From: Nitrospinaceae bacterium | Lineage (GTDB): Bacteria; Nitrospinota; Nitrospinia; Nitrospinales; Nitrospinaceae | DNA length: 64,000 nt | Direction of reading: 5' to 3' | NCBI GenBank assembly: GCA_028278405.1 | Contig: JANQEK010000043.1 | Location: 1 to 64,000, forward strand | Shown here: in pieces, positions 1 to 64,000 of the stretch | Layout of the letters: each line of letters starts with the position of its first letter | How positions within the stretch are numbered: position 1 is the first letter of the stretch | The notes under the pieces: model-generated | Told to the model about the DNA's origin: nothing | Databases searched by the model: none | What the model saw: only the letters and a program-made list of their open reading frames with translations | Translations under genes and position numbers: made by a program

Positions 1-104
1 TACATCGACCCGGTTTCAATATATTTGAAATTCAGGCGCGAGGCGATGAGCTGGGCGACGGTGCTTTTACCGCTCCCCGCCGGTCCGTCGATGGCGATGA
101 TCAT
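1..104 (-). CDS. cmk: Cytidylate kinase, N-terminal fragment (runs off the window)
   Basis: Only the first 34 or so residues are in the window. They begin [20 protein letters not shown], with the P-loop GPAGSGKST and the downstream YIETGSM typical of bacterial CMP kinase, which phosphorylates CMP and dCMP in the cytoplasm. The ATG overlaps the tyrA stop codon as ATGA, so translation is probably coupled and cmk belongs to the pheA-tyrA operon. An aroA gene often lies between tyrA and cmk in other bacteria; here there is none. The identification is firm despite the truncation because the motif order is specific. Confidence 0.9.
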
Positions 105-976
105 GTATTGGTTTCCACCAGCTTGCCCCGGTGACCATTCGCGTTGGCGAAGGTTTCCTGCAGGGCGTCTGCCTGATCTTCTTCGATCAGGGTTTTAATG
201 TTTTCCAGCGCATTCTGAAATTGATCTATCAGTTTAACAACCGGACGCTTGTTTTCCAGACAAATATCACGCCACATCACCGGATCGCTGGAAGCGATAC
301 GGGTAATATCTTTCAGCCCTCCTCCCGACATCGAGAGGATATCCTGATGATTCTCTGTTTTCACATTCGCCACGGTGTTCATGAGGGCATACGCCACGAC
401 ATGCGGTAAATGGCTGAGTGCTCCGAAGACCATGTCGTGTTCATGGGCGTCCATGGTTACAATTTTCATGCCGACCGCGGTCCAGAATTCGGTTACCCGT
501 TGAAGCGCTTTCTTCCGGGTGTTCGCGGTCGGGGTGATAATACATTTGGCGCCGGTCAGCAGGTGTTCGCTGGATGCGTCCAAACCGGACTGCTCCCCGC
601 CTGCGATCGGGTGCGCACCCACGTAATCAATTGAATCGGGCATCAGGGCATCGATGGCTTCGACCATCCCGCCCTTAACCGACCCGGCATCCGTTATAAG
701 GCATCCCCTTTGTAGAAACGGGATCATTTCCTGGACCCGTTTCGCAAGAACTCCGACGGGTGTACACAAAACGATCAGGTCGGAACCCTCGACGGCGGTT
801 TGCAAGTCCGTCGATCCGGTATCAATGATGTTCAGTTCCTGCGCTTTTTGCAGGTTGTCACCATTACGACCGAACCCGACAATCGTCTGCACCAGGTTGC
901 GTTGCCGGCAGGATTGCGCCAGCGACGCTCCGATCAGTCCCACTCCGAGGACGGTCATTTGTTTGAACGGTTTCAT
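101..976 (-). CDS. tyrA: Prephenate dehydrogenase
   Basis: Converts prephenate to 4-hydroxyphenylpyruvate for tyrosine synthesis, in the cytoplasm. The protein starts [20 protein letters not shown], a Rossmann NAD(P) loop (GVGLIG). It then shows DAGSVKG, the [12 protein letters not shown] substrate motif and [12 protein letters not shown], all hallmarks of TyrA. At 291 residues it is the usual size for a single-domain enzyme without a chorismate mutase or ACT domain. An upstream in-frame ATG at 1027 exists but would overlap the end of pheA; the ATG at 976 follows the pheA stop by 5 bases and has GAG upstream, so I prefer it. Confidence 0.93.
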
Positions 977-981
977 ATAAC

Positions 982-2055
982 TCAATCGTGGTTGGGATAC
1001 GATCCCAGCACACGCAGAAAAATGCAACGTTTGCCAACCGTGCGAAGCACTTTTTCGATATGAGGATCGTCGATGTGACCCTCGAAATCGACAAAGAACA
1101 GATACTCCCAGGACCGGTTTCTCAGCGGCCGGGATTGTATTTTCGTCAGGTTGATCTGGTTTCGTGCGAACAGTTGCAGGACCTTCAGGAGCGATCCTGA
1201 TTCATCCTCGATGGAAAACATGAGCGACGTTTTATTGCGCTTGGCTTTCTTGGCTTTTTCCTTGCTGATGACAAGAAAGCGGGTCGTGTTTTTCGCACGG
1301 TCTTCAATTTTTTCGGCGATGATTTTAAGGTCGTAGCATTCCGCTGCCAGCTTGCCAGCGACCGCCGCGGCGTTGTCGTCCTGGCTGGCGATTTCCGCCG
1401 CCACCGCGGTACTCGAGGTGGTGACCTGTTCGATGCCGGACGCATTCTGGTTGAGCCAGTTGCGGCTCTGGGCCAGGGGTTGCGGATGCGAGTAGATCTG
1501 CCGGACTTTCGCCGGATCGCCGGACTTCGACAAATAGTAAAGAGAGATTCCCATTTTCACCTCATCGCAGATCACCAGAGGTGAATCGACAAAACAGTCC
1601 AGCGTCAGGTTGACCACGCCTTCCGTGGAATTTTCAATCGGCACCACACCGTAATCGGCATGGCCCTGCTCGACTTCGTGAAAAATGTTTTCGATGCCGT
1701 TGGTCGGAACGAAGACGGCGGAATGACCGAACTGCTTGATGGCGGCCTGGTGCGAGAAAGTGGTTTCCGGACCGAGATACGCAATGTTGAGCGGTTTTTC
1801 CAACGCCAGGGTGGCGGAGAAAATTTCGCGGAAAATAAATTCCACCGCTTCTTCCGGAAGAGGACCCGGATTGGCCTGCTTCATGCGCTCGATGATTTCC
1901 CGCTCGCGATGGGGAACGTGGAAATGGTTCGAGTCGTTTTTTTTGGACTTTTCCTGGCCGATCTGGATGGCCAGTTTGGCGCGACGGTTGAACAGTTGCA
2001 GTAACTTCTCGTCTATCTTGTCGATCTGGTCGCGAATCTCATCAATTTTTGGCAA
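982..2055 (-). CDS. pheA: Bifunctional chorismate mutase / prephenate dehydratase (P-protein)
   Basis: Makes phenylpyruvate from chorismate via prephenate. Residues 1-90 are an AroQ-type helical chorismate mutase (starts MPKIDEIRDQIDKIDEKLLQ). Residues 95-275 are the dehydratase domain with IAYLGPETTFSHQAA, PIENSTEGVV and the catalytic TTRFLVI motif. Residues 280-357 are an ACT domain (LMFSIEDESGSLLKVL) that in this family binds phenylalanine for feedback inhibition. The length of 357 is normal. It is first in the pheA-tyrA-cmk operon. A 6-bp hairpin with 4-base loop lies upstream at 2090-2105; I see no Phe-rich leader peptide. Confidence 0.95.
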   Translation of the reverse strand: MPKIDEIRDQIDKIDEKLLQLFNRRAKLAIQIGQEKSKKNDSNHFHVPHREREIIERMKQANPGPLPEEAVEFIFREIFSATLALEKPLNIAYLGPETTFSHQAAIKQFGHSAVFVPTNGIENIFHEVEQGHADYGVVPIENSTEGVVNLTLDCFVDSPLVICDEVKMGISLYYLSKSGDPAKVRQIYSHPQPLAQSRNWLNQNASGIEQVTTSSTAVAAEIASQDDNAAAVAGKLAAECYDLKIIAEKIEDRAKNTTRFLVISKEKAKKAKRNKTSLMFSIEDESGSLLKVLQLFARNQINLTKIQSRPLRNRSWEYLFFVDFEGHIDDPHIEKVLRTVGKRCIFLRVLGSYPNHD

Positions 2056-2117
2056 TGCTAAAGGTACCGCCCTTTCGTCAGATTTCCGAAAAACCGCTAG
2101 GTTTTCAATGGATAGGG

Positions 2118-2146
2118 TTGATCATTCCACAGGATGGCCCTAAAAT
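2118..2146 (+). promoter_or_regulatory. Sigma70-like promoter for the DUF77 gene
   Basis: TTGATC at 2118-2123, a 17-base spacer, and TAAAAT at 2141-2146. It lies 54 bases before the ATG at 2201 in the divergent gap with pheA. Found by eye only. Confidence 0.5.
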
Positions 2147-2200
2147 GCAAGCACTAAATGGATGACAACCGCTTGTTTTTAAACTTTATGGGGGAAAATC

Positions 2201-2509
2201 ATGATTCTTCTGGAATTCAGCATGTCACCGATGGACAAGGGCGAGAGCGTCAGCCCCTACGTCAGCCGGTCTTTGGATATCATTTCGAACAGCGGGGTAC
2301 CATACCGCCTGGGGCCCATGGGCACCTGCCTGGAAGGGGAATGGGACGAAGTGATGGGCGTCATCAAGCAGTGCCTGGAAAAAATGAGCTCCGACTGCAA
2401 CCGCATCACCTGCGCCATCAAGATTGATTACCGCAAAGGGAAGAGCGGAAGGCTCGAATCGAAAATGGCCTCCGTCGAAGCCAAACTGGGGAAGAAACTG
2501 AATACCTAG
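2201..2509 (+). CDS. MTH1187/YkoF-type thiamine-binding protein (DUF77)
   Basis: A 102-residue ferredoxin-like protein of the DUF77/MTH1187 family, some members of which bind thiamine or related pyrimidines in the cytoplasm. Family features seen: N-terminal LLEFSMSPMDKGESVSPYV, the central SGVPYRLGPMGTCLEG and the CAIKIDYRKGKSGRLESK C-terminal strand. The ATG at 2201 has a strong GGGGG Shine-Dalgarno 8 bases upstream and its own promoter. It is a single gene facing the convergent repeat protein. No thiamine gene is nearby, so the physiological ligand is not shown by context. Confidence 0.85.
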   Translation: MILLEFSMSPMDKGESVSPYVSRSLDIISNSGVPYRLGPMGTCLEGEWDEVMGVIKQCLEKMSSDCNRITCAIKIDYRKGKSGRLESKMASVEAKLGKKLNT

Positions 2510-2514
2510 TTTTC

Positions 2515-3171
2515 TCAAATGGAACTTTTCCCTTGGAGTAGTTGTCTGACTTTGGGCGTACAGTTTTTATGTTCCTGGATATGGGAACGGATATTTTCCG
2601 CCATGAGCGGGTCGGGATCGAGTTGAGACAGCTGGGCCAGTTTCAGGAGTTGGTCCTCGGTGAGTTCTTTGGACAACCAGTAATGGAACGCTTCATTTCT
2701 TTCGTTTTCGGCATCGGATTCGTTACCCGGCAGGAATTGCCTTCGATGTTCCAAAAACACTTCTTCGGGATACATCTTCCATTCCAGCCATTCTTTCGGG
2801 AACTCCAACAGCTCCGCCAGCCGGTTTTTGGTGAATGACGGGATTTCCTGTTGGGTGTAGCCGAAGAGTTCCATTCGCAGAGCTTCCGAGCAGTCTTTGT
2901 GCCGGTTGATGGAGCTCCTCATGTACTTCCCGGATTTTTCATGGAAGGACAACTGAAACAGTTTTTTGATTTGCACCGGATCCAAATCCCGTTCCAGCCA
3001 ATAGAAAAAGGCGTCCAACCTGAAATTCCGATAGCCTCCCACCGAACTGTTCTCTTTACTGTTTAATGTGTAGAGTTTAAAAAGTTTATCCAGCATTGCT
3101 TCTGGAAGCATATCCCATTCCTGCCATTCGCTTGGGAATCTGCATTTTTTTATAAATTCTTTTTTTTTCAT
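2515..3171 (-). CDS. Hypothetical protein built of two tandem ~100-residue repeats
   Basis: I do not recognise a family. The 218 residues are an internal duplication. Unit 1 (about 6-103) has FPSEWQEWDMLPE, FFYWLERDLDPVQIKKLFQLS and HKDCSEALRMELF. Unit 2 (about 116-213) has FPKEWLEWKMYPE, FHYWLSKELTEDQLLKLAQLS and HKNCTPKVRQLL. Each unit carries one Cys in HK(D/N)C (Cys94, Cys204). It is rich in Trp, Glu and Lys and has no signal peptide or membrane segment, so it is probably a soluble helical repeat protein. No clear ribosome site precedes the ATG. It converges on the DUF77 gene with 5 bases between stops. Confidence 0.7.
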   Translation of the reverse strand: MKKKEFIKKCRFPSEWQEWDMLPEAMLDKLFKLYTLNSKENSSVGGYRNFRLDAFFYWLERDLDPVQIKKLFQLSFHEKSGKYMRSSINRHKDCSEALRMELFGYTQQEIPSFTKNRLAELLEFPKEWLEWKMYPEEVFLEHRRQFLPGNESDAENERNEAFHYWLSKELTEDQLLKLAQLSQLDPDPLMAENIRSHIQEHKNCTPKVRQLLQGKSSI

Positions 3172-3475
3172 CGAATCTATTGTTGTCAGCCCAGACAGCT
3201 TTCGGTACAGGTGCTATTGAAGTTCCCTAATAGGATAAAGGGGGTAAGCCGAAGAGTGTAGCAAAATTTTTCGGTATGGTCCTCTGATGGGGGGGTACGT
3301 GCAAATCTGACATCTCAAAACTTTGGAGCTTATGGATCCCGCAGGCCTGTCTGGCGGGCAGGGTGGCGGTGAGGCTCAATTTTTTTTGATCCCACCATTT
3401 TTTGGGTGATGGCGGTGCAAAGGAGGGTCCAACGGGAGGTAAAATTCCTCCCAATTAGAATATGTAGCCTGAAAC
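3172..3475. other. Intergenic stretch with several inverted repeats
   Basis: No convincing gene. It contains CCCGC...GCGGG around 3339-3360, and GGGAGG/CCTCCC (3434-3439 and 3447-3452, 7-base loop). A T-rich tract lies between two G/C-rich stretches near 3378-3420. A 75-codon open frame on the minus strand has no Shine-Dalgarno and a Pro-rich translation unlike a real protein. The arrangement resembles a REP-like or degenerate repeat segment, but I see no second copy in this window. Confidence 0.4.
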
Positions 3476-3509
3476 AAAAAGCCCCACGCTTTGCAGCGCG
3501 GGGCTTTTA
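3476..3509 (-). terminator. Rho-independent terminator of icd (potentially bidirectional)
   Basis: On the minus strand a 10-bp stem GCCCCGCGCT/AGCGTGGGGC (one G-U pair) with loop GCAA is followed by TTTTTG, starting about 20 bases after the icd stop. On the plus strand the stem (3481-3504) is also followed by TTTT. Confidence 0.88.
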
Positions 3510-3527
3510 ATTTGCAGATAACGACAG

Positions 3528-5771
3528 TTAAGCGACCGGAGTCAGACTGCCCATGATGGTATTGAGCGTGGCGCTGGGGCGCATTCCCGCCGCAACCTTT
3601 TTAGGATCAGGGTGATAGTAACCGCCCAGATCTACCGGCTTGCCTTTTACGGCCTTCATTTCTCCAAAGATCGTGTCCAGTTTGGATTCCAGTTCTTTAG
3701 CGACTGGAGCGAAATGATCTTTGAGAGACTGATCGTCGCTTTGCTTGGCCAGTTCCTGTGCCCAGTAGAGCGTCAGATAAACATGCGTTCCCGCGTTGTC
3801 CAACTGACCGAGTTCGCGCCCGGGAGATTTTTTATTCTCCATCAAGGTACCGCAAGCCCGTTCAAGTGTACTCGCCAGAACCTGTGCTTTAGGATTGTTG
3901 CGGGCACGGGCCAGATGTGCAAATGATTCTGAAAGCGCCAGGAATTCACCCAGAGACTCCCACCGCAGGTGTCCTTCTTTTACGAACTGTTGAACGTGCT
4001 TGGGGGCTGAACCTCCGGCGCCGGTTTCGAACAGTCCGCCGCCTTTAATCAGCGGGACAATGGACAGCATCTTGGCGCTGGTCCCGAGTTCCAGAATCGG
4101 GAACAAGTCGGTCAGGTAATCCCGCAGCACGTTACCGGTCGCAGCAATGGTGTCTTGACCGGCTTTGGCGCGTTTCAGCGAATGGTTCATGGCATCCACA
4201 GGAGCCATGATCTGGATATCGAGTCCGTTGGTATCGTGATCTTTCAGATAGGTGTCCAGCTTTTTGATCAACTGGGCATCGTGTCCCCGGTCTTTGTTCA
4301 GCCAGAACACGACGGGAGTGTTGGATAACCGGGACCGGGTGACCGCCAGCTTGACCCAGTCCTGAATCGGAATGTCTTTAACCTGGCAGGAGCGGAAAAT
4401 ATCTCCCTCTTCAACGGCGAGTTCATGGATTGCATTACCTGCGCCGTCGACCACGCGAATGGTGCCTTTGCCCGGCGCTTCAAAGGTTTTGTCGTGAGAA
4501 CCGTATTCCTCTGCTTTTTGCGCCATCAGACCGACGTTGGGAACCGTTCCCATGGTGGTCGGATCGAACTCGCCATTGTCCCGGCAGAAATCGATAGACG
4601 ATTGATAAATACCGGCATAACTGCTGTCCGGAACCAGAGCGAGAGTATCGTGTTCTTTACCATCCGGACCCCACATCTTACCGCCAACGCGGACCACCGC
4701 TGCGAGCGAAGCATCAATGATGAAATCACTTGGTACATGCAGGCCAGTAATACCTTTGTCAGAATCCACCATTGCAAGCTCGGGGCCGTTTTTGATGCAG
4801 GCGTCGATGTCGGCTTTGATTTCGTCCTGTTGCGCAGCCGGCAGACTGCCGATTTTGGCATAAACGTCGCCGAGACCGTTGTTGGCGTTGACGCCCAATT
4901 CTTTAAAGGTCTTTTCGTGTTTTTTGAAAGCATCTTCAAAAAACACCTCAACACAATGGCCGAAAATGATTGGATCGGAAACCTTCATCATCGTTGCCTT
5001 CATGTGCAGGGAGAACAGGACACCCTGTTTTTTGGCTTCAGCAATCTGCTCCTTGATGAATTGGCGTAATGCGGACCGTCTCATAAACGTGGCATCGAGC
5101 ACCTCACCGGCATCCAGTTTTACTTTATCCGTCAGCAACTGGGTACTTCCATCAGCACCAACAAATTCGATTTTTCCTTTGCCGGCCTGTTGTTCGGTGA
5201 TAGTCGTTGATACTTCATTAGAACGAAAATCATTTTTCCCCATGGTTGCTACATTCGTTTTGGAGTCTTTGGCCCATTTCCCCATTTTATGAGGATTGCT
5301 CTTGGCGTAATTCTTAACCGATGTGGCCGCACGACGGTCGGAGTTTCCCTGACGCAATACCGGGTTGACCGCGCTACCCTTAACTTTGTCAAAGCGAGCT
5401 TTGAAATCTTTTTCTTCATCGGTCTTGGGATCTTCCGGGTAGTCCGGAATATTGTAGCCCTGATCCTGCAGTTCCTTGACCGCGCCTTGAATTTGCGGAA
5501 TCGAAGCACTGATATTCGGAAGCTTGATGATATTGGTTTCAGGTTTCATCACCATTTCCCCCAGCAGTGCCAGGTCATCCGGTTGCTGTTGTTCCGGGGT
5601 CAGCCTTTCGGGAAACTGAGAAATGATTCTGCCCGCAAGCGAAATATCTTTGGTCCCCACATTAATATCTGCCACTTGCGCGAAGGATTGAATGATCGGA
5701 AGGAATGATCCGCTCGCAAGTTCAGGTGCTTCGTCAACTTTGGTGTAAATGATATCTGGTTGTTCTGACAT
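3528..5771 (-). CDS. icd: Monomeric NADP-dependent isocitrate dehydrogenase
   Basis: Oxidises isocitrate to 2-oxoglutarate with NADP in the TCA cycle. At 747 residues and with no similarity to the short dimeric form, it is the monomeric (IDH-II) type. Recognisable family blocks include [20 protein letters not shown] at the N-terminus, [20 protein letters not shown] (contacts substrate), [20 protein letters not shown] and [20 protein letters not shown]. The ATG has GAGGA 8 bases upstream. It is monocistronic, with an extended -10 promoter and a strong terminator. This isozyme is found in scattered bacterial groups. Confidence 0.97.
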
Positions 5772-5815
5772 GGTTTTTCCTCATAAAATATTGAAAAATT
5801 ATTTAAGATAACGCA

Positions 5816-5824
5816 ATTGTATCA
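5816..5824 (-). promoter_or_regulatory. Extended -10 promoter element of icd
   Basis: Minus strand reads TGATACAAT (TGN followed by TACAAT), about 45 bases before the icd ATG. A TTGCGG lies 19 bases upstream, which is too far for an ideal -35; the extended TG would compensate. Confidence 0.4.
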
Positions 5825-6056
5825 ATCCGTCAGACTGTCTCCGCAAGACTTGGCAGGATACCGGTCCCCGGACAATAGAGTCCCGGAATCCAAAAGGGCA
5901 TCGCGCCGACAGTTGAATTCATAGATAAGAGCTGATTTGAGTTTTCCAAAATTGCGCATAATATAGCCTAAGTCAAAGAAAAACTCACCAATTTTTTGGC
6001 CCCAAAAACGACAATCCAGCCTCCAAAAGGCTTGATTTTTCTGTTTCAGGGTCGTT

Positions 6057-8768
6057 TTATCCCAAATCTTCAAGCTTTTTGACCAGGAGGGTATTGACCA
6101 GGCGCTCTTTCACCCGCTGGATCAGAGGCGGAAAGTTCAGTTTGCGTCCATCCAGGGATACAGAAAATACATCAATTCCCCGGCCGCCGCGGGTGGCGAT
6201 TTTCGCCCGGTGAGGACGGATACCGAAGCTCCGGAAGGTGTGGGCAATTTTGTACAGCATTCCGGGATGATCGCGCGCTTCAATGCGGATCAGGGTAAAG
6301 GGATTGTCCGGGTAATTTTCGACCTGGATTTGCGGTTCCATAGCCGCCTCCTGGGGAGTTTCACTCAACAGCCGGGTGCGTTCTTTAAGTAGAGCTCTGA
6401 GGGTTTTCGTCTGATCCAGCAGGTCCTTGAGATTTTTTTCAACTTCCTTCCACACTTTTTCGACGCTGCCGAAAATCTCAACAGCCTTTTGGCTGTCCAC
6501 TTGAACAATGATGATGGCAAGCCCGTCCTTTCTGGAAAAAATCTGTGCAGAAAGAATATTCAATGCCCGGGCCGTCAGGGTACCTATCAGGTTTTTGAAC
6601 AGTCCGATGTTGCTCTGGCCGCACAGGATCAAATCGAAAAACTCTCCCGAAGGGTGATCAATAAATTGAATCGCAAAATCATCGTTGCCCTTTTTTTCCA
6701 CCAGCCGGATATGTTCCACAATGTCGCCGGAATCGGCCGCTTGCAGATAGTCATCCGGCATGGTTTCCAAATGCCGGTCGATGGTTTCTTTGGGGAGTTG
6801 ATCGGCCAGTTTGGAATAGACCGCTTGACGGGTGTTACGGGGTTTCTCCTCCAAAGAATCCGGCCTCACCAGGTAGTTCCAGGCGCGCTGGTACGCTTCG
6901 GTCAGCAGCAATTTTTTCCAGGAAGTCCAGGTTCCCGGCGCCACGGCATTCAGCTCGGCGTAGCTCATCAACAATAGCAGGCCGAGTTTTTGTGGCGTTT
7001 CGGCGATTTCACCCAGTTTGCGGATGATCGCTGGATTATGAATATCTTCATGAAAAGCGATTTCATTCAAAGTGTGCAATTGGCCGATCAGAAAAGTTAG
7101 AAGGTTGCGTTGCTCAGGGTTCAATGCCAAATCTTCGAACACACGGGACAGCGATGCGCCGGTCTGCAAAGTCGTTGACTCCGTACCTTCCTTTTCAATC
7201 GAATGCAGAAGGCACGCCAGTTTCAAAATGGCGCGGTGATCGGTTTCGTTATAGAGTTCCTGAAATTTTTTCAGGTCTTCGTCGGGTTGGTCCGGCAGGT
7301 CTTCCAGAAAGTGAACCATCCGAAGGGCATGCTCATCTGCGGTATAGCGGTGATAGAAATCGTAGCTGATCCGGTACTGCGATTGGCCGAATTCGGGAAG
7401 AATCCGGGCCAGCAGGTTGACTTCATGCATCTGGTACAAAATCTTTTCCGAATGCGGGTGGTCCAGAATGCCGAGAAGAAATTCCGTTACCTTGGGGCTG
7501 GCAATAAAATCAGCATCCACCAGATCTGCGTTTTGGCGGATCAGGCGGTTCAATTGGGTGTCCGGTTGCAGTCCGTACTGTTGACACAATTGGAACACCT
7601 TTAGAAATAATGACAGGTCATTTTTAAACAGGCTTTCATCGATCTCCTGTGCAGACAGTTGATTTTTTTTAATAATGAATCCGTTTTCCAGGTTGGTTTG
7701 CTGCAGTTGTGTCAGGATGTTTTGCAGCGTCGGCTTGACTTCGAGGCACCTCTGAAAGATGTCCGCGCTGATATGCCGTATCCGGGTGGCGTGCGTGAAA
7801 TAATCGCGCATGAAGGATTCAGCGTCACCCTCTCCGTCCTCTCCGTGGTAACCCAACTGTGCCGCCAGTTGTTTTTGAATATCCATCTCCAGCACATCAA
7901 ACTTTTTGCCTTTCTGGTAATGTAGCTCATTGCGAATCTTGAGCAGGCAATCCACCGATTCTCTCAGTTGATCCAATTCCTGCGGAGTCACCACATCGGT
8001 GCGTTGAATTTCCTGAAGAGGGATGCCGTCGAAGGAAACCGCCACCGCCCACAACGCTGCATGATAATCCCGTAACCCCCCCGGACCATTTTTGATGTCT
8101 GGTTCCGGATGACTGGTAACTCCTTCGCGGGTTCCCGAAGACTCAAAAATTGTTTTCAGGTTTTCGTTGAGAAATTCCTTGGCGCGTTTCTTAAGAACAT
8201 TTTTGCGGACCGAGTTCCATAGCTTCTGATAGAGGGGGTAGGTGCCCGTCAGGAACCGGGTTTCGATCATGGACGTTCGGATGGTGGGATCGTCCAGCGC
8301 CAGCATTTGACACTCCTTGACCGTCCGGCAGCTCTGCCCGATTTCCAATCCAATACCCCAGAGAACGGAAATGATGTCCTGAATAAATCGGTCCAGGGTC
8401 TTGTCCATTTTTTTTTGCAGGAGAAACAGCAAATCAATATCGGATCCGGGGTTGAGTTCTCCCCGGCCGTATCCTCCCACAGCAACAAGCGCGAATCTAT
8501 CGGGCAGGTTTTTGTTTCGATACTCTTCCAGTTCCGAGAGTGCCGTGATCACATGACGAGCAACTTCATCTATCAACCCGGTCAACGCCTGAATAACTTC
8601 TCTGCCTCCGGCGCCGGTTCGGTGCCATTGTTTTATTTTTTCCTGCTCTTGCTCGATCAGGTTTTTGAACTTGCGAAAATAATCCAAGCGCACCTTGGGA
8701 TCCTCCGGAATCTGCCGGACTGAAGAAAAGTCTAGATCAAACTGATGAAAATGTTCCTTGGGACTCAT
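6057..8768 (-). CDS. glnD: PII uridylyltransferase / uridylyl-removing enzyme with an atypical HD domain
   Basis: Nitrogen-status sensor that uridylylates PII (GlnB/GlnK). Domain order over 903 residues: nucleotidyltransferase (GGYGRGELNPGSDIDLL near residue 100, EPDIKNGPGGLRDY near 225), helical linker, HD-type domain (about 430-620) and two C-terminal ACT domains (about 705-785 and 825-895, the latter with RIEARDHPGMLYKIAHTF). The NT aspartates are present. The HD region keeps YTADEHALRM, but the usual FHDIAKG-GGDHS segment reads LLHSIEKEGTEST, so the paired His-Asp and the following His are missing. By family knowledge this should impair UMP removal. No strong Shine-Dalgarno precedes the ATG. 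Confidence 0.95.
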   Translation of the reverse strand: MSPKEHFHQFDLDFSSVRQIPEDPKVRLDYFRKFKNLIEQEQEKIKQWHRTGAGGREVIQALTGLIDEVARHVITALSELEEYRNKNLPDRFALVAVGGYGRGELNPGSDIDLLFLLQKKMDKTLDRFIQDIISVLWGIGLEIGQSCRTVKECQMLALDDPTIRTSMIETRFLTGTYPLYQKLWNSVRKNVLKKRAKEFLNENLKTIFESSGTREGVTSHPEPDIKNGPGGLRDYHAALWAVAVSFDGIPLQEIQRTDVVTPQELDQLRESVDCLLKIRNELHYQKGKKFDVLEMDIQKQLAAQLGYHGEDGEGDAESFMRDYFTHATRIRHISADIFQRCLEVKPTLQNILTQLQQTNLENGFIIKKNQLSAQEIDESLFKNDLSLFLKVFQLCQQYGLQPDTQLNRLIRQNADLVDADFIASPKVTEFLLGILDHPHSEKILYQMHEVNLLARILPEFGQSQYRISYDFYHRYTADEHALRMVHFLEDLPDQPDEDLKKFQELYNETDHRAILKLACLLHSIEKEGTESTTLQTGASLSRVFEDLALNPEQRNLLTFLIGQLHTLNEIAFHEDIHNPAIIRKLGEIAETPQKLGLLLLMSYAELNAVAPGTWTSWKKLLLTEAYQRAWNYLVRPDSLEEKPRNTRQAVYSKLADQLPKETIDRHLETMPDDYLQAADSGDIVEHIRLVEKKGNDDFAIQFIDHPSGEFFDLILCGQSNIGLFKNLIGTLTARALNILSAQIFSRKDGLAIIIVQVDSQKAVEIFGSVEKVWKEVEKNLKDLLDQTKTLRALLKERTRLLSETPQEAAMEPQIQVENYPDNPFTLIRIEARDHPGMLYKIAHTFRSFGIRPHRAKIATRGGRGIDVFSVSLDGRKLNFPPLIQRVKERLVNTLLVKKLEDLG

Positions 8769-9161
8769 GGTTTCTGATGGAATTATTAAAAAAACAGTTT
8801 GTGGGTATGCGCGTTTGGCTCTGTAAATTGATTCATGTATTTTAAGGCAAACGAAAGAATATGAAAGGTTTAATTGTCCACTCCGGAATCGAAATTCAGC
8901 GCTTCTGTCAGGCCTGCTGTTTTCATGCTAACTGGAGTAAATTCAGCCAAATTTGCTTGACAAAATGGGGGTTAATCTTATACGTTACGTCTTTCTCACA
9001 ATTCATTATCAGGGTTTCTTGCCGGTTTCATTTGTCGATTTTCGTCGAAACTTATTAGTATATTTTTGATCTTTAGTGATTTTTGAAATTGATTCAAAAG
9101 ACAGTCTTATCTTGTACAAAATCAAATTGAATTTCACCCTTATTTTTGAGGGAGCAAATAT
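8769..9161. other. Divergent glnD/mdh intergenic region
   Basis: This 393-base gap holds no supported gene. It contains a TTGACA element (see separate entry) and a perfect inverted repeat TTTTGAA-ATTGA-TTCAAAA at 9081-9099, 63 bases before the mdh ATG. The last 100 bases are AT-rich and end in the mdh ribosome site. A 65-codon open frame at 8861 has no ribosome site and is not believed. Confidence 0.5.
8957..8986 (+). promoter_or_regulatory. Possible promoter for mdh
   Basis: A perfect TTGACA at 8957-8962 is followed by TTATAC (8978-8983, 15-base spacer) or TACGTT (8981-8986, 18-base spacer). The leader to mdh would be about 170 bases and would include the 9081-9099 inverted repeat. Confidence 0.35.
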
Positions 9162-10112
9162 ATGGGACTCATGCGAAAGAAGATCACTGTTGTCGGTGCC
9201 GGCCAGGTCGGTACTACGGTGGCCCAGTTGGTGGCCTATAAAAATTTAGGTAACGTCGTGATGGTGGATATTATTGAGGGAGTTCCCCAGGGGAAAGCTC
9301 TTGACCTCCAGCAGTCCGGTTGTCTGCAGGCATTCGACAGCATTGTTACCGGAACCAACGACTATAAAGATACCGCGAATTCAGATATTGTCGTGATCAC
9401 CGCAGGTTTGCCCCGAAAGCCGGGACAAGACCGGTCCGATTTACTCCGCACCAACGCCAAAATTGTAAAGAGCGTAACCGAGGAGATCATGAAGCACTCC
9501 AAGGATCCTATCATCATTGTGGTGTCGAATCCGCTCGATGCCATGGTGTACCTCGCCAAACAGGTTTCGGGGTTGTCGAGAAACCATGTGTTGGGGATGG
9601 CGGGTGTGTTGGACTCCGCGCGGTTCCGCACTTTTGTATCGCTCGAGCTTTCCTGTTCTCTCGTGGATGTCGATGCCATGGTTCTGGGAGGGCACGGTGA
9701 TTCCATGGTCCCCATGCCGCGCTACACGACGGTCTCCGGTATTTCCATTACCGACCTGATGACTCAGGAGCAAATTGACCGGCTGGTGGAGCGCACACGT
9801 AAGGGTGGAGCGGAAATTGTCGGCCTCCTGAAAAACGGAAGTGCTTTCTCGGCACCTGGCGCCTCGGCGGTCAAAATGATCGAAGCCATCCTGCAGGATA
9901 AGCGGAGAATCCTGCCCTGCACCGCGTACCTGGATGGGGAATACGGGTGGAGTAATATTTTCTTCGGGGTACCGGTGGAATTGGGTGCGCTGGGTATCGA
10001 TAAGATCATCGAACTGAACCTGACCCCGGATGAAAAGAAAGCGCTGGATACCTCCGCCGCCGATGTGAAAGTGATGATCGACGAAGTCGACGCTTTCCTG
10101 CAAGAAGGATAG
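9162..10112 (+). CDS. mdh: Malate dehydrogenase, LDH-like type
   Basis: Interconverts malate and oxaloacetate with NAD in the TCA cycle. The 316 residues show the Rossmann loop [26 protein letters not shown] (Asp for NAD), [14 protein letters not shown] (the substrate-binding PRKPG arginine that distinguishes MDH from LDH), [22 protein letters not shown] and the catalytic His in [17 protein letters not shown] sits 7 bases before the ATG at 9162; a second ATG at 9171 is less well placed. A hairpin terminator follows. It stands apart from icd and is not in an operon with other TCA genes. Confidence 0.96.
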
Positions 10113-10152
10113 ATTTTCTACCTCAGTTTTTCCCACCGAACTATTTTTCAGG

Positions 10153-10180
10153 TATCACTGTTTTTGTAGTGGTATTTTTT
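10153..10180 (+). terminator. Rho-independent terminator of mdh
   Basis: TATCACT/AGTGGTA 7-bp stem (one T-G pair) with an 8-base loop, followed directly by TTTTTT, 40 bases after the mdh stop. Confidence 0.75.
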
Positions 10181-10216
10181 CAATCAGTCAACACACTCTT
10201 CAAACGGCTTGAATAT

Positions 10217-10244
10217 TTGTTCCTCCCTGTTAGCCTGTTAAATA
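10217..10244 (+). promoter_or_regulatory. Possible promoter for the 164-residue hypothetical gene
   Basis: TTGTTC at 10217, a 16-base spacer and TAAATA at 10239-10244, ending 25 bases before the ATG at 10270. Confidence 0.4.
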
Positions 10245-10269
10245 ATAAAAACATATTGAAGGATGTGCT

Positions 10270-10764
10270 ATGAGTGAGAAGAAAGGATTTGCTCTGGAAG
10301 AGTTCGGAGGAAATTTTGATGCCGTGCTGGTTCAATCTAATGCAGACGTAGTAATAGGAAATATTGGACGGCAGGATTGCAAACAATTGGAAGACAGTTC
10401 CTGGACCGTTCTGCCGGGGAATGCCGATGTGGCCAAAGAGCTTTCAGCCGATTTGGGTGCGGACGCCATATACTTTGGTTTTGGGGATGCCTCAGGTTGG
10501 ATGGTCTATGACTTTTTTCAAAAAGGTGAAAAAGTTGAAAGCTACGGTTTCGGAGAGGATTACTCCGAAGAAATGGAAGAGGCAGGCGCTGATTATGCCA
10601 GTCCCTGGGATATAGAAACATCGGATGGTGAGACACAATGGGGATTTTCCAGCAAGCTCCGAAAAGTCACTGAAGATGAAATCAAAAAGGGGGAAGGTTT
10701 TATTGATGAATTTCTCAAGGCTCAGAATGCCTATCTGGGGTGGGACGCGTTACCCATGGGATAA
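10270..10764 (+). CDS. Hypothetical acidic cytosolic protein
   Basis: I do not recognise a family. The 164 residues are strongly acidic (DYSEEMEEAGADY, KVTEDEIKKGEGFIDEFLKA), with several Gly/Asp turns (ADAIYFGFGDASGWMVYDFF) and no signal peptide or membrane helix. The ATG has AAGGA 6 bases upstream and a plausible promoter, and an mdh terminator separates it from the preceding gene, so it is likely a true monocistronic gene. Its stop lies 10 bases from that of the convergent phosphoesterase gene. The pattern suggests a small alpha/beta domain; no function is offered. Confidence 0.75.
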   Translation: MSEKKGFALEEFGGNFDAVLVQSNADVVIGNIGRQDCKQLEDSSWTVLPGNADVAKELSADLGADAIYFGFGDASGWMVYDFFQKGEKVESYGFGEDYSEEMEEAGADYASPWDIETSDGETQWGFSSKLRKVTEDEIKKGEGFIDEFLKAQNAYLGWDALPMG

Positions 10765-10774
10765 CAGAGTAGTG

Positions 10775-11869
10775 CTATTGAGACTTTTTAACACCGTTTG
10801 CGGTACTTCGAATTTCAAATTGATCGAATACCGTCACGCCTGCATCTTTACCGTCACACTCTAACGAAATATCTTTCCACATCGGATCATCCGCGTGCCA
10901 GCGTGGATTTTGTTTGTCCCCGGTTGCAGGCGGGCACACGCGGTAGGTTTTAGCCTTAAGAGCATTGTGCGAAATTTCCAGTGTCAGGTAATGAAATGTA
11001 AGAGCGCGTTTCGCGAGAGCATTGGACACGGCACTCGGTGCGCTGCGTTTTGGATGGTTCTGTTGATCGGCAAATGGTTTGAACAGTGCTCCGCCGCCAC
11101 CAGATACGATATGTGTGACCCCCGCTCCCTTTTTATATTTGGATTTTTTGACTACCGGCAATGTTCCGTTTTCCAGAGGAATACCCATTGGGAAAAACCG
11201 TTCATAAGAGTGCTGGTTGCCCGCCAACACGAGATCGGGACCCAATTGATTGATTTCTTTCAATACGGTCTGTCGTTTTTCTTTGTACCAGGCAGTGGTC
11301 AGTGCCGGTTCGTGCAGGGCGAAGATCACCCAATGTCCCTTCCGTCGCGCTTCTTTGATTACGGGTTTGAGCCAGGAAGTCGGGTTATTCCACTCATAAA
11401 CATTCAGCACGACAAATAAAGCTGTTTCCAGACTCATGACGCCTTCCCGCTTTTCCGGTGGCAGGGTTTTGTGAGGGAGCCAGTCAAACGATGTGGCCAT
11501 CGGCGCGATTCGGTCCCAACAACCGGAGGCTTTCGGTTTCCACATTTTGGGAGGAAGATCATTATCGCCTGCCACGAAAATGCGGATGGGGTAGGGCCGG
11601 ACAAGCGTTTCTTTAATTTCTTTGATGTATCGATCGGGGCACTTTTCTGGAAATTTCTCCGGCTGGTAAACAAAATCGCCGAGATGCAGAATCGCGTCTG
11701 CCTTTTCCTTGCGCATGGCTTTCTGCACTGCCTCGAACCCGGGACGAAAGGCGCGTTCCCCGATTCCTGTATCGCCCACCACCACAACCTTTATGGATTC
11801 GGCCTCGTGCCCAAAAACAACGGTGGGCAGAATGCAGGCAACAAAAATTAGAAGAAAGATCGATCTCAT
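10775..11869 (-). CDS. Exported calcineurin-like metallophosphoesterase
   Basis: Probable secreted or periplasmic phosphatase; substrate unknown. From the ATG at 11869 (preferred over an in-frame TTG at 11881) the protein opens with a signal peptide, MRSIFLLIFVACILPTVVFG. Metal-binding motifs then follow: GDTG, LHLGDFVYQ, AGDNDLPP (in place of GNHD/E), ALHEPAL and AGNQHSYERFF. The last resembles the purple acid phosphatase GHxHxYER block, but with Asn-Gln instead of the first His. There is no Shine-Dalgarno at either start. It lies downstream of arsC on the same strand with a 33-base gap, possibly cotranscribed. Confidence 0.82.
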   Translation of the reverse strand: MRSIFLLIFVACILPTVVFGHEAESIKVVVVGDTGIGERAFRPGFEAVQKAMRKEKADAILHLGDFVYQPEKFPEKCPDRYIKEIKETLVRPYPIRIFVAGDNDLPPKMWKPKASGCWDRIAPMATSFDWLPHKTLPPEKREGVMSLETALFVVLNVYEWNNPTSWLKPVIKEARRKGHWVIFALHEPALTTAWYKEKRQTVLKEINQLGPDLVLAGNQHSYERFFPMGIPLENGTLPVVKKSKYKKGAGVTHIVSGGGGALFKPFADQQNHPKRSAPSAVSNALAKRALTFHYLTLEISHNALKAKTYRVCPPATGDKQNPRWHADDPMWKDISLECDGKDAGVTVFDQFEIRSTANGVKKSQ

Positions 11870-11902
11870 ATTTTTATTCAATAATACGGGTGATAACCCG
11901 GA

Positions 11903-12349
11903 TCATGCGGCGGGCTCCGGTGGCAGGTTGTCAGGCAGTCCGGAAACGAAAGCTTTGATCTCGTCCCGCACCCGCCGGTAATGGGACAGGGCTTCTTCTT
12001 CAGTTGCGGCATCCTTCGCCAGTTTCGGGGGATCGTCGAAGCCCACATGCACCACCCATGTGTTGCCGGGGAACACCGGGCAGGTTTCGTCGGCATTGCT
12101 GCAGACCGTCACCACATAATCGAAGTCGACGTACATCACGTCATCCACATGCTTGGAGCTATGTTTCGAGATGTCCACCCCCGCTTCGGCCATGACCTGG
12201 ATGGCCCTCGCGTTCATGCCGTGCGGATCGATACCCGCCGAATGCGGCTCGATGATATCGCCTTTCAGCGCCTGCGCCCACCCTTCGGCCATCTGGCTCC
12301 GACACGAATTCCCCGTGCATAAGAACAATATTTTCAGCTTATCGGCCAT
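11903..12349 (-). CDS. arsC: Arsenate reductase, low-molecular-weight phosphatase (thioredoxin-linked) type
   Basis: Reduces arsenate to arsenite in the cytoplasm. Starting at the ATG 12349, the 148-residue protein has the P-loop CTGNSCRSQMAE with catalytic Cys11 and Arg17, and the redox pair Cys83 and Cys90 in VCSNADETC. This is the same spacing as the well-studied pI258-type enzyme (10/82/89), which points to the thioredoxin-coupled class rather than the glutaredoxin class. GHAG-type substrate turn HSAGIDPHGMNARA is also present. No arsR or arsenite pump is in view. An upstream in-frame ATG at 12370 lacks support. Confidence 0.93.
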   Translation of the reverse strand: MADKLKILFLCTGNSCRSQMAEGWAQALKGDIIEPHSAGIDPHGMNARAIQVMAEAGVDISKHSSKHVDDVMYVDFDYVVTVCSNADETCPVFPGNTWVVHVGFDDPPKLAKDAATEEEALSHYRRVRDEIKAFVSGLPDNLPPEPAA

Positions 12350-12393
12350 AACTCGCCAAGTGTAGCACAAGCCCCCAGGAAGAGGGTTACCGG

Positions 12394-12433
12394 TTGATTT
12401 TCGATTTATTTTCGCCTATAGTGAGGCATCACT
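12394..12433 (+). promoter_or_regulatory. lexA promoter with overlapping operator-like inverted repeat
   Basis: TTGATT at 12394-12399, exactly 17 bases, then TATAGT at 12417-12422. A perfect inverted repeat AGTGA-GGCA-TCACT spans 12420-12433, covering the end of the -10 and the likely start point. It is well placed for repression of lexA by its own product. The repeat does not match the Gammaproteobacterial or Gram-positive SOS boxes I know. Confidence 0.5.
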
Positions 12434-12454
12434 TATCACAGGGGGAGTCGGTCT

Positions 12455-13054
12455 ATGTACCTGACTAAACGCCAGAAAGAAATTTACCAGTATCTCAAGG
12501 AGCATATCCAGTCGATGGGTTACGCGCCGAGCATCATGGAAATCTGTGCGAAGTTCAACCTGTCGTCACCTGCCACCGTACACAAACATCTCAGCCACAT
12601 CGAGGAAAAGGGACTCATCCGCCGCGAGCAGAACCTGAGCCGCGCCATTGAGCTGGTGGAAGAAGCCGCGGCGACAAGCCTGCCGGAGTTTCCATTGCTT
12701 GGCCACATCATGGCTGGCAAACCAATCGAGGTGATGGAGACGCGCGAGGTGATGTCACTCATGCCCGACCCGTCAGGCAAGGATATCTTCGTGCTGAAGG
12801 TGAAAGGCCAGTCGATGATCGAAGACCATATTCAGGACGGGGATTTTGTCATCGTCGAGCGACGCGATCGCGCGGAAAATGGTGAAACAGTGGTTGCCTT
12901 GCTCGATAACGCATCGGCTACCCTGAAACGCTTCTACCGGGAGCCGGATCACATTCGCCTGCAGCCCGCCAATGCCGACATGGAGCCTATCATCATGAAA
13001 GAAGGTGATTTGAAAATCCAGGGCGTGGTCATCGGCGTCCTCAGAAAATTCTAA
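12455..13054 (+). CDS. lexA: LexA SOS repressor
   Basis: Represses DNA-damage genes and self-cleaves with RecA. The N-terminal winged helix (about 1-65) starts MYLTKRQKEIYQYLKEHI with YAPSIMEICAKFNLSSPATVHKHL as recognition region. The S24 domain has cleavage site Ala87-Gly88 (HIMAGKP), Ser120 (KGQSMIEDHI) and Lys158 (ATLKRF), spacing that fits the family. GGGGGAG sits 7 bases before the ATG. The gene is followed closely by dinB and an aminotransferase gene, making an SOS-regulated unit likely. The recognition helix differs from the E. coli form, consistent with a different operator. Confidence 0.96.
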   Translation: MYLTKRQKEIYQYLKEHIQSMGYAPSIMEICAKFNLSSPATVHKHLSHIEEKGLIRREQNLSRAIELVEEAAATSLPEFPLLGHIMAGKPIEVMETREVMSLMPDPSGKDIFVLKVKGQSMIEDHIQDGDFVIVERRDRAENGETVVALLDNASATLKRFYREPDHIRLQPANADMEPIIMKEGDLKIQGVVIGVLRKF

Positions 13055-13074
13055 CGGTATGGACAATGGATCTT

Positions 13075-14241
13075 ATGGTTAGAAACATTTTACATATCGA
13101 CATGGACGCGTTTTTCGTTTCGGTGGAACAAGTATGTGATCCGTCTCTCAAAGGCAAGCCGGTGATTGTCGGTGGCGATCCTTATATCGGGCGTGGCGTG
13201 GTTTCAGCCGCCTCTTATGAAGCACGTCAGTATGGTATTCATTCAGCGATGCCCATTTCGCGCGCCAAGCGGTTGTGTCCCCATGCTATTTTCCTGCGAG
13301 GATCGCATGGTCGTTACAGCCGGTTTTCGACGCGTATCTTTGCTATCCTCAACCGCTATTCGCCTTTAGTCGAACCGATGTCCCTCGACGAGGCGTATGT
13401 CGACTTGACCGGATGCGAACGTCTGCACGGTCCGGTTACTGAAACGGCGGTGCGGATCCATGATGAAATCAAAAATACAGTCGGCATCAACGCTTCGGTG
13501 GGAATGGGAACCAACAAGCTGATGGCGAAGATCGGTTCCAGTATGGCGAAGCCCAACGGATTCCTGCGCATCCTGCCGGGTTGCGAGGCGAGGTTCCTGG
13601 CGCCTCTGCCTATCGGGCGCATCCCGGGAATTGGACCCAAAAGTGTGAAAGCGTTCAAGAGCGAGAATATTCGTACCGTGCGCGATCTTGCGGCGATTCC
13701 GCTGGATTATTTGGAGAAAGAATACGGCGAGTGGGGACACCGCCTGTACCAGAAAGCGCGTGGTATTTCCCAGTCTCCGGTGTCGAAACGCGATGACACC
13801 CGCTCCATCAGCCGGGAAACAACGTTGGAGGAAGATTCCACCGATCCGGCATTTTTGGAGTCGACTCTCAGCTGGCTGGTGGAAAAAGCGGGATCGCAGC
13901 TTCGCGAAGAAGGACTTCGCGCCCGGTGCGTCTCGTTGAAATTACGCTATTCGAATTTCAAGACGGTGACGCGTTCCTGCACACTGAAGGAAGCTGCTTG
14001 CGAGGATCACGTGATCTTTGGTACGGTGGCGCACCTGTTTCGAAAATTATTCACGCGTGGTACGCGCGTGCGGTTGATTGGCGTGGCGCTTACGTCGCTC
14101 ACCTCCGATGTTTCACTACAGATGGAATTGTTCGAGAACCTGAACATGAAGCAGTGGCAGAAACTGTACCAGGGCATTGACCGCATCCGCGACAAATACG
14201 GTTTTCGATCCATTTTGAGAGGGTCGAGCCGAAAAAATTAG
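13075..14241 (+). CDS. dinB: DNA polymerase IV, Y-family translesion polymerase
   Basis: Error-prone polymerase acting on damaged DNA. Family motifs are ILHIDMDAFFVSVEQ (first catalytic Asp pair), YEARQYGIHSAMP, EPMSLDEAYVDLTG (catalytic Asp-Glu), VGMGTNKLMAKIGSSMAKP and the helix-hairpin-helix IGRIPGIGPKSVKAF. A sliding-clamp binding motif QMELF lies near the C-terminus. I place the start at ATG 13075 because the family begins just before HIDMDAFF; an ATG at 13066 would add three residues and neither has a strong ribosome site. It begins about 20 bases after lexA and ends 2 bases before the next gene. Confidence 0.94.
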   Translation: MVRNILHIDMDAFFVSVEQVCDPSLKGKPVIVGGDPYIGRGVVSAASYEARQYGIHSAMPISRAKRLCPHAIFLRGSHGRYSRFSTRIFAILNRYSPLVEPMSLDEAYVDLTGCERLHGPVTETAVRIHDEIKNTVGINASVGMGTNKLMAKIGSSMAKPNGFLRILPGCEARFLAPLPIGRIPGIGPKSVKAFKSENIRTVRDLAAIPLDYLEKEYGEWGHRLYQKARGISQSPVSKRDDTRSISRETTLEEDSTDPAFLESTLSWLVEKAGSQLREEGLRARCVSLKLRYSNFKTVTRSCTLKEAACEDHVIFGTVAHLFRKLFTRGTRVRLIGVALTSLTSDVSLQMELFENLNMKQWQKLYQGIDRIRDKYGFRSILRGSSRKN

Positions 14242-14243
14242 TT

Positions 14244-15377
14244 ATGGACATCGAAAAAATACGCAAAGAGTTCCCGGTGACGGAGCATCGTCTGTTCATG
14301 GACCACGCCCGTGTGGCGCCCCTGCCACGTCCGGTACAGGCTGCGATTACCGCCTTTGCCGAGGAGGCCTGCGAACAGGCCACGGCGCATTACAGTGAAT
14401 GGCTGAAGGAGGTGGAGATTGTCCGCGCCCGTTTTGCCAAACTCATCAATGCCGAACCGGGGGAAGTGGCGTTCATCAAGAATACTTCAGAGGGGCTTTC
14501 CACTGTAGCCAATGGTATCGATTGGAAAGAGGGTGACAATGTGGTGGTCCCGGACATCGAGTTTCCCGCCAACGTCTATCCGTGGATGAACCTGAAGCGT
14601 CGTGGAGTCGAGGTGCGTTTCGTGAAAGCCGTGCGCGGTCGCGTGCCATTTGAACAGATTACCGCACAAGTCAATTCCCGGACGCGTGTTCTTTCTATCA
14701 GTTCAGTCGAGTTTAACAGCGGCTTCCGCAACGATCTCAAGCGCATCGGCGAATTCTGTAAAGAGAAACAAATCTATTTCTGCGTCGACGCTATTCAATC
14801 ACTCGGGGTGATCCCCATGGATGTTAAGGAGTTTCATATCGACTTTCTCGCCGCCGACGGACACAAGTGGATGCTGAGCGTCGAAGGTCTCGGCGGATTT
14901 TATATTTCCAAACAGGTATTGGACGACATTCATCCTGCGGTAGTGGGATGGGACAGTGTCGTTAACTCCGGAGATTACGGGAATTATGACTTCACACTTA
15001 AGCCCGATGCCAGACGATTCGAAGAGGGCTCGTTCAACATATTGAGTATCTATGCATTCGGTGCCGCCCTGGCGCTTCTGGAGGAAGCGGGCATTGAACA
15101 CATCGAACAGCGCGTGTTGCATCTTGGCGATCGTATCATCCAACATCTACAGAAACGCAAGTTTAAAATCCTCAGTTCCACCGAGCCGGGCGAACGTTCC
15201 GGCAGTGTCTGCTTCGCGGGCGATATGGATTACAAGCAGCTCGCCTTGTATTTGAGAGAGCGTCACGTCATCGTTTCTGTACGCGATAACTTCGTGCGCC
15301 TGTCCCCACACTTCTATAATACCGATGAGGAAATCGACCGCTTTTTCGCTCTTCTCGACGAGTTTCTTAATAAATAG
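14244..15377 (+). CDS. Class V PLP-dependent aminotransferase (cysteine desulfurase-like)
   Basis: Fold-type I PLP enzyme of the NifS/SufS/isopenicillin-epimerase superfamily; substrate not evident. The 377 residues show FIKNTSEGLSTVANGI (PLP phosphate region), SISSVEFNSGFRNDL, the PLP-stacking Asp in FCVDAIQSLGV and the PLP lysine in AADGHKWMLSVEG. I do not see the conserved Cys loop expected of group I or II cysteine desulfurases, so a desulfurase role is doubtful. It starts 2 bases after dinB, within the putative SOS operon, which is an unusual location. Confidence 0.85.
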   Translation: MDIEKIRKEFPVTEHRLFMDHARVAPLPRPVQAAITAFAEEACEQATAHYSEWLKEVEIVRARFAKLINAEPGEVAFIKNTSEGLSTVANGIDWKEGDNVVVPDIEFPANVYPWMNLKRRGVEVRFVKAVRGRVPFEQITAQVNSRTRVLSISSVEFNSGFRNDLKRIGEFCKEKQIYFCVDAIQSLGVIPMDVKEFHIDFLAADGHKWMLSVEGLGGFYISKQVLDDIHPAVVGWDSVVNSGDYGNYDFTLKPDARRFEEGSFNILSIYAFGAALALLEEAGIEHIEQRVLHLGDRIIQHLQKRKFKILSSTEPGERSGSVCFAGDMDYKQLALYLRERHVIVSVRDNFVRLSPHFYNTDEEIDRFFALLDEFLNK

Positions 15378-15380
15378 GGA

Positions 15381-16994
15381 TTATTTAGAAGTCAACGTCT
15401 GCGGCGCACACCTGAACCGGCTCAATTTGTATTTTCCAAATTCCTGAGCGGAAACCTCTTTCAACTCTCCGTGGAGGTGTTCCATGCAAAATCTACCAAG
15501 CAATCTCAACTTTTTGGGATCGGCAAATATAGGGATACCCGATTCCTTTTTAAGCCGATCAACAAGGCTGGGTCCATTTTTTTCTTCTTCAAAAGAAACG
15601 GAAAATGGAGCGAGAGTGAAAACCCCCAGGGGGTAGAAGCGATGAGATTTAGCGGGTGAAGGAACATTTAATACTTTATAAACGATGGGTAAAGGGAAAG
15701 CTCCTCCCCAAAGAACGAACGTTTCATCAGGCAGGGAAGTTGAAAGTATCTGTGCATGATCATTGTTGGCATGCAGTTTCTTCAAGCTCGAAAATGCATA
15801 AAAACAATTGACGGTGACCGCTATGAGCAGTATTGCAGTTACAAGCTTTTTGTGGCGGGAGGAAAATTGAGTCGTAAAAAAAGGAATTACAATCAACAGG
15901 CTCATTAGAGGCGCATAGACTCGGGTAACCCCGGGCCTTCCCAGCAAGCTCATCAAAAAAATTGCGATTATAATTAAACCCAGGCTGGCCAAACCCTGTC
16001 GACGAGCTCCCAATGCTGTTAATAACAATGCAACGATGACTATCACCCTTATTTTTTCATGCCCCAGAGCACGCAAGCCTATCCAAAAACTGTAGGGCGC
16101 ATTTTCCAGCCAGGGAGACATTCCAAGTTCATCGAGCATTGCCTGTAATTTTTCGGGATCGCTCAAATTGGGATCGGGGAAAAACCAGTTTTCTATCAAC
16201 TCTATATCATTGAAGCTGTATCCATAAGGTTTGTATATGTCAGAACGCCATCCTAAATGCAGGCCTGCCTGATAGTCTGTAAAACGAGCCAGGGTGGGAT
16301 TGATCTCATTGAAGTTTTTCCATGATTCTCCCTGGTAGGCGCGATGATTGATCGCGGTCGAGATTGCAATAGCCGATACTAAAATGAGCGTTGCAATTTT
16401 AAAGTGGCGCTGTTGAAACAGGTTTCGCCAGGGAAGCAAGGGGAGAGAAACGATTAGCACCAATAAAAACTCCTGGCTGCGTATTAAAAAGCTGAAAAAA
16501 GCCAGAAAGCATCCGACGGCCAGGACTCGCCAATCCTTCTCTCGGTCATACAAGTACCAGCAGACTATTCCGCTTACCATGAGTAAGCCGGCATTAATGG
16601 TGAACTGGGGGAAAAGGACCGGTCGCGTCAAAATTAACGCCAAAACAGATAGATAAATCAAATAGCCGGTACCTGCGCGATACATTCCATAAACGATCAC
16701 TGTGCCAATAACAATCAGTGTCGCCATTGTTGCAATGGAATATCCCAGGAGTCCATTGACCTCTGGAATTGCCTGAACGAGGTATCCCCACAGTACATTT
16801 GAAAAAAGAATCTTGGGGGAATCCGTTGCAGCTATCCCATAGCCATGCGCCACCATCGACATTGCGACGTCATCGTTTGTTTCCCATATTGGTCCAAAGA
16901 CATTACACAACACGACTATAAAAACGGTTGTTGTTGTCAACGCTCCTGCTATGAGCAATAAGGTTTGCTCTTTTTTGGGGGTCGAACACATCAT
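15381..16994 (-). CDS. Polytopic membrane protein, possible lipid-sugar-dependent glycosyltransferase
   Basis: The 537 residues form about ten or more membrane segments, beginning LLLIAGALTTTTVFIVVLCN and followed by WETNDDVAMSMVAHGY. An acidic pair in the first extracytoplasmic loop is typical of GT-C enzymes that use polyprenyl-phosphate sugars. Clusters of helices run to about residue 420, and a soluble tail of about 100 residues follows. I do not recognise a precise family. It converges on the aminotransferase gene, and its 5' end faces the plus-strand glycan operon with its GtrB/ArnC-like gene, so a GtrC-like role is a reasonable inference. Confidence 0.7.
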   Translation of the reverse strand: MMCSTPKKEQTLLLIAGALTTTTVFIVVLCNVFGPIWETNDDVAMSMVAHGYGIAATDSPKILFSNVLWGYLVQAIPEVNGLLGYSIATMATLIVIGTVIVYGMYRAGTGYLIYLSVLALILTRPVLFPQFTINAGLLMVSGIVCWYLYDREKDWRVLAVGCFLAFFSFLIRSQEFLLVLIVSLPLLPWRNLFQQRHFKIATLILVSAIAISTAINHRAYQGESWKNFNEINPTLARFTDYQAGLHLGWRSDIYKPYGYSFNDIELIENWFFPDPNLSDPEKLQAMLDELGMSPWLENAPYSFWIGLRALGHEKIRVIVIVALLLTALGARRQGLASLGLIIIAIFLMSLLGRPGVTRVYAPLMSLLIVIPFFTTQFSSRHKKLVTAILLIAVTVNCFYAFSSLKKLHANNDHAQILSTSLPDETFVLWGGAFPLPIVYKVLNVPSPAKSHRFYPLGVFTLAPFSVSFEEEKNGPSLVDRLKKESGIPIFADPKKLRLLGRFCMEHLHGELKEVSAQEFGKYKLSRFRCAPQTLTSK

Positions 16995-17152
16995 TGTCTA
17001 TTAGGGCGGTTTTTTGGGTACTTAGGGGTTCGTGGGCAGGCGCCAAACAAATGCTGAGCTTTAAATTGAAATATGGCTAACCTGTTGTTAGACTGAGAGT
17101 TGTGGATATTTAGGGGTTGAGGGGTTTTTAGAATAGCTCCTCGAAGGACTGA

Positions 17153-17174
17153 CAAGAATTTTATCATATTCTTG
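17153..17174 (+). repeat. Inverted repeat upstream of the WbqC operon
   Basis: CAAGAAT-TTTATCAT-ATTCTTG with perfect 7-base arms and an 8-base spacer, 77 bases before the GTG start. Could be an operator or leader hairpin; it lacks a T-run. The surrounding gap 16995-17250 also has short TTAGGGGTT direct repeats but no clear -35/-10 pair. Confidence 0.4.
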
Positions 17175-17250
17175 ATTAAGAAGTGTAAGAAATCGGGCCT
17201 TTATCGCCATATCGGGTTTGACCAAGAGTGGGTGGATTTCGTGGAATCGC

Positions 17251-17943
17251 GTGTCTAAATCAGTCGCCATTATTCAATCGAATTACATTCCCTGGAAGGG
17301 ATATTTTGACATTATTCATTCGGTGGACGAACTGGTGTTGTACGACGATGTTCAGTTCACCACCCGGGACTGGCGCAATCGGAATCGGATCAAAACCCAG
17401 GGAGGATTGAAGTGGTTAACGGTTCCCGTTGAGGTAAAGGGAAAGTTTACGCAGAAGATCAAGGATACACGTATCAGCGACCCGCGCTGGGCCCGGAAAC
17501 ACTGGGAAACCATTCGCCACAGTTATTCGAAGACCGGGTTCTTCAAGGATTACCAGGAATTGTTCGAAGAGTTGTATCTCACTTGTCAGGAAAAATTTTT
17601 AAGTCGCGTCAATTTTTGTTTTCTTGAGGCAATCAACCGGTTGTTGGAAATAAAAACTCCGATTCGTTGGTCCAGTGATTTTACATTGCCTGAAGGAAAA
17701 AATGAGCGGTTGATTTCCATATGCCGGGAAGCGGGGGCAACGAAATACTTGTCAGGACCGGCCGCCAAGGATTATTTGGACGAATCTGCGTTTCGTCAGG
17801 AGAACATTGAGGTGGAGTGGATGGATTACTCCGGTTATCCGGAGCACCGTCAATTATTTCCACCGTTCGAACATGGCGTGACAATACTGGATCTTTTATT
17901 CAATGAAGGCCCCGATGCCAAAACATTTATGAAGAGCTTCTGA
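17251..17943 (+). CDS. WbqC-like family protein
   Basis: Member of the WbqC family found in O-antigen and exopolysaccharide loci; the biochemical role is poorly defined. The sequence has the family opening SVAIIQSNYIPWKGYFDII, VLYDDVQFTTRDWRNRN, KWLTVPV and LPEGKNERLISICREAGATKYLSGPAAKDY. I start at the GTG 17251 (V-S-K-S-V-A-I-I), which matches where the family begins; an upstream ATG at 17218 would add 11 untypical residues. It opens a plus-strand operon of eight genes with very short gaps and overlaps. Confidence 0.88.
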   Translation: MSKSVAIIQSNYIPWKGYFDIIHSVDELVLYDDVQFTTRDWRNRNRIKTQGGLKWLTVPVEVKGKFTQKIKDTRISDPRWARKHWETIRHSYSKTGFFKDYQELFEELYLTCQEKFLSRVNFCFLEAINRLLEIKTPIRWSSDFTLPEGKNERLISICREAGATKYLSGPAAKDYLDESAFRQENIEVEWMDYSGYPEHRQLFPPFEHGVTILDLLFNEGPDAKTFMKSF

Positions 17944-17951
17944 CTGGAATC

Positions 17952-18884
17952 ATGCGCCTTTCGATTGTAAGTACTTTATACAACTCTGCCCCCAACCTGC
18001 TCGAATTTTATGAGCGGATCACCAAGTGCGCGCAGGACATCACGCACGACTATGAGGTGATCCTGGTGAATGATGGGTCTCCGGACAATTCTCTGGAAGT
18101 TGCCGTTTCCATCCATGAGCAAGACCAGCGAGTAAAGGTTATCGATCTGTCCCGAAACTTTGGACATCATAAAGCCATCATGACGGGTCTTTCCTATGCA
18201 CAGTCGGATTACGTGTTTCTAGTCGACAGTGATCTGGAAGAGCCCCCGGAAACCCTGAAATTGTTTTGGAACGAAATGCAGGGAGAAAAAGACATCGATG
18301 TGGTTTTTGGGATTCAAGGAAAAAGAAAAGGTGACTGGTTTGAGCAGATTTCGGGCTCGATTTTTTACAGATTGATCAACTTTCTCAGCGACATAAAAAT
18401 TCCCAAGAATTTGTTGACCGTTCGATTAATGACGGCCCGCTATACAAAAAATCTTGTCCAATGCCGGGAGCGCGAAATCAATTTCAGCACTTTGGTCGAG
18501 CTGACCGGTTTCAAGAAAAAACCGGTTGTCGTCGAAAAGGAAAGCCGCAGCCCTTCCAACTATTCATTTCTCAGGAAATTTTCAATCCTTGTGAATGCGG
18601 TCACCTCTTCCACCATCCGGCCCTTATGGCTTATTTTTTATCTGGGTTTGACGATCACGCTGATATCCACCATCTTTGTCATCAAGCTGTTGATCGATAG
18701 AGGATTGTATGGAATTGGGTTGGAAGGATGGACCTCGACAATTATTTCGATTTTCTTTTTTGGCGGTCTGATTATTTTTGTGCTGGGGATTATTGGGATT
18801 TACCTGTCGAAGATTTTTGTGGAGTCCAAGCAAAGGCCCTATGTGGTGGTTCGGAATGTATATGGCTCGGACCGGGAGAGATAA
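17952..18884 (+). CDS. GtrB/ArnC-like polyprenyl-phosphate glycosyltransferase (GT2)
   Basis: Likely transfers a sugar from a nucleotide donor to undecaprenyl phosphate at the inner face of the inner membrane. The GT-A domain (about 1-220) shows LSIVSTLYNSAPNL, VILVNDGSPDNS, DLSRNFGHHKAIMTGL and FLVDSDLEEPPE (the DxD-like metal site). Two C-terminal membrane helices (about 225-300) are typical of the GtrB/ArnC/DPM1 group. Its start lies 8 bases after the WbqC stop. An ArnE-like gene and an amino-sugar transaminase downstream suggest that the sugar may be an aminodeoxyhexose. Confidence 0.9.
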   Translation: MRLSIVSTLYNSAPNLLEFYERITKCAQDITHDYEVILVNDGSPDNSLEVAVSIHEQDQRVKVIDLSRNFGHHKAIMTGLSYAQSDYVFLVDSDLEEPPETLKLFWNEMQGEKDIDVVFGIQGKRKGDWFEQISGSIFYRLINFLSDIKIPKNLLTVRLMTARYTKNLVQCREREINFSTLVELTGFKKKPVVVEKESRSPSNYSFLRKFSILVNAVTSSTIRPLWLIFYLGLTITLISTIFVIKLLIDRGLYGIGLEGWTSTIISIFFFGGLIIFVLGIIGIYLSKIFVESKQRPYVVVRNVYGSDRER

Positions 18885-18894
18885 AGCGGATTTT

Positions 18895-19521
18895 ATGGAT
18901 TCAGAAAAGATTAAAGAAAAAGTCGCCGAGTACTATACCCAGAAGGTTGAGGAGTGGGGTCCGACGCCTCAGGGAGTTGACTGGAACTCGCGGGAATCGC
19001 ATGAGATACGAATCGAGCAACTGCTGAAAGTCTGCGACCGGCCCGGTTTTTTTTCATTGAATGACCTTGGGTGCGGTTACGGAGCGCTCTATGGATATAT
19101 GGCGGAGCGAGGATATGATTTCGAATATCACGGCTACGATCTGTCACAAAGCATGATAGAGAAAGCCCAATCTTTATACGGGGAAAAGGGGAACTGCCGT
19201 TTCAGCCAAAGTGATGTGCTCGAAAAAGCGGACTATACAACCGCCTGTGGGATCTTCAATGTCAAAATGGATGTGGATTCCAGCGAATGGCAACGATACG
19301 TTCTGGAAGTTTTGGAAAAAATCGACCGGGCCAGCGGGAAGGGTTTTGCGTTTAACATTCTGACCCGATATTCAGACCCTGAATATATGAAGGATAATCT
19401 GTATTATGCGGACCCCAGTTTTTATTTTGATTATTGTAAAAACAATTTTTCAAAGCATGTCGCTCTTTTGCATGATTATCCTTTGTATGAATTTTCAATT
19501 CTGGTCAGAAAGGATACATAA
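18895..19521 (+). CDS. SAM-dependent methyltransferase
   Basis: Class I methyltransferase of 208 residues with motif I NDLGCGYGALYGYM near residue 50, followed by YHGYDLSQSMIEKA. Substrate unknown; the operon suggests a sugar or glycan. I begin at ATG 18895, just after the GT2 stop, giving MDSEKIKEKVAEYYTQKVEEWG, a normal lead into the fold; a longer frame from 18778 would overlap GT2. The stop overlaps the next start by one base (TAATG), indicating translational coupling. Confidence 0.85.
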   Translation: MDSEKIKEKVAEYYTQKVEEWGPTPQGVDWNSRESHEIRIEQLLKVCDRPGFFSLNDLGCGYGALYGYMAERGYDFEYHGYDLSQSMIEKAQSLYGEKGNCRFSQSDVLEKADYTTACGIFNVKMDVDSSEWQRYVLEVLEKIDRASGKGFAFNILTRYSDPEYMKDNLYYADPSFYFDYCKNNFSKHVALLHDYPLYEFSILVRKDT

Positions 19522-20186
19522 TGGCGAACATCGTAATATTTGGAGCAGGAGATATCGCGGAAATCGCGCATTTTTATTTCAAACACGATAGCGAACACGA
19601 AGTCGCTGCGTTCTGCGTGGATCGGGAATATATAAAATCCGACCAGCTTTGTGGTTTGCCGGTGGTGGCTTTCGAGGACCTGGAGAAACAATATCCGCCT
19701 CAGGATTACCAGATGTTTGTGGCTTTGAGTTATGCGAAGGTCAATGCCATCCGGGCGGAAAAGTATCAGGCAGCCAAAGACAAGGGATATACGCTGGTCA
19801 GTTATGTCAGTTCGCGGGCCACCGTCTTCCCCGGTCTGCAGGTGGGAGACAACTGCTTTATTCTGGAAGACAATACGATTCAGCCATTCGCTACTATTGG
19901 GAACAACGTGACCCTGTGGAGCGGCAATCACATCGGGCATCATTCAAGCATCAAGGACAATTGTTTTATCGCTTCTCACGTCGTGGTTTCAGGAGGCGTG
20001 ACGATCGGAGAAAACTGTTTTCTCGGAGTCAATGTTACTTTGCGCGATCATATTGTTTTGGGAAAAAACTGCGTTATCGGTGCAGGAGCCCTGCTTGTCA
20101 AAGATGCTGAGGACTATGGAGTTTATACCTCTGCTGCTGGAGCGGAGCGTTCCCGTGTTCCCAGCAACCGGCTTAAAAAACTGTAA
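19521..20186 (+). CDS. NeuD/PglD-like sugar acyltransferase
   Basis: A left-handed beta-helix (hexapeptide repeat) acyltransferase of 221 residues. The N-terminal Rossmann-like domain (IVIFGAGDIAEIAHFYF) binds the nucleotide part in PglD-type enzymes. Hexapeptide repeats run from about residue 95 (FPGLQVGDNCFILEDNTI) to 195, with the likely catalytic His in SGNHIGHHSSI. It may acetylate or formylate the amino group made by the RffA-like transaminase in the same operon; that pairing is inference. It is distinct in sequence from the second NeuD-like protein at 26.0-26.7 kb. Confidence 0.85.
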   Translation: MANIVIFGAGDIAEIAHFYFKHDSEHEVAAFCVDREYIKSDQLCGLPVVAFEDLEKQYPPQDYQMFVALSYAKVNAIRAEKYQAAKDKGYTLVSYVSSRATVFPGLQVGDNCFILEDNTIQPFATIGNNVTLWSGNHIGHHSSIKDNCFIASHVVVSGGVTIGENCFLGVNVTLRDHIVLGKNCVIGAGALLVKDAEDYGVYTSAAGAERSRVPSNRLKKL

Positions 20187-20198
20187 TCTGGCGAAGCG

Positions 20199-21029
20199 AT
20201 GACGTCTAAAGATAAATTTTATGGAAATATCAGTCACGTCGAGATCGGTGACGAAGTGCAGCGTTGTGTGGAAGAAGTCCGGGAATCGGGATATTCAGTG
20301 CTCGAAAACTTTCTTTCCGAAAGCGAATTGGAAAAATACAGAAACGGAATTGATACAGTTTACCAAACACAGGAAGAGGAATTGGGCCGGGATTACCTGA
20401 CAGAGATCAGCGAATTGAACGTAGCGCGGGCTCTGTTGGTTTATGATGATCTTTTTTTGAATTTGGTCACCCATGAGAAAATCCTGAAGATCCTCAAAAA
20501 AATACTGGGCGATTATTTTATTATCAATCTTCAAAATGCAATCATCAATCATCCCAGTCAGGAGCATCACCAAAGCGCCTGGCATCGGGATTTGCCCTAC
20601 CAGAATTTTGTGATCAGCCATCCCATTGCCTTAAACGTATTTTACTGTATTGACGGATTCTCGGAAGAGACTGGAGGAACGCAGCTCGTTCCGTTTACCC
20701 ACCGGATGGACAGTATTCCTTCCGAGGAATATATAAACAACCACAAAGTTTTACTCCAATGTCCAGCGGGATCGGTTGTGATTTTTGATTCGATGATGTT
20801 GCACAAGGCAGGATACAACTCGTCCAAGAATATTCGGCGGGGTGTAAACCACATTTTTTCCGTTCCCATCATGAAGCAGCAATATGATTTTCCAGCCATG
20901 CTGAAGGGTAAATTTAGTGAGGACCCGTTTCTCCATCGACTATTGGGATATGACAGCCAGGTTCCTTCCAGCATTATGGAGTGGAGAAAGCTTCGTTATC
21001 AAAAAATCAAGCAGAGACAACAAGGATGA
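20199..21029 (+). CDS. Phytanoyl-CoA dioxygenase (PhyH) family Fe(II)/2-oxoglutarate enzyme
   Basis: A 276-residue non-haem iron oxygenase that in this family hydroxylates or desaturates small molecules. The iron site is visible as WHRD (His-x-Asp) near residue 127 and the distal His in MLHKAGYN near residue 204, followed by an Arg (IRRGVNH) suited to 2-oxoglutarate. Sequence begins with a helical ENFLSESELEKYRNGI typical of PhyH. In a glycan operon it may oxidise a sugar or a lipid-linked intermediate, but no substrate can be read from sequence. The stop overlaps the next start as ATGA. Confidence 0.85.
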   Translation: MTSKDKFYGNISHVEIGDEVQRCVEEVRESGYSVLENFLSESELEKYRNGIDTVYQTQEEELGRDYLTEISELNVARALLVYDDLFLNLVTHEKILKILKKILGDYFIINLQNAIINHPSQEHHQSAWHRDLPYQNFVISHPIALNVFYCIDGFSEETGGTQLVPFTHRMDSIPSEEYINNHKVLLQCPAGSVVIFDSMMLHKAGYNSSKNIRRGVNHIFSVPIMKQQYDFPAMLKGKFSEDPFLHRLLGYDSQVPSSIMEWRKLRYQKIKQRQQG

Positions 21030-21925
21030 CATGGAAAAAGCTCGGCCAGGTGTTTGTTCCGGACAATCACCATTCCTGGATGCAAACCCATGCCGCCAAT
21101 ACCGTTGCGGAGCATTTGCAGGACGATCTGTTTCGAGTCTACTTCAGTTGCCGAGACAAGGATAACCGTTCCAGCATTGGTTATGTCGATGTCGACATCA
21201 ACCCTCCCTTTACGATTGCTGAGATATCCGAGAAGCCGGTATTGGTTCGTGGAGAAGAGGGGTTGTTCGATGACAGCGGTGTATCCCTCTCGTGTATTAC
21301 GACCGTGCAGGGAAAAAAATTCATGTATTACCTGGGGTGGAATTTGGGGGTTACGGTGCCCTGGCGTAACAGTATCGGCTTAGCAATTTATAACGAGCAA
21401 ACCGGCCAATTCGAAAAATACAGCAAGGCACCGTTGCTCGACCGGAGTGAAGTCGACCCCTATTCAATTTCTTATCCCTTCGTTCTGCAGGATGGCAACC
21501 TGTTTCGCATGTGGTATGGGTCCAATCTTTCCTGGGGAAAAGATCAAAAAGATATGGCGCATGTCATAAAATATGCCGAGTCGAGCGATGGAATTTCCTG
21601 GAAGCGCGACGGCACCGTCGCGCTCAATTTTGAAAATGATCAGGAATACGCCATGTCCAGGCCCTTTGTCATCAAGGAAAGCGGCGTTTACTGCATGTGG
21701 TATTCCTACCGGGGGGCGGCTTATCGCATCGGTTACGCCGAGTCGTCAGACGGAGTTGAATGGACGCGTAAGGACGCACTCGCAGGGATAGATGTTTCCC
21801 CCAGTGGATGGGATAGCGAAACAGTGGAATACCCGTTTATTTTTGGCCATAAAGGACTGAAATATATGCTCTATAATGGAAATGGGTATGGGAAAACAGG
21901 ATTTGGTCTGGCAATTCTCGAGTGA
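21026..21925 (+). CDS. Five-bladed beta-propeller, glycosidase-like protein (GH43/GH32 superfamily)
   Basis: The 299 residues contain repeated blade motifs: SYPFVLQDGNLFRMWYGSN, IKYAESSDGISWKRDG, SRPFVIKESGVYCMWYSY, IGYAESSDGVEWTRKD and EYPFIFGHKGLKYMLYNGN. These resemble the predicted glycosidase branch of the five-bladed beta-propeller fold. No signal peptide is present, so it acts in the cytoplasm or is exported otherwise. Such genes turn up in O-antigen loci with no proven role. The start at ATG 21026 overlaps the PhyH stop; a frame from 20981 would add 15 residues inside PhyH. Catalytic acids cannot be assigned by eye. Confidence 0.75.
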   Translation: MTWKKLGQVFVPDNHHSWMQTHAANTVAEHLQDDLFRVYFSCRDKDNRSSIGYVDVDINPPFTIAEISEKPVLVRGEEGLFDDSGVSLSCITTVQGKKFMYYLGWNLGVTVPWRNSIGLAIYNEQTGQFEKYSKAPLLDRSEVDPYSISYPFVLQDGNLFRMWYGSNLSWGKDQKDMAHVIKYAESSDGISWKRDGTVALNFENDQEYAMSRPFVIKESGVYCMWYSYRGAAYRIGYAESSDGVEWTRKDALAGIDVSPSGWDSETVEYPFIFGHKGLKYMLYNGNGYGKTGFGLAILE

Positions 21926-21943
21926 AACCTTTTAACTGGGATT

Positions 21944-22315
21944 ATGGCAGGTATGCATTATATTTATATTCTCCTTACTATTATATTTACGGTCTACGGG
22001 CAACTGGTGGTGAAATGGCAGGTCAACCTGGCCGGCGATTTTCCTGCTTCCTATTGGGATAAATCCCTGTTCCTGGGAAAATTATTGATCAACCCCTGGG
22101 TGGTGAGCGCCATGGTCGCTACTTTAATCGCGGCCATGTCCTGGATGGCTGCCATGACCCAGCTGCAATTATCTCAAGCCTATCCTTTCATGGGACTCAG
22201 TTTTGTCTTGATTCTCCTGCTGAGCGGGTTCTTTTTTCAGGAGCCGGTGACTTTAACCAAAATTATTGGCGTTTCTTTAATCGTGGTTGGCATAGCCATT
22301 GGCAGCCAGGGATAA
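21944..22315 (+). CDS. ArnE-like small multidrug resistance/EamA-type flippase subunit
   Basis: A 123-residue protein with four membrane helices, beginning YIYILLTIIFTVYGQLVVKWQ and ending FQEPVTLTKIIGVSLIVVGIAIG. The pattern matches half-size EamA/SMR proteins such as ArnE, which help flip undecaprenyl-phosphate-linked aminoarabinose across the inner membrane. Here it probably moves the product of the GtrB/ArnC-like enzyme of the same operon. A second subunit (ArnF) is absent, so it may act as a homodimer. Alternative start at 21953 would remove three residues. Confidence 0.8.
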   Translation: MAGMHYIYILLTIIFTVYGQLVVKWQVNLAGDFPASYWDKSLFLGKLLINPWVVSAMVATLIAAMSWMAAMTQLQLSQAYPFMGLSFVLILLLSGFFFQEPVTLTKIIGVSLIVVGIAIGSQG

Positions 22316-22337
22316 GGAAATATCTGAAGGGTCACCG

Positions 22338-23504
22338 ATGTATGGGAAAAAACAAACTATGAGCAAGAACAATAAAATTCCATACAATATGCCTTTTATT
22401 GTCGGCAACGAGTTGGATTATATCTCGAAAGCGGTGATGGAGAACGGTCATATATCCGGCAATGGTCCGTTTACCAAGAAGTGTCAGACGTGGCTGGAGC
22501 AAAACCTCGGTTGTCCCAAAGCGTTGCTCACTCATTCCTGTACGGCTGCATTGGAAATGGCAGCCATTCTGTGCGATATCCAACCCGGGGATGAAGTGAT
22601 TATGCCTTCTTTCACTTTTGTATCCACCGCTAATGCGATCGTGCTGCGGGGAGGTGTGCCGGTGTTTGTCGACATCCGTCCCGATACCCTGAACTTGAAT
22701 GAAAAGCGTATTGATTCCGCCATCACCTCCAAAACAAAGGCGATTATTCCCGTACATTACGCAGGTATTCCGTGTGCGATTGATGAAATTATGGAGGTTG
22801 CCGAGAAAAATAAATTACTGGTGGTAGAAGATGCCGCTCAGGGTTATCTGTCGCGATACAAAGGCCGGTCTTTGGGTACTCTGGGTCACCTGGGTTGTTT
22901 GAGTTTTCATGAGACCAAAAATATTATCAGTGGAGAAGGCGGGGCCTTGTTGATCAACGATGAGCGATTGATGAACCGGGCGGAAATTATCTGGGAAAAA
23001 GGCACCGACCGAAGCCAGTTCCTGCGGGGAGAAGTGGACAAGTACTCATGGCAGGATATAGGGTCTTCCTACCTTCCAAGCGAATTGATCAGCGCTTTCC
23101 TTTTTGCGCAGTTGGAAAAAGCGGCGTCTATCATTTCAAAGCGTTCCAAGGTGTTTTTTATATATTATGAAGGTTTGAAAGACCTCGAAGACAAAGGAAA
23201 AATTCAGCTTCCCAGCCTGCAGGGCGGGACGGATGGCAATGGACACATTTTCTTCATTGTCGGGCCGGACGCCGAACAAAGCCAAGGACTGATACAACAT
23301 CTGAAATCCGAAGGCATTGATGCCATTACGCATTATGTGGCACTCCATTCCTCGAAAGCCGGCAAAAAATTTGGAAGAATCTCAGGAAAAATGAAGGTGA
23401 CCAACGATATCAGTCAGAGGGTGATTCGTCTCCCGCTGTATTACGGCATGCAGGAACAGGACGTCGATCGTGTGATCCAAGCGATCAGAAAATTTTTCAG
23501 CTAG
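22338..23504 (+). CDS. rffA: dTDP-4-keto-6-deoxyglucose transaminase (RffA/WecE-like)
   Basis: A DegT/DnrJ/EryC1 PLP aminotransferase of about 388 residues. It closely follows the WecE pattern: YNMPFIVGNELDYISKAV, HISGNGPFTKKCQTWLEQ, LTHSCTAALEMAAIL, VEDAAQGYLSRYKGRSLG, the PLP lysine in SFHETKNIISGEGG and YSWQDIGSSYLPSE. WecE makes dTDP-4-amino-4,6-dideoxygalactose. I choose ATG 22338 because GAAGGG lies 7 bases upstream; 22299 and 22359 are alternatives. No rmlA/rmlB genes for the dTDP-sugar are in the window. Its 3' end overlaps the convergent ligase gene by 8 bases. Confidence 0.9.
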   Translation: MYGKKQTMSKNNKIPYNMPFIVGNELDYISKAVMENGHISGNGPFTKKCQTWLEQNLGCPKALLTHSCTAALEMAAILCDIQPGDEVIMPSFTFVSTANAIVLRGGVPVFVDIRPDTLNLNEKRIDSAITSKTKAIIPVHYAGIPCAIDEIMEVAEKNKLLVVEDAAQGYLSRYKGRSLGTLGHLGCLSFHETKNIISGEGGALLINDERLMNRAEIIWEKGTDRSQFLRGEVDKYSWQDIGSSYLPSELISAFLFAQLEKAASIISKRSKVFFIYYEGLKDLEDKGKIQLPSLQGGTDGNGHIFFIVGPDAEQSQGLIQHLKSEGIDAITHYVALHSSKAGKKFGRISGKMKVTNDISQRVIRLPLYYGMQEQDVDRVIQAIRKFFS

Positions 23505-24837
23505 TTCCTTCAGAAAGGTAAGGGGCGTCGGGTTTGGAAGAGACGGGTCGGGATGAGCTGGAGGAAACGAACGGCAGAGCCATAATGAAATATACGAGAA
23601 TAATGATTTCCGAATCGTAAAAGTTGTTTTCAAACATTCCCGCCACCAGGAAAGCGATGATTGCCGCGCCGGAGCCCAGGGCGATAAAATATTCCACCGA
23701 GGTTTTATCAATTTCCCTCAATTCCTTCGTCAAGCTTAAGAAAAATACAATCCAAATCGATATCCACGTCATCAAGCCCAAAATTCCGGTATCCACAGCC
23801 AGCTGCACCGGACTGTTATGCATATGGGTGTACTTTCGAAGAATAGGATGCTCCGGATACTTGTCGGCAATCACAAACTGACATTTGAATCCGCAGCCCG
23901 TAAAAGGGTGATCCTTCAAAATATCCAAACCGGCTTTCCACATGAGAACCCGTTCATGATTTGAAGAATGTTTCAAATTGGTTATCGATTCAATCCGGTC
24001 TCTCAATGTCTGAGGTCCAAACATGAAAACAAGTACGGCGAGGAATACCGGAATTAATGAATAAACTCTTTTTTTGTTGAACAGAAGAAATGTCATCGCC
24101 ACGAACAGACCCAGCCACGATTGGCGGTTCAAGGTCAATACAATGGCAATACCGATGAGTATGAGTCCCACCCAGATCAAGTTTCGGGATCGCTTAGAAT
24201 TAAAAATGGCCCAGGAGAAACCCATGCAGGCGATCAACATCAGAATCTGGACGTAAGTCATCAGGTTGCTTAAGGAACCATGAACGCCGTACCGGTACCA
24301 GATTCCCTGGGGATGGGTGACTGCCTGGACGATGCCAACCCCGGCTGAAATCACACCCGCTCCTATTAAAAGTCCCAGGATCAAGTAAACCGGGTTTCGG
24401 GTAAATTCAGTTTTCTCAAGGTATTCCTTAATCCTGTTGAGTCTGAACGAGCCAGCCAGATGACCCAGCAGTTCCCAGGGTCGTGTTGTGGCCAGGGAAT
24501 TTACCACCCAGAAAAAGATTATAATTTTCAAAAGTTTTTTAAACCCTGAAAAGCTGAGTCCCACATCAATCGCAGTCAGAGTAGCGATAAGCGATGCAAG
24601 AATAAAAGCAGCAAAAGGCCAAATCAGAGGGAATCTTGGTTTATGGTCGGTTTTCTGTAAACACGTTTGAATCAACCAAAAAGCCACACCGGTGTACGCG
24701 GCGGCTTGTGCAACACTGATTGAAAAATTGCAGGAGAGTACGAACAGGATGAAACAGAACGTCTGCACACCATTGACGACCCGTAATGCTTTTCCGGGAT
24801 TATTTTTTGTGGAAGTGGATAAATCTCGAGCAGTCAA
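23497..24837 (-). CDS. O-antigen ligase / polymerase-type membrane protein (Wzy_C domain)
   Basis: The 446 residues form roughly twelve membrane helices with a large periplasmic loop. Family features are the Arg in LTLNRQSWLGLFVAM (helix before the loop) and a loop carrying HERVLMWKAGLDILKDHPFTGCGFKCQF and YTHMHNSPVQLAVDTGILGL, where the conserved loop Arg and His are expected. These proteins join lipid-linked glycan to lipid A or polymerise repeat units; sequence alone does not separate ligase from polymerase. It is the last gene of the minus-strand nonulosonic operon. Confidence 0.85.
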   Translation of the reverse strand: MTARDLSTSTKNNPGKALRVVNGVQTFCFILFVLSCNFSISVAQAAAYTGVAFWLIQTCLQKTDHKPRFPLIWPFAAFILASLIATLTAIDVGLSFSGFKKLLKIIIFFWVVNSLATTRPWELLGHLAGSFRLNRIKEYLEKTEFTRNPVYLILGLLIGAGVISAGVGIVQAVTHPQGIWYRYGVHGSLSNLMTYVQILMLIACMGFSWAIFNSKRSRNLIWVGLILIGIAIVLTLNRQSWLGLFVAMTFLLFNKKRVYSLIPVFLAVLVFMFGPQTLRDRIESITNLKHSSNHERVLMWKAGLDILKDHPFTGCGFKCQFVIADKYPEHPILRKYTHMHNSPVQLAVDTGILGLMTWISIWIVFFLSLTKELREIDKTSVEYFIALGSGAAIIAFLVAGMFENNFYDSEIIILVYFIMALPFVSSSSSRPVSSKPDAPYLSEGTS

Positions 24838-24882
24838 AAGTTTATTGAATTCGTTGGTTAAAGGGGAATCATTATAACGGAC

Positions 24883-26028
24883 TCAAGACAGCGCTTCCTG
24901 CACAATCTGGATGATTCGATGCTGATCTTCCCTTTCGAGGTTGGTGCCGGATGGCAGACAAAGGCCGTTGTCAAAAACTTGATCAGAGAAACTGTTCTCC
25001 GGTTGGTGGGAGTAATATGGACAATTCTTGAAGACCGGTTGAAGATGTAACGGTTTCCATACCGGACGGGCTTCTATGCCTTCGGCATCCAGGCGATTTA
25101 TGATTTCCAGCGGATTGGCCTTGCAGGTTTTTTCCAGAGTGAGAACGGTGAGCCATCGGTTTGACTTTCCATAAGATGGCTCGGGCATGAAATGAACCCC
25201 ATCTATATTTTTGAGTGCCTGGAAATACCGGTCATATATCTCCCGACGCGATTCAACCCGGTCTTTCAAAACTTTTAACTGCCCGCGTCCAATTCCCGCC
25301 AGCACATTGCTCATTCGGTAATTATATCCCAATTCGCTATGTTCATAGTGTACCGCCGGATCGCGCGCCTGCGTGGCCCAGTAACGGGCCTTGGCCAACG
25401 CGTCAACATTGTCAGATACCAGCATTCCCCCGCCGGAAGTTGTGATGATTTTATTGCCGTTAAAAGAAAGAATCCCGAATCTCCCCAACGTTCCGCTTGC
25501 CTGACCTTGATATGTCGCTCCCAATGATTCCGCTGCATCTTCGATCAAGGGCACTTGATAGCGGTCGCAGATGGGTTTTAATGAATCGTAATCTGCACAC
25601 TGTCCGTATAGATTGACCACAATAACCGCTTTAGGCCGTTTTCCTTCCGCCTCTGCTTCATCGAAGGCCCTCTCAAGAGCCAGGGGTGACATATTCCAGG
25701 AAGCCGGCTCCGAGTCGATGAATACCGGGGTCGCACCCTGGAATAAAATGGGTGTGGCGGAACCGATAAAGGTGAGCGAAGAGCAGAAAACAACATCGCC
25801 GGACCCCACTCCGCATAAACGAAGGGCCAGATGAATTGCGGCGGTCCCGGAGCTGACAGCAACCGCGCCTTTCGCTCCGATAAATTCGGCCATTTCTTTT
25901 TCAAACGCTTCCTGGTTGGGTCCGCAAGGAGCAATCCAGTTGCTGTCAAACGCTTCTTTAACAAACTCGATTTCCTCCCCGCTCATATGAGGAGGCGATA
26001 AATATATTTTTTTGGAAGAGTCACTCAT
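24883..26028 (-). CDS. UDP-4-keto-sugar aminotransferase, PglE/LegC-like
   Basis: A DegT-family PLP aminotransferase of 381 residues. The opening YLSPPHMSGEEIEFVKEAF and SNWIAPCGPNQEAFEKEMA match PglE/EpsN-type enzymes that aminate UDP-4-keto-6-deoxy-GlcNAc to the bacillosamine precursor. PLP residues are seen in SSGTAAIHLAL, IEDAAESLGA and SFNGNKIITTSGGG (Schiff-base lysine). The ATG at 26028 overlaps the upstream NeuD/PglD-like stop by 8 bases, linking amination with the following acetylation step; a longer frame to 26109 is not preferred. The dehydratase partner is probably the PglF-like gene at 54.7 kb. Confidence 0.88.
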   Translation of the reverse strand: MSDSSKKIYLSPPHMSGEEIEFVKEAFDSNWIAPCGPNQEAFEKEMAEFIGAKGAVAVSSGTAAIHLALRLCGVGSGDVVFCSSLTFIGSATPILFQGATPVFIDSEPASWNMSPLALERAFDEAEAEGKRPKAVIVVNLYGQCADYDSLKPICDRYQVPLIEDAAESLGATYQGQASGTLGRFGILSFNGNKIITTSGGGMLVSDNVDALAKARYWATQARDPAVHYEHSELGYNYRMSNVLAGIGRGQLKVLKDRVESRREIYDRYFQALKNIDGVHFMPEPSYGKSNRWLTVLTLEKTCKANPLEIINRLDAEGIEARPVWKPLHLQPVFKNCPYYSHQPENSFSDQVFDNGLCLPSGTNLEREDQHRIIQIVQEALS

Positions 26029-26653
26029 GATCTTTGATGATTTTCGCTGGAACACCTGCTGCTGTGGAACGATCCGGAATATTGGTAACGACGACCGAAC
26101 CGGCACCAACCATCACATGGCTGCCAATGTTGATTTGAGGGATAACCGCCGTACCGGTTCCTAAAGTTGTTTGCTGGCCCACACGAACTTTCCCGGCCAA
26201 TCGAACGCCCGGGCAAAGATGCACCGCTTCACCCAAAGTACAATCATGGTCGACGCTTGCTCCGGTGTTGATAATAGCCGCTTCACCGACCTCAGATCCT
26301 GGATTCACAACGCCTTGCGCAAATACGACGCACCCCGCGCCGAGGGAAGCGGAAGGACTGATGTAGGCGGTGGGATGGACAAGGCTGGGGGCCTTGAAGC
26401 CCTGGTCCAGATATGATTTAAGCAATTTGATTCTTAGATTGTTATCGCCAATGGCCACACAGAAATCATCGTATTCAACTAAAAAGCCTTTAGCTTTTTC
26501 TATGCTTCCGAGGACCGGCCAGTCGAGAACTTTTTTGAGGGAGGCGTGCCGGTCATCCAGAAAAGCAATCTTGCTCCAACGGCCGATGGCGGCTGCGGTG
26601 TCTGCCACAACTTTGCCGTGTCCTCCGGCACCCAAAATTAATAGTGAACTCAT
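26021..26653 (-). CDS. UDP-amino-sugar N-acetyltransferase, PglD/NeuD/LegH-like
   Basis: A 210-residue left-handed beta-helix acetyltransferase. The N-terminal nucleotide-binding fold begins LLILGAGGHGKVVADTAA, the signature of PglD/NeuD. Hexapeptide repeats span about 90-200, with the catalytic His in NTGASVDHDCTLGE, and the protein ends AAGVPAKIIKDHE. Likely acetylates the 4-amino group to give UDP-N,N'-diacetylbacillosamine, the shared precursor for PglC and for LegG. It sits between neuC-like and pglE-like genes in the same operon. An alternative is O-acetylation of the finished nonulosonic acid, as NeuD does in sialic acid loci. Confidence 0.88.
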   Translation of the reverse strand: MSSLLILGAGGHGKVVADTAAAIGRWSKIAFLDDRHASLKKVLDWPVLGSIEKAKGFLVEYDDFCVAIGDNNLRIKLLKSYLDQGFKAPSLVHPTAYISPSASLGAGCVVFAQGVVNPGSEVGEAAIINTGASVDHDCTLGEAVHLCPGVRLAGKVRVGQQTTLGTGTAVIPQINIGSHVMVGAGSVVVTNIPDRSTAAGVPAKIIKDHE

Positions 26654-26686
26654 AAGTCAATTCAATGGAAAGCGCATCACCTGAAC

Positions 26687-27817
26687 TCAATACGCGTTGG
26701 ATTTTTCAAGTAAATCGGGAGTGAGCGGCAATGTCGCAAGCAAGTCTACAATACGATGTCCGGTTTGACCATCACCATAAATATTTTTCATGGGACTCTT
26801 GCCTGCTTTAATGATTTTTGCGACTTCCCTGGCGATCGCCGAGCGATCTGTTGAAACATCATGGACATTGCTGTTCCGCTCCCGGCCGTTTTGACGGTTA
26901 CCGATATTCACCACCGGCAGCCCAAATGTTCCTGACTCGATAATCCCGCTGCTGGAATTGCCGACCATGATATCGGCCGCGGCCAACCAGGAAACGAAAT
27001 CGGTTCGAGGCATATGAACGGCCAGCCGGACTTCCGATCGACTCCGGTAACGCTCCAGGGTTTCACGAATACGGTTCCCTCCCGCATCGGCATTCGGCAT
27101 CAACACCATGGTTTGCAGAGAACAATCCATCAAGGCCTCCATCAATTGCTCGGCTTGGTGCCCGGCTTGATCGGCTTCCTGAAGAACCGGGTGAAACACG
27201 ACCAGAGCCACGGGCTGGTTCGGGTCCAGTTGTTGCTCCCGGCATAATTCCTCCCGGGATCGTTGTGCCATCTCTTTCAATCCATCCAGGCCCGGAGCAC
27301 CGGTAACGAAAATATGATCTTCCCGTTCACCCATACGAATTAACCTTTGTTTGGACCCTTCGGTTGCAACCCAATGGTAATGCGCCAGTTTGGAAATGGC
27401 GTGACGGATGGGTTCGTCTACGGTGCCGGAACGTTCGCCTCCATGGAGGTGAGCCACGGGAATGTTCAAATGAATGGCGGCTAAAGTACCCGCAAGTTGT
27501 TCCCCGCGATCTCCCAGCACAAGGACCAGATTCGGCCGTTCTTTTTCAAACAAATCAACCATTGCACCCACTTCCATGCCGATAGCCCGTGCCATGGCGG
27601 CGCCGGATGTCTCTTCGGTATCAACGGGGATGCGTCCGCAAATACGGAGACCGCTGCTCTCAATTTCCTTTACGGTATCGCCAAATCGGGGCGACAGATG
27701 CATGCCGGTAACGCAGATGGAAACATCCAACACCGGATGGTTTGCAGCTGACAGCAAGGTGGATTTCATCAGGCCGAAATCTGCGCGCGTGCCGGAAACG
27801 TAAACAATCTTTCTCAT
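26687..27817 (-). CDS. Hydrolysing UDP-sugar 2-epimerase, NeuC/LegG-like
   Basis: Removes UDP and inverts C2 of a UDP-HexNAc-type sugar. In the legionaminic route it yields 2,4-diacetamido-2,4,6-trideoxymannose from UDP-diacetylbacillosamine. The 376 residues have a GT-B-like epimerase fold with VSGTRADFGLMKSTL at the N-terminus, LGDRGEQLAGTLAA, HLHGGERSGTVDEPIRHAISK and GNSSSGIIESGTFGLP (UDP site). The start overlaps the neuB stop as ATGA. NeuC acting on UDP-GlcNAc (sialic acid) is the alternative; the PglE/PglD neighbours favour the diamino route. Confidence 0.92.
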   Translation of the reverse strand: MRKIVYVSGTRADFGLMKSTLLSAANHPVLDVSICVTGMHLSPRFGDTVKEIESSGLRICGRIPVDTEETSGAAMARAIGMEVGAMVDLFEKERPNLVLVLGDRGEQLAGTLAAIHLNIPVAHLHGGERSGTVDEPIRHAISKLAHYHWVATEGSKQRLIRMGEREDHIFVTGAPGLDGLKEMAQRSREELCREQQLDPNQPVALVVFHPVLQEADQAGHQAEQLMEALMDCSLQTMVLMPNADAGGNRIRETLERYRSRSEVRLAVHMPRTDFVSWLAAADIMVGNSSSGIIESGTFGLPVVNIGNRQNGRERNSNVHDVSTDRSAIAREVAKIIKAGKSPMKNIYGDGQTGHRIVDLLATLPLTPDLLEKSNAY

Positions 27818-28848
27818 AGCTCAAGATCGGACCATTGCAGAGTATGTCCCTTCGGGAGGTCAGCCTTGACTTTGCAGCCTACCGCCTTATTGAGATCTTT
27901 GGGAGGAATGCCGTTTCCCGGACGTAACAGAACCACATCTTTTTCAGATAACGTTTCGTTGCGCTGAATACTCCGGGAAAGAGTCAGGCTTCGCCGCACC
28001 ACCTCCCTCACCGGCAGTTCGGAAGACGTGGGCGCTTTAACGGGTGATCCCATCACCTGTTCTGCAGTTCGGATGTTTTGGATCATCTGTTGCAGTTCGT
28101 TCGGTTCCAGGGAAGCGGCATGGTCCGGTCCCGGGAGTTTGCGGTCCATCGTAAAATGTTTCTCGATGATGGTTGCGCCCAGTCCCACAGCCAAAGGAGC
28201 CACCAGAATACCTTCACTATGATCGGAATATCCAATAGGCAGTCCTGTTTCTTTGTTCAAGGTGAGCATGGCATTTAGATTGATGTCCTCGGACTTTGCG
28301 GGATAGTTGGACGTGCAATGGAGCAGGGTAAGTCGCTCTGCCAGGGGTTCGGGAAATTTTTTGCGTTGCCGGGTTGTTTGAACCACCTCGATAGCTTCTT
28401 TTACTTCTTCAAGCGTCGCCATGCCCGTGGACATTATAACAGGGAGGTTCTTTTCCGCAAGATGAGTGATAAAAGGCAGATTGGTTAGTTCGCCGGATGG
28501 GATTTTGATGCGCTGGATACCCAGACCCACCAGAAAGTCGATCGAATCTAAGTCGAATCCAGTGGACATAAATTCGATGCCCTGTTCATCGCACCGGGCT
28601 TTAAGTGTTCGATGAAGATCCTGGGAAAGCTCCAGTTTGCGGATCATGGAGAACTGGTCGCCTTCTTGCGTGTTGTTTTTCTGGTACTCGGCTTTTTCGG
28701 CTCCGGGAGTTACCAGCGATTCCGCACGGAAGGTTTGGAACTTGACTGCGTCGGCTCCGGCTTGAGCGGCGACTTCAATCAATTGCAGCGCTAGCTCCTC
28801 CGATCCGTTATGGTTGACTCCGGCTTCGGCAATGACGAAACAGCTCAT
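27814..28848 (-). CDS. neuB: Nonulosonic acid synthase, NeuB/LegI-like
   Basis: Condenses phosphoenolpyruvate with a mannosamine-type sugar to make a sialic/legionaminic acid. The TIM-barrel part (about 1-275) shows FVIAEAGVNHNGSEELALQL, DAVKFQTFRAESLVTP, KIPSGELTN, LLHCTSNYPA, GYSDHSEG and EKHFTMDRKLPGPDH. A C-terminal SAF/antifreeze-like domain (about 285-344) ends KAVGCKVKADLPKGHTLQ. The 344-residue length is typical. It overlaps neuC by 4 bases. Specificity for legionaminic over N-acetylneuraminic precursors is inferred from the neighbours. Confidence 0.93.
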   Translation of the reverse strand: MSCFVIAEAGVNHNGSEELALQLIEVAAQAGADAVKFQTFRAESLVTPGAEKAEYQKNNTQEGDQFSMIRKLELSQDLHRTLKARCDEQGIEFMSTGFDLDSIDFLVGLGIQRIKIPSGELTNLPFITHLAEKNLPVIMSTGMATLEEVKEAIEVVQTTRQRKKFPEPLAERLTLLHCTSNYPAKSEDINLNAMLTLNKETGLPIGYSDHSEGILVAPLAVGLGATIIEKHFTMDRKLPGPDHAASLEPNELQQMIQNIRTAEQVMGSPVKAPTSSELPVREVVRRSLTLSRSIQRNETLSEKDVVLLRPGNGIPPKDLNKAVGCKVKADLPKGHTLQWSDLEL

Positions 28849-28901
28849 TCTTGTGTTTCCGATCTGGTTTAAATGATAAGGAGAGAAACCTATGGTGCAG
28901 T

Positions 28902-30485
28902 TTAACTTTGAGCGAGTTGATCGACCAATACCCCGGTTTTAGTTGGCTGAACAAACAGGGTGGAGGATTGTTCTTTGGGGATATTATGGTTTTTCCTCCA
29001 GATTTTTTCGTAATTATCGATCAACCGGGTATTCCGGGTCAGCATCATTTCACGCAAACCGACCAGTTCAACGGTATTAAAATTATGGCAGATGGCGGCG
29101 GAGATCTGACTGGCATCTCCAAGATCGAGGATGAACGCTTCCAAATTTCCTCCATACTGCTCTTCAATGGATTTGCGATAAACTGAAAACCATTCGGATC
29201 CGGGGTAGGGAGTGGCAAAGTGCGGTTTGACCACAATTCCCAATTCGTCCCACGCCTTCATGTTGTCCCGGATGGAATCGAAATCTTCGTTGGGAAATCC
29301 TATGATGATATTGGGGATGGGGCGGATACCGGACTCCAGGGTCCAGAAAAAACTGCGGTAGTTATTTTTGACGGTGGCGCCTTTGCCGACGGTTTTCATC
29401 ACGTGTGGAGCAAAGGATTCGTAACCGTATACCAGATGCGAGCAACCTGCCTGGCGCATGGTCTTGAGTATTTCGGGATTGCATAACGAGGCGTGGCTGG
29501 TGCCGCTCCAGTGGATGCCTTTCCAGCCGATGAGTTCGCCCTTATCGTCGTGCCGAGGTTCGGGTGCCAGGCCGTTCTCTTTCAGAAGACGACAGATTTC
29601 ACTCAACCAGGTCCCGCCGGAAGAAGTGTTCATCGTCATCAGGTTTTCGTCCAGGAAGCTGACAAAATCAACCTGGTATTTATCGTAAATGTGTTTGATC
29701 ATTTTCACGATGTATTCGGGGCTGTGGTAACGAATGATCCGCGTATAGTTGCCCGGTTCATCGAATTCCACATCCGTGCTGCCTTCGGCGGTTTCTTTGT
29801 ATCGCATGTCTCCGGAGAGCCCCAGATGATAGCAGTACCGGCAGATCAATGAGCACCCATAGCTGGCGTTGATGTCCAGCCGCCGTTTGGCCAGCATGCC
29901 TTCTTCGGAAAACAGAGCTTCGCTGTTTTTGAAATAGACTTCCTCCAGGGGAAACAAGTCCCACGCCGGATAGGGCAGGGAATCGAGATCCTTCAACAGC
30001 TCGCGCTCGGGTGAAAACATGAATTGGCCCGCGCTATTTCTTGAGATGGTTCCTGGAATATCATTCCAGTTCCGCTTGCCCTGATCGATCGCGTCCAGGA
30101 TTTCCGGGAAGGTGTTAAATCCCTCGCCCACGCAACCCACGTCTACTTGCGGCAGGAAGTTCATAATTTCACGCGGTAGGGATGTCAGCACGCCACCACC
30201 CAGTACGATGGCGGTATCCGGGCAGATTTCCCGGGCCAGTTTGACAATTTTTTTGATGGAGCCGTAAGCGGTAGTGATGCCACCGAGAGCGAGCGCTTCC
30301 CACTGGTCCGCCTTCAAGACCTCGCGCAACGTTTCCTCCCCCTGACGCCAGGCATTTTCATCATAGACCTGGACCTGGTGACCGCGCTCAATGGCAATAG
30401 AAGCCAGCAAGGCCAAGCCATACGGAACATGACGGGGAACGTCTTCTTCTCTTACCACGGGATTGATGATCAGAACTTTAGCCAT
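28902..30485 (-). CDS. B12-binding radical SAM protein
   Basis: The 527 residues have an N-terminal cobalamin-binding-like domain (about 1-130: VLIINPVVREEDVPRHVPYGLALLAS and LGGGVLTSLPREIMNFLPQVDVGCVGEG). This is followed by a radical SAM barrel with the cluster motif CSLICRYC (C-x3-C-x2-C) near residue 210. Such proteins methylate or rearrange unactivated carbons. I find no named subfamily. It lies between neuB and the MAF gene in the same operon, which suggests a modification of the nonulosonic acid or its glycan. A 6-base gap separates it from the MAF gene. Confidence 0.85.
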   Translation of the reverse strand: MAKVLIINPVVREEDVPRHVPYGLALLASIAIERGHQVQVYDENAWRQGEETLREVLKADQWEALALGGITTAYGSIKKIVKLAREICPDTAIVLGGGVLTSLPREIMNFLPQVDVGCVGEGFNTFPEILDAIDQGKRNWNDIPGTISRNSAGQFMFSPERELLKDLDSLPYPAWDLFPLEEVYFKNSEALFSEEGMLAKRRLDINASYGCSLICRYCYHLGLSGDMRYKETAEGSTDVEFDEPGNYTRIIRYHSPEYIVKMIKHIYDKYQVDFVSFLDENLMTMNTSSGGTWLSEICRLLKENGLAPEPRHDDKGELIGWKGIHWSGTSHASLCNPEILKTMRQAGCSHLVYGYESFAPHVMKTVGKGATVKNNYRSFFWTLESGIRPIPNIIIGFPNEDFDSIRDNMKAWDELGIVVKPHFATPYPGSEWFSVYRKSIEEQYGGNLEAFILDLGDASQISAAICHNFNTVELVGLREMMLTRNTRLIDNYEKIWRKNHNIPKEQSSTLFVQPTKTGVLVDQLAQS

Positions 30486-30491
30486 GACTCC

Positions 30492-31541
30492 TCAAGATGA
30501 AAACTTTTCCAGAAACCGCTGGAAAGGGATAAACTCGATGGGATCCCCAAATAAAATGCCCCCTTCCGTGCAATTATATATCATGCAATCCGCATCCTGG
30601 GCAATTTCCATAAACGACTCCCGGTACCACATGTACGCAGGATCGGTGAAAAACCATTTATCAATATGCGGATTGTGAATGCGTATAAAAAACTGATCCA
30701 GATCTTCTTCATCCGCCACTTTCAACATGGCGTCGTAATACTGTGTGTTCCGGTAAGGCGTGTCATCGTAATAGGAAAGATCCATTCCCACCAGTCCGAC
30801 ATGTTTCTTTTCAAGAACGGCATCGGCCATCATAAAAGCTGCCGCTCCTACATTGCCGCCGGCATTGACGCAGGGTAGTCCGTTGATCTCGTGAAGCTCG
30901 CGGGTCGCGCTGTTTTCTGCGTCGGGGTCGTCCAGCATGGGGTTCCACCAGTAAATCTGCATTCCTATTTCCAGCACCCGGTTCACCAGAACTTCGCTGG
31001 ATGAAGTGGAAAGTGCGATACGAATTTCCTTGCCATGCTCGTCGAGCAAGTCGATGATTTTCTGGTTGACCTCAAGTTCCCTGGCAAACTGCTCGTCCAT
31101 GTCCTGACGGCGGAAATAATCATCCTTTGCCAGCTTCTCCTCGTCGAGATCGGGGTCCCCTAACCAGCGTACAATCCGTTGGGGATGAGGGTCAACCGTA
31201 ACCATGAGGTCGGGTACGATTCCATGAGTCAGTAAATACCGTATGGCGCTTTCCGCACAAATAATGGCCCCTTTATATCCTGAAGATTGGATGGCCTTGG
31301 CCGGGTCCTTGAATTTGATGCTGGGACCGGATGCCACAATAACTGCATGATCGCCTTCTCCTACAGGGACTCCTCTCAGATCGACCAGTGATTTGCCCCG
31401 GTCCAGAAATTTGACGTTGCGCTGGGCATTTTCCAGGCTCATCGGCCCGGTTCGTTCCCAGGTGATCTGTTCCATATTGGCAATGAGTTCTTTTGCCGTA
31501 TGGCCGGAGGGATTTTTTTTGACGGATTCGGGAGGATTCAT
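30492..31541 (-). CDS. MAF/MptE-like (DUF115) motility-accessory glycosyltransferase
   Basis: Motility-accessory factor type proteins transfer pseudaminic or legionaminic acid to flagellin. The 349 residues carry the DUF115/MptE-like core: HAVIVASGPSIK, GAIICAESAIRYLLTHGIVPDLMVTVDPHP and the later GGNVGAAAFMMADAVLEKKHVGLVGMDLSYYDD. ATG 31541 is preferred over an in-frame TTG at 31580 that lies directly next to the preceding stop. Co-location with neuB, neuC and neuA homologues strongly supports nonulosonic acid transfer. No flagellin gene is in the window, so the acceptor is inferred. Confidence 0.85.
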   Translation of the reverse strand: MNPPESVKKNPSGHTAKELIANMEQITWERTGPMSLENAQRNVKFLDRGKSLVDLRGVPVGEGDHAVIVASGPSIKFKDPAKAIQSSGYKGAIICAESAIRYLLTHGIVPDLMVTVDPHPQRIVRWLGDPDLDEEKLAKDDYFRRQDMDEQFARELEVNQKIIDLLDEHGKEIRIALSTSSSEVLVNRVLEIGMQIYWWNPMLDDPDAENSATRELHEINGLPCVNAGGNVGAAAFMMADAVLEKKHVGLVGMDLSYYDDTPYRNTQYYDAMLKVADEEDLDQFFIRIHNPHIDKWFFTDPAYMWYRESFMEIAQDADCMIYNCTEGGILFGDPIEFIPFQRFLEKFSS

Positions 31542-31580
31542 GGACGTCCAGGGTGGGTTCAGGAAAGGGAAAATCGACAA

Positions 31581-31751
31581 CTATTTTTTAAGGTCCCACT
31601 CCACCTTTTTCTTTTTGACGAATGCGATACTGCCGCCAAAATGTTTCATCGCTTCTTTTTCAAACTTGTCTTCGAGACTGTCTTTATCGTTTTCCTTTTT
31701 GGTCTCAACTTTTTTCTTAAGATTGTAATTGCCTTTTAATAAAGAGGACAT
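31581..31751 (-). CDS. Small Lys/Glu-rich hypothetical protein (56 residues)
   Basis: A short frame starting at ATG 31751: MSSLLKGNYNLKKKVETKKE, then a charged helix and an FGGSIAFVKKKKVEWDLKK end. It is the first frame downstream of a near-consensus promoter and lies directly ahead of the MAF gene on the same strand, ending one base before the longest MAF frame. Ribosome site is weak. The Lys/Glu periodicity predicts a helix; no signal or membrane segment. I do not recognise it. Position suggests a small partner of the glycosyltransferase or a regulatory leader. Confidence 0.5.
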   Translation of the reverse strand: MSSLLKGNYNLKKKVETKKENDKDSLEDKFEKEAMKHFGGSIAFVKKKKVEWDLKK

Positions 31752-31864
31752 AGCTGCACCCGTGCGTTCTATCGATTAATGGTATGGTTAAAATTTAAAA
31801 AAAGAAAGAGGGGTGATTCAGAGTCGATTTCCAACCACTAAATCTTCAAAAATGATATTACTTA

Positions 31865-31893
31865 ATCGTAGGTTAAACCCGTTGTTTTGTCAA
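31865..31893 (-). promoter_or_regulatory. Strong sigma70-like promoter of the MAF-neuB operon
   Basis: Minus strand TTGACA (31893-31888), 17-base spacer, TACGAT (31870-31865). It starts within the T-tail of the SDR terminator and leaves a leader of about 105 bases before the small ORF. Confidence 0.65.
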
Positions 31894-31894
31894 G

Positions 31895-31916
31895 AAAACT
31901 CCTTTAAACCAAGGAG
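31895..31916 (-). terminator. Terminator at the end of the SDR gene
   Basis: CTCCTT-GGTTTA-AAGGAG stem directly after the TAA of the SDR gene, followed by TTTTC. It separates two minus-strand transcription units and abuts the next promoter. Confidence 0.6.
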
Positions 31917-32726
31917 TTACCATGTGCTGAGTCCGCCATCCACAATGATATTCTGCCCGGTGACGTAGGATGAGGCGTCGGAAGCCAGAAACAAAACCGC
32001 TCCGCACAACTCGTCCGGTTTTCCCATTCTCCCCAGTGGAACCCGGGCGCTGTATTTTTTCACGAAGGTTTCATTTTGACCGCTGAATATTCCACCGGGG
32101 GTGATGGCGTTGACGCGCACCCCTTTATCTCCCCAATAAGATGCCAGGTATTTGGTGAGACCCCAGACCGCAGCTTTGCTGGTACTGTAAACCGCGGGGG
32201 TGTTGATGGCTTGGCCTTCATATTCGGAGCCTTCGTAAATCCGCTGGTCGGGAGCGACGATACCATAAATGGATAGGGTATTGATGATGCTCCCGTTTCC
32301 GCGCTCTGCCATGGCGGAGCCGAATACCTGGCATCCAAGCATAACACCGGTCGTGTTGACGGCCATAACCGAATTCCAGTCTTCCAACGGGAATGTTTCA
32401 AACGACTCAAAAAAATTGGGGCTCTTAACAGCAGCGTTGTTGATCAATACATCAATGGGACCCAGTTGGGATTCCGTTTGTGATTTTATTTTTTTCAATT
32501 GATCCAATTGCGTAATGTCCGCGGTCAAAGCTTCGGCAGCACCTGAAAATTTCTTGTTGATGTCGTTGGCGGTTTTCTCCACTTTTCCGGAATCGCGATC
32601 AACCAGCGCAACGCGTGCTCCCTGGGCGGCCAGGGCGTGTGCAAACCGCGAGCCGAGAATACCGGCGCCGCCGGTCAAGAGGACAACCTTATCCTTGAGA
32701 TCAGTGTTTGTTGGATGACTGTTCAA
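31917..32726 (-). CDS. Short-chain dehydrogenase/reductase, PtmA-like
   Basis: A 269-residue classical SDR with the NAD(P) loop LLTGGAGILGSRFAHAL, NNAAVKSP, the catalytic Ser-Tyr-Lys set (INTLSIYG, AVYSTSKAAVWGL) and the C-terminal ASSYVTGQNIIVDGGLSTW. It overlaps the neuA-like gene by 26 bases. In Campylobacter flagellar loci the SDR PtmA accompanies the CMP-legionaminic synthetase PtmB; the same pairing here suggests a role in the precursor or modification of the nonulosonic acid, but the reaction is inferred. Confidence 0.85.
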   Translation of the reverse strand: MNSHPTNTDLKDKVVLLTGGAGILGSRFAHALAAQGARVALVDRDSGKVEKTANDINKKFSGAAEALTADITQLDQLKKIKSQTESQLGPIDVLINNAAVKSPNFFESFETFPLEDWNSVMAVNTTGVMLGCQVFGSAMAERGNGSIINTLSIYGIVAPDQRIYEGSEYEGQAINTPAVYSTSKAAVWGLTKYLASYWGDKGVRVNAITPGGIFSGQNETFVKKYSARVPLGRMGKPDELCGAVLFLASDASSYVTGQNIIVDGGLSTW

Positions 32727-33405
32727 TTTTTTCCCGCATGTAAAGTTCTACCAGTTTAAAGTCAATGGGCTCATCAATATCAATGGAACGTTCCCGTGGC
32801 ATGATATGGAGCCGTGCCTTGCCGTCCCATAAACCCTTGCTCAGAGTATGAGGGTGCCAGACGTAGATGGAAGCATTCATGGCGTACACTTTTGGAGCCC
32901 GCTGTCTTTGGTTGACGCCTCCCGGAGTTTGCTTGACTAGGGAATAATAACCGTCCGGTTGTTGCTCCACCATGTTGAAGTATGGATTTTTGATTGCCAG
33001 ATAGCCGGTAATGACGACGTCGGTTTCGGAGTCCAGCATATCGATGCAGCTTTTGATATCCTCCTGGTCGCGCAAGGGAGAGGTTGGATCCAGGTCAACG
33101 ATTTTATCAACCTGGATTCCGGAATCCACCACCCAGTCGACCAGATGCTGAATGACAGGAATCTTGGCGGCGGTGGACGTTGCCATTTCTGCGGGCCGGA
33201 GAAATGGAACCTGGGCTCCGCCCTGGCGTGCCACTTCAGCGATTTCCTTATCGTCTGTCGATACATAGACATGATCAATCAGCGGACAGGCCAGAGCCTG
33301 TTCGATGGTGTAATGGATCAACGGTTTCCCCAGTATGGGGAGAATGTTTTTGCGGGGAACTCCGGTGGAGCCTCCGCGGGCACAAATGGTCGCGAGTGTG
33401 CTCAT
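32701..33405 (-). CDS. CMP-nonulosonic acid synthetase, NeuA/LegF/PtmB-like
   Basis: Activates the nonulosonic acid with CTP in the cytoplasm. The 234 residues open ATICARGGSTGVPRKNILPI (the ARGGSKG.P.KN nucleotide loop with Thr replacing the usual Lys) and continue YVSTDDKEIAEVA, FLRPAEMAT, DLDPTSPLRDQEDI and ERSIDIDEPIDFKLVE. It overlaps the upstream oxidoreductase by 4 bases (ATGA) and the SDR by 26. The substitution of the conserved Lys in the loop is worth noting because that residue contacts the nucleotide in CMP-sialate synthetases. Overall pattern still supports this family. Confidence 0.9.
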   Translation of the reverse strand: MSTLATICARGGSTGVPRKNILPILGKPLIHYTIEQALACPLIDHVYVSTDDKEIAEVARQGGAQVPFLRPAEMATSTAAKIPVIQHLVDWVVDSGIQVDKIVDLDPTSPLRDQEDIKSCIDMLDSETDVVITGYLAIKNPYFNMVEQQPDGYYSLVKQTPGGVNQRQRAPKVYAMNASIYVWHPHTLSKGLWDGKARLHIMPRERSIDIDEPIDFKLVELYMREKIEQSSNKH

Positions 33406-34376
33406 CGTTGTCCTGCTTCCTTTGCGGTTAGAGCCAGTGCAACACTTTTCAGTCCGTCATTGATATCGGGTGATGTGGGGCGGTTGTGATGTACGGCATC
33501 CGTAAATATTTTGATGGCGGTCCGATAAGTCTCACCCACGTCAAAAGCAGATTTCCCGCAGTCGATGCGCTCTGAGCCGTCGGGTCCAATGAATTCGACA
33601 CGCTGTTCGCCGAGGTCCCAAATCAGTGTTCCCTGATCTCCCACGATTTCATAGCGTCGGACCAATTGGCGTGAGACATAATCCAACGAGAGAGAAACCA
33701 AGGGCGGCCCATCGTTCCCCAGTAGTATACACGCGGTATCCTCAGAATGGATATCCAATGAGCTGAATTTTCCCATCAGGGCTCGAACCTGATCGAATTC
33801 TCCGAACAGCCATCGGGCCATATCGATTTCGTGGATCAAGTCCATGACCACGCCGCCGCCCATATCTGATTGTGCGCTGTAACTTTTGCGATAATCCTGT
33901 TGAGGCCGCCAGTCCGGGAGCCACTGTCCAACGACCAAATTGGCGCGGACGATGGTTCCGAGTCGACCCGCCTGGATCATTTCTCGAATTTTACCGAGAG
34001 AGGGGAGGAATCTAAAATTGCAACCCACCAGACTCGGTGCGGAATATTGCGTAGAATTTAAACAGGATTGCAATTGTGCAATCTCCTGCCGGGTGGTGAC
34101 GGCGGGTTTTTCCAGGTACACGGGAACGTGAGCTTCGATTAAAGGGACGAGGGCGTCCATATGTTTGCCGGAGGGAGTGGCGATCAAGGCGAAATCCGGT
34201 TTTTCAGCCAGAGCTTGATCCATGTCGCCGTACACTTTCGCATCCAGCGACCGGGAAAAGTCGTCTTCATAGGCTTTGTCGCGAAGCAGAAGGAATTGGG
34301 CTGTTACGTCCAAATCCTGTAAATTCCGGATGTGCCTTTGGCCGATGGAGCCGGTACCGATGATTAATGGACGCAT
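33402..34376 (-). CDS. Gfo/Idh/MocA-family NAD(P)-dependent sugar oxidoreductase
   Basis: The 324 residues begin RPLIIGTGSIGQRHIRNLQD (Rossmann loop), followed by FALIATPSGKH and the EKP motif (VYLEKPAVTTRQE) that carries the conserved Lys. The C-terminal dimerisation domain has GGGVVMDLIHEIDMARWLFG, including the usual catalytic His. Such enzymes oxidise or reduce sugar hydroxyls; homologues occur in legionaminic acid loci. ATG 34376 is chosen over 34484, which would overlap the upstream gene. The start lies 85 bases after that gene. Confidence 0.88.
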   Translation of the reverse strand: MRPLIIGTGSIGQRHIRNLQDLDVTAQFLLLRDKAYEDDFSRSLDAKVYGDMDQALAEKPDFALIATPSGKHMDALVPLIEAHVPVYLEKPAVTTRQEIAQLQSCLNSTQYSAPSLVGCNFRFLPSLGKIREMIQAGRLGTIVRANLVVGQWLPDWRPQQDYRKSYSAQSDMGGGVVMDLIHEIDMARWLFGEFDQVRALMGKFSSLDIHSEDTACILLGNDGPPLVSLSLDYVSRQLVRRYEIVGDQGTLIWDLGEQRVEFIGPDGSERIDCGKSAFDVGETYRTAIKIFTDAVHHNRPTSPDINDGLKSVALALTAKEAGQR

Positions 34377-34461
34377 ATCTTGGTCTGTTTGTAGTGTCCG
34401 GGATAAATTCTCTGATGTATAAACCTGTCGTTGTCGGCTGACAAATAAATCAATAACTATA

Positions 34462-35694
34462 TTACTCCTGGCACAAATGGTCAATTACCTGAATGACTTT
34501 ATCCGTAGCCTGACCGACCGGCGGTAGAGGTGCGGTCGAGCGCCATCGTCCATCGATGACATCTTTAATTCCCTCCCCCAAGTCCTTTAAATTTGGAATG
34601 CCTTTCGACAATCCCATTTTGGCGAAGGGGGCATCCGGCGTGAACAAAGACATATCCATCGTCAAAATGGATTTGCCTAACAGTGCCCCTTCCAATCCTA
34701 CAGTGGATGCGATCGTCACCACAATATCGACGGCTTTTAGAAGTGTCGCCAGATCTTCAGACAAAGGGCTGATTTCAACTCGATCCATTTTATTTGAAAT
34801 CCGGGCATTGTCACTGGGATGGAGTCGAACCACCAAACGCCAATCCTTATTCTGATCGATTAAATGAAATAATTCTTTTTCTATTTTGCGGGGCAGGTCC
34901 GGATCTCCCTGTTTCCCGGTCACGGGATGTATCGAGGGTTCCGCTTGCGAGGCCCAGAGGATAACGGTTTTATTATTCCATCCCCTTTCTTTTCGGAGAA
35001 CTTCGGCTTGCCGGGCCAGTTCGGGAGAGGCCAGGCGATCAAAAACAGGATTACCGGTGACAATCACTTCCTCGGGAGAGCGTCCTGCATCAATTAGAAT
35101 ATTTTTTACGTAATCGGACATGACACAGACTCTGTTGGAATATCCAGGTTGACCCACCCAGGTGATTTCCAGCAGTCCGAACAAATCCACCAGGCATAGC
35201 GATGGAATATTGAGTTTTCCGGCAGTCATGATAGCGGCGCGCTCGGCTCTTGGGGAACTGGTAGTAATAACAAGGTCCGGTTTGAGATCTTCAAAGATAC
35301 GGTTCATTACAGAAAGCGGTAAAAATGCTTGTCGGCCCAACCTGGAATATTGCGCAGCCGCCTTATCGGCTCCGAGACGTTCGACCATATCGAAATATGA
35401 AAGGCCCAGATAAGCGACGGTTTCTTCATAAGGAACAATATTTTCATCGACATCCGTAGCCAGTTTTTTACCCCATTCCAGAGCTTCCACATCTGCGTCC
35501 TTCATAAAATCCTTGAAACCGTAGTAGGGGATACCCGATTTTTGCAAAACCTTTCCGGCATTGGTCAGTCCTATCAGGTTCAGCTTGTATTGGTTTCTCT
35601 TTTGCAGGGATCTCCATACAGGGATTATCATGTTCACGTGTCCTGCCCCGTAAGTTACAAACAGAATACTTTTCTTTTTATGGGGATCGTTCAT
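34462..35694 (-). CDS. GT-B-fold glycosyltransferase-like protein, paralogue 1
   Basis: A 410-residue protein with two Rossmann-like halves. The N-terminal strand-loop is ILFVTYGAGHVNMIIPVW; the C-terminal half has VIVTGNPVFDRLA, LVVRLHPSDN and VVTIASTVGLEGALLGKSIL, as in NeuC- or CDP-glycerol-transferase-like GT-B proteins. It is clearly related to the gene at 45185-46378 along its whole length (shared blocks YEETVAYLGLSY/REETVAYLGLSY, RQAFLPLSVM/RRAFLPLSVM, VGQPGY). Probably a glycosyltransferase or UDP-sugar hydrolase of the island. The start follows the ligase gene stop by 13 bases. Confidence 0.75.
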   Translation of the reverse strand: MNDPHKKKSILFVTYGAGHVNMIIPVWRSLQKRNQYKLNLIGLTNAGKVLQKSGIPYYGFKDFMKDADVEALEWGKKLATDVDENIVPYEETVAYLGLSYFDMVERLGADKAAAQYSRLGRQAFLPLSVMNRIFEDLKPDLVITTSSPRAERAAIMTAGKLNIPSLCLVDLFGLLEITWVGQPGYSNRVCVMSDYVKNILIDAGRSPEEVIVTGNPVFDRLASPELARQAEVLRKERGWNNKTVILWASQAEPSIHPVTGKQGDPDLPRKIEKELFHLIDQNKDWRLVVRLHPSDNARISNKMDRVEISPLSEDLATLLKAVDIVVTIASTVGLEGALLGKSILTMDMSLFTPDAPFAKMGLSKGIPNLKDLGEGIKDVIDGRWRSTAPLPPVGQATDKVIQVIDHLCQE

Positions 35695-35707
35695 ACGGAT
35701 TGTGGTT

Positions 35708-38257
35708 TTAGTTTAAGCATGAATCATTTTGGGCATACAGCTCGATTTCGGATAGGCCTATCTGGTTAAAGTTTTTTTCTGAGTGGTTTGAAAACTGGAA
35801 ACGATAATACCTGTAAGCGGTTTCATTTTTAACAGAAAACCGGATATAGGCAATTTGATCTTTGGGAAATTTCACGCCGGTTTCCTTGTCCAGTACCTTC
35901 CAGAGATGCTTATCGTGAGAACCTTCAAAGACGACGGTGTCAGGCATAACTCCCGCATACTGCCGGTGGTAAATTCCCAAAAGACGATACAAAGTCACAG
36001 GCGCGTCCACTTGTCCCCGGGTATCGAAAATGATAGAGATCGGTTTGGCTCCTGTATCCTTTGAAATCCAGGCCGTTCGAACCCGTTTATCTGTTACATA
36101 AAAGCGGGTATCATTTTTCTGGTCTTTCTTAGGCGCATATGCAAAAGAGGATAAGCTGGGAAGATATCTCTCTACAGGGCGGCTTGAGGATTCACCTGAC
36201 TCCGTTGATTTCCTGTTTGCGGTTGAAACTCCTGAGATGTTTTTGATATTGGAGCTTAACGGCCAGCATCCGATACGCATCAGATGGACAGCGGTTTGTT
36301 TGGATGGTATCACCTGATAATTGATGGGAAGATTGAAGCTGGCCGAACGATGCCCCCCTACCAAATGTGAATACCCCAATTGCCGGCGAACATTTGGATA
36401 TTTGATGTCGTTGCTTGGATGCCAAATAATCCATCCCTCAGACGTTGGCCATGTCTCGATGTCATCTTCCAATTGTGAGATTTGGAGCGATGAGGGTCCA
36501 ATCACAGAAAAGACCGTCTTTAGAAAATATTTCTGGAGAGTTGAATTGGTATAAATTGAGTCGAGTTTAACCATTTCCGGTCTTTTGATATGCCTGGCAT
36601 ATAATTCTGCAATTGGAAAAACGTAGGCGCTAATCAAGAATGCAAACACAATGCCTAGCCCCATGAATGTGATCAGGTTTCTCCGAGACCAGGTTTGGAT
36701 TATACCCTTTGGTTCGGGAAGAGTTTCTCCAGGAGTCAAAATGAAAACACACGACAGAATCATTAAGAGAGTTGTGTAGTTCTGTTCTTGTGGAAAAAAA
36801 ATTCCTGTAAGGAGAAACGAAATAAAAAAACCGATCCAGTTTCCAGAATGATTCGTTGGTGTATGTTTGCCCGGATCTTGAGAATTCAGTCTCCAGGAAC
36901 CCAACAATGCCAGCCCGATCAGTAAAAGGAAAGCCAGGGCACCGGGAAAACCGGAACCCAGAGCCAGGTCCAGAAACAATGAATGGCTGGAATAAGTCCA
37001 GGGCTCGCCTCTAAAGTATTTTCCATCCAGAGGAATTGTTGTTGCTCCCACTCCCTGACCTTTGATCGGCTGTTCCATGGAGGTCGAAAGCCCTATTGAA
37101 AGCAAAAGCAACCGGGGAGAATTGGCCTGAACATATTTCTCCACTTTTAACGAGGAGGTTTTCTGCTCTTTCGGATGAGGTTTGGTGTAAAATATCGAGG
37201 TACCAAAAATCAGGATGATCGAAAAATAAACAACAAGGTCTCTCGGATTTATGCTTTTTCGGATCAGTGCGATTATTAAGGCGACCGTGCTACCCCCCAG
37301 CATTCCCAAACTGATGGCGCGCGTGTTGTTGATGTATATTGCGACCAACACCAAAATAAAGCCTATATAGATTTGCCATCTCCAGTTTTCTTTTTTATGG
37401 AGCCCGGAAGCGAGCATAAAAAATAGCCCCAAAACCAAAAACAGGTCTACGGCACCATGATAAAAATGGGTCCCGCGGGTTCTGAAAAAGTAATTGTTAA
37501 AATCAGGATGCTCCACAACATATGAGATGTCTTTCAATCCATGTTGAGCAATTACAAGGATCGCTTGAAAGAAAAGTGCCCCAACGATTATTTTCCGAAT
37601 CAGGGTTTTCTCAGCTCCAGTGCGGAAAAGAATCAACGCGGTTAAAAACACAAGAGTCCATATATTCAATACTTCCAAACCGGATGCCTGCTTGCTCAAG
37701 GTGTATCCGTTGATTTCTTCTGGATTGATGGTGGGAGTCTGGGAAGGAGTTGAAAGGATAAAATCAACTCCTGAAGCCAAAAAAGAAACATGCGACCAGG
37801 CCCAAAAAAATATCAGAGAGACCAGCATTCCCTGTTTGATTCGCAAAAAGGAAACATCCTTTTTTTGCCAGGCAAAAGGAAAAAGTCCGGCGATTAAAAA
37901 TGTATCAAAGATCAATATGGAGAGCTCATAGCCAAGGCCTCTTGGATTTCCATACACAGCTTTGACCCATGAAACAATTAATTGAATCGGATGATGAAAA
38001 ATTTCAGAAAATAAATCGATTGTAAAAATGATGAGAGGAATAGATAAAAGGGAGAAAGCCCATGTCAAAGTAGTCGAGGAAATTCCCTTTCGTTTCCAAC
38101 AGACGGCCAGGAGGGCAAACGCGGACAATCGGAATATGGCTTTCCAGAACGGAAATAGGGGAAGAATGAAAGCTCCCGCCAGTGCGATGCAGAAGCCCAG
38201 TAAAATCCAATCTTCAAAAGAAACAATTTTTGATGAATTGGATGGGTCCCTATTCAT
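35708..38257 (-). CDS. O-antigen ligase/polymerase-like protein with C-terminal discoidin-like domain
   Basis: At 849 residues it is about twice the usual ligase length. The N-terminal 540 residues are about a dozen membrane helices with the Wzy_C-type segment (IYINNTRAISLGMLGG, an Arg after the loop, and LLLSIGLSTSMEQPIKGQGVGA). Residues 540-700 form an extracytoplasmic region. The last 110 residues (RVRTAWISKDTGAKPISIIFDT, TVVFEGSHDKHLWKVLD, YRYYRFQFSNH, NQIGLSEIELYAQ) read as an F5/8 type C (discoidin, galactose-binding) beta-sandwich. That domain may bind the glycan being transferred. The gene is AT-richer to the eye than its neighbours. Confidence 0.75.
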   Translation of the reverse strand: MNRDPSNSSKIVSFEDWILLGFCIALAGAFILPLFPFWKAIFRLSAFALLAVCWKRKGISSTTLTWAFSLLSIPLIIFTIDLFSEIFHHPIQLIVSWVKAVYGNPRGLGYELSILIFDTFLIAGLFPFAWQKKDVSFLRIKQGMLVSLIFFWAWSHVSFLASGVDFILSTPSQTPTINPEEINGYTLSKQASGLEVLNIWTLVFLTALILFRTGAEKTLIRKIIVGALFFQAILVIAQHGLKDISYVVEHPDFNNYFFRTRGTHFYHGAVDLFLVLGLFFMLASGLHKKENWRWQIYIGFILVLVAIYINNTRAISLGMLGGSTVALIIALIRKSINPRDLVVYFSIILIFGTSIFYTKPHPKEQKTSSLKVEKYVQANSPRLLLLSIGLSTSMEQPIKGQGVGATTIPLDGKYFRGEPWTYSSHSLFLDLALGSGFPGALAFLLLIGLALLGSWRLNSQDPGKHTPTNHSGNWIGFFISFLLTGIFFPQEQNYTTLLMILSCVFILTPGETLPEPKGIIQTWSRRNLITFMGLGIVFAFLISAYVFPIAELYARHIKRPEMVKLDSIYTNSTLQKYFLKTVFSVIGPSSLQISQLEDDIETWPTSEGWIIWHPSNDIKYPNVRRQLGYSHLVGGHRSASFNLPINYQVIPSKQTAVHLMRIGCWPLSSNIKNISGVSTANRKSTESGESSSRPVERYLPSLSSFAYAPKKDQKNDTRFYVTDKRVRTAWISKDTGAKPISIIFDTRGQVDAPVTLYRLLGIYHRQYAGVMPDTVVFEGSHDKHLWKVLDKETGVKFPKDQIAYIRFSVKNETAYRYYRFQFSNHSEKNFNQIGLSEIELYAQNDSCLN

Positions 38258-38350
38258 GGGTTTTGCGGGTACTCAGAAAAAACTGTGTGGAAGTGGCGGC
38301 CGATTGTATATTTGAATAATGATATTTAAGAAACTATGGATTTTGGTTTT

Positions 38351-39454
38351 TCAAGCAACAGGTATCGAAGAGATGTCTCCCGGAACCCAATTGAGAATGT
38401 CCAACCACCCCTCTTTATTTGAAGGTCTTATAGAGACTGGGTCAAAGAGTTTCCCCGGACCCCTGCCAAAGCCGAGGGTTTTCTGCTGAAGTTTGAATGT
38501 TTTGTCGTATGCGAATAGATAGCCCTGCTGTTTGTCCACGAGATAAAAGGTGTCGCCTGATTGAATCAGATCGTTGACAACAAAAATATCATTCAGGGAG
38601 ATACGCCGTACGCTGAGTTGGTCCAAATCCAGGATGAAAAGAGCATAAGGCTCTGTCCAGTTCAAAAGATAAAGAGAGGAGCCGAATTTTCTGGCCTTCG
38701 AAACAGGTCCTGATTGGAATTTAAAAACCAGCTCCCGAGACTCCAAATCATATAGAGATCCTGTAGAATCGATAAACAACAATTTATTTCGATGTTCGAA
38801 AATCAATACTATCGGTTGTTCGTGGTTGACAGGGCGAGTCTCGCTCTCGGACATCATGTATCCGCCGGGTGTATAGTGAGAGCCGATGCTGAACCAGGTT
38901 CCGTCGATATCGTCTACTTGTGTCGGCAGGCCTAACCTGACAGCGTTGAGATCGATGTTATCTTTTCTCAACACAACGTTCTTTTCCTCAGAAACAATAT
39001 AAATTGAGGTTTTATCTCTCTGTATCCAATCCCACGGGCATTGATAAGGCAGAGATGTGGATTGGCTTCCCTCCGGAATGCCGGCATCTGAATCGATCAG
39101 GCTGCGAAGAAAAAAATTCAGCCGTTGGACGAACATCTTCTTTTTTCGATCCTGGTTGTTCGATCGGAGGCAATCAATGTATTCCCGGCTGAAATGGTCG
39201 GCCAAGTCGCTCATTTGCTCCTTGGACAGTTCAAAAGCTTTTTTGCTGGAAAGGAGAATGGTGGCGTGCTCCAGATCGGTTTCGTTAAGTTTTTCAAATT
39301 TGTATTGCAGCAATCTCGCAGGAAGATCACCCCAGTTCAAATCCTGGGCTTCTTTATCAGAGATCAGGTCGTCTGTGGGCAGAATGTTGTAAAAGGTCAA
39401 CGGATCCAGATTCAAATCCAAAAGACGAGAGCTGGATGAGGCCGAGGGTATCAT
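38351..39454 (-). CDS. Hypothetical protein, possible beta-propeller C-terminal half
   Basis: I do not recognise a family. The N-terminal half (1-150) is helical and charged, with HFSREYIDCLRSNNQDRKKKMF. The C-terminal half (150-367) has repeated beta-strand pairs of the type KLLFIDSTGSLYDLESRELVFKF, SLYLLNWTEPYALFILDLDQ and TFYLVDKQQGYLFAYDKTF, suggesting a partial propeller. There is no signal peptide. It sits between the DTEGP-family gene (19 bases upstream) and the ligase-discoidin gene (93 bases downstream) on the same strand, so it is part of the glycan operon. Confidence 0.65.
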   Translation of the reverse strand: MIPSASSSSRLLDLNLDPLTFYNILPTDDLISDKEAQDLNWGDLPARLLQYKFEKLNETDLEHATILLSSKKAFELSKEQMSDLADHFSREYIDCLRSNNQDRKKKMFVQRLNFFLRSLIDSDAGIPEGSQSTSLPYQCPWDWIQRDKTSIYIVSEEKNVVLRKDNIDLNAVRLGLPTQVDDIDGTWFSIGSHYTPGGYMMSESETRPVNHEQPIVLIFEHRNKLLFIDSTGSLYDLESRELVFKFQSGPVSKARKFGSSLYLLNWTEPYALFILDLDQLSVRRISLNDIFVVNDLIQSGDTFYLVDKQQGYLFAYDKTFKLQQKTLGFGRGPGKLFDPVSIRPSNKEGWLDILNWVPGDISSIPVA

Positions 39455-39473
39455 CGCAATGATTCAAACCTCC

Positions 39474-40805
39474 CTATGAAGACAACTGTTTTATAAATAC
39501 CGTTGATTCTCCGGATGGGCTGGCACTGGCAACTCCAATGGTCATTATCTGATCTATGGGAATATTCTGACGATCGAAAACATAACTCCAGGCCGATTTG
39601 GGTTCCTGTAAATCAAGATTGTCGTGAAAGTATTGTCCGTCTAACGATTTGATTGCCAGAAAAGGTTGAGGCCCGAAAAGCTCGCCCTCGAGAACGCGGA
39701 CCTCCAATTTGTTTTCTGTCAATTCAACTGACAGTCGAAGTTTTTTAGGAGTGATTCCGGTAATATGCTGGATATGTGTCCTTGCCGCTTCTCCCGCTCC
39801 TGAAAACCGAATACTCACCTTGGGATAACGGCACTTCACTTCCGAAAGAAGTTCTCTGACATAATCCACATCCGGCCGCAGGTCCCGGTAATCGTGATCT
39901 GTAAAAGCCAAAATGGCAGAGCCTTTTTGACTCGCCTCGTCAAAAGCCTGTTCCACATGTATCTTTGATAGAGATTTAATCCGGGCTCCCACGTTCAAGC
40001 AGCGGAAAATCCACCGGCGGCATTGGCCCTGCACCTGATAATCGTCGTGGGAAGGCCGGTACCCCGCCCAGGAATGAGGCGCCCGTCGCCAGTCTCCAAA
40101 TCGGCCGTCCGCCAGGTCCGGTTGTCCATTCTGGGATTCCTCATAAGACTGATTGGCATAGTCATAAGGGATCCATTGCTCGAGAAAAGCATGGCTGTCT
40201 GGACGAGCACTGTTGAATCCCGGACGGTTCACCGCTGGAAACCACTTGTCATCAATGATCCTGCGGCAAAGAATCTGGATCAAAACATCATAGGAATTTA
40301 TATAAGAAGTTGCGCATTGCAAAGGCTCTCGATAAAAAGACAGCGGATGAAAGTGCCAGTTGATCTCGTCATTGCAACTATTGGTTTTGTGTAATAAATC
40401 CCTGTAAAGACGAAAAATTTTTCCATATCCCAGTATCTTCTTGCGTGGATTATTCTGGTACCCAACGTGATCCAGGATATGCCAGTTGTATACCCAGCCA
40501 CGGCCCTGATCGTCGTGCATTTGATTACGAAAATCCAGGCTCAGAGCATCTTCAAGCATTAGGCACATTTTTTCCCAGGAATTGTTGTAATCCAGCATCT
40601 TCGGGGAAATGACCTTGATCACTTCACTTTCAAGTTCCCCTAGGTCGATTTGACGGTTTTGTAGTTTATTAAGATTTTCCTGAGTTGCAGAAAGAGAAAT
40701 TCCAAAAATATCCCTTAAGCGTTCAAAGGTACCTTCTAGGGACTCGTCCAGAGGGCCCTCTGTATCAATGCAATGGACGATATGTAATGTGGGATCTTGA
40801 ATCAT
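39474..40805 (-). CDS. Uncharacterised DTEGP/WHFHP family protein, copy 1
   Basis: A 443-residue protein closely related to the one at 48173-49513. Shared blocks: HCIDTEGPLDESL, TFERLRDIF, NNSWEKM, GWVYNWHILDHV, INWHFHPLSFY, CATSYINS, RPDSHAFLEQWIPYD, DGRFGDWRRAPHSW, TDHDYRD and ELFGPQPFLAIK. Conserved Asp-Thr-Glu, His-x-His and later His-Asp sites recall the metal triad of NodB/CE4 polysaccharide deacetylases, but the order and spacing are not standard, so this is only a hint. No signal peptide or membrane helix; probably cytoplasmic. Located first in a run of four minus-strand glycan genes. Confidence 0.7.
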   Translation of the reverse strand: MIQDPTLHIVHCIDTEGPLDESLEGTFERLRDIFGISLSATQENLNKLQNRQIDLGELESEVIKVISPKMLDYNNSWEKMCLMLEDALSLDFRNQMHDDQGRGWVYNWHILDHVGYQNNPRKKILGYGKIFRLYRDLLHKTNSCNDEINWHFHPLSFYREPLQCATSYINSYDVLIQILCRRIIDDKWFPAVNRPGFNSARPDSHAFLEQWIPYDYANQSYEESQNGQPDLADGRFGDWRRAPHSWAGYRPSHDDYQVQGQCRRWIFRCLNVGARIKSLSKIHVEQAFDEASQKGSAILAFTDHDYRDLRPDVDYVRELLSEVKCRYPKVSIRFSGAGEAARTHIQHITGITPKKLRLSVELTENKLEVRVLEGELFGPQPFLAIKSLDGQYFHDNLDLQEPKSAWSYVFDRQNIPIDQIMTIGVASASPSGESTVFIKQLSS

Positions 40806-40957
40806 AACACTGAATCTATGGGAATAGGTTGGGTGGTAGGCGTGATTTTATTCAGTTTTACTAAATCTCTGTATTGTCAAGTGGCCTAGGCTGTCATAAT
40901 CCAACCTCCATTTGATATAGCAAAAGTTTCACTCTATTATCTATTTTCCGAAAAAAA

Positions 40958-40969
40958 TTTCAATTGAAA
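40958..40969. repeat. 12-bp palindrome TTTCAATTGAAA
   Basis: A perfect palindrome in the 220-base AT-rich gap between the acyltransferase gene and the DTEGP-family gene. It could be a regulator site for the gene downstream on the minus strand; no convincing -35/-10 pair was found in the gap, although a lone TTGACA lies at 40882-40877 on that strand. Confidence 0.35.
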
Positions 40970-41025
40970 CATTTACCATATTAGTCTTTTCATGGTGTAC
41001 TCGAGTGACGATTTACAAGCTAAGA

Positions 41026-42150
41026 TCATGGGTGCCGTTTGAGCCAGAGTTGCTTAAGGGTTGAGTAATGTTTTTCAAAGGCAAACCAGAACGCGATCGC
41101 TATTCCATTACAGATAAAGAAATAGACGAAAGCATTGGCCAGGCCGTTTTTTATGGATAAGCCCATAGCAATCAAAAAGTTCAAAACAGGATAGTGGATC
41201 AGATACAGCGAGTAGGAGTAATCCGAGAAAAACCGGGCTGTGGAGTTCCTCGGGCCGTCCTGCTGTGATCCCAGCCAGATAAAAATCAGGGCAAAACCCG
41301 CTAAAAGAATAAAAGCAAAGTTGAAATCATAGAAAGGATAAGGGTTCCACTTAAAACCCGTTTGTATGAATGAGACCCAGGCCATTCTCAATAACAAAAT
41401 GGATAGCATCAGGGCGGTTGCCATGAAAACCCAATTGCCCCGGGCTAAAGTCTTGCTCAATAGGGCCTTAGGCTCGGCCGGATCGTTTGTCTTGTGATAC
41501 AGGTATGCGAAACCTGCAGCCGCAAACCAGACCAGACTCATTCCTTCTCCGGTTCCCGCGACCATATTGAACATGGGGAATGAGCCGACAAACAGTAGAA
41601 CCGCCACAAACTTCAACGGATGCTTATTGAAAAAGGTTGCCTTTAACACCAGCCAGCCGAACAGCAAATAGACCCACCACTCAATGGCAACGGTCCACAG
41701 CGGGCGCCCGGATCCAAATGTGGATAATTTTAAATATTCCATTCCCAGGGCTTTATCAGCAAACAGGCCAACGGGATGCTGTTGAAGCATAAAGAGGTTG
41801 GCCAGGAAATGTTTGAGGGTAAAAAAATCACTGTATTCGTTGGGTTTTGATAAAGCTAAGAGAGAATAATCAAGAACGACGATCAGGATCAAGCAGGGTA
41901 TATACGGAACGAAAATCCGGAAAAACCGGTCGACGAAAAACAACCGGAATCCATACTGTGGATTTTTAGATCTTTTATTGAGCGCGCTGAAGCAGATAAG
42001 AAAACCCGAGAGAATAAAAAATATCACAACTCCCAGATTCCCCAGCATTAAGCGATAATCGGTTTGAAAAGAAATAATATGATTAATCAGCACAATTTGA
42101 GCGGCAAAAACGCGGCACCAATCGAGAAAAGTGGATTGTTTTCCATTCAT
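41026..42150 (-). CDS. Acyltransferase 3 family integral membrane protein
   Basis: An AT3/OafA-type enzyme that O-acylates extracytoplasmic glycans. The 374 residues from ATG 42150 start with FLDWCRVFAAQIVLINHIIS, containing the family Arg and His (R...H in the first helix). They continue with VVIFFILSGFLICFSAL, FFVDRFFRIFVPY (the RxxR motif region) and ALGMEYLKLSTFGSGRPLWTVAIEWWVYLLF. About ten membrane helices; no SGNH tail. The longer frame to 42279 would overlap hisH and is not preferred. Same-strand gap to hisH is 26 bases, so probably cotranscribed with the amidotransferase trio. Confidence 0.88.
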   Translation of the reverse strand: MNGKQSTFLDWCRVFAAQIVLINHIISFQTDYRLMLGNLGVVIFFILSGFLICFSALNKRSKNPQYGFRLFFVDRFFRIFVPYIPCLILIVVLDYSLLALSKPNEYSDFFTLKHFLANLFMLQQHPVGLFADKALGMEYLKLSTFGSGRPLWTVAIEWWVYLLFGWLVLKATFFNKHPLKFVAVLLFVGSFPMFNMVAGTGEGMSLVWFAAAGFAYLYHKTNDPAEPKALLSKTLARGNWVFMATALMLSILLLRMAWVSFIQTGFKWNPYPFYDFNFAFILLAGFALIFIWLGSQQDGPRNSTARFFSDYSYSLYLIHYPVLNFLIAMGLSIKNGLANAFVYFFICNGIAIAFWFAFEKHYSTLKQLWLKRHP

Positions 42151-42176
42151 TTTTATCGAAGACGGCTGATGTGAAA

Positions 42177-42821
42177 TTAAATTGAAAGAAACCCCCGAAT
42201 GATTTTCAAACCTGATTCTCCGCTCTTTTCGGGGTGAAACTGGCAACCGGTCATATTGTCGGATTGTACGGCGGCGCAAACACTCAAACCGCTATAATCG
42301 CAATAGGCCAGCAGATTTTTTTTGTTCTTGGGAACTCCCATGAAGGAATGAACAAAGTACATGGGCGTGCCGGGCTTCAACGTTAAAAAGAGAGAATCCT
42401 TCCACTCATCATCCTTTTCCGAACACAGTAATTCATTCCATCCAATGTGAGGTATTTTATGCGGCTCGCCGTTCGCTCCTTGCGATGGGATACGGGTTAC
42501 CTTTCCTGGAATCAGTCCCAATCCAACATGGTTGCCGAATTCCTCGCTGGAATCGAACATCATTTGCATACCCAGGCAGATCCCCAGGAATGGATTGCCC
42601 TTACGGCAAAAAGATACAAGGGGTTCGATCAGGTTTTTTGCCTTCAGGCCTGCCATGCCGTCAGCAAACGCACCGACACCGGGCAAAATCAAACGACCGG
42701 CATCGGTAACAGCTTCCGGCTGATCGGCAATGAGCACGTCGGCTCCGCAGTGTTCCAATGCGTGAACGACATTAAGCATATTGCTTGCCCCGTAATCAAT
42801 GACTGTAACACTGGGCGTCAT
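42177..42821 (-). CDS. HisH-like glutamine amidotransferase subunit of the sugar-amidotransferase system
   Basis: A class I glutaminase of 214 residues that releases ammonia. It opens VTVIDYGASNMLNVVHALEH, with the nucleophile in FLGICLGMQMMF and the His/Glu of the triad in CQFHPEKS. Sequence is HisH-like, but the setting is a glycan operon directly behind hisF-like and PseA-like genes. The set matches the WbpG/HisH2/HisF2 modules of O-antigen loci, where ammonia is passed to an N-acetyl sugar amidotransferase. Overlaps hisF by 4 bases. A role in histidine synthesis is less likely because no other his gene is nearby. Confidence 0.9.
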   Translation of the reverse strand: MTPSVTVIDYGASNMLNVVHALEHCGADVLIADQPEAVTDAGRLILPGVGAFADGMAGLKAKNLIEPLVSFCRKGNPFLGICLGMQMMFDSSEEFGNHVGLGLIPGKVTRIPSQGANGEPHKIPHIGWNELLCSEKDDEWKDSLFLTLKPGTPMYFVHSFMGVPKNKKNLLAYCDYSGLSVCAAVQSDNMTGCQFHPEKSGESGLKIIRGFLSI

Positions 42822-43579
42822 GGCTTTCTCACATGAATATGAGCATCCAACGCGGCTTGACGAATATCCTGGATCTGCATGCGCCGGTAATGCAAAACAT
42901 CGGCCATAGCCACGGCATCGGCTTTCCCTCCTTGCACCACATCGATCAGGTCTTGCGATTGACCCATTCCCCCGCTAGCGATCACGGGAACCGGAACAGA
43001 ATCGGAAACCGCTTTGACCAATTCGATATCAAATCCTTTACGAGTTCCTTCGCGGTCTACAGAAGTGAGCAGAATTTCACCCGCTCCCAGTTCCACCCCC
43101 TCCCGCACCCAGTCGAGTACGTCCCGTCCGGTTCTCTCACGTCCGTTATCGGTATACGCTTCCCATTGACCGGGGGATTGTTGTTTGGCTTCAATGGACA
43201 AAACCATGCATTGAGATCCGAAGCGTTTGGAAACCTGGTGGATCAGGTCTGGATTGTTGATAGCGGCAGTATTGATGGCTACTTTGTCCGCACCCGAACG
43301 CAGGATATGTTTGACGTCGTCGGTCGAGCGGATGCCGCCGCCTACGGTTATGGGAATAAAAACATTTTTAACGGTGCGTTTGACAATATCGGTCAGATTA
43401 TTGCGGCCGTAAAGGCTGGCGACAATGTCCATGTAGATCAATTCGTCGGCCCCGTCCCGGTAATACCCGACCGCGAATTCCTGCGGGTCCCCCATCACCC
43501 GCAAACCTTCCAGGTGGATACCCTTGACCAAATTGGGTCCCTTGATATCCAGCCTGGGGATCAGGCGTACATTACTCAT
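42818..43579 (-). CDS. HisF-like ammonia-channel subunit of the sugar-amidotransferase system
   Basis: A 253-residue TIM barrel. It begins VRLIPRLDIKGPNLVKGIHL (Asp corresponding to the N-terminal catalytic Asp of HisF) and has FIPITVGGGIRSTDD, GADKVAINTAA, ILLTSVDREGTRKGFD and VIASGGMGQSQD, the phosphate-binding loops. In the strand where HisF normally reads IDAK, this protein reads SIEAK, so the second catalytic Asp appears to be Glu. That supports a specialised role, with the barrel acting as ammonia conduit or partner for the PseA-like enzyme. It overlaps the neighbours on both sides by 4 bases. Confidence 0.9.
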   Translation of the reverse strand: MSNVRLIPRLDIKGPNLVKGIHLEGLRVMGDPQEFAVGYYRDGADELIYMDIVASLYGRNNLTDIVKRTVKNVFIPITVGGGIRSTDDVKHILRSGADKVAINTAAINNPDLIHQVSKRFGSQCMVLSIEAKQQSPGQWEAYTDNGRERTGRDVLDWVREGVELGAGEILLTSVDREGTRKGFDIELVKAVSDSVPVPVIASGGMGQSQDLIDVVQGGKADAVAMADVLHYRRMQIQDIRQAALDAHIHVRKP

Positions 43580-44910
43580 GAATGAGCAAGGGATTCCTCA
43601 TGCCAGACAGCGTGTCGCAATATCCATTCGCCGTTATCGTATTTCCACAGATGAGGGGATCGGAACTGGTCGGCCAACCGTAGAAAGTAGTCCCGGGTCA
43701 TTGTAGGTTGCTCGAACATTTTGGAAGCCTCTGGAAATTCTTTGGGATTGATGCTGAGGTATTGAAAAATTTCTTCAGCGAATCGTTCGGGAAATTCATG
43801 GTCGAACCGCTTGACCAGGGCAATTCCCTCTTCCCGGGTAATATCACCCGAGCGGATTTCCTGCGCGGCGTCATAGGTTGTCCGGCCGATCCCGAACTTT
43901 ATTCGGGTGGTGTAGTAGTGAAAATCATCGATGCGATCATCGATGCTGTTGTATTTGCTGTAGGTGCCTGACGTGCGCTCGGGAGAGGCTTCAAAATCAC
44001 CATGTTCTACAGAATAGTAATAACAGCTCTGCGGGTGCCATTTTAAGTAGTAACCCAGGTAGTGCACTTCTACGTTTGTTTTTTCGATTTCAGCAGGATT
44101 GGCCGGCAGATAAGGAATCAAATCCTGATCCTCGATGCCGAATTGATTCTTCAAGTCAGCGACCGAAACACCTCCCAGGAAAATATTCGCCGGATCGCCG
44201 GAGGTGAAATAGGACCAGTCCCTTTTGGCACTGGTAGAATCGGCTACCGGATTTCCATATTCAGATTCGCTTTCTCCGTAAAAAACGAGGGGGATGTTAA
44301 ATCGAACAGCCATTTGGGGCGCCAGGGATTTCTGCCCCAGGATAAAGGCCTGAAAGGGATGAAACAGAATTTCCACAGCCAAACGGGTGAGCAGCCGATG
44401 AATTCTTCCGTTGGGTGTCATCAGATAATTGTCATGGCCGGCATGAATCCACTTCTGAAAATTTTTCCAACCCCAATCTGTGTAAATATGCGGAGCCCAG
44501 GTAACGGTTAGAGGGTGCATTCCATACTTTGTTTTCAGAATATGGGAGGCGTAAAAACTGTCTTTACCACCGGAACCGGGAACAAGACAGTCGTAGGACC
44601 CGTCTTTGCTCCGAAACTGGTCGCACAGCGCGATCAGTTGCTCTTCCCTTTTTTGCCAGTCGATTGTATTTTTCTTTTGCTCGGTCAAACGGCAGGCATC
44701 GCACACCCCCTCCTCATCAAAGTTGATCGTGGCCTTTTTGCTGTCGGAGGTATGGGTGAACTCTACTGCCGAGTTGGGCCGCTGGTTGGAAATAACACAG
44801 CGTTTACAGAACTTAACCTCTTTTGGAAGGCCGTACTTGGTTTTTTGGGTTTCACCGTTTCCGGAATATAATGAAAAATCGACCGGATCGGGGACACGAA
44901 TGATATCCAT
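43576..44910 (-). CDS. N-acetyl sugar amidotransferase (PseA/WbpG-like)
   Basis: An ATP-pyrophosphatase-type enzyme that converts an N-acetyl group on a sugar to an acetamidino group using ammonia. The 444 residues have zinc-type cysteines CKRC and CDAC in the first 80 residues and the PP-loop LVPGSGGKDSFYASHIL near 120. The family block TVTWAPHIYTDWGWKNF follows, then MAVRFNIPLVFYGESESEYGN, which binds substrate in homologues. It leads the operon with hisF-like and hisH-like genes under an extended -10 promoter. Amidination of the legionaminic-type sugar or a related residue is the likely outcome. Confidence 0.92.
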   Translation of the reverse strand: MDIIRVPDPVDFSLYSGNGETQKTKYGLPKEVKFCKRCVISNQRPNSAVEFTHTSDSKKATINFDEEGVCDACRLTEQKKNTIDWQKREEQLIALCDQFRSKDGSYDCLVPGSGGKDSFYASHILKTKYGMHPLTVTWAPHIYTDWGWKNFQKWIHAGHDNYLMTPNGRIHRLLTRLAVEILFHPFQAFILGQKSLAPQMAVRFNIPLVFYGESESEYGNPVADSTSAKRDWSYFTSGDPANIFLGGVSVADLKNQFGIEDQDLIPYLPANPAEIEKTNVEVHYLGYYLKWHPQSCYYYSVEHGDFEASPERTSGTYSKYNSIDDRIDDFHYYTTRIKFGIGRTTYDAAQEIRSGDITREEGIALVKRFDHEFPERFAEEIFQYLSINPKEFPEASKMFEQPTMTRDYFLRLADQFRSPHLWKYDNGEWILRHAVWHEESLAHS

Positions 44911-45015
44911 GGATAAGGGGTTTGGGTACCTATTCAGGTTATTGGCAGTCGAGGCGATAGATTCGCCTTGAACAAAGCTTGAAGAGAAAAATGAGTTTAT
45001 TAAAAATTCAACATC

Positions 45016-45024
45016 ATTATAGCA
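45016..45024 (-). promoter_or_regulatory. Extended -10 promoter for the amidotransferase operon
   Basis: Minus strand TGCTATAAT (TGN plus perfect TATAAT), 106 bases before the ATG of the PseA-like gene. No good -35 at 17 bases, as is common for extended -10 promoters. Confidence 0.55.
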
Positions 45025-45184
45025 TTATCGGAGAATTAGGTAGTAGATATTTTTGGTTAAGAATCCCATATCTGCAACGATGACGCAAACTTACCGGGTC
45101 TTTCACAGGGAGAGGCGATAGGATTTCTGGATAAAAGGTGTGTTAAAATTTTCGTTTATTTGAAGTAAAGAGCGGAGAAAAAAA

Positions 45185-46378
45185 ATTAAGAAAAAAATAT
45201 TTTTTGTAGGTTATGGGGGAGGGCATATCACTATGCTGATCCCTGTTCTCCAGGAGTTGCGTGCGAAAGACGATTATGAATTGGTGGTTTTGGGTCTGAC
45301 CACCGCCTCGGAAAAACTGCAGGCAGCCGGGATTCCGCATATCGGATATCGCCACCTTGTTGAGGAAGGGGATGAGGAAGCCCTGAAAATCGGGGAAAAT
45401 ATGGCTCGCGAATTAGAGCCCAGCGACAAGGTGAGCCGGGAGGAAACCGTCGCTTATTTAGGGTTATCCTACCAGGATTTGATCGACCGTTTGGGAAAGC
45501 GAGAAGCGGAAAATCAGTTTAAGCTTCATGGTCGGCGGGCATTTTTGCCTTTATCCGTCATGGAACGGACATTCAGGAAACTGCAACCGGACCTGGTGGC
45601 CGCTACAAATTCTCCCCGTTCAGAAAAAGCAGCTATCTTGACCGCGAGAAAAATGGGCATTCCCGCAGTATGCCTGATGGATTTATTCGACCCCAGGGAA
45701 TTTGAGGATCGGGTTGGTCAGCCGGGATATGCCGATCGGATTTGTGTCCTGTCTCAAGCCGTAAAGGAAAACCTGAAATCTTACGGAAGGCATGATGACG
45801 AAATTGTGGTTACGGGCAATCCGGCGTTTGATGATTTGGCAGAACCGGATTTGCAACTCAAGGCTGAGACATTACGGTCTCAAAGGGGATGGGCCGACGG
45901 AAAGGTTATTCTGTGGGCAAGGCAGGTCAATCCCAACGATTGGGGATTGTACGAAACGGTAGAATCACATTTTTACGATCTCCTAGAGCAGCACCGGGAC
46001 TGGCACTTGGTGATTCGCCTTCATCCAAATGATCTTACCCGCTTTGAAAACCTTCCTCCAAGAGTTACTCTGAGCACCCAAAAAGATGATCTTGCGACTT
46101 TTCTTCAAGCATCGGATGTGGTGATTACGGTGAATTCTACGGTAGGTGTACAGGGGGTTGCCATCGGCAAACCCTTGATCACCATAGAACTGGGTGCGGC
46201 TTCGCCTTTTACTCCTTACGGAGACCTGGGTTTTTCCATCGGGATTAAAGACGTTAATCTTCTTGAAGCAAGTATTCTAAAAGCGCTGGGTGGGTTTAAG
46301 GCATCCGCCACCCTTCCCAAGCCGGGCGGTGCCGCACACGCTGTGGTGGAGGTGATGCGGGATCTGTTGGGTGATTAA
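45185..46378 (+). CDS. GT-B-fold glycosyltransferase-like protein, paralogue 2, with apparent AUU start
   Basis: Paralogue of the protein at 34462-35694. The first ATG of the frame (45233) begins inside the conserved N-terminal loop. Reading upstream gives KKKIFFVGYGGGHITMLIPV, aligned with KKKSILFVTYGAGHVNMIIP of the paralogue, so about 16 residues lie before that ATG. No ATG, GTG, TTG or CTG occurs between the in-frame stop at 45161 and 45233. ATT at 45185 lies 7 bases after GCGGAG, an ideal spacing. I therefore call 45185-46378 (397 residues) with an AUU start. The C-terminal half carries VVTGNPAFDDLA, LVIRLHPNDL and VVITVNSTVGVQG. Its 3' end overlaps the convergent sulfotransferase gene by 4 bases. 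Confidence 0.72.
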   Translation: MKKKIFFVGYGGGHITMLIPVLQELRAKDDYELVVLGLTTASEKLQAAGIPHIGYRHLVEEGDEEALKIGENMARELEPSDKVSREETVAYLGLSYQDLIDRLGKREAENQFKLHGRRAFLPLSVMERTFRKLQPDLVAATNSPRSEKAAILTARKMGIPAVCLMDLFDPREFEDRVGQPGYADRICVLSQAVKENLKSYGRHDDEIVVTGNPAFDDLAEPDLQLKAETLRSQRGWADGKVILWARQVNPNDWGLYETVESHFYDLLEQHRDWHLVIRLHPNDLTRFENLPPRVTLSTQKDDLATFLQASDVVITVNSTVGVQGVAIGKPLITIELGAASPFTPYGDLGFSIGIKDVNLLEASILKALGGFKASATLPKPGGAAHAVVEVMRDLLGD

Positions 46379-47373
46379 AGTTTGTAGACGTCGGTGTCCC
46401 AAGTTGATGGATCGGTTTCCTTCAAGGGGTTTCTCTGAACCCCTTCATCATTCTGTATGATGTTTAAAATACCGTTCAAGGCAAGAGGGCTTTGTTGCAA
46501 CTTGGAGAGGGCTTTGTAGGCTTCCTTGATCCCTATTTGATCCAGTTTTCCTGACAAAGGGTACTGAAACTTATTCATCAATGACCGGTTGGTCCATTCG
46601 CACAGGATCAAATCTTCTTCAGCCAGGTGTTCTTTCCAGCGACCAATGGGGGTTTTGGAAATGCCTTCTATTTTGTCGCCAAAGGCGGTGTTGGGCGTCC
46701 ATTTGTCCTGGGTGACCTTGTTTTTGAACTGGCTGACGTTCAGCATTTCGGGTTGAAACGGGAGTCCCAAATCGCTGCAAAGGGTTTTTGTGGTTTTTTC
46801 GGGATCGGTCGCCAGATCCTCATACTTTAAAAGTACATATCGGTTTCCGAATCGCTCACGGTTGATCAGTGCGAATTTCATGGCATCAAAGCAATTGCCG
46901 ATGGCATCCAGATAGTCTACACCGGGAGCGATGGTTTCGTTTTTCCAGGAACTCAAAATATCTCTTGGATCCCGCAGGCAATGGACGATCGAAATATCGT
47001 CAAACATCTCCAAAATGTCTTCAGCGTTCCTCCATTGCAAAACCGTTTTTTCACCCCAGTTGGCGCTTCCCGTATACAACTGCATAAAAATGTCGTAAAG
47101 AGCGCCATAGGTCAATTGAGGTAAGGCCTCCACTTTCTTTTTATACTGCGCCACATCGATCCCGCTTCCGAAGCGTTTATTGAGCCGATGGTTCATCGAT
47201 TCCGCGAGCTGCAGAGAGGATTCCAGGGTAATCCGGTTTTTCCCGAATTTCATGTAAGCGAAGCGCATGAAATGAACGGAATCGTAAGTGATGCTCAAAT
47301 CGGAGTGCTGGTTGAGAATATGGCTGGCTAAGGTAGTGCCTGAGCGGAATGTTCCTGTAATAAAAATTTTCAA
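46375..47373 (-). CDS. PAPS-dependent sulfotransferase family protein
   Basis: Likely transfers sulfate from PAPS to a glycan. The 332 residues open with the 5'-phosphosulfate loop ITGTFRSGTTLASHIL and have the 3'-phosphate motif CLRDPRDILSSW around residue 137, both standard for this superfamily. The protein is soluble, without a signal peptide. It is last in the murJ-led operon and overlaps the methyltransferase stop by 4 bases (ATGA). The APS kinase gene at 59.3 kb could supply its donor. The acceptor sugar is unknown. Confidence 0.87.
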   Translation of the reverse strand: MKIFITGTFRSGTTLASHILNQHSDLSITYDSVHFMRFAYMKFGKNRITLESSLQLAESMNHRLNKRFGSGIDVAQYKKKVEALPQLTYGALYDIFMQLYTGSANWGEKTVLQWRNAEDILEMFDDISIVHCLRDPRDILSSWKNETIAPGVDYLDAIGNCFDAMKFALINRERFGNRYVLLKYEDLATDPEKTTKTLCSDLGLPFQPEMLNVSQFKNKVTQDKWTPNTAFGDKIEGISKTPIGRWKEHLAEEDLILCEWTNRSLMNKFQYPLSGKLDQIGIKEAYKALSKLQQSPLALNGILNIIQNDEGVQRNPLKETDPSTWDTDVYKL

Positions 47374-48176
47374 GAGGTCTTCTCCTCCAGTTCCGGATGC
47401 GCCTGTTGAAGGGTTTTGGAAATCGGAGCGGCAAACTCTTCAAAGTCTATTTCTTCGGAACCTTTTTCAATAATTAAAAACCATTCGTAAAATTTTTCAG
47501 GGATTTCCTGAAGATACTTATTCTTGGCAAAATCCCCCCTTCGGGGAAAATAATAGGAATCCAAAACCTTATGTCCTTTGGAAGCGAGCATTTCAAGCAT
47601 TTTCGGTACGTCGGTAAAAAAGTTTGGATGGCCTTTGCTGCGCGCGCCCATTTCAGCGTCCAGCGAGAGTTGGTCGTCCGAAAAATAGTTCAAGCTTTTT
47701 CCGGTGACATACAGCCTGCCTCCTATTTTAAGGACTCTAAGAAACTCACGCAAAGATTTAATCTGAAATGTGGAATCGAAGGTGGCAATACAGCTGACGT
47801 TATCAAAAAAATCATCCTCATACGGGACACTCTCCGCCTCAGATTCCTGCATATCTTTAATCTGGGGATCATTGCCGTGGGTATTTTTGGCAGCGGCTAT
47901 CATGGCGGATGAAATATCCACGCCATAAATGTTCACCTCGTATTCTTTGTAAATCCTAAACATTCGGCCCCAGGCGCAGCCCACTTCCAACAGATTTCCC
48001 GGATTGAACGGATTTTTTGCAAAAATAGATTCGTAAATCTCGTCATCCTCAGTTTTGGCGTCTCCATCAATGATCCTGCTTTCATGGGCATCCCCACCCG
48101 ATTCATCGACACGGGATTTCCAATATTCGTAATACTTTTGGTTCCAGTAATCTTTTCGTTCCTGTCCAGTTTTCAT
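47370..48176 (-). CDS. SAM-dependent methyltransferase
   Basis: A class I methyltransferase with motif I LLEVGCAWGRMFRIYKEY near residue 75, NIYGVDISSAMIAAA, and the post-motif DNVSCIATFDSTFQIKSLREFLRVLKIGG. I start at ATG 48176, which overlaps the stop of the upstream gene as ATGA; the longer frame to 48275 lies inside that gene. It has 268 residues. Two methyltransferases (this and 18895-19521) in the island suggest methylated sugars, but the acceptor cannot be read. Confidence 0.85.
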   Translation of the reverse strand: MKTGQERKDYWNQKYYEYWKSRVDESGGDAHESRIIDGDAKTEDDEIYESIFAKNPFNPGNLLEVGCAWGRMFRIYKEYEVNIYGVDISSAMIAAAKNTHGNDPQIKDMQESEAESVPYEDDFFDNVSCIATFDSTFQIKSLREFLRVLKIGGRLYVTGKSLNYFSDDQLSLDAEMGARSKGHPNFFTDVPKMLEMLASKGHKVLDSYYFPRRGDFAKNKYLQEIPEKFYEWFLIIEKGSEEIDFEEFAAPISKTLQQAHPELEEKTS

Positions 48177-49513
48177 GAGTTCCCAAACTTTAATGTTTTG
48201 ACATAAGTGCTGCCGAATTTGTTGTTGGCGGCGAAACCAATAATATCCACGTCTTCGGGTGGAACCGTATCGCAATCGAAGGCGTAGTACCAGGTTTTCC
48301 CATCCAGGCCGAAATCGAAGTTGTCGTGGATGAAACGGTCGCCCCGTGTTTTGATGGCAAGAAACGGTTGGGGTCCGAACACGCTGCCTTTCACCGACTC
48401 AACTTTCAACCGATGAATACCGTCTTCCTCATAAAGGTTTCCATGCAATTCCAATTCTTCGGTTTGACCGTTGTGGACCACGGCATTGAAGGCATCTTTG
48501 GCACGGGCGTAGATAAATTGTGTGTCCGAGAATTTTTTGGAAGAGTTTTCTATCAATTTTCTGACTTTGTCCACCTCCGGACCCATATGACGCCAGTCAT
48601 GGCTGGCGACCCCCATAAGGACCGGTTCCCCTTTAGAGGCTTTTTCAAACGCCCGGTCCATCTCCCTTTGATCGATGCAGGCAATTCGTGAGTTGATATT
48701 TAAAGACCTCGCAATGTAACGCTTGCAGCTGCCGGGTTTTTGATAATCGTAAATATCGGGTTGGTAAATGGACCAATCGTGCGGGGCTCGACGCCAATCC
48801 CCCGACCGTCCATTTTTAAAATCATTATGCTTTTCAAACTCTGAAGCATCTTCGATGGCCATATTGGAAGTGTCGAAAGGAATCCATTGTTCAAGGAACC
48901 AGTTGCTGTCGGGTCGTTCTGTTTGAAACCCGGCGCGAAAAGTACTTGGAAAAAAATTGCGCTCGATAATCCTCCGGGCCAGCGTTTCATAGAGATGCGG
49001 AGAGTTGACATAGGATGTGGCGCATCGATGAGCCTCTTTATAAGTGGACATGGGATGAAAATGCCACTCGATCGCATCCATGGGAGAATTGTATTTATCG
49101 ACAAACTCCAGATAACGATCGTGAATATTGTTATAGCCCATTTCCCGACGTCTCGGGTTAGTCGTAAAATCCACATGATCCAGGCAATGCCAGTTATAAA
49201 CCCAGCCGTTGCCTGCGGAATCCGGCAGACTGTTCCTGAAATCAGGGCTCATTATTTCCGCAAGCATTGCTTCAATTTTCTCCCAACTGTCGTTGTAAGA
49301 CAGAAGTTGTGGATCGACCACCTCGGCCACCTGGCTTTCTTTTCCATTGAGGTCGATTTCCTGGTTTTGGAGTTTTTTCAGGTTAGCGTAAGTGGCGGGA
49401 AGGTTCACATCAAACAAATCATGCAGTCGCTCAAAAGTCGCTTGCAGGGACTCATACAAGGGACCTTCAGTATCAATCGAGTGAACCACATATACGGTTT
49501 TGGGGCTGGCCAT
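48173..49513 (-). CDS. Uncharacterised DTEGP/WHFHP family protein, copy 2
   Basis: Paralogue of the gene at 39474-40805, 446 residues, similar along the whole length. Matching blocks: HSIDTEGPLYESL, TFERLHDLF, NDSWEKI, GWVYNWHCLDHV, IEWHFHPMSTY, CATSYVNS, RPDSNWFLEQWIPFD, GRSGDWRRAPHDW, SHDWRHMGPEVDKVRKL and SVFGPQPFLAIK. The invariant DTEGP, WHFHP, Glu/Trp pairs and His-Asp sites look like an enzyme active site, perhaps a CE4-like deacetylase or other metal-dependent sugar enzyme. Here it follows asnB and precedes a methyltransferase with an ATGA overlap, so it is part of a tightly coupled glycan operon. Confidence 0.72.
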   Translation of the reverse strand: MASPKTVYVVHSIDTEGPLYESLQATFERLHDLFDVNLPATYANLKKLQNQEIDLNGKESQVAEVVDPQLLSYNDSWEKIEAMLAEIMSPDFRNSLPDSAGNGWVYNWHCLDHVDFTTNPRRREMGYNNIHDRYLEFVDKYNSPMDAIEWHFHPMSTYKEAHRCATSYVNSPHLYETLARRIIERNFFPSTFRAGFQTERPDSNWFLEQWIPFDTSNMAIEDASEFEKHNDFKNGRSGDWRRAPHDWSIYQPDIYDYQKPGSCKRYIARSLNINSRIACIDQREMDRAFEKASKGEPVLMGVASHDWRHMGPEVDKVRKLIENSSKKFSDTQFIYARAKDAFNAVVHNGQTEELELHGNLYEEDGIHRLKVESVKGSVFGPQPFLAIKTRGDRFIHDNFDFGLDGKTWYYAFDCDTVPPEDVDIIGFAANNKFGSTYVKTLKFGNS

Positions 49514-49522
49514 AATTGTTCC

Positions 49523-51364
49523 TTAGCTCAAACTTTTTGCGTTCATGATATCAGGAAAGAGTTCCGCTGTAAGTGGCGCCTGAGTCCAGTGATGATCCAA
49601 AAACAGGCGAAACCACATTTCGACTGCGATCAGGGCTCGAAGTTCCCGGGTGAAGTTGCCTTCCCCGCTCTGGTGTTTGTTCAGCATATGGGTCACAAAC
49701 TGCGGGTTGAACAGTCCGCGCTCCACAAATCGGGGCGAGGTCAGAAGCTCACGCGAAAAGTCCGCCAGTTCGTTCTTGAACCATTCCCCCACGGGTACAG
49801 TGAACATTTGCTTTTTACGATACGCCAGTGATTCGCCGATTAAAGGAGTGACCGCTTTTTTAAAAAGATACTTGGTCTCGCCATTCCGCAGTTTTAAATC
49901 TCCCGGCATGCGGAAGGCCAGCTCCATCATTCGGTAATCAAGAAAGGGAGTGCGCGCTTCCAGTGATACGGCCATTCCCATACGGTCCGGTTTCACCAGG
50001 TTGTTGCCCGGTAGAAGCATCATCATATCAATAAGCAAAGCCTGATTGATTCTGTCCTGGTGGGAGGACCGTTCATAAAGCGGCTGAATCACATTAAAGG
50101 ATTGAGTATCCGCAACCTCTTTGGCCAGGGAAGAGGTAATTAGATGTGCTTTGTTGTCTTCATCAAACAAGGTGATGTTTCTGTAATAAGCGCGGCGCCA
50201 TTCCTCTTCGGTCATCTTCTCGATGTCGGGATTTGCGAAAAAATCCCGGTATTTCGTGTATCCAGCAAACAGCTCGTCCCCGCCATCGCCTGTCAGGACA
50301 ACTTTGACATGTTTGACAGCCAGTTCAGCCACCCGGTAAGTGGGCAGGAATGAAACATCGCCGTGGGGCTGGTCACAAAAATAAGTCGCCAGCGGCCATA
50401 GATCCATCATGTTGGGGTCCACTTTTTCCATGACATGGTGAGTCCGGAACAAGTCGGCCGCCTCTTTCGCAAAGGGAGATTCGTCGAATTTTTTTTCACG
50501 GAAACCGATGCAGAACGTGTTGACCGGTTCCGACATGTTTTGTGCCATGTGGCCCACTACCGAACTTGAATCCACGCCGCCGGAAAGAAATGCGCCAAAT
50601 GGAACATCCGACCTCAGCCGCAGGCGCACCGCGTCTTCCAAAACGCTGTTGAACTCCTCAATCCATTCATCTTCACTTTTGGTTTCTGTGGAGATCCGGC
50701 TCAGGTCCCACCATTTGAATGTCTGCGTTTTACCGCGTTCGATGCGCATGGCTTCACCGGGCATCAAATGCCGGACTCCCTTGAACATCGTGAAGGGCGG
50801 AGGAACGTAATTGTAAGTCAGAAAATGATAAAGTGCTTCCGGGTCCATTTCGCGCAGGATTCCCGCCGTCAGAATGGATTTGATTTCAGATGCAAACAGA
50901 ATGCGTCCTTCCTGTTCATGTAGATACAGGGGTTTGACGCCGATACGGTCCCGGATCAGAAACATTACATCTTTCCGTCCATCGTAGATGGCGATGGTGA
51001 ACATTCCATTCAACTTATGAATAAAGTCGATTCCTTCGCGCTCATAGAGACGAAGGATCACTTCCGTATCCGAATGGGTTTTGCAGGGATATCCGTCTTT
51101 GGCCAACTCCTCGGCCAGTTCAATATAATTGTAAATTTCACCATTTTGCACGACAGCCGTCCGGCCATCTTCGGAGACAAACGGTTGGTGACCCTGATTG
51201 AGGTCGATGATGGAAAGCCGTTGATTGCCCAGTGCGACTCCCGGTTTGTGAAAGATGCCATGATCATCCGGCCCCCGATGTGTGATCATCGTTCCCATCG
51301 CCTTAAGGATGGACTCTTCCATTACATTATTGTTGTGATCAAAATATCCGAAGATGCCGCACAT
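49523..51364 (-). CDS. asnB: Glutamine-hydrolysing asparagine synthase-like amidotransferase
   Basis: A 613-residue AsnB. The N-terminal glutaminase has Cys2 (MCGIFGYFDHNNN), ITHRGPDDHG, QRLSIIDLNQGHQP and NGEIYNY. The C-terminal synthetase domain has the PP-loop FLSGGVDSSSVVGHM, DGGDELFAGY and MGMAVSLEARTPFLDYRMM. AsnB-like genes are frequent in glycan clusters and may amidate a uronic acid or make asparagine; context favours a glycan substrate. The start overlaps the preceding sugar transferase stop by one base (TAATG). Confidence 0.92.
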   Translation of the reverse strand: MCGIFGYFDHNNNVMEESILKAMGTMITHRGPDDHGIFHKPGVALGNQRLSIIDLNQGHQPFVSEDGRTAVVQNGEIYNYIELAEELAKDGYPCKTHSDTEVILRLYEREGIDFIHKLNGMFTIAIYDGRKDVMFLIRDRIGVKPLYLHEQEGRILFASEIKSILTAGILREMDPEALYHFLTYNYVPPPFTMFKGVRHLMPGEAMRIERGKTQTFKWWDLSRISTETKSEDEWIEEFNSVLEDAVRLRLRSDVPFGAFLSGGVDSSSVVGHMAQNMSEPVNTFCIGFREKKFDESPFAKEAADLFRTHHVMEKVDPNMMDLWPLATYFCDQPHGDVSFLPTYRVAELAVKHVKVVLTGDGGDELFAGYTKYRDFFANPDIEKMTEEEWRRAYYRNITLFDEDNKAHLITSSLAKEVADTQSFNVIQPLYERSSHQDRINQALLIDMMMLLPGNNLVKPDRMGMAVSLEARTPFLDYRMMELAFRMPGDLKLRNGETKYLFKKAVTPLIGESLAYRKKQMFTVPVGEWFKNELADFSRELLTSPRFVERGLFNPQFVTHMLNKHQSGEGNFTRELRALIAVEMWFRLFLDHHWTQAPLTAELFPDIMNAKSLS

Positions 51365-51918
51365 TAGAAACTGCCTTTGAAAAGTACCTGCTTGATGGTG
51401 AGAAAAAGAATCTTCAAATCCAGCCCGAAAGAAATATTGTCGACGTATTCCAAATCCAAAGCCGTACGCTTTCCCTCCCCGCCGACGTTACGGATGGTGG
51501 CTTGTGCCAGGCCGGTAATTCCGGGCTTGACGCAAGTTCGTTTGTCCCATTCTTCCTGGGTGTAATTGGATCGTTGGGCAAAGACATCGGGACGGGGACC
51601 CACCAAACTCATGTCTCCCTTCAACACATTCAGTAGTTGAGGAAGTTCATCCAAACTGGTTTTGCGTAGAAAAGCGCCAACCTTTGTTATCCGGGAGTCC
51701 CCTTTGGCAGTGAAATACGGGCCCTTCTCGCTCGCGCCGGCCACCATGCTTCGAAATTTGTACATTCGAAACGGTTTTGCAAACTGACCCACCCGTTCCT
51801 GGACAAAAAAAACACCGCCTTTCGATTCTATTATTATAGCCAGAGATATCAGCAAGATAAACGGGAAAAGCAGGATTAGAGATACCAGGCTGACGATGAA
51901 ATCAAAAACTCGTTTCAC
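51364..51918 (-). CDS. Undecaprenyl-phosphate sugar-1-phosphate transferase, PglC-like
   Basis: A small monotopic phosphoglycosyl transferase (184 residues) that starts lipid-linked glycan assembly on the inner leaflet. It has one reentrant N-terminal hydrophobic segment (FDFIVSLVSLILLFPFILLI), then MYKFRSMVAGA and the catalytic Asp-Glu in RKTSLDELPQLLNVL. SLVGPRPDVF and KPGITGLAQ are also seen. Size and sequence match PglC/PglB-type enzymes, whose donor in Campylobacter is UDP-diacetylbacillosamine, the same compound the PglF/PglE/PglD-like enzymes here should make. Confidence 0.92.
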   Translation of the reverse strand: MKRVFDFIVSLVSLILLFPFILLISLAIIIESKGGVFFVQERVGQFAKPFRMYKFRSMVAGASEKGPYFTAKGDSRITKVGAFLRKTSLDELPQLLNVLKGDMSLVGPRPDVFAQRSNYTQEEWDKRTCVKPGITGLAQATIRNVGGEGKRTALDLEYVDNISFGLDLKILFLTIKQVLFKGSF

Positions 51919-51926
51919 GGTTCTTC

Positions 51927-52748
51927 CTATCGTTTGTCCCGGGTTTGGATCAGCAACTTAACGATCTGGATAACTTTTTCCCGATCCAGTTGGATTTGTT
52001 CCGGCGAACGCTGGAGCAGGTATTCTTCGCTTTCTCTGAGCTTTTCAATTTCATAATTCAATTTTCCGAAATCAGCAAATTCTTCGGACAGCACGCCCCG
52101 GTGAAAGGTTCTCGATAAAATCACTGACGATGAACCCAGGCGTAAATGTTCGCCCAGAACTAGCTCGCCCGGCAGTTGTCCCTCACCGATGCGGGCAATA
52201 CCTCCGAAGCCGAAGGGTAGCCCCGCCTGTTTGATGGTGTCCGCCATACGATCGACCATGCCGTTCGCCAGCGGTTCAAAAATGAAATTCTGTTTGAGGC
52301 CGAGGTGTAGATCGTTCAGGCCGATATAGATTTCGGAAAGGCCTTTTATTTTTACGATTTCTTCCAGACATTCTGCGGACTCAGGTGTTTCCACAAGGGG
52401 AATGACCCCCGCCCGGCCATCGACCTGTTTGCAGAAGTCCGACAATTCCTCCGCTTTATGAAACATAGGAAGCATCAGGTATTCGGGTTTCGATTCCAGG
52501 GCCTGTTCGATTTCTTCCCCGATTCGGTCGTGCGGAGGATTGAGCCGGACCAGCAACTCCGAGTTCGGGATTGCAGCACGTACTTTTGGAACATCGTCCA
52601 TGGAATGAGCGCTGATGACGGTATCGAGATGCCCCTGCCTCTCTTTCTTGCCTAGAATCTCAAGGTCTATAAAAATACGGTCGACTCCGGCATTCACCGC
52701 AGATTTCGCGAGGTCCGGTTGGTTGGTGATCAACATTAATTTAAGCAT
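51927..52748 (-). CDS. HpcH/HpaI aldolase / citrate lyase-like protein
   Basis: A 273-residue TIM barrel of the PEP/pyruvate superfamily. It shows FIDLEILGKKERQG, ELLVRLNPPHDRIGEEI, PMFHKAEELSDFC, VIPLVETPESAE and IYIGLNDLHLGL, where Arg, Glu and Asp of the metal-pyruvate site lie in related enzymes. Some members cleave 2-keto-3-deoxy acids, so one possibility is handling of nonulosonic acid precursors. No direct evidence exists. It overlaps murJ by 8 bases and lies 8 bases before the sugar transferase gene. Confidence 0.78.
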   Translation of the reverse strand: MLKLMLITNQPDLAKSAVNAGVDRIFIDLEILGKKERQGHLDTVISAHSMDDVPKVRAAIPNSELLVRLNPPHDRIGEEIEQALESKPEYLMLPMFHKAEELSDFCKQVDGRAGVIPLVETPESAECLEEIVKIKGLSEIYIGLNDLHLGLKQNFIFEPLANGMVDRMADTIKQAGLPFGFGGIARIGEGQLPGELVLGEHLRLGSSSVILSRTFHRGVLSEEFADFGKLNYEIEKLRESEEYLLQRSPEQIQLDREKVIQIVKLLIQTRDKR

Positions 52749-54267
52749 GGGTACGCAATCCCAGACGATGGATAATATAGTCCCGGTACCGTTTAATGGC
52801 CAGGAATCCGCCCGCCAGCATCAGGACTCCCGCCCCGACTGCCAGACCCAGGGAACCCACCAGGGGCAATTGGATCGTACGGACGATCCATATGAAAGGC
52901 AACAGCAGGAAAAATCCAATGACAAGAACTTTCGAAACCTCAATGAGTGTCGGTAATTTAATGATAGACAGTTTGTGGCGTTGATAGAGCAGAATGATCT
53001 GTGCGGCCATAATAAGCCATAAAGAAGCGACCAGGGCCATCATAATTCCCTGCAACCCATTCTGCTCGAATAAAAATGCAGCCAGGGGCGCAAATACAAT
53101 AACACCAACCAAACTGCAATAAAACGGAAGTTTGGTATCCCGCTTGGCATTGGCCAGAGCGGTCGTCAACAAGATGATTCCCTGTGCCGGCAGGGCAGTG
53201 ATCCCGACAGTCACTAAAAGAATAATGCTCTGGATTCCTTCTGCGGGCATGACTCCCCACTGAAAGGCCAGACGGGTCAGGGGCTGACCGAAGCAGATGA
53301 AAACCAGGACCATGGTATAGGCAATGATAAAGACCCAAAGAACTCCATCGGTTGCCAGTCGCTCCCCTTCCTCATTACGGTCCTGTGCAAAAAACTCAGA
53401 AAGTTTTGGAAAAAGCACCGAAGCCAATACCCCCAGGCAGACTCCCATGGGCAATTCGATCAATTTCAATGAGTAGTTCATCGAAGCAAACCCACCCGGT
53501 CCCGCCAGAGAAGACACGGCGCGGGCAATGACGGGAAGAGCCGCTATCAGACTTCCAGCGGCCAGGGCTTGAAAATACCGGAAAAACAAATCTCTTGAAA
53601 TAAGCCAACCTTCCGGTCGTGTCCATTGCATCCCCTGGGTTCCCATGCAGACGAGTTGCGAAAACCATCGTAAAAGTCCTCCGATAAGAACGGCAGCCCC
53701 CAGAATTTTGAAGTCGCCTGCATCGGTCACGAAAAAAAACAGCGCAACAATCAAGGTCGTATTGAAAATAAACGTCCCCAACGCTGGAACGGCGAAATGG
53801 TTTTTGGATTGAAGATAACTCATGGTGATGCCCGCCAAAGCGGTTAACGGCATCAACCATAAAACAATGGTTAACAAATACCGGGTGGTTTGTACCGATG
53901 CCGGGTCAAATCCCGGTGCAAATACATGAATCAACAGGTCGGCATTCCAAACCAGGATTGCCACCAATAACAAGAATCCCGAGCCGGCCAGAAAGCTGGA
54001 TTGCAGGAACAGATGATCAGCGATTTTTGGAGCAGAGCGTTTGAATTCCGGAATAAGGGCGGCGGCGAAGGCGCCTCCCATCAGCAGATTGATCAGAAAA
54101 TCCGGTAGAGTCAGGGAAAATAAAACGATATCCGCGTCCTGGCTGACGCCGAATTTGGAAGCCACCGCTACATCCCGCAAAAATCCAGTGAGTCGGCCAA
54201 GCAGGATACCCCCCGAGACCAGCAAACCGGCAGACACCAGATGACGTAATAGCGATTTGGAACTCAT
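52741..54267 (-). CDS. MurJ/MviN-family lipid-linked glycan flippase
   Basis: A 508-residue MOP-superfamily transporter with about 14 membrane helices. The N-terminal block GILLGRLTGFLRDVAVASKFG, then FLINLLMGGAFAAALIPEF and YSLKLIELPMGVCLGVLASVLFPKLSE, match MurJ closely. MurJ flips lipid II; here the gene leads a polysaccharide operon with a PglC-like transferase, so it may instead flip the lipid-linked glycan, as MurJ paralogues sometimes do. Whether another murJ exists in the genome cannot be seen. Start at 54267, about 180 bases after an extended -10 element. Confidence 0.85.
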   Translation of the reverse strand: MSSKSLLRHLVSAGLLVSGGILLGRLTGFLRDVAVASKFGVSQDADIVLFSLTLPDFLINLLMGGAFAAALIPEFKRSAPKIADHLFLQSSFLAGSGFLLLVAILVWNADLLIHVFAPGFDPASVQTTRYLLTIVLWLMPLTALAGITMSYLQSKNHFAVPALGTFIFNTTLIVALFFFVTDAGDFKILGAAVLIGGLLRWFSQLVCMGTQGMQWTRPEGWLISRDLFFRYFQALAAGSLIAALPVIARAVSSLAGPGGFASMNYSLKLIELPMGVCLGVLASVLFPKLSEFFAQDRNEEGERLATDGVLWVFIIAYTMVLVFICFGQPLTRLAFQWGVMPAEGIQSIILLVTVGITALPAQGIILLTTALANAKRDTKLPFYCSLVGVIVFAPLAAFLFEQNGLQGIMMALVASLWLIMAAQIILLYQRHKLSIIKLPTLIEVSKVLVIGFFLLLPFIWIVRTIQLPLVGSLGLAVGAGVLMLAGGFLAIKRYRDYIIHRLGLRTHA

Positions 54268-54455
54268 AGAGGCGGTAGAGTTGATGGCATTAGGATGCGC
54301 CAGCGGAATGGCAGCGCAAGCTGCCGGTTCAATCAGCTCAGGAAAGTTTCGGAGTTCGCGGCAAAGCCGCCGGCGTGATGGTTTTTATTTTCCGGTTTAA
54401 TCGACAGGTGATGCCAGTTTTCCTTCAGTTTCCGGCGATTAGGAACGTGCCAAAA

Positions 54456-54464
54456 ATTTTAACA
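54456..54464 (-). promoter_or_regulatory. Possible extended -10 promoter of the murJ operon
   Basis: Minus strand TGTTAAAAT with a poor -35. It would give a leader of about 180 bases before murJ. Confidence 0.35.
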
Positions 54465-54518
54465 TAATACAAAGTACTTTAAAACAGAGGGAATTCCCTT
54501 TACTGAGGAGCAAATCAT

Positions 54519-54547
54519 TTGCCAAACAAGGGCTTATGAGATATTCT
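54519..54547 (+). promoter_or_regulatory. Sigma70-like promoter of the PglF-like gene
   Basis: TTGCCA at 54519-54524, 17-base spacer, TATTCT at 54542-54547; about 137 bases before the ATG at 54684. Confidence 0.5.
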
Positions 54548-54683
54548 TTACAAAGAAAGGCGCGGGTATTCATCTTGGTGCTGGATTTTACACTCCTTCT
54601 GCCGCGCAAAAAGTTGTACAGGTTCTAGCTTCAATCTTGAACTGACGAAACCCAACCTCCACCCAACAGTTTCGGGATCATCC

Positions 54684-56552
54684 ATGGCCGTTCTTAAGCT
54701 CAAAATGAGATGGTTGCCCTTGATCGTTCTGGACCTCGTGATCAGCGTCCTGACGATGTATCTTGCCTTCTTTCTACGGTTTGACGGGGCTATACCGGAA
54801 AACCAACTGTCCACGTTTTATAATCTCCTGCCTTTTCTCATACTATGTCGCCTGCCGGCATTTCTCTATTTCGGCTTGTATTCCCGGGTTTGGGAGTATT
54901 CCAGTCTGGAAGACCTGTTACAAATTGTGAAAGCGGTGAGTACAGGAACCCTGGTCATTTTGTTTGCTTCCTTCATGTTCAACCGGGCGGCGTTGGTGCC
55001 GCGGTCCGTGCTGTTTGTCGATATGTTTACCCTGATGTTGATGCTGGGCGGCATACGATTGATCTGGCGCCTGGCCAAGGAACGGGAATACCGGGTTCCA
55101 AAAAGTGAAGCGGATCACCGGATTCCGGTATTGATCATGGGAGCCGGCTATACCGGGATGCATTTGTTCAGGCATCTGCGCAGTTTTTCAAATCATTACT
55201 GGGTTGTGGGGTTTGTCGACAACGATCCCAAAAAAATCAATAGTCATATCCTGGGAATCAAAGTATTGGGGAGCCAGCAGGATATTCCCGAGCTTAAAAA
55301 AGAGTTGTCCGTTCAGGAGGTGTTGATCGCCATCAATGGCATCGATGGGGCTGGCCTGAGCAGCATTGTAGAGACTTGTCGATCCTGCAATGTCAAATGC
55401 AAGACCGTGTCCTCCATATTCGACCTGTCCACACAGCAACCCCATATTTCAACCATCCGCAATATTGAAATTTCAGATCTTTTGGGACGTGAGCCGGTCA
55501 GTCTGGATTTATCCCTGATTAAGAAAATGATTGCGGGGCAACGGGTTCTGGTGACAGGAGCCGGGGGATCCATCGGTTCGGAACTTTGCCGCCAATTGCT
55601 GGAATACGAACCCGAGTCTCTGATCATGATCGATCGCGGAGAGAATTACTTGTACGACCTGAACATGGAATTGTCCGGAAACTCCTCCGAAACCCAACAG
55701 CATTATTATTTTGGATCCGTCACCCATGCGCCTCAAATGGATTCTGTTTTTGAAAAACATCGTCCTCATCTGGTTTTTCATGCGGCCGCTCACAAACATG
55801 TTCCTCTAATGGAAACGAATGTGGAAGACGCGATTTTCAATAATGTGTTGGGGACTCAGCTGACGGCGGATATATCTGAAAAATACCAGGTAGAGAAATT
55901 CATTTTGGTGTCGACGGATAAAGTGGTGAAGCCCACCAGCGTTATGGGAATGACCAAGAAAATAGCTGAAAAATATATTCAATATAAAGGCCGCGATTCA
56001 CAGACCCGGTTTTTGACCGTTCGATTTGGCAATGTGCTGGGAAGCAATGGCAGCGTGGTTCCCTTATTCAAAAAGCAGATTGAAAAGGGAGGCCCGGTGA
56101 CGGTGACGCATCCGGACATGGAAAGATTTTTCATGCTGATACCCGAAGCGGTCCAGTTGATTTTGCAAGCGGCGCCTCTGGGGCAGGGCGGAGAAATATT
56201 CTTGCTGGAAATGGGAAAACCGGTGAAGCTCATGGAATTGGCAGAAAAAATGATCCGGCTGCTGGGATACACTCCGCACGAGACCATGGAAATCAAAATC
56301 ACCGGAATACGGCCGGGGGAAAAGTTATACGAAGAATTAATTGATGTGGGTGAAGAGGTTCTACCCACCCTCCATAAAAAAATCAATCGACTCAAACCCA
56401 ATACACAACCCACCGATGATTTCGTCCTTAAAATGGAAGGATTGTATGAATCCCTCCCCAACCTGGACAATGAAAGCCTGAAAACAAGATTGTTCGATTT
56501 TGTTGCGACCCAATGCGTGGATAAAACCGAATCAGCCGAGGTTCACAGATAA
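54684..56552 (+). CDS. Membrane-bound UDP-GlcNAc 4,6-dehydratase, PglF/CapD-like
   Basis: First step toward diamino sugars: UDP-GlcNAc to UDP-4-keto-6-deoxy sugar. The 622 residues have four N-terminal membrane helices (about 8-115) and a first Rossmann region (VLIMGAGYTGMHLFRHL near 150). The catalytic extended SDR domain (about 285-590) has RVLVTGAGGSIGSELCRQL, HAAAHKHVPLMETN, and STDKVVKPTSVMGMTKK where the Tyr of a classical SDR is replaced by Met, as in PglF/FlaA1-like dehydratases. It is transcribed alone, divergent from murJ. With the PglE- and PglD-like genes at 24.9-26.7 kb it completes the bacillosamine route. Confidence 0.92.
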   Translation: MAVLKLKMRWLPLIVLDLVISVLTMYLAFFLRFDGAIPENQLSTFYNLLPFLILCRLPAFLYFGLYSRVWEYSSLEDLLQIVKAVSTGTLVILFASFMFNRAALVPRSVLFVDMFTLMLMLGGIRLIWRLAKEREYRVPKSEADHRIPVLIMGAGYTGMHLFRHLRSFSNHYWVVGFVDNDPKKINSHILGIKVLGSQQDIPELKKELSVQEVLIAINGIDGAGLSSIVETCRSCNVKCKTVSSIFDLSTQQPHISTIRNIEISDLLGREPVSLDLSLIKKMIAGQRVLVTGAGGSIGSELCRQLLEYEPESLIMIDRGENYLYDLNMELSGNSSETQQHYYFGSVTHAPQMDSVFEKHRPHLVFHAAAHKHVPLMETNVEDAIFNNVLGTQLTADISEKYQVEKFILVSTDKVVKPTSVMGMTKKIAEKYIQYKGRDSQTRFLTVRFGNVLGSNGSVVPLFKKQIEKGGPVTVTHPDMERFFMLIPEAVQLILQAAPLGQGGEIFLLEMGKPVKLMELAEKMIRLLGYTPHETMEIKITGIRPGEKLYEELIDVGEEVLPTLHKKINRLKPNTQPTDDFVLKMEGLYESLPNLDNESLKTRLFDFVATQCVDKTESAEVHR

Positions 56553-56568
56553 TCTATTGCGGGTTCCG

Positions 56569-57642
56569 TTAATCGGACGGGGCCAGAACGCCCATCCGGT
56601 TGAGATATTCCTGAAGTGCGCGCGCCACCGTGCGGTGACCGGCAGAACCCCAGTGCGTGTCGTTAGGCAGGTACACGTCCCAAGTGCCGCGGGCGATTTC
56701 ATTTTTCAGGGCTACATTCAGATTCGGAACATTCAGTGTCCGGTGTTTTTTGATTTCATCCATCCAGCGAATTTTCTCACGGTCGAAGTCTTTAGCGAAT
56801 TCCTGATAGGCAGTTAACTTGTCTGGTGCAATCATGCCGACAAAAAGGGTTTTCCCGTTTTTTTGAAACGTGTTTTGAATGTAGGACAAACCGCAAATGG
56901 CTTGATCCAGATCCTCCTTGGAAATCCCGTATCTTTCAAAATCATTGCGATAAACCAGAAGATGATCGCTTTGCCGGTTGGAAAAAAGATCGTTGCGATT
57001 CAAGTGTATTTTAATGGCCCGGTTTGATTTTTTGTTGAAAGTCTTTTTTACAAGCCGTTTCAAATAGTGGGCGCCGGACGACAGGTTCGGATGAAACGGA
57101 CCTCCCTCGGTGTTTCTCATATGCGGCTGCGTTGTCTGGTTTCCCGGAAGGGTTCGGACCCGTTCTCCCTGATAAGGAACTGAAGTTGTCCGACAATTTC
57201 CTTTATTCCAACTGGTGGCCCGCCCCACGAAGGAGCGTTCCACGGTTTCGTAAATCACAATACGAGGCGGGTGGTCCTGATAGGCGGGGCTGACAACGAA
57301 CGATTCAATATCAATATCATCCACTTTGTAAGTGACGAGGCTCAAGCCGGTTTCACGAACGAAATAATTCTGCCATTGAGTGAGGGGGAAGGTGTGTGAA
57401 AAAGAATCGCCCAGAACCACGACGTCGTAATATCGGTCGTATTGATCTCCTTCCTCCAATGTAAAAAGCATGGAAGAAAAACGTTGCTGCGGTTCATTCC
57501 AGCCGAAATCGTTTTCCGTAAATCCACCTAGCCGGGTCAGGTCGCCTTCGATGGGCTCCACCCAAACGGCCAGAGAAACAAAAACAGCGAACAGAATTCC
57601 CAGAGGGATGAGGATGATTGAATTGTAACTGCGAAAATTCAT
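56569..57642 (-). CDS. AlgX/AlgJ-like SGNH O-acetyltransferase partner
   Basis: A 357-residue protein with one N-terminal membrane anchor (IILIPLGILFAVFVSLAVWV) and a periplasmic SGNH-like domain. The nucleophile block is DVVVLGDSFSHTFPL near residue 75. The His of the triad is expected in YLPNDTHWGSAGHRTVARAL near the C-terminus, which closely resembles the AlgX/AlgJ DTHW motif. It probably transfers acetyl groups delivered by the MBOAT protein encoded 3 bases upstream. No carbohydrate-binding module is visible. Confidence 0.88.
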   Translation of the reverse strand: MNFRSYNSIILIPLGILFAVFVSLAVWVEPIEGDLTRLGGFTENDFGWNEPQQRFSSMLFTLEEGDQYDRYYDVVVLGDSFSHTFPLTQWQNYFVRETGLSLVTYKVDDIDIESFVVSPAYQDHPPRIVIYETVERSFVGRATSWNKGNCRTTSVPYQGERVRTLPGNQTTQPHMRNTEGGPFHPNLSSGAHYLKRLVKKTFNKKSNRAIKIHLNRNDLFSNRQSDHLLVYRNDFERYGISKEDLDQAICGLSYIQNTFQKNGKTLFVGMIAPDKLTAYQEFAKDFDREKIRWMDEIKKHRTLNVPNLNVALKNEIARGTWDVYLPNDTHWGSAGHRTVARALQEYLNRMGVLAPSD

Positions 57643-57645
57643 CGG

Positions 57646-59199
57646 TCAAAATTGAAAGTATAAAAATTCGCTGATACCCGTCATATTAAACAAGCACAGA
57701 ACAGCCATAACCAGAACCGCCAGTGACCAGGTACGGCTGGGTTTCCATTCGATAAAAGAAGGATCGCGTGGGTCTTCAAGAAAATTAATTGCTGGTTCGA
57801 ATTTGCGCATGATTTGCTGTGTATTCGGTAAAACCCAGCAGGCTAGAAGTAAAGGCAAAGCCCAATATAAGAGCGCGCGTTTGATATGAATGACCAGGAT
57901 TCCGGTTTCCATCCCCCAATCTTGCAATAGGGGACCGAGGCGGTCCATTTTGGCCACCCATTCCTTGTTGATGGGAAAACCGTTGTACCCCATCATTCCC
58001 TCGTAAACTTTCAGCGCGGCATCCATAGTGTCGGCGCGAAACACTACCCAGGCGACAACCACCACGAAAAAAGTGAGTGAACGGGACGCATAGAGATAAA
58101 AACTTCCCTTGAGATTCCAGTTCAATGAGGTGTATACAGCCCGCCAGGCATGGTTGATGAACAAGTATACACCGTGCAGTCCGCCCCAGATCACAAACGT
58201 CCAGCCCGCTCCGTGCCAAAGTCCTCCCAGAAGCATGGTAATAATCAGATTCATATATTGACGGGCCGGGCCTTTCTGGTTACCGCCCAACGGAATGTAC
58301 AGGTAATCCAGCATGAATCGGGAGAGTGTCATATGCCAGCGCCGCCAAAAGTCGACAATACTTGTTGCTTTATAAGGCGAGTTGAAATTGAGCGGCAGGC
58401 GAACCCCGAACATTCGTCCCAGGCCAATCGCCATATCCGAATATCCTGAGAAATCGAAATAGAGCTGAAAGGTGTATGCCAGTGCAGCTCCCCAACCTTC
58501 AAAAAAAGTGATGTCCGCTCCTGCCGCCGCGGCGTTGAACACCGGAGTGGAAAATTGCGCAACGGTGTCGGCGATCATCACCTTCTTAAACAGGCCGATA
58601 AAGAAAATGGTGATCCCTATCGAAAAATTTTCGTTTTTGAATTTGTAAAGAGAATCTCTGGCAAACTGGTGGAGCATCTCCTTGTGGTGGACAATGGGAC
58701 CGGCGATCAACTGGGGGAAAAAAGTGACGAACAAGCAGTATTGAAGGAAATTGTGCTCGCGGGTTTCGCCCCGGTAAACGTCCACCAGATAAGCAATCTG
58801 CTGAAATGTAAAAAATGAGATGGCGAGCGGCAGGATGATAGGGGCTAAATGAAATTCCGTGTCGAATCCCTGGTTGACCGCGTTGACAAAAAAATTCGCA
58901 TACTTGAAATATCCAATAGCCGCCAGGTTGCCGGCGATACCCACTACCAGCAATCCCTTCTTTCCGGATGTGGGGTTGGAGGAACCCATGGCGAGGCCGA
59001 CGCCAATACTGTAATTGAACAGGACCGATCCGATTAGAAGACCCAAGTAGGCCGGATTCCACCATCCGTAAAAAAACAGCGATGCGGCCACCAGCCAGGA
59101 AATGGCGATACGATGATGTCCCCAGGCGCCTATCTTGAAAAAAAGAAACAGGGTAATGGGAAGGAAAAAAATTATGAAAGGATAGGAATTAAACAGCAT
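57646..59199 (-). CDS. MBOAT-family O-acyltransferase, AlgI-like
   Basis: Passes acyl (usually acetyl) groups across the inner membrane for polysaccharide O-acetylation. The 517 residues form about eleven helices, with YSDMAIGLGRMFGVRLPLNF, DFWRRWHMTLSRFMLDYLYIP and GGLWHGAGWTFVIWGGLHG, which holds the conserved His of the family. Paired with the AlgX-like gene directly after it. Alginate-specific genes (alg8, alg44, algD) are absent, so the target is another glycan of the island. Confidence 0.92.
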   Translation of the reverse strand: MLFNSYPFIIFFLPITLFLFFKIGAWGHHRIAISWLVAASLFFYGWWNPAYLGLLIGSVLFNYSIGVGLAMGSSNPTSGKKGLLVVGIAGNLAAIGYFKYANFFVNAVNQGFDTEFHLAPIILPLAISFFTFQQIAYLVDVYRGETREHNFLQYCLFVTFFPQLIAGPIVHHKEMLHQFARDSLYKFKNENFSIGITIFFIGLFKKVMIADTVAQFSTPVFNAAAAGADITFFEGWGAALAYTFQLYFDFSGYSDMAIGLGRMFGVRLPLNFNSPYKATSIVDFWRRWHMTLSRFMLDYLYIPLGGNQKGPARQYMNLIITMLLGGLWHGAGWTFVIWGGLHGVYLFINHAWRAVYTSLNWNLKGSFYLYASRSLTFFVVVVAWVVFRADTMDAALKVYEGMMGYNGFPINKEWVAKMDRLGPLLQDWGMETGILVIHIKRALLYWALPLLLACWVLPNTQQIMRKFEPAINFLEDPRDPSFIEWKPSRTWSLAVLVMAVLCLFNMTGISEFLYFQF

Positions 59200-59298
59200 T
59201 AGTTTAATTCAATTGTAATGGCGACAATGTTACGTGGATTTTCTACCCTGGAGGTCATGATCAAAAAAGAAAGTATCGCGTGGAAAATCGGCCGGTAT

Positions 59299-59901
59299 TT
59301 AAACTTTGAACACTTTGGCCTGATCAAGGAAGTGGATGATCTGTTTGACACAATCGTCCACTGAATGCTCAGAAGTTTTGATGTGAACCTCCGGCAATAC
59401 GGGCGGCTCATAAGGAGAGGAAATTCCGGTAAAATCGTTGATCTCTCCCTTGCGTGCTTTTTTATACAGTCCTTTGGTATCTCGTTCTTCGCAAACCTCG
59501 AGAGGGCAGTCGACAAAGACCTCGATAAAACGGCCGTCGTCCATCGACCCCCGCACCCAGTCCCGGTCTTCCCGAAAAGGGGAAATAAAAGCGACAATCA
59601 CCACAAACGCCTGATTGGCGAGCAATTTTGCCACTTCGCCGATTCTACGGATATTCTCCTTCCGGTCTTCGGCGGAAAAACCGAGGTCCTGATTCAGTCC
59701 ACTGCGAACAATATCTCCATCCAAAATAGTGACTAACGCTTTCTGTTCGAACAGGGCGTTTTCCAAAGCAATGGATACGGTGGTTTTGCCTGCACCCGAC
59801 AAACCGGTCAGCCAGATGATAGTGCCTTTTTGCTGAAACCGTGCTTCTCTTTGGTCACGGCTGATCTTTTGGGGGGCAGACTGAGTTTGAGAAATTCCCA
59901 T
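59299..59901 (-). CDS. cysC: Adenylylsulfate (APS) kinase
   Basis: Makes PAPS from APS. The 200 residues contain the P-loop IIWLTGLSGAGKTTVSIAL, DGDIVRSGLNQDLGFSAEDRKENIRRIGE (APS-binding and lid) and FISPFREDRDWVR, followed by VFVDCPLEVCEERD. Normal length. No sulfurylase (cysD/N or sat) is adjacent, so it was probably recruited to supply PAPS for the sulfotransferase encoded at 46.4 kb rather than for sulfate assimilation; this is inference. It has its own promoter upstream and may be cotranscribed with the O-acetylation pair 100 bases downstream. Confidence 0.94.
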   Translation of the reverse strand: MGISQTQSAPQKISRDQREARFQQKGTIIWLTGLSGAGKTTVSIALENALFEQKALVTILDGDIVRSGLNQDLGFSAEDRKENIRRIGEVAKLLANQAFVVIVAFISPFREDRDWVRGSMDDGRFIEVFVDCPLEVCEERDTKGLYKKARKGEINDFTGISSPYEPPVLPEVHIKTSEHSVDDCVKQIIHFLDQAKVFKV

Positions 59902-59991
59902 AATGACCTTTGAATAAAATCGGAGTGTGCAGTTTTTCTGGGGATTCCAGTTGTTAGCTGTTTACTGGAGACAACCGCAATATATCCTTAA

Positions 59992-60020
59992 ATTGTAGAA
60001 GGAAATGCTTCCGTAGACAA
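59992..60020 (-). promoter_or_regulatory. Sigma70-like promoter of cysC
   Basis: Minus strand TTGTCT (60020-60015), 17-base spacer, TACAAT (59997-59992); about 90 bases before the cysC ATG. Confidence 0.55.
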
Positions 60021-60132
60021 GTGATATATAATTGCGTGTATTCGAAAAGAATGATTTTGCTCTCTCCTGAAAGAAGCCTGGCAGGAAGTATCGGTTTCCA
60101 TTTCAATAAAATGGTTCGGGCAACGCTTCCCT

Positions 60133-60885
60133 TCAATAAATATCCGAGGACCAATCCAGACTTTCCAGATGTTCTCTCAAGTGGGAGATGGTCCTGAACC
60201 GTTCCAGGATCAGCGATCGCTTGAGTCCACAACAGATTTCTTTCACGGTGCCCGGCATTTTTGAGTATCGTTTGGCGCCTCCCAGTGCGTCATAAAATAT
60301 CCGGATCAATTCGCAGATATCCTGCTGACGTGTTTCTTTTTTCGGGATGGGGCCGTTGAACAAGTCGAGCAGTTTGACCTCAAATTCCAATCCGAACCGG
60401 TTGACGATGATGTTGTCCGTGTGCAGATCACCGTGGGTTTCGTTCAACAGATGAATTTCCTCGATCCCGCAGGTCAGCGCATACAACAGGTGGAGGGCTT
60501 GATAGGGATGAAGCCTGTGTCCCGGAAACTTCTTGAGGAATTCCGACAGCAAATCTCCTTCGACATAATCCGAAATCAAAACCGTGATCGGAATTTTCCG
60601 GACCAGCAGAATTTCCTCTGTGTGGTACTGGATCAGAATGGGCACCTGGCGAAGCTTGTGCAGTTTCTGGGCATAGGTTTTGGCGGTTTTGCCGCCGCGG
60701 TTTCTCTGAGGGAAAAACAGTTTTGCCGCCCGTTCAATGCCGGTACGGATCTCGCGGATTTTGTAGACTTCCCCCTCCCAGCCTGCGCCGAGTAGAGAAA
60801 GGACTTCATATTTTCCGGAAATTTTGCGTCCGGCAGCGAGGTCGAACGAATCGATCACTGCCTTCCTGGCGCCCTTTTTCCCCAA
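60133..60885 (-). CDS. Small protein-kinase-like protein
   Basis: A 250-residue kinase-fold protein without other domains. Seen: Gly-rich loop LLGAGWEGEVYKI, the ATP lysine in RAAKLFFPQ, the catalytic loop HGDLHTDNIIV (HxDxxxxN) and a DFG equivalent LLDLFNG. All core residues are present, so it could be active, either as a Ser/Thr kinase or as a small-molecule kinase. I start at TTG 60885, which has GAGGAG 7 bases upstream, rather than TTG 60900, whose codon sits just before that ribosome site. No phosphatase or substrate gene is adjacent. Confidence 0.75.
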   Translation of the reverse strand: MGKKGARKAVIDSFDLAAGRKISGKYEVLSLLGAGWEGEVYKIREIRTGIERAAKLFFPQRNRGGKTAKTYAQKLHKLRQVPILIQYHTEEILLVRKIPITVLISDYVEGDLLSEFLKKFPGHRLHPYQALHLLYALTCGIEEIHLLNETHGDLHTDNIIVNRFGLEFEVKLLDLFNGPIPKKETRQQDICELIRIFYDALGGAKRYSKMPGTVKEICCGLKRSLILERFRTISHLREHLESLDWSSDIY

Positions 60886-60923
60886 AACAACTCTCCTCAA
60901 TCAACGTGGAAATTGGTGCTTTC

Positions 60924-60952
60924 TTTTTACGGAAAAAGTTCTCATTTGGCAA
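60924..60952 (-). promoter_or_regulatory. Possible promoter of the kinase-like gene
   Basis: Minus strand TTGCCA (60952-60947), 17-base spacer, TAAAAA (60929-60924), about 40 bases before the TTG start. Confidence 0.4.
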
Positions 60953-61111
60953 TTGATTTCTCAGGGACCGGAACAAGGATTATCTGGTGTTGTCAGAAGA
61001 TGGCAATCGTCTGCTGGTGCGTGGCAAATGATCTGTGGGAGGGAGAAACACAAAAAAATCCCCACCGCCTTTACAGAAAAGGGTCAGTGGGAGATGGTGT
61101 GGCGTATATGA

Positions 61112-61531
61112 TTATTTGTTGGCGCAGACGGCGGTCACACCGCATTTGATGTAGTGATTAGAGATGCCGAAAAAGTCCTTCGATCTCGGGGCATGTCGGC
61201 CCTCACACACGCAGGCATTTTTAGTTCTACGCTGGATCGCTCGATCCGGTCCTTTTATTTTAAAGGGATCGTCCCCGGCAGTACCCGTTTCCGCCCACCA
61301 TTTTTTGCATTGGAACAGAACCGGGTAATCTTCAGGGCACTGGGCTTCCACCATGACTTTTCCCGGTTCGTCATCGGTTTCCTTACTGCTGGAACCGCCT
61401 TCGGCTGAAAATTCCTTGAGCTCCCGGGGAGCGCTGGGATCAATGGTTTTTCCACCGCCACAATGAATATTCATAAAGGCAAACAGGGTCAAAAACAGAA
61501 AGGTTGCGATACGGGTTGTGGAAATCTTCAC
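61112..61531 (-). CDS. Small exported or lipoprotein-like hypothetical protein
   Basis: From GTG 61531, with AGGAG 7 bases upstream and a promoter about 40 bases away, the 139-residue product begins KISTTRIATFLFLTLFAFMN. This is a hydrophobic signal followed by IHCGGG. The Cys could be lipid-modified, but His at -1 is unusual for a lipobox, so simple secretion is also possible. The mature part has six Cys (CPEDYPVLFQCKKWW, ACVCEGRH, KCGVTAVC), suggesting disulfides. I do not recognise the family. The longer TTG frame (61555) would bury the signal. Confidence 0.65.
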   Translation of the reverse strand: MKISTTRIATFLFLTLFAFMNIHCGGGKTIDPSAPRELKEFSAEGGSSSKETDDEPGKVMVEAQCPEDYPVLFQCKKWWAETGTAGDDPFKIKGPDRAIQRRTKNACVCEGRHAPRSKDFFGISNHYIKCGVTAVCANK

Positions 61532-61568
61532 AGAATCACTCCTCGTTGAGTTCAATCGGTATATCTTT

Positions 61569-61597
61569 AAAGTACAATAAATTCAGCGAGGTATCAA
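61569..61597 (-). promoter_or_regulatory. Promoter of the small exported protein gene
   Basis: Minus strand TTGATA (61597-61592), 17-base spacer, TACTTT (61574-61569). Confidence 0.5.
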
Positions 61598-61682
61598 TAC
61601 ATTTTCATTAACAGAAAATTTAACTATTATGCAGGAGTGCTCCCTGATGGGAGATGTATAATACAGGCAAATACTGGAAGAC

Positions 61683-61940
61683 TCATCCTTCACGAAAAAA
61701 GCCTACAAGGACCAATATAGCCATCATGAGTCCGGAAAGCAGATAGAAGAACAATCCCATGGTCGGTCTGCCTATCATGTCAACGAAGTTTGCCTTGCCG
61801 TGCATGAGACCCCAATTGAAAACGTAGGCAAAGCTGATCATTAATCCCATTTTGTACCTTCTTAAAAGGAAACAAATCGTGCTTAGAAACACGTATGAGA
61901 CTATTTGTCCTAAGGGGATAGTAAATTCCATATCACTCAT
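61683..61940 (-). CDS. Small membrane protein (85 residues)
   Basis: Starts at ATG 61940 with a consensus AGGAGGT 8 bases upstream, so it is very likely translated. Three hydrophobic segments: QIVSYVFLSTICFLL, MGLMISFAYVFNWGLMHG and TMGLFFYLLSGLMMAILVLVGFF, with RRYK between the first two. I do not recognise a family. It lies between tRNA-Thr and the small exported protein gene on the same strand, each apparently with its own signals. Confidence 0.75.
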   Translation of the reverse strand: MSDMEFTIPLGQIVSYVFLSTICFLLRRYKMGLMISFAYVFNWGLMHGKANFVDMIGRPTMGLFFYLLSGLMMAILVLVGFFREG

Positions 61941-62078
61941 AATCCAAACCTCCTGATTTTAAGGGTTGGCATTAATTCTAGAGAGGAAAGGGCCTGGCTC
62001 GTTTTTAACATCCGAGTGCTTTAAGATCATCAGGAATAAATTGTCTTTTAAGCGGGATTATCAGAACTTACAAAAAAA

Positions 62079-62154
62079 TGGAGCCGGCGAGAGGAATTGA
62101 ACCCCCGACCCACTGATTACAAATCAGTTGCTCTACCAACTGAGCTACGCCGGC
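62079..62154 (-). tRNA. tRNA-Thr (anticodon TGT)
   Basis: A full 76-base cloverleaf on the minus strand: acceptor GCCGGCG pairing with CGCCGGC, D-arm GCTCAGTTGGTAGAGC, anticodon arm CTGAT-TTGTAAT-CAG region with TGT (reads ACA), T-arm GTCGGGGGTTCAATTCCTCTC and an encoded CCA end. T-rich sequence directly follows the CCA. Confidence 0.96.
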
Positions 62155-62174
62155 ATCTTTCAGGAAAAGAGGGA

Positions 62175-62201
62175 GGTTCGCGATCGACCACTAAGCGAAC
62201 C
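62175..62201. repeat. Inverted repeat GGTTCGC...GCGAACC beside tRNA-Thr
   Basis: Perfect 7-base arms with a 13-base spacer, 20 bases outside the 5' end of the tRNA. No T-run follows on either strand. Role unknown. Confidence 0.35.
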
Positions 62202-62372
62202 GATCCCCATTATAAAGGAAAAATTGCGGAAAAGAACCGGAGGTTTTCGCAGGCGGTGATCAGCAATGAAATATCAATTTTCTGATTTTATCGATTATCA
62301 TAGATGAGTATGTTGATTGACCTCCAAGTATCTGAATAATAACTTCCCGAACTTCAACTTTCGAACATTTGC

Positions 62373-64000
62373 ATGGGTTCCTTTTTGATTCGTCTGTACA
62401 ACCAATGGGTCCTGGAGAAGCCACGTCTCTGGTTGGGAGTGATCGCACTTGTCCTGCTGGGGTTCGGGTTCACCATCACCAATTTCAAGCTGGACGCTTC
62501 GTCCGATTCGCTGGTTCTGGAAAATGATGAAGACCTGCGCTACAACCGCAAGGTCAACAAAAAGTACGGTACAGATGACTTCTTGGTTATTACCTGGATG
62601 CCTAAAGAGGATCTCCTGTCCGATACCTCCCTCTCCGGACTGCAAAGCTTGAAAGACGATCTCCTGAAACTGGATCGCATCGAAAAAGTGGTCAGTATTC
62701 TTAACGTGCCGCTGTTCAACAGCCCCCGCATCACGCTTTCTCAACTGAGTGATAACGTCCGCACCCTCGAAACGAAAGGCCTCAATAAAGAGCAGGCCGC
62801 CCGGGAATTTTCGGATAGTCCACTGTACAGCAAACTTCTCGCCAGCCCCGACGGCAGGACCACCGCGCTCCTCGCAATGTACAAACGCGACGACAAATAT
62901 TTTGACCTGCTCGAAACGCGCAACGACCTGCGGGAAAAAAAATGGGACGGTCAACTGACGAAGAAGGAAGCTGCTACCTTGAAAAGAGTTTCCTTTGAGT
63001 TCAGGCAATACCTGGCAGAAGTGCTGGACCGGCAGGCGCAGGAGGTTCAACAGGTGCGCGACATTCTCGATAGATACCGCGACCGCGCCGACATCTTCCT
63101 CGGGGGTGTACCGATGATCGCCACCGATATGATCGATTACATCGAAAGCGATCTTTCGGTTTTCGGCATCGCGGTCACGGCATTGATGGTCCTCGTCATG
63201 TGGTTGTTCTTCCGCAGCAAGCGATGGGTTCTGCTTCCCATGCTGACCTGCGGCATCGCCGTATGGACGATGATCGGGGCTCTTGGTTGGTTGGACTGGC
63301 GGGTGACGGTTATTTCATCCAACTTCGTTTCCATACTGATCATCATCACCCTGTCGTTGACCATTCACCTGATTGTCCGTTACGGCGAGTTGTACGCGGC
63401 GAATCCCGATGCCAAACAAACCCAACTGGTAAGCGACACGATTCGTCTGATGTTTCAGCCTTGTTTCTTCACGACAATCACTACGGTGGTGGCGTTTTGT
63501 TCTCTGGTGGTCAGTGACATACGCCCGGTGATCGATTTCGGGTGGATCATGACCCTCGGCATTTCTCTGGCGTTTGTCATCGCGTTTATCTTTTTTCCGT
63601 CGTTTTTGAAAATGATGTCGCCGAAGCCTTCTGTATCCGCTCACGACATCACCAAACGGTTGACCACAGGCATCGCTCATATAGCACTTCAGCACAAAAA
63701 TGCAATTCTCGCCCTGTTCGCCGTGCTGACGCTCGCCGCCGGTATGGGCTTGACCCGGGTGGGTGTTGACAACCGCTTTATTGATTACTTCAAGGACACC
63801 ACTGAAATCTACCGCGGTATGAGCGTCATCGACACCCAGCTGGGCGGCACCACGCCATTGGAGATTCTTATCGACGCCGATAAGGATTTTTACGATTACC
63901 TGAAAATGCTGGAAAAAGAAAAAGATGAGTTCGAGATCGATGATCCTTTCGCCGAGCCTGACGATTTGCAGAATGAAAATTACTGGTTCCACCCCAATAA
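62373..64000 (+). CDS. RND/MMPL-type membrane transporter, N-terminal part (runs off the window)
   Basis: Open from ATG 62373 to the end of the window (542 residues seen). It starts with a membrane helix after a short cytoplasmic lead (RLWLGVIALVLLGFGFTIT) and a periplasmic region with SDSLVLENDEDLRYNRKVNKKY. A helix bundle follows around 245-410 (FGIAVTALMVLVMWLFF, WTMIGALGWL, VSILIIITLSLTIHLIVRYGE), then a further helix and a second periplasmic domain. GGVPMIATDMIDYIESD precedes the bundle as in MMPL/RND exporters. Likely moves lipids or hydrophobic compounds; substrate unclear. The ribosome site is weak. Confidence 0.85.
   Translation, partial: MGSFLIRLYNQWVLEKPRLWLGVIALVLLGFGFTITNFKLDASSDSLVLENDEDLRYNRKVNKKYGTDDFLVITWMPKEDLLSDTSLSGLQSLKDDLLKLDRIEKVVSILNVPLFNSPRITLSQLSDNVRTLETKGLNKEQAAREFSDSPLYSKLLASPDGRTTALLAMYKRDDKYFDLLETRNDLREKKWDGQLTKKEAATLKRVSFEFRQYLAEVLDRQAQEVQQVRDILDRYRDRADIFLGGVPMIATDMIDYIESDLSVFGIAVTALMVLVMWLFFRSKRWVLLPMLTCGIAVWTMIGALGWLDWRVTVISSNFVSILIIITLSLTIHLIVRYGELYAANPDAKQTQLVSDTIRLMFQPCFFTTITTVVAFCSLVVSDIRPVIDFGWIMTLGISLAFVIAFIFFPSFLKMMSPKPSVSAHDITKRLTTGIAHIALQHKNAILALFAVLTLAAGMGLTRVGVDNRFIDYFKDTTEIYRGMSVIDTQLGGTTPLEILIDADKDFYDYLKMLEKEKDEFEIDDPFAEPDDLQNENYWFHPN

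Follow-up and report, generated by a model that had tools for sequence, protein, structure and literature searches.

A probable AUU start codon in a surface-glycan gene

A gene for a probable glycosyltransferase in a Nitrospinaceae bacterium appears to initiate translation at AUU, a reading to which comparison of its start region with relatives lends a probability of roughly 0.87. The gene is carried by the window (the whole 64,000-nt stretch of DNA analyzed here), which is contig C24 of a 3.16-Mb draft genome in 47 contigs. Features of the gene and of its surroundings are collected in Table 1.

Table 1. Features of the glycan gene, its start region, and its neighbors (window coordinates)
Feature	Position	Strand	Remarks
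Paralogue of the glycan gene	34462-35694	-	46% identity; ordinary ATG start; short N-terminal extension
N-acetyl sugar amidotransferase (WbuX/WbpG type)	43576-44910	-	Divergent neighbor
In-frame TGA stop	45161-45163	+	Upstream bound of the possible start region; sequence reading
Shine-Dalgarno GCGGAG	45172-45177	+	Core GGAG at 45174-45177; 7-nt A-only spacer before ATT
Putative ATT (AUU) start codon	45185-45187	+	Would be read as fMet; aligned with ATA of the orthologue (L013:3001)
GT-B-fold sugar-nucleotide enzyme (probable glycosyltransferase)	45185-46378	+	397 aa plus stop
Codons 2 to 16	45188-45232	+	Beta strand 1 and YGGGH loop; protein-level conservation versus orthologue
First ATG of the frame (Met17)	45233-45235	+	Inside helix 1; choice of the automatic ORF caller (381 aa)
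Sulfotransferase	46375-47373	-	Convergent
Methyltransferase	47370-48275		Next after the sulfotransferase

The frame of the gene runs from the TGA through AGT AAA GAG CGG AGA AAA AAA to ATT and continues with AAG AAA AAA ATA TTT TTT GTA GGT TAT GGG GGA GGG CAT ATC ACT to the first ATG. A preliminary description of this DNA had reported that ATG, GTG, TTG, and CTG are all missing between the stop and this ATG, and that ATT follows GCGGAG by seven bases; direct reading bears out both statements. Initiator tRNA would decode the AUU as fMet, with the upstream GGAG positioning the ribosome, and the resulting protein would begin MKKKIFFVGYGGGHITM, with (M)KKKIFFVGYGGGHITM as its expected N-terminal peptide.

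Although the Shine-Dalgarno core of the window gene is only 4 bp long, its predicted duplex with the 16S 3' end found in the same genome (GGATCACCTCCTT) has a free energy of -6.6 kcal/mol, compared with a median of -3.5 and a 25th percentile of -5.8 kcal/mol among 273 background ORFs. The corresponding values are -14.0 kcal/mol for the closest orthologue and -8.3 kcal/mol for infC of the same genome. The distance between the Shine-Dalgarno sequence and the AUN codon is 7 nt in the window gene and 6 nt in the orthologue, both inside the 5-to-9-nt range applied. Accessibility of the start region is ordinary, at values of 0.49 and 0.56 where the background has a median of 0.48, and a scan of positions 44880 to 45300 detected no sigma-70-like promoter.

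The closest orthologue also lacks a canonical start

The closest orthologue (L013) belongs to another genus of the same family (Nitrospinaceae OFTM7, JAJDBF010000070.1, corresponding to G010:C70) and is 63% identical to the window gene across its whole length. The two are joined in the gene tree with support of 93/96, the remainder of the tree being weak, and the order of sulfotransferase followed by methyltransferase downstream is kept. The start region of the orthologue reads TGGAGGTGGCAC followed by ATA TCT AAA CGA ATT, with the ATA falling in the same aligned column as the ATT of the window gene and preceded at a distance of 6 nt by GGAGG. No ATG, GTG, TTG, or CTG occurs in the orthologue between the upstream in-frame TAA and the conserved coding sequence. 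The preliminary description had proposed AUU initiation and an alignment of orthologues to see whether ATG, GTG, or TTG occupies this codon; none of them does, and the ATG that would speak against AUU is absent. Its proposal thus gains support from an ATA at the same codon, from the lack of a canonical start, and from the near-ideal Shine-Dalgarno sequence of the orthologue.

Across codons 2 to 16, the window gene and the orthologue are identical at 12 of 15 first positions, 12 of 15 second positions, and 5 of 15 third positions. Conservation of the first two positions without the third is the signature of protein-level selection, and it ends at the AUN codon: only 20 of the 60 nucleotides immediately upstream are identical, with nothing notable farther upstream. 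Over the whole gene, 52 of 124 fourfold-degenerate sites are identical, indicating that synonymous sites are near saturation. In both orthologues the start nevertheless looks retained as AUN and not AUG, a comparison with n = 2.

The orthologue with ATA was the sole one found, and phylum-wide and wider searches of 77, 387, and 392 genomes returned no third member of this clade. The gene is absent from most of the Nitrospinota genomes sampled. A near match in E. coli proved not to be an orthologue, plasmids yielded only two distant Rhodobacterales relatives, both with ATG starts, and no further orthologue was found in the viral contigs searched.

The N terminus belongs to the fold of the enzyme

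In a seven-member alignment of the family, Y10, G11, and H14 are invariant, and all three precede the first ATG. The structure model of the AUU-started protein (pLDDT, 84.7; pTM, 0.85) places beta strand 1 at residues 3 to 9, followed by a loop and by helix 1 at residues 12 to 27. Because Met17 lies within this helix, a start at the ATG would delete both beta strand 1 and the loop, in agreement with what the preliminary description had predicted. It had also held that the paralogue retains the strand and a GYGGGHITM loop. The strand is indeed kept (MNDPHKKKSILFVTYGAGHVNM), but the loop of the paralogue is TYGAGHVNM. A canonical start (ATG, GTG, or TTG) lies upstream of the YGGGH motif in all 18 other family loci tested, whose sources are Nitrospinota, a second phylum, and a plasmid; by this reading of start regions, absence of a canonical start is limited to the window gene and its orthologue. 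A 9-residue insert is common to the ATG-started paralogue and two further family members (L004 and L005) and is missing from the AUU gene and its orthologue.

The best Foldseek matches of the model are UDP-GlcNAc 2-epimerases (probability, 1.00; TM score, about 0.6), at 14 to 17% sequence identity. The enzyme scores 33.8 bits against PF02350 (cutoff, 30.6) and falls far below the cutoff of the NCBIfam wecB equivalog (24 versus 210 bits). It thus shares the fold of the nonhydrolyzing UDP-GlcNAc 2-epimerases and GT-B glycosyltransferases, but its low identity to WecB-type epimerases and its failure at the wecB cutoff mark it as a glycosyltransferase-like relative and not a proven epimerase. The enzyme is probably a glycosyltransferase or an epimerase-like protein.

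The gene is the lone plus-strand gene between the divergent amidotransferase and the convergent sulfotransferase and methyltransferase. Since the amidotransferase is divergent, the AUU gene has a 5' region of its own, about 275 nt long. Genes for an O-antigen ligase (Wzy_C), a MurJ-type flippase, and a Polysacc_synt_2 protein lie nearby, and the region is a surface-glycan locus. Within this locus, the genes of the two paralogous GT-B enzymes lie on opposite strands, separated by about 10 kb. Genes for HisH-like, HisF-like, and WbuX-type amidotransferase proteins, a sugar amidation set, are consecutive at 42177 to 44910; plasmid relatives of the enzyme gene likewise adjoin hisH- and hisF-like genes and NeuD-like genes.

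Non-AUG starts elsewhere in the genome

The organism has IF3, and its infC gene, which served as a positive control, also has an AUN start. The infC locus of this genome reads AAGGAGAAGATTGT followed by ATT AAG AAG CAA AGA GTG and is without a canonical start. Among the Nitrospinota infC loci (L054 on G000:C25, L055 to L066, and L024 to L053), 38 of 43 contain no in-frame ATG, GTG, or TTG. ATT is the usual AUN codon; several members of the window's genus have ATC instead, and three genomes from other genera have ATA. The third base of this codon thus shifts among T, C, and A across the phylum and is never G, as it alternates between T and A in the glycan gene.

How rare such starts are was surveyed in 0.88 Mb of the window's genome, for comparison with 1.2 Mb of one related genome (G008) and 0.44 Mb of that of the orthologue (G010). 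The pattern sought combined three features: a Shine-Dalgarno sequence, an AUN codon, and coding sequence that is conserved ahead of any canonical start. In the sampled part of the window's genome, 2 of 232 genes with a testable N terminus display it, namely infC and the glycan gene. This rate is a lower bound, because the survey registers a gene only if four or more conserved residues precede its first canonical codon, and an AUN-started gene in which ATG, GTG, or TTG comes early therefore escapes it. The remaining candidates for missing starts were set aside: some overlap the upstream gene in a different reading frame, and others are broken genes or rest on short, weak alignments. In three ORFs (L081:1680 on G000:C8, L153:18687 in G008, and L186 on the minus strand in G010), the conserved 5' part is interrupted by a stop, and no start or Shine-Dalgarno sequence lies nearby; these are apparently broken genes and not AUN starts.

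Alternative explanations

That the 381-aa call is correct, with translation starting at Met17 and the upstream frame untranslated, is very improbable. Met17 is kept in the orthologue, giving 381-aa ATG ORFs in both genes, and a Shine-Dalgarno-like GGAGG, formed in the window by the glycine codons GGG GGA GGG, precedes the ATG by 10 nt. This GGAGG is missing from the orthologue (GGTGGCGGACACATCACCATG), however, and the call would leave untranslated a segment that evolves as protein and holds the family-invariant residues, would begin the protein within helix 1 of the model, and would set it apart from the 18 relatives that all start upstream of the YGGGH motif. Judging from the GGAGG, an extra, shorter product may arise from this ATG besides the AUU-started protein. 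Slimmer still is the chance that the ATT is a sequencing or assembly error for ATG, or that a recent mutation of the start has left the gene in decay. The draft state of the genome and the A-rich sequence around the ATT speak for such an event, but the two separate assemblies independently lack a canonical start at this codon, and an error of ATT for ATG is accordingly very unlikely. Moreover, the frame is intact for 397 codons, amino acids are strongly conserved against near-saturated synonymous sites, and an indel in the A tract would supply no start, since the alternative upstream frames have none that reaches the glycan gene. Equally hard to credit is initiation at another noncanonical codon, chiefly codon 5, which is AUN in both orthologues (ATA at 45197 in the window and ATT in the orthologue). 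Codon 5 lies about 18 to 19 nt from the Shine-Dalgarno sequence, versus 6 to 7 nt for codon 1, and it specifies an aliphatic residue of beta strand 1 that is conserved family-wide, such that isoleucine explains the AUN there. Two further routes were rejected: a frameshift from an upstream start, as the other plus-strand frames have stops and no usable start, the TTG at 45160 running into TAA one codon on, and readthrough of the TGA from GTG at 45140, as that region is unconserved and the orthologue has TAA.

A different alternative accepts initiation at AUN and competes only with its regulatory interpretation. The codon could have drifted to fixation, tolerated by virtue of the Shine-Dalgarno sequence in a gene of whose product little is needed, and this we regard as a serious possibility, though short of an even chance. 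Only two orthologues are known, and most of the sampled Nitrospinota genomes lack the gene. Against drift, a single step would convert AUU or AUA to AUG, yet neither lineage has acquired the G in spite of the near-saturation of fourfold sites.

Relation to known non-AUG starts

infC, which encodes IF3 and is autoregulated by its own product, is the textbook AUU-start gene of E. coli. Weak initiation at AUU, its disfavoring by IF3, and compensation by the Shine-Dalgarno sequence are established for infC and pcnB, and in the latter the AUU start was reportedly shown by experiment to limit expression (Binns and Masters, in 2002, cited in PMC13009471). The glycan gene resembles infC, both of E. 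coli and of its own genome, in having AUU after a purine-rich Shine-Dalgarno sequence without a canonical alternative, but its enzyme has no obvious counterpart to the autoregulatory loop. It resembles pcnB in that the AUU start serves a protein other than a translation factor; the product of pcnB is, however, a poly(A) polymerase, and limited expression is experimental there and drawn by analogy here.

The preliminary description rightly named infC and pcnB as established cases, but confining the list to those two is somewhat dated. In S. aureus, the starts of cvfC1 (AUU), ccpN (AUA), and citZ (AUA) were mapped by Ribo-Ret and reporters, with about 10% of AUG expression in minimal-type medium, and cvfC1 and ccpN have an extended Shine-Dalgarno sequence and a type of start that is conserved among relatives (PMC13009471). 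The same two codons are found in the glycan gene, but the S. aureus genes are others, in another phylum, with experimentally mapped starts, whereas the start of the glycan gene is read from sequence; in addition, AUU and AUA here alternate between orthologues of one gene. For Streptomyces sigR, which has a GTC start, repression by IF3 was demonstrated (PMC5472188). As there, the glycan gene gives one member of one pathway a noncanonical start that IF3 would proofread, but sigR uses GUC and encodes a sigma factor subject to stoichiometric control, and its IF3 dependence was tested directly, compared with an argument from analogy for the glycan gene.

Implications for the organism

Under AUU initiation, the codon would be mismatched at its third position with initiator tRNA; IF3 would disfavor such complexes, and the Shine-Dalgarno sequence would compensate. 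The AUN start would then set a low rate of synthesis, which IF3 proofreading would adjust and the above-average Shine-Dalgarno sequence would offset. Taking infC, pcnB, sigR, and S. aureus cvfC1 and ccpN as models, we put the odds that the AUU start has such an IF3-sensitive, low-expression role at about even; the preliminary description had likewise expected sensitivity to IF3. More tentative, and on balance doubtful, is the wider proposal that a surface-glycan glycosyltransferase in Nitrospinaceae is under IF3-dependent control through its conserved AUN-not-AUG start, whereby synthesis of the coat would track the translation apparatus, in parallel to infC.

As judged from its sequence, the glycan gene joins a known class, that of genes with conserved non-AUG starts, here in the gene of an accessory enzyme. 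Few bacterial starts beyond AUG, GUG, and UUG are well documented, mostly in translation factors or regulators. Standard ORF calling trims this enzyme by 16 residues, with loss of an essential strand. Comparing two genomes was a cheap way to expose the hidden start, which makes it feasible to look for others of the AUN type throughout the phylum. That such a start is conserved, as AUU or AUA, in an uncultured lineage and in an accessory glycan enzyme suggests that ordinary enzymes may be tuned in the same manner.
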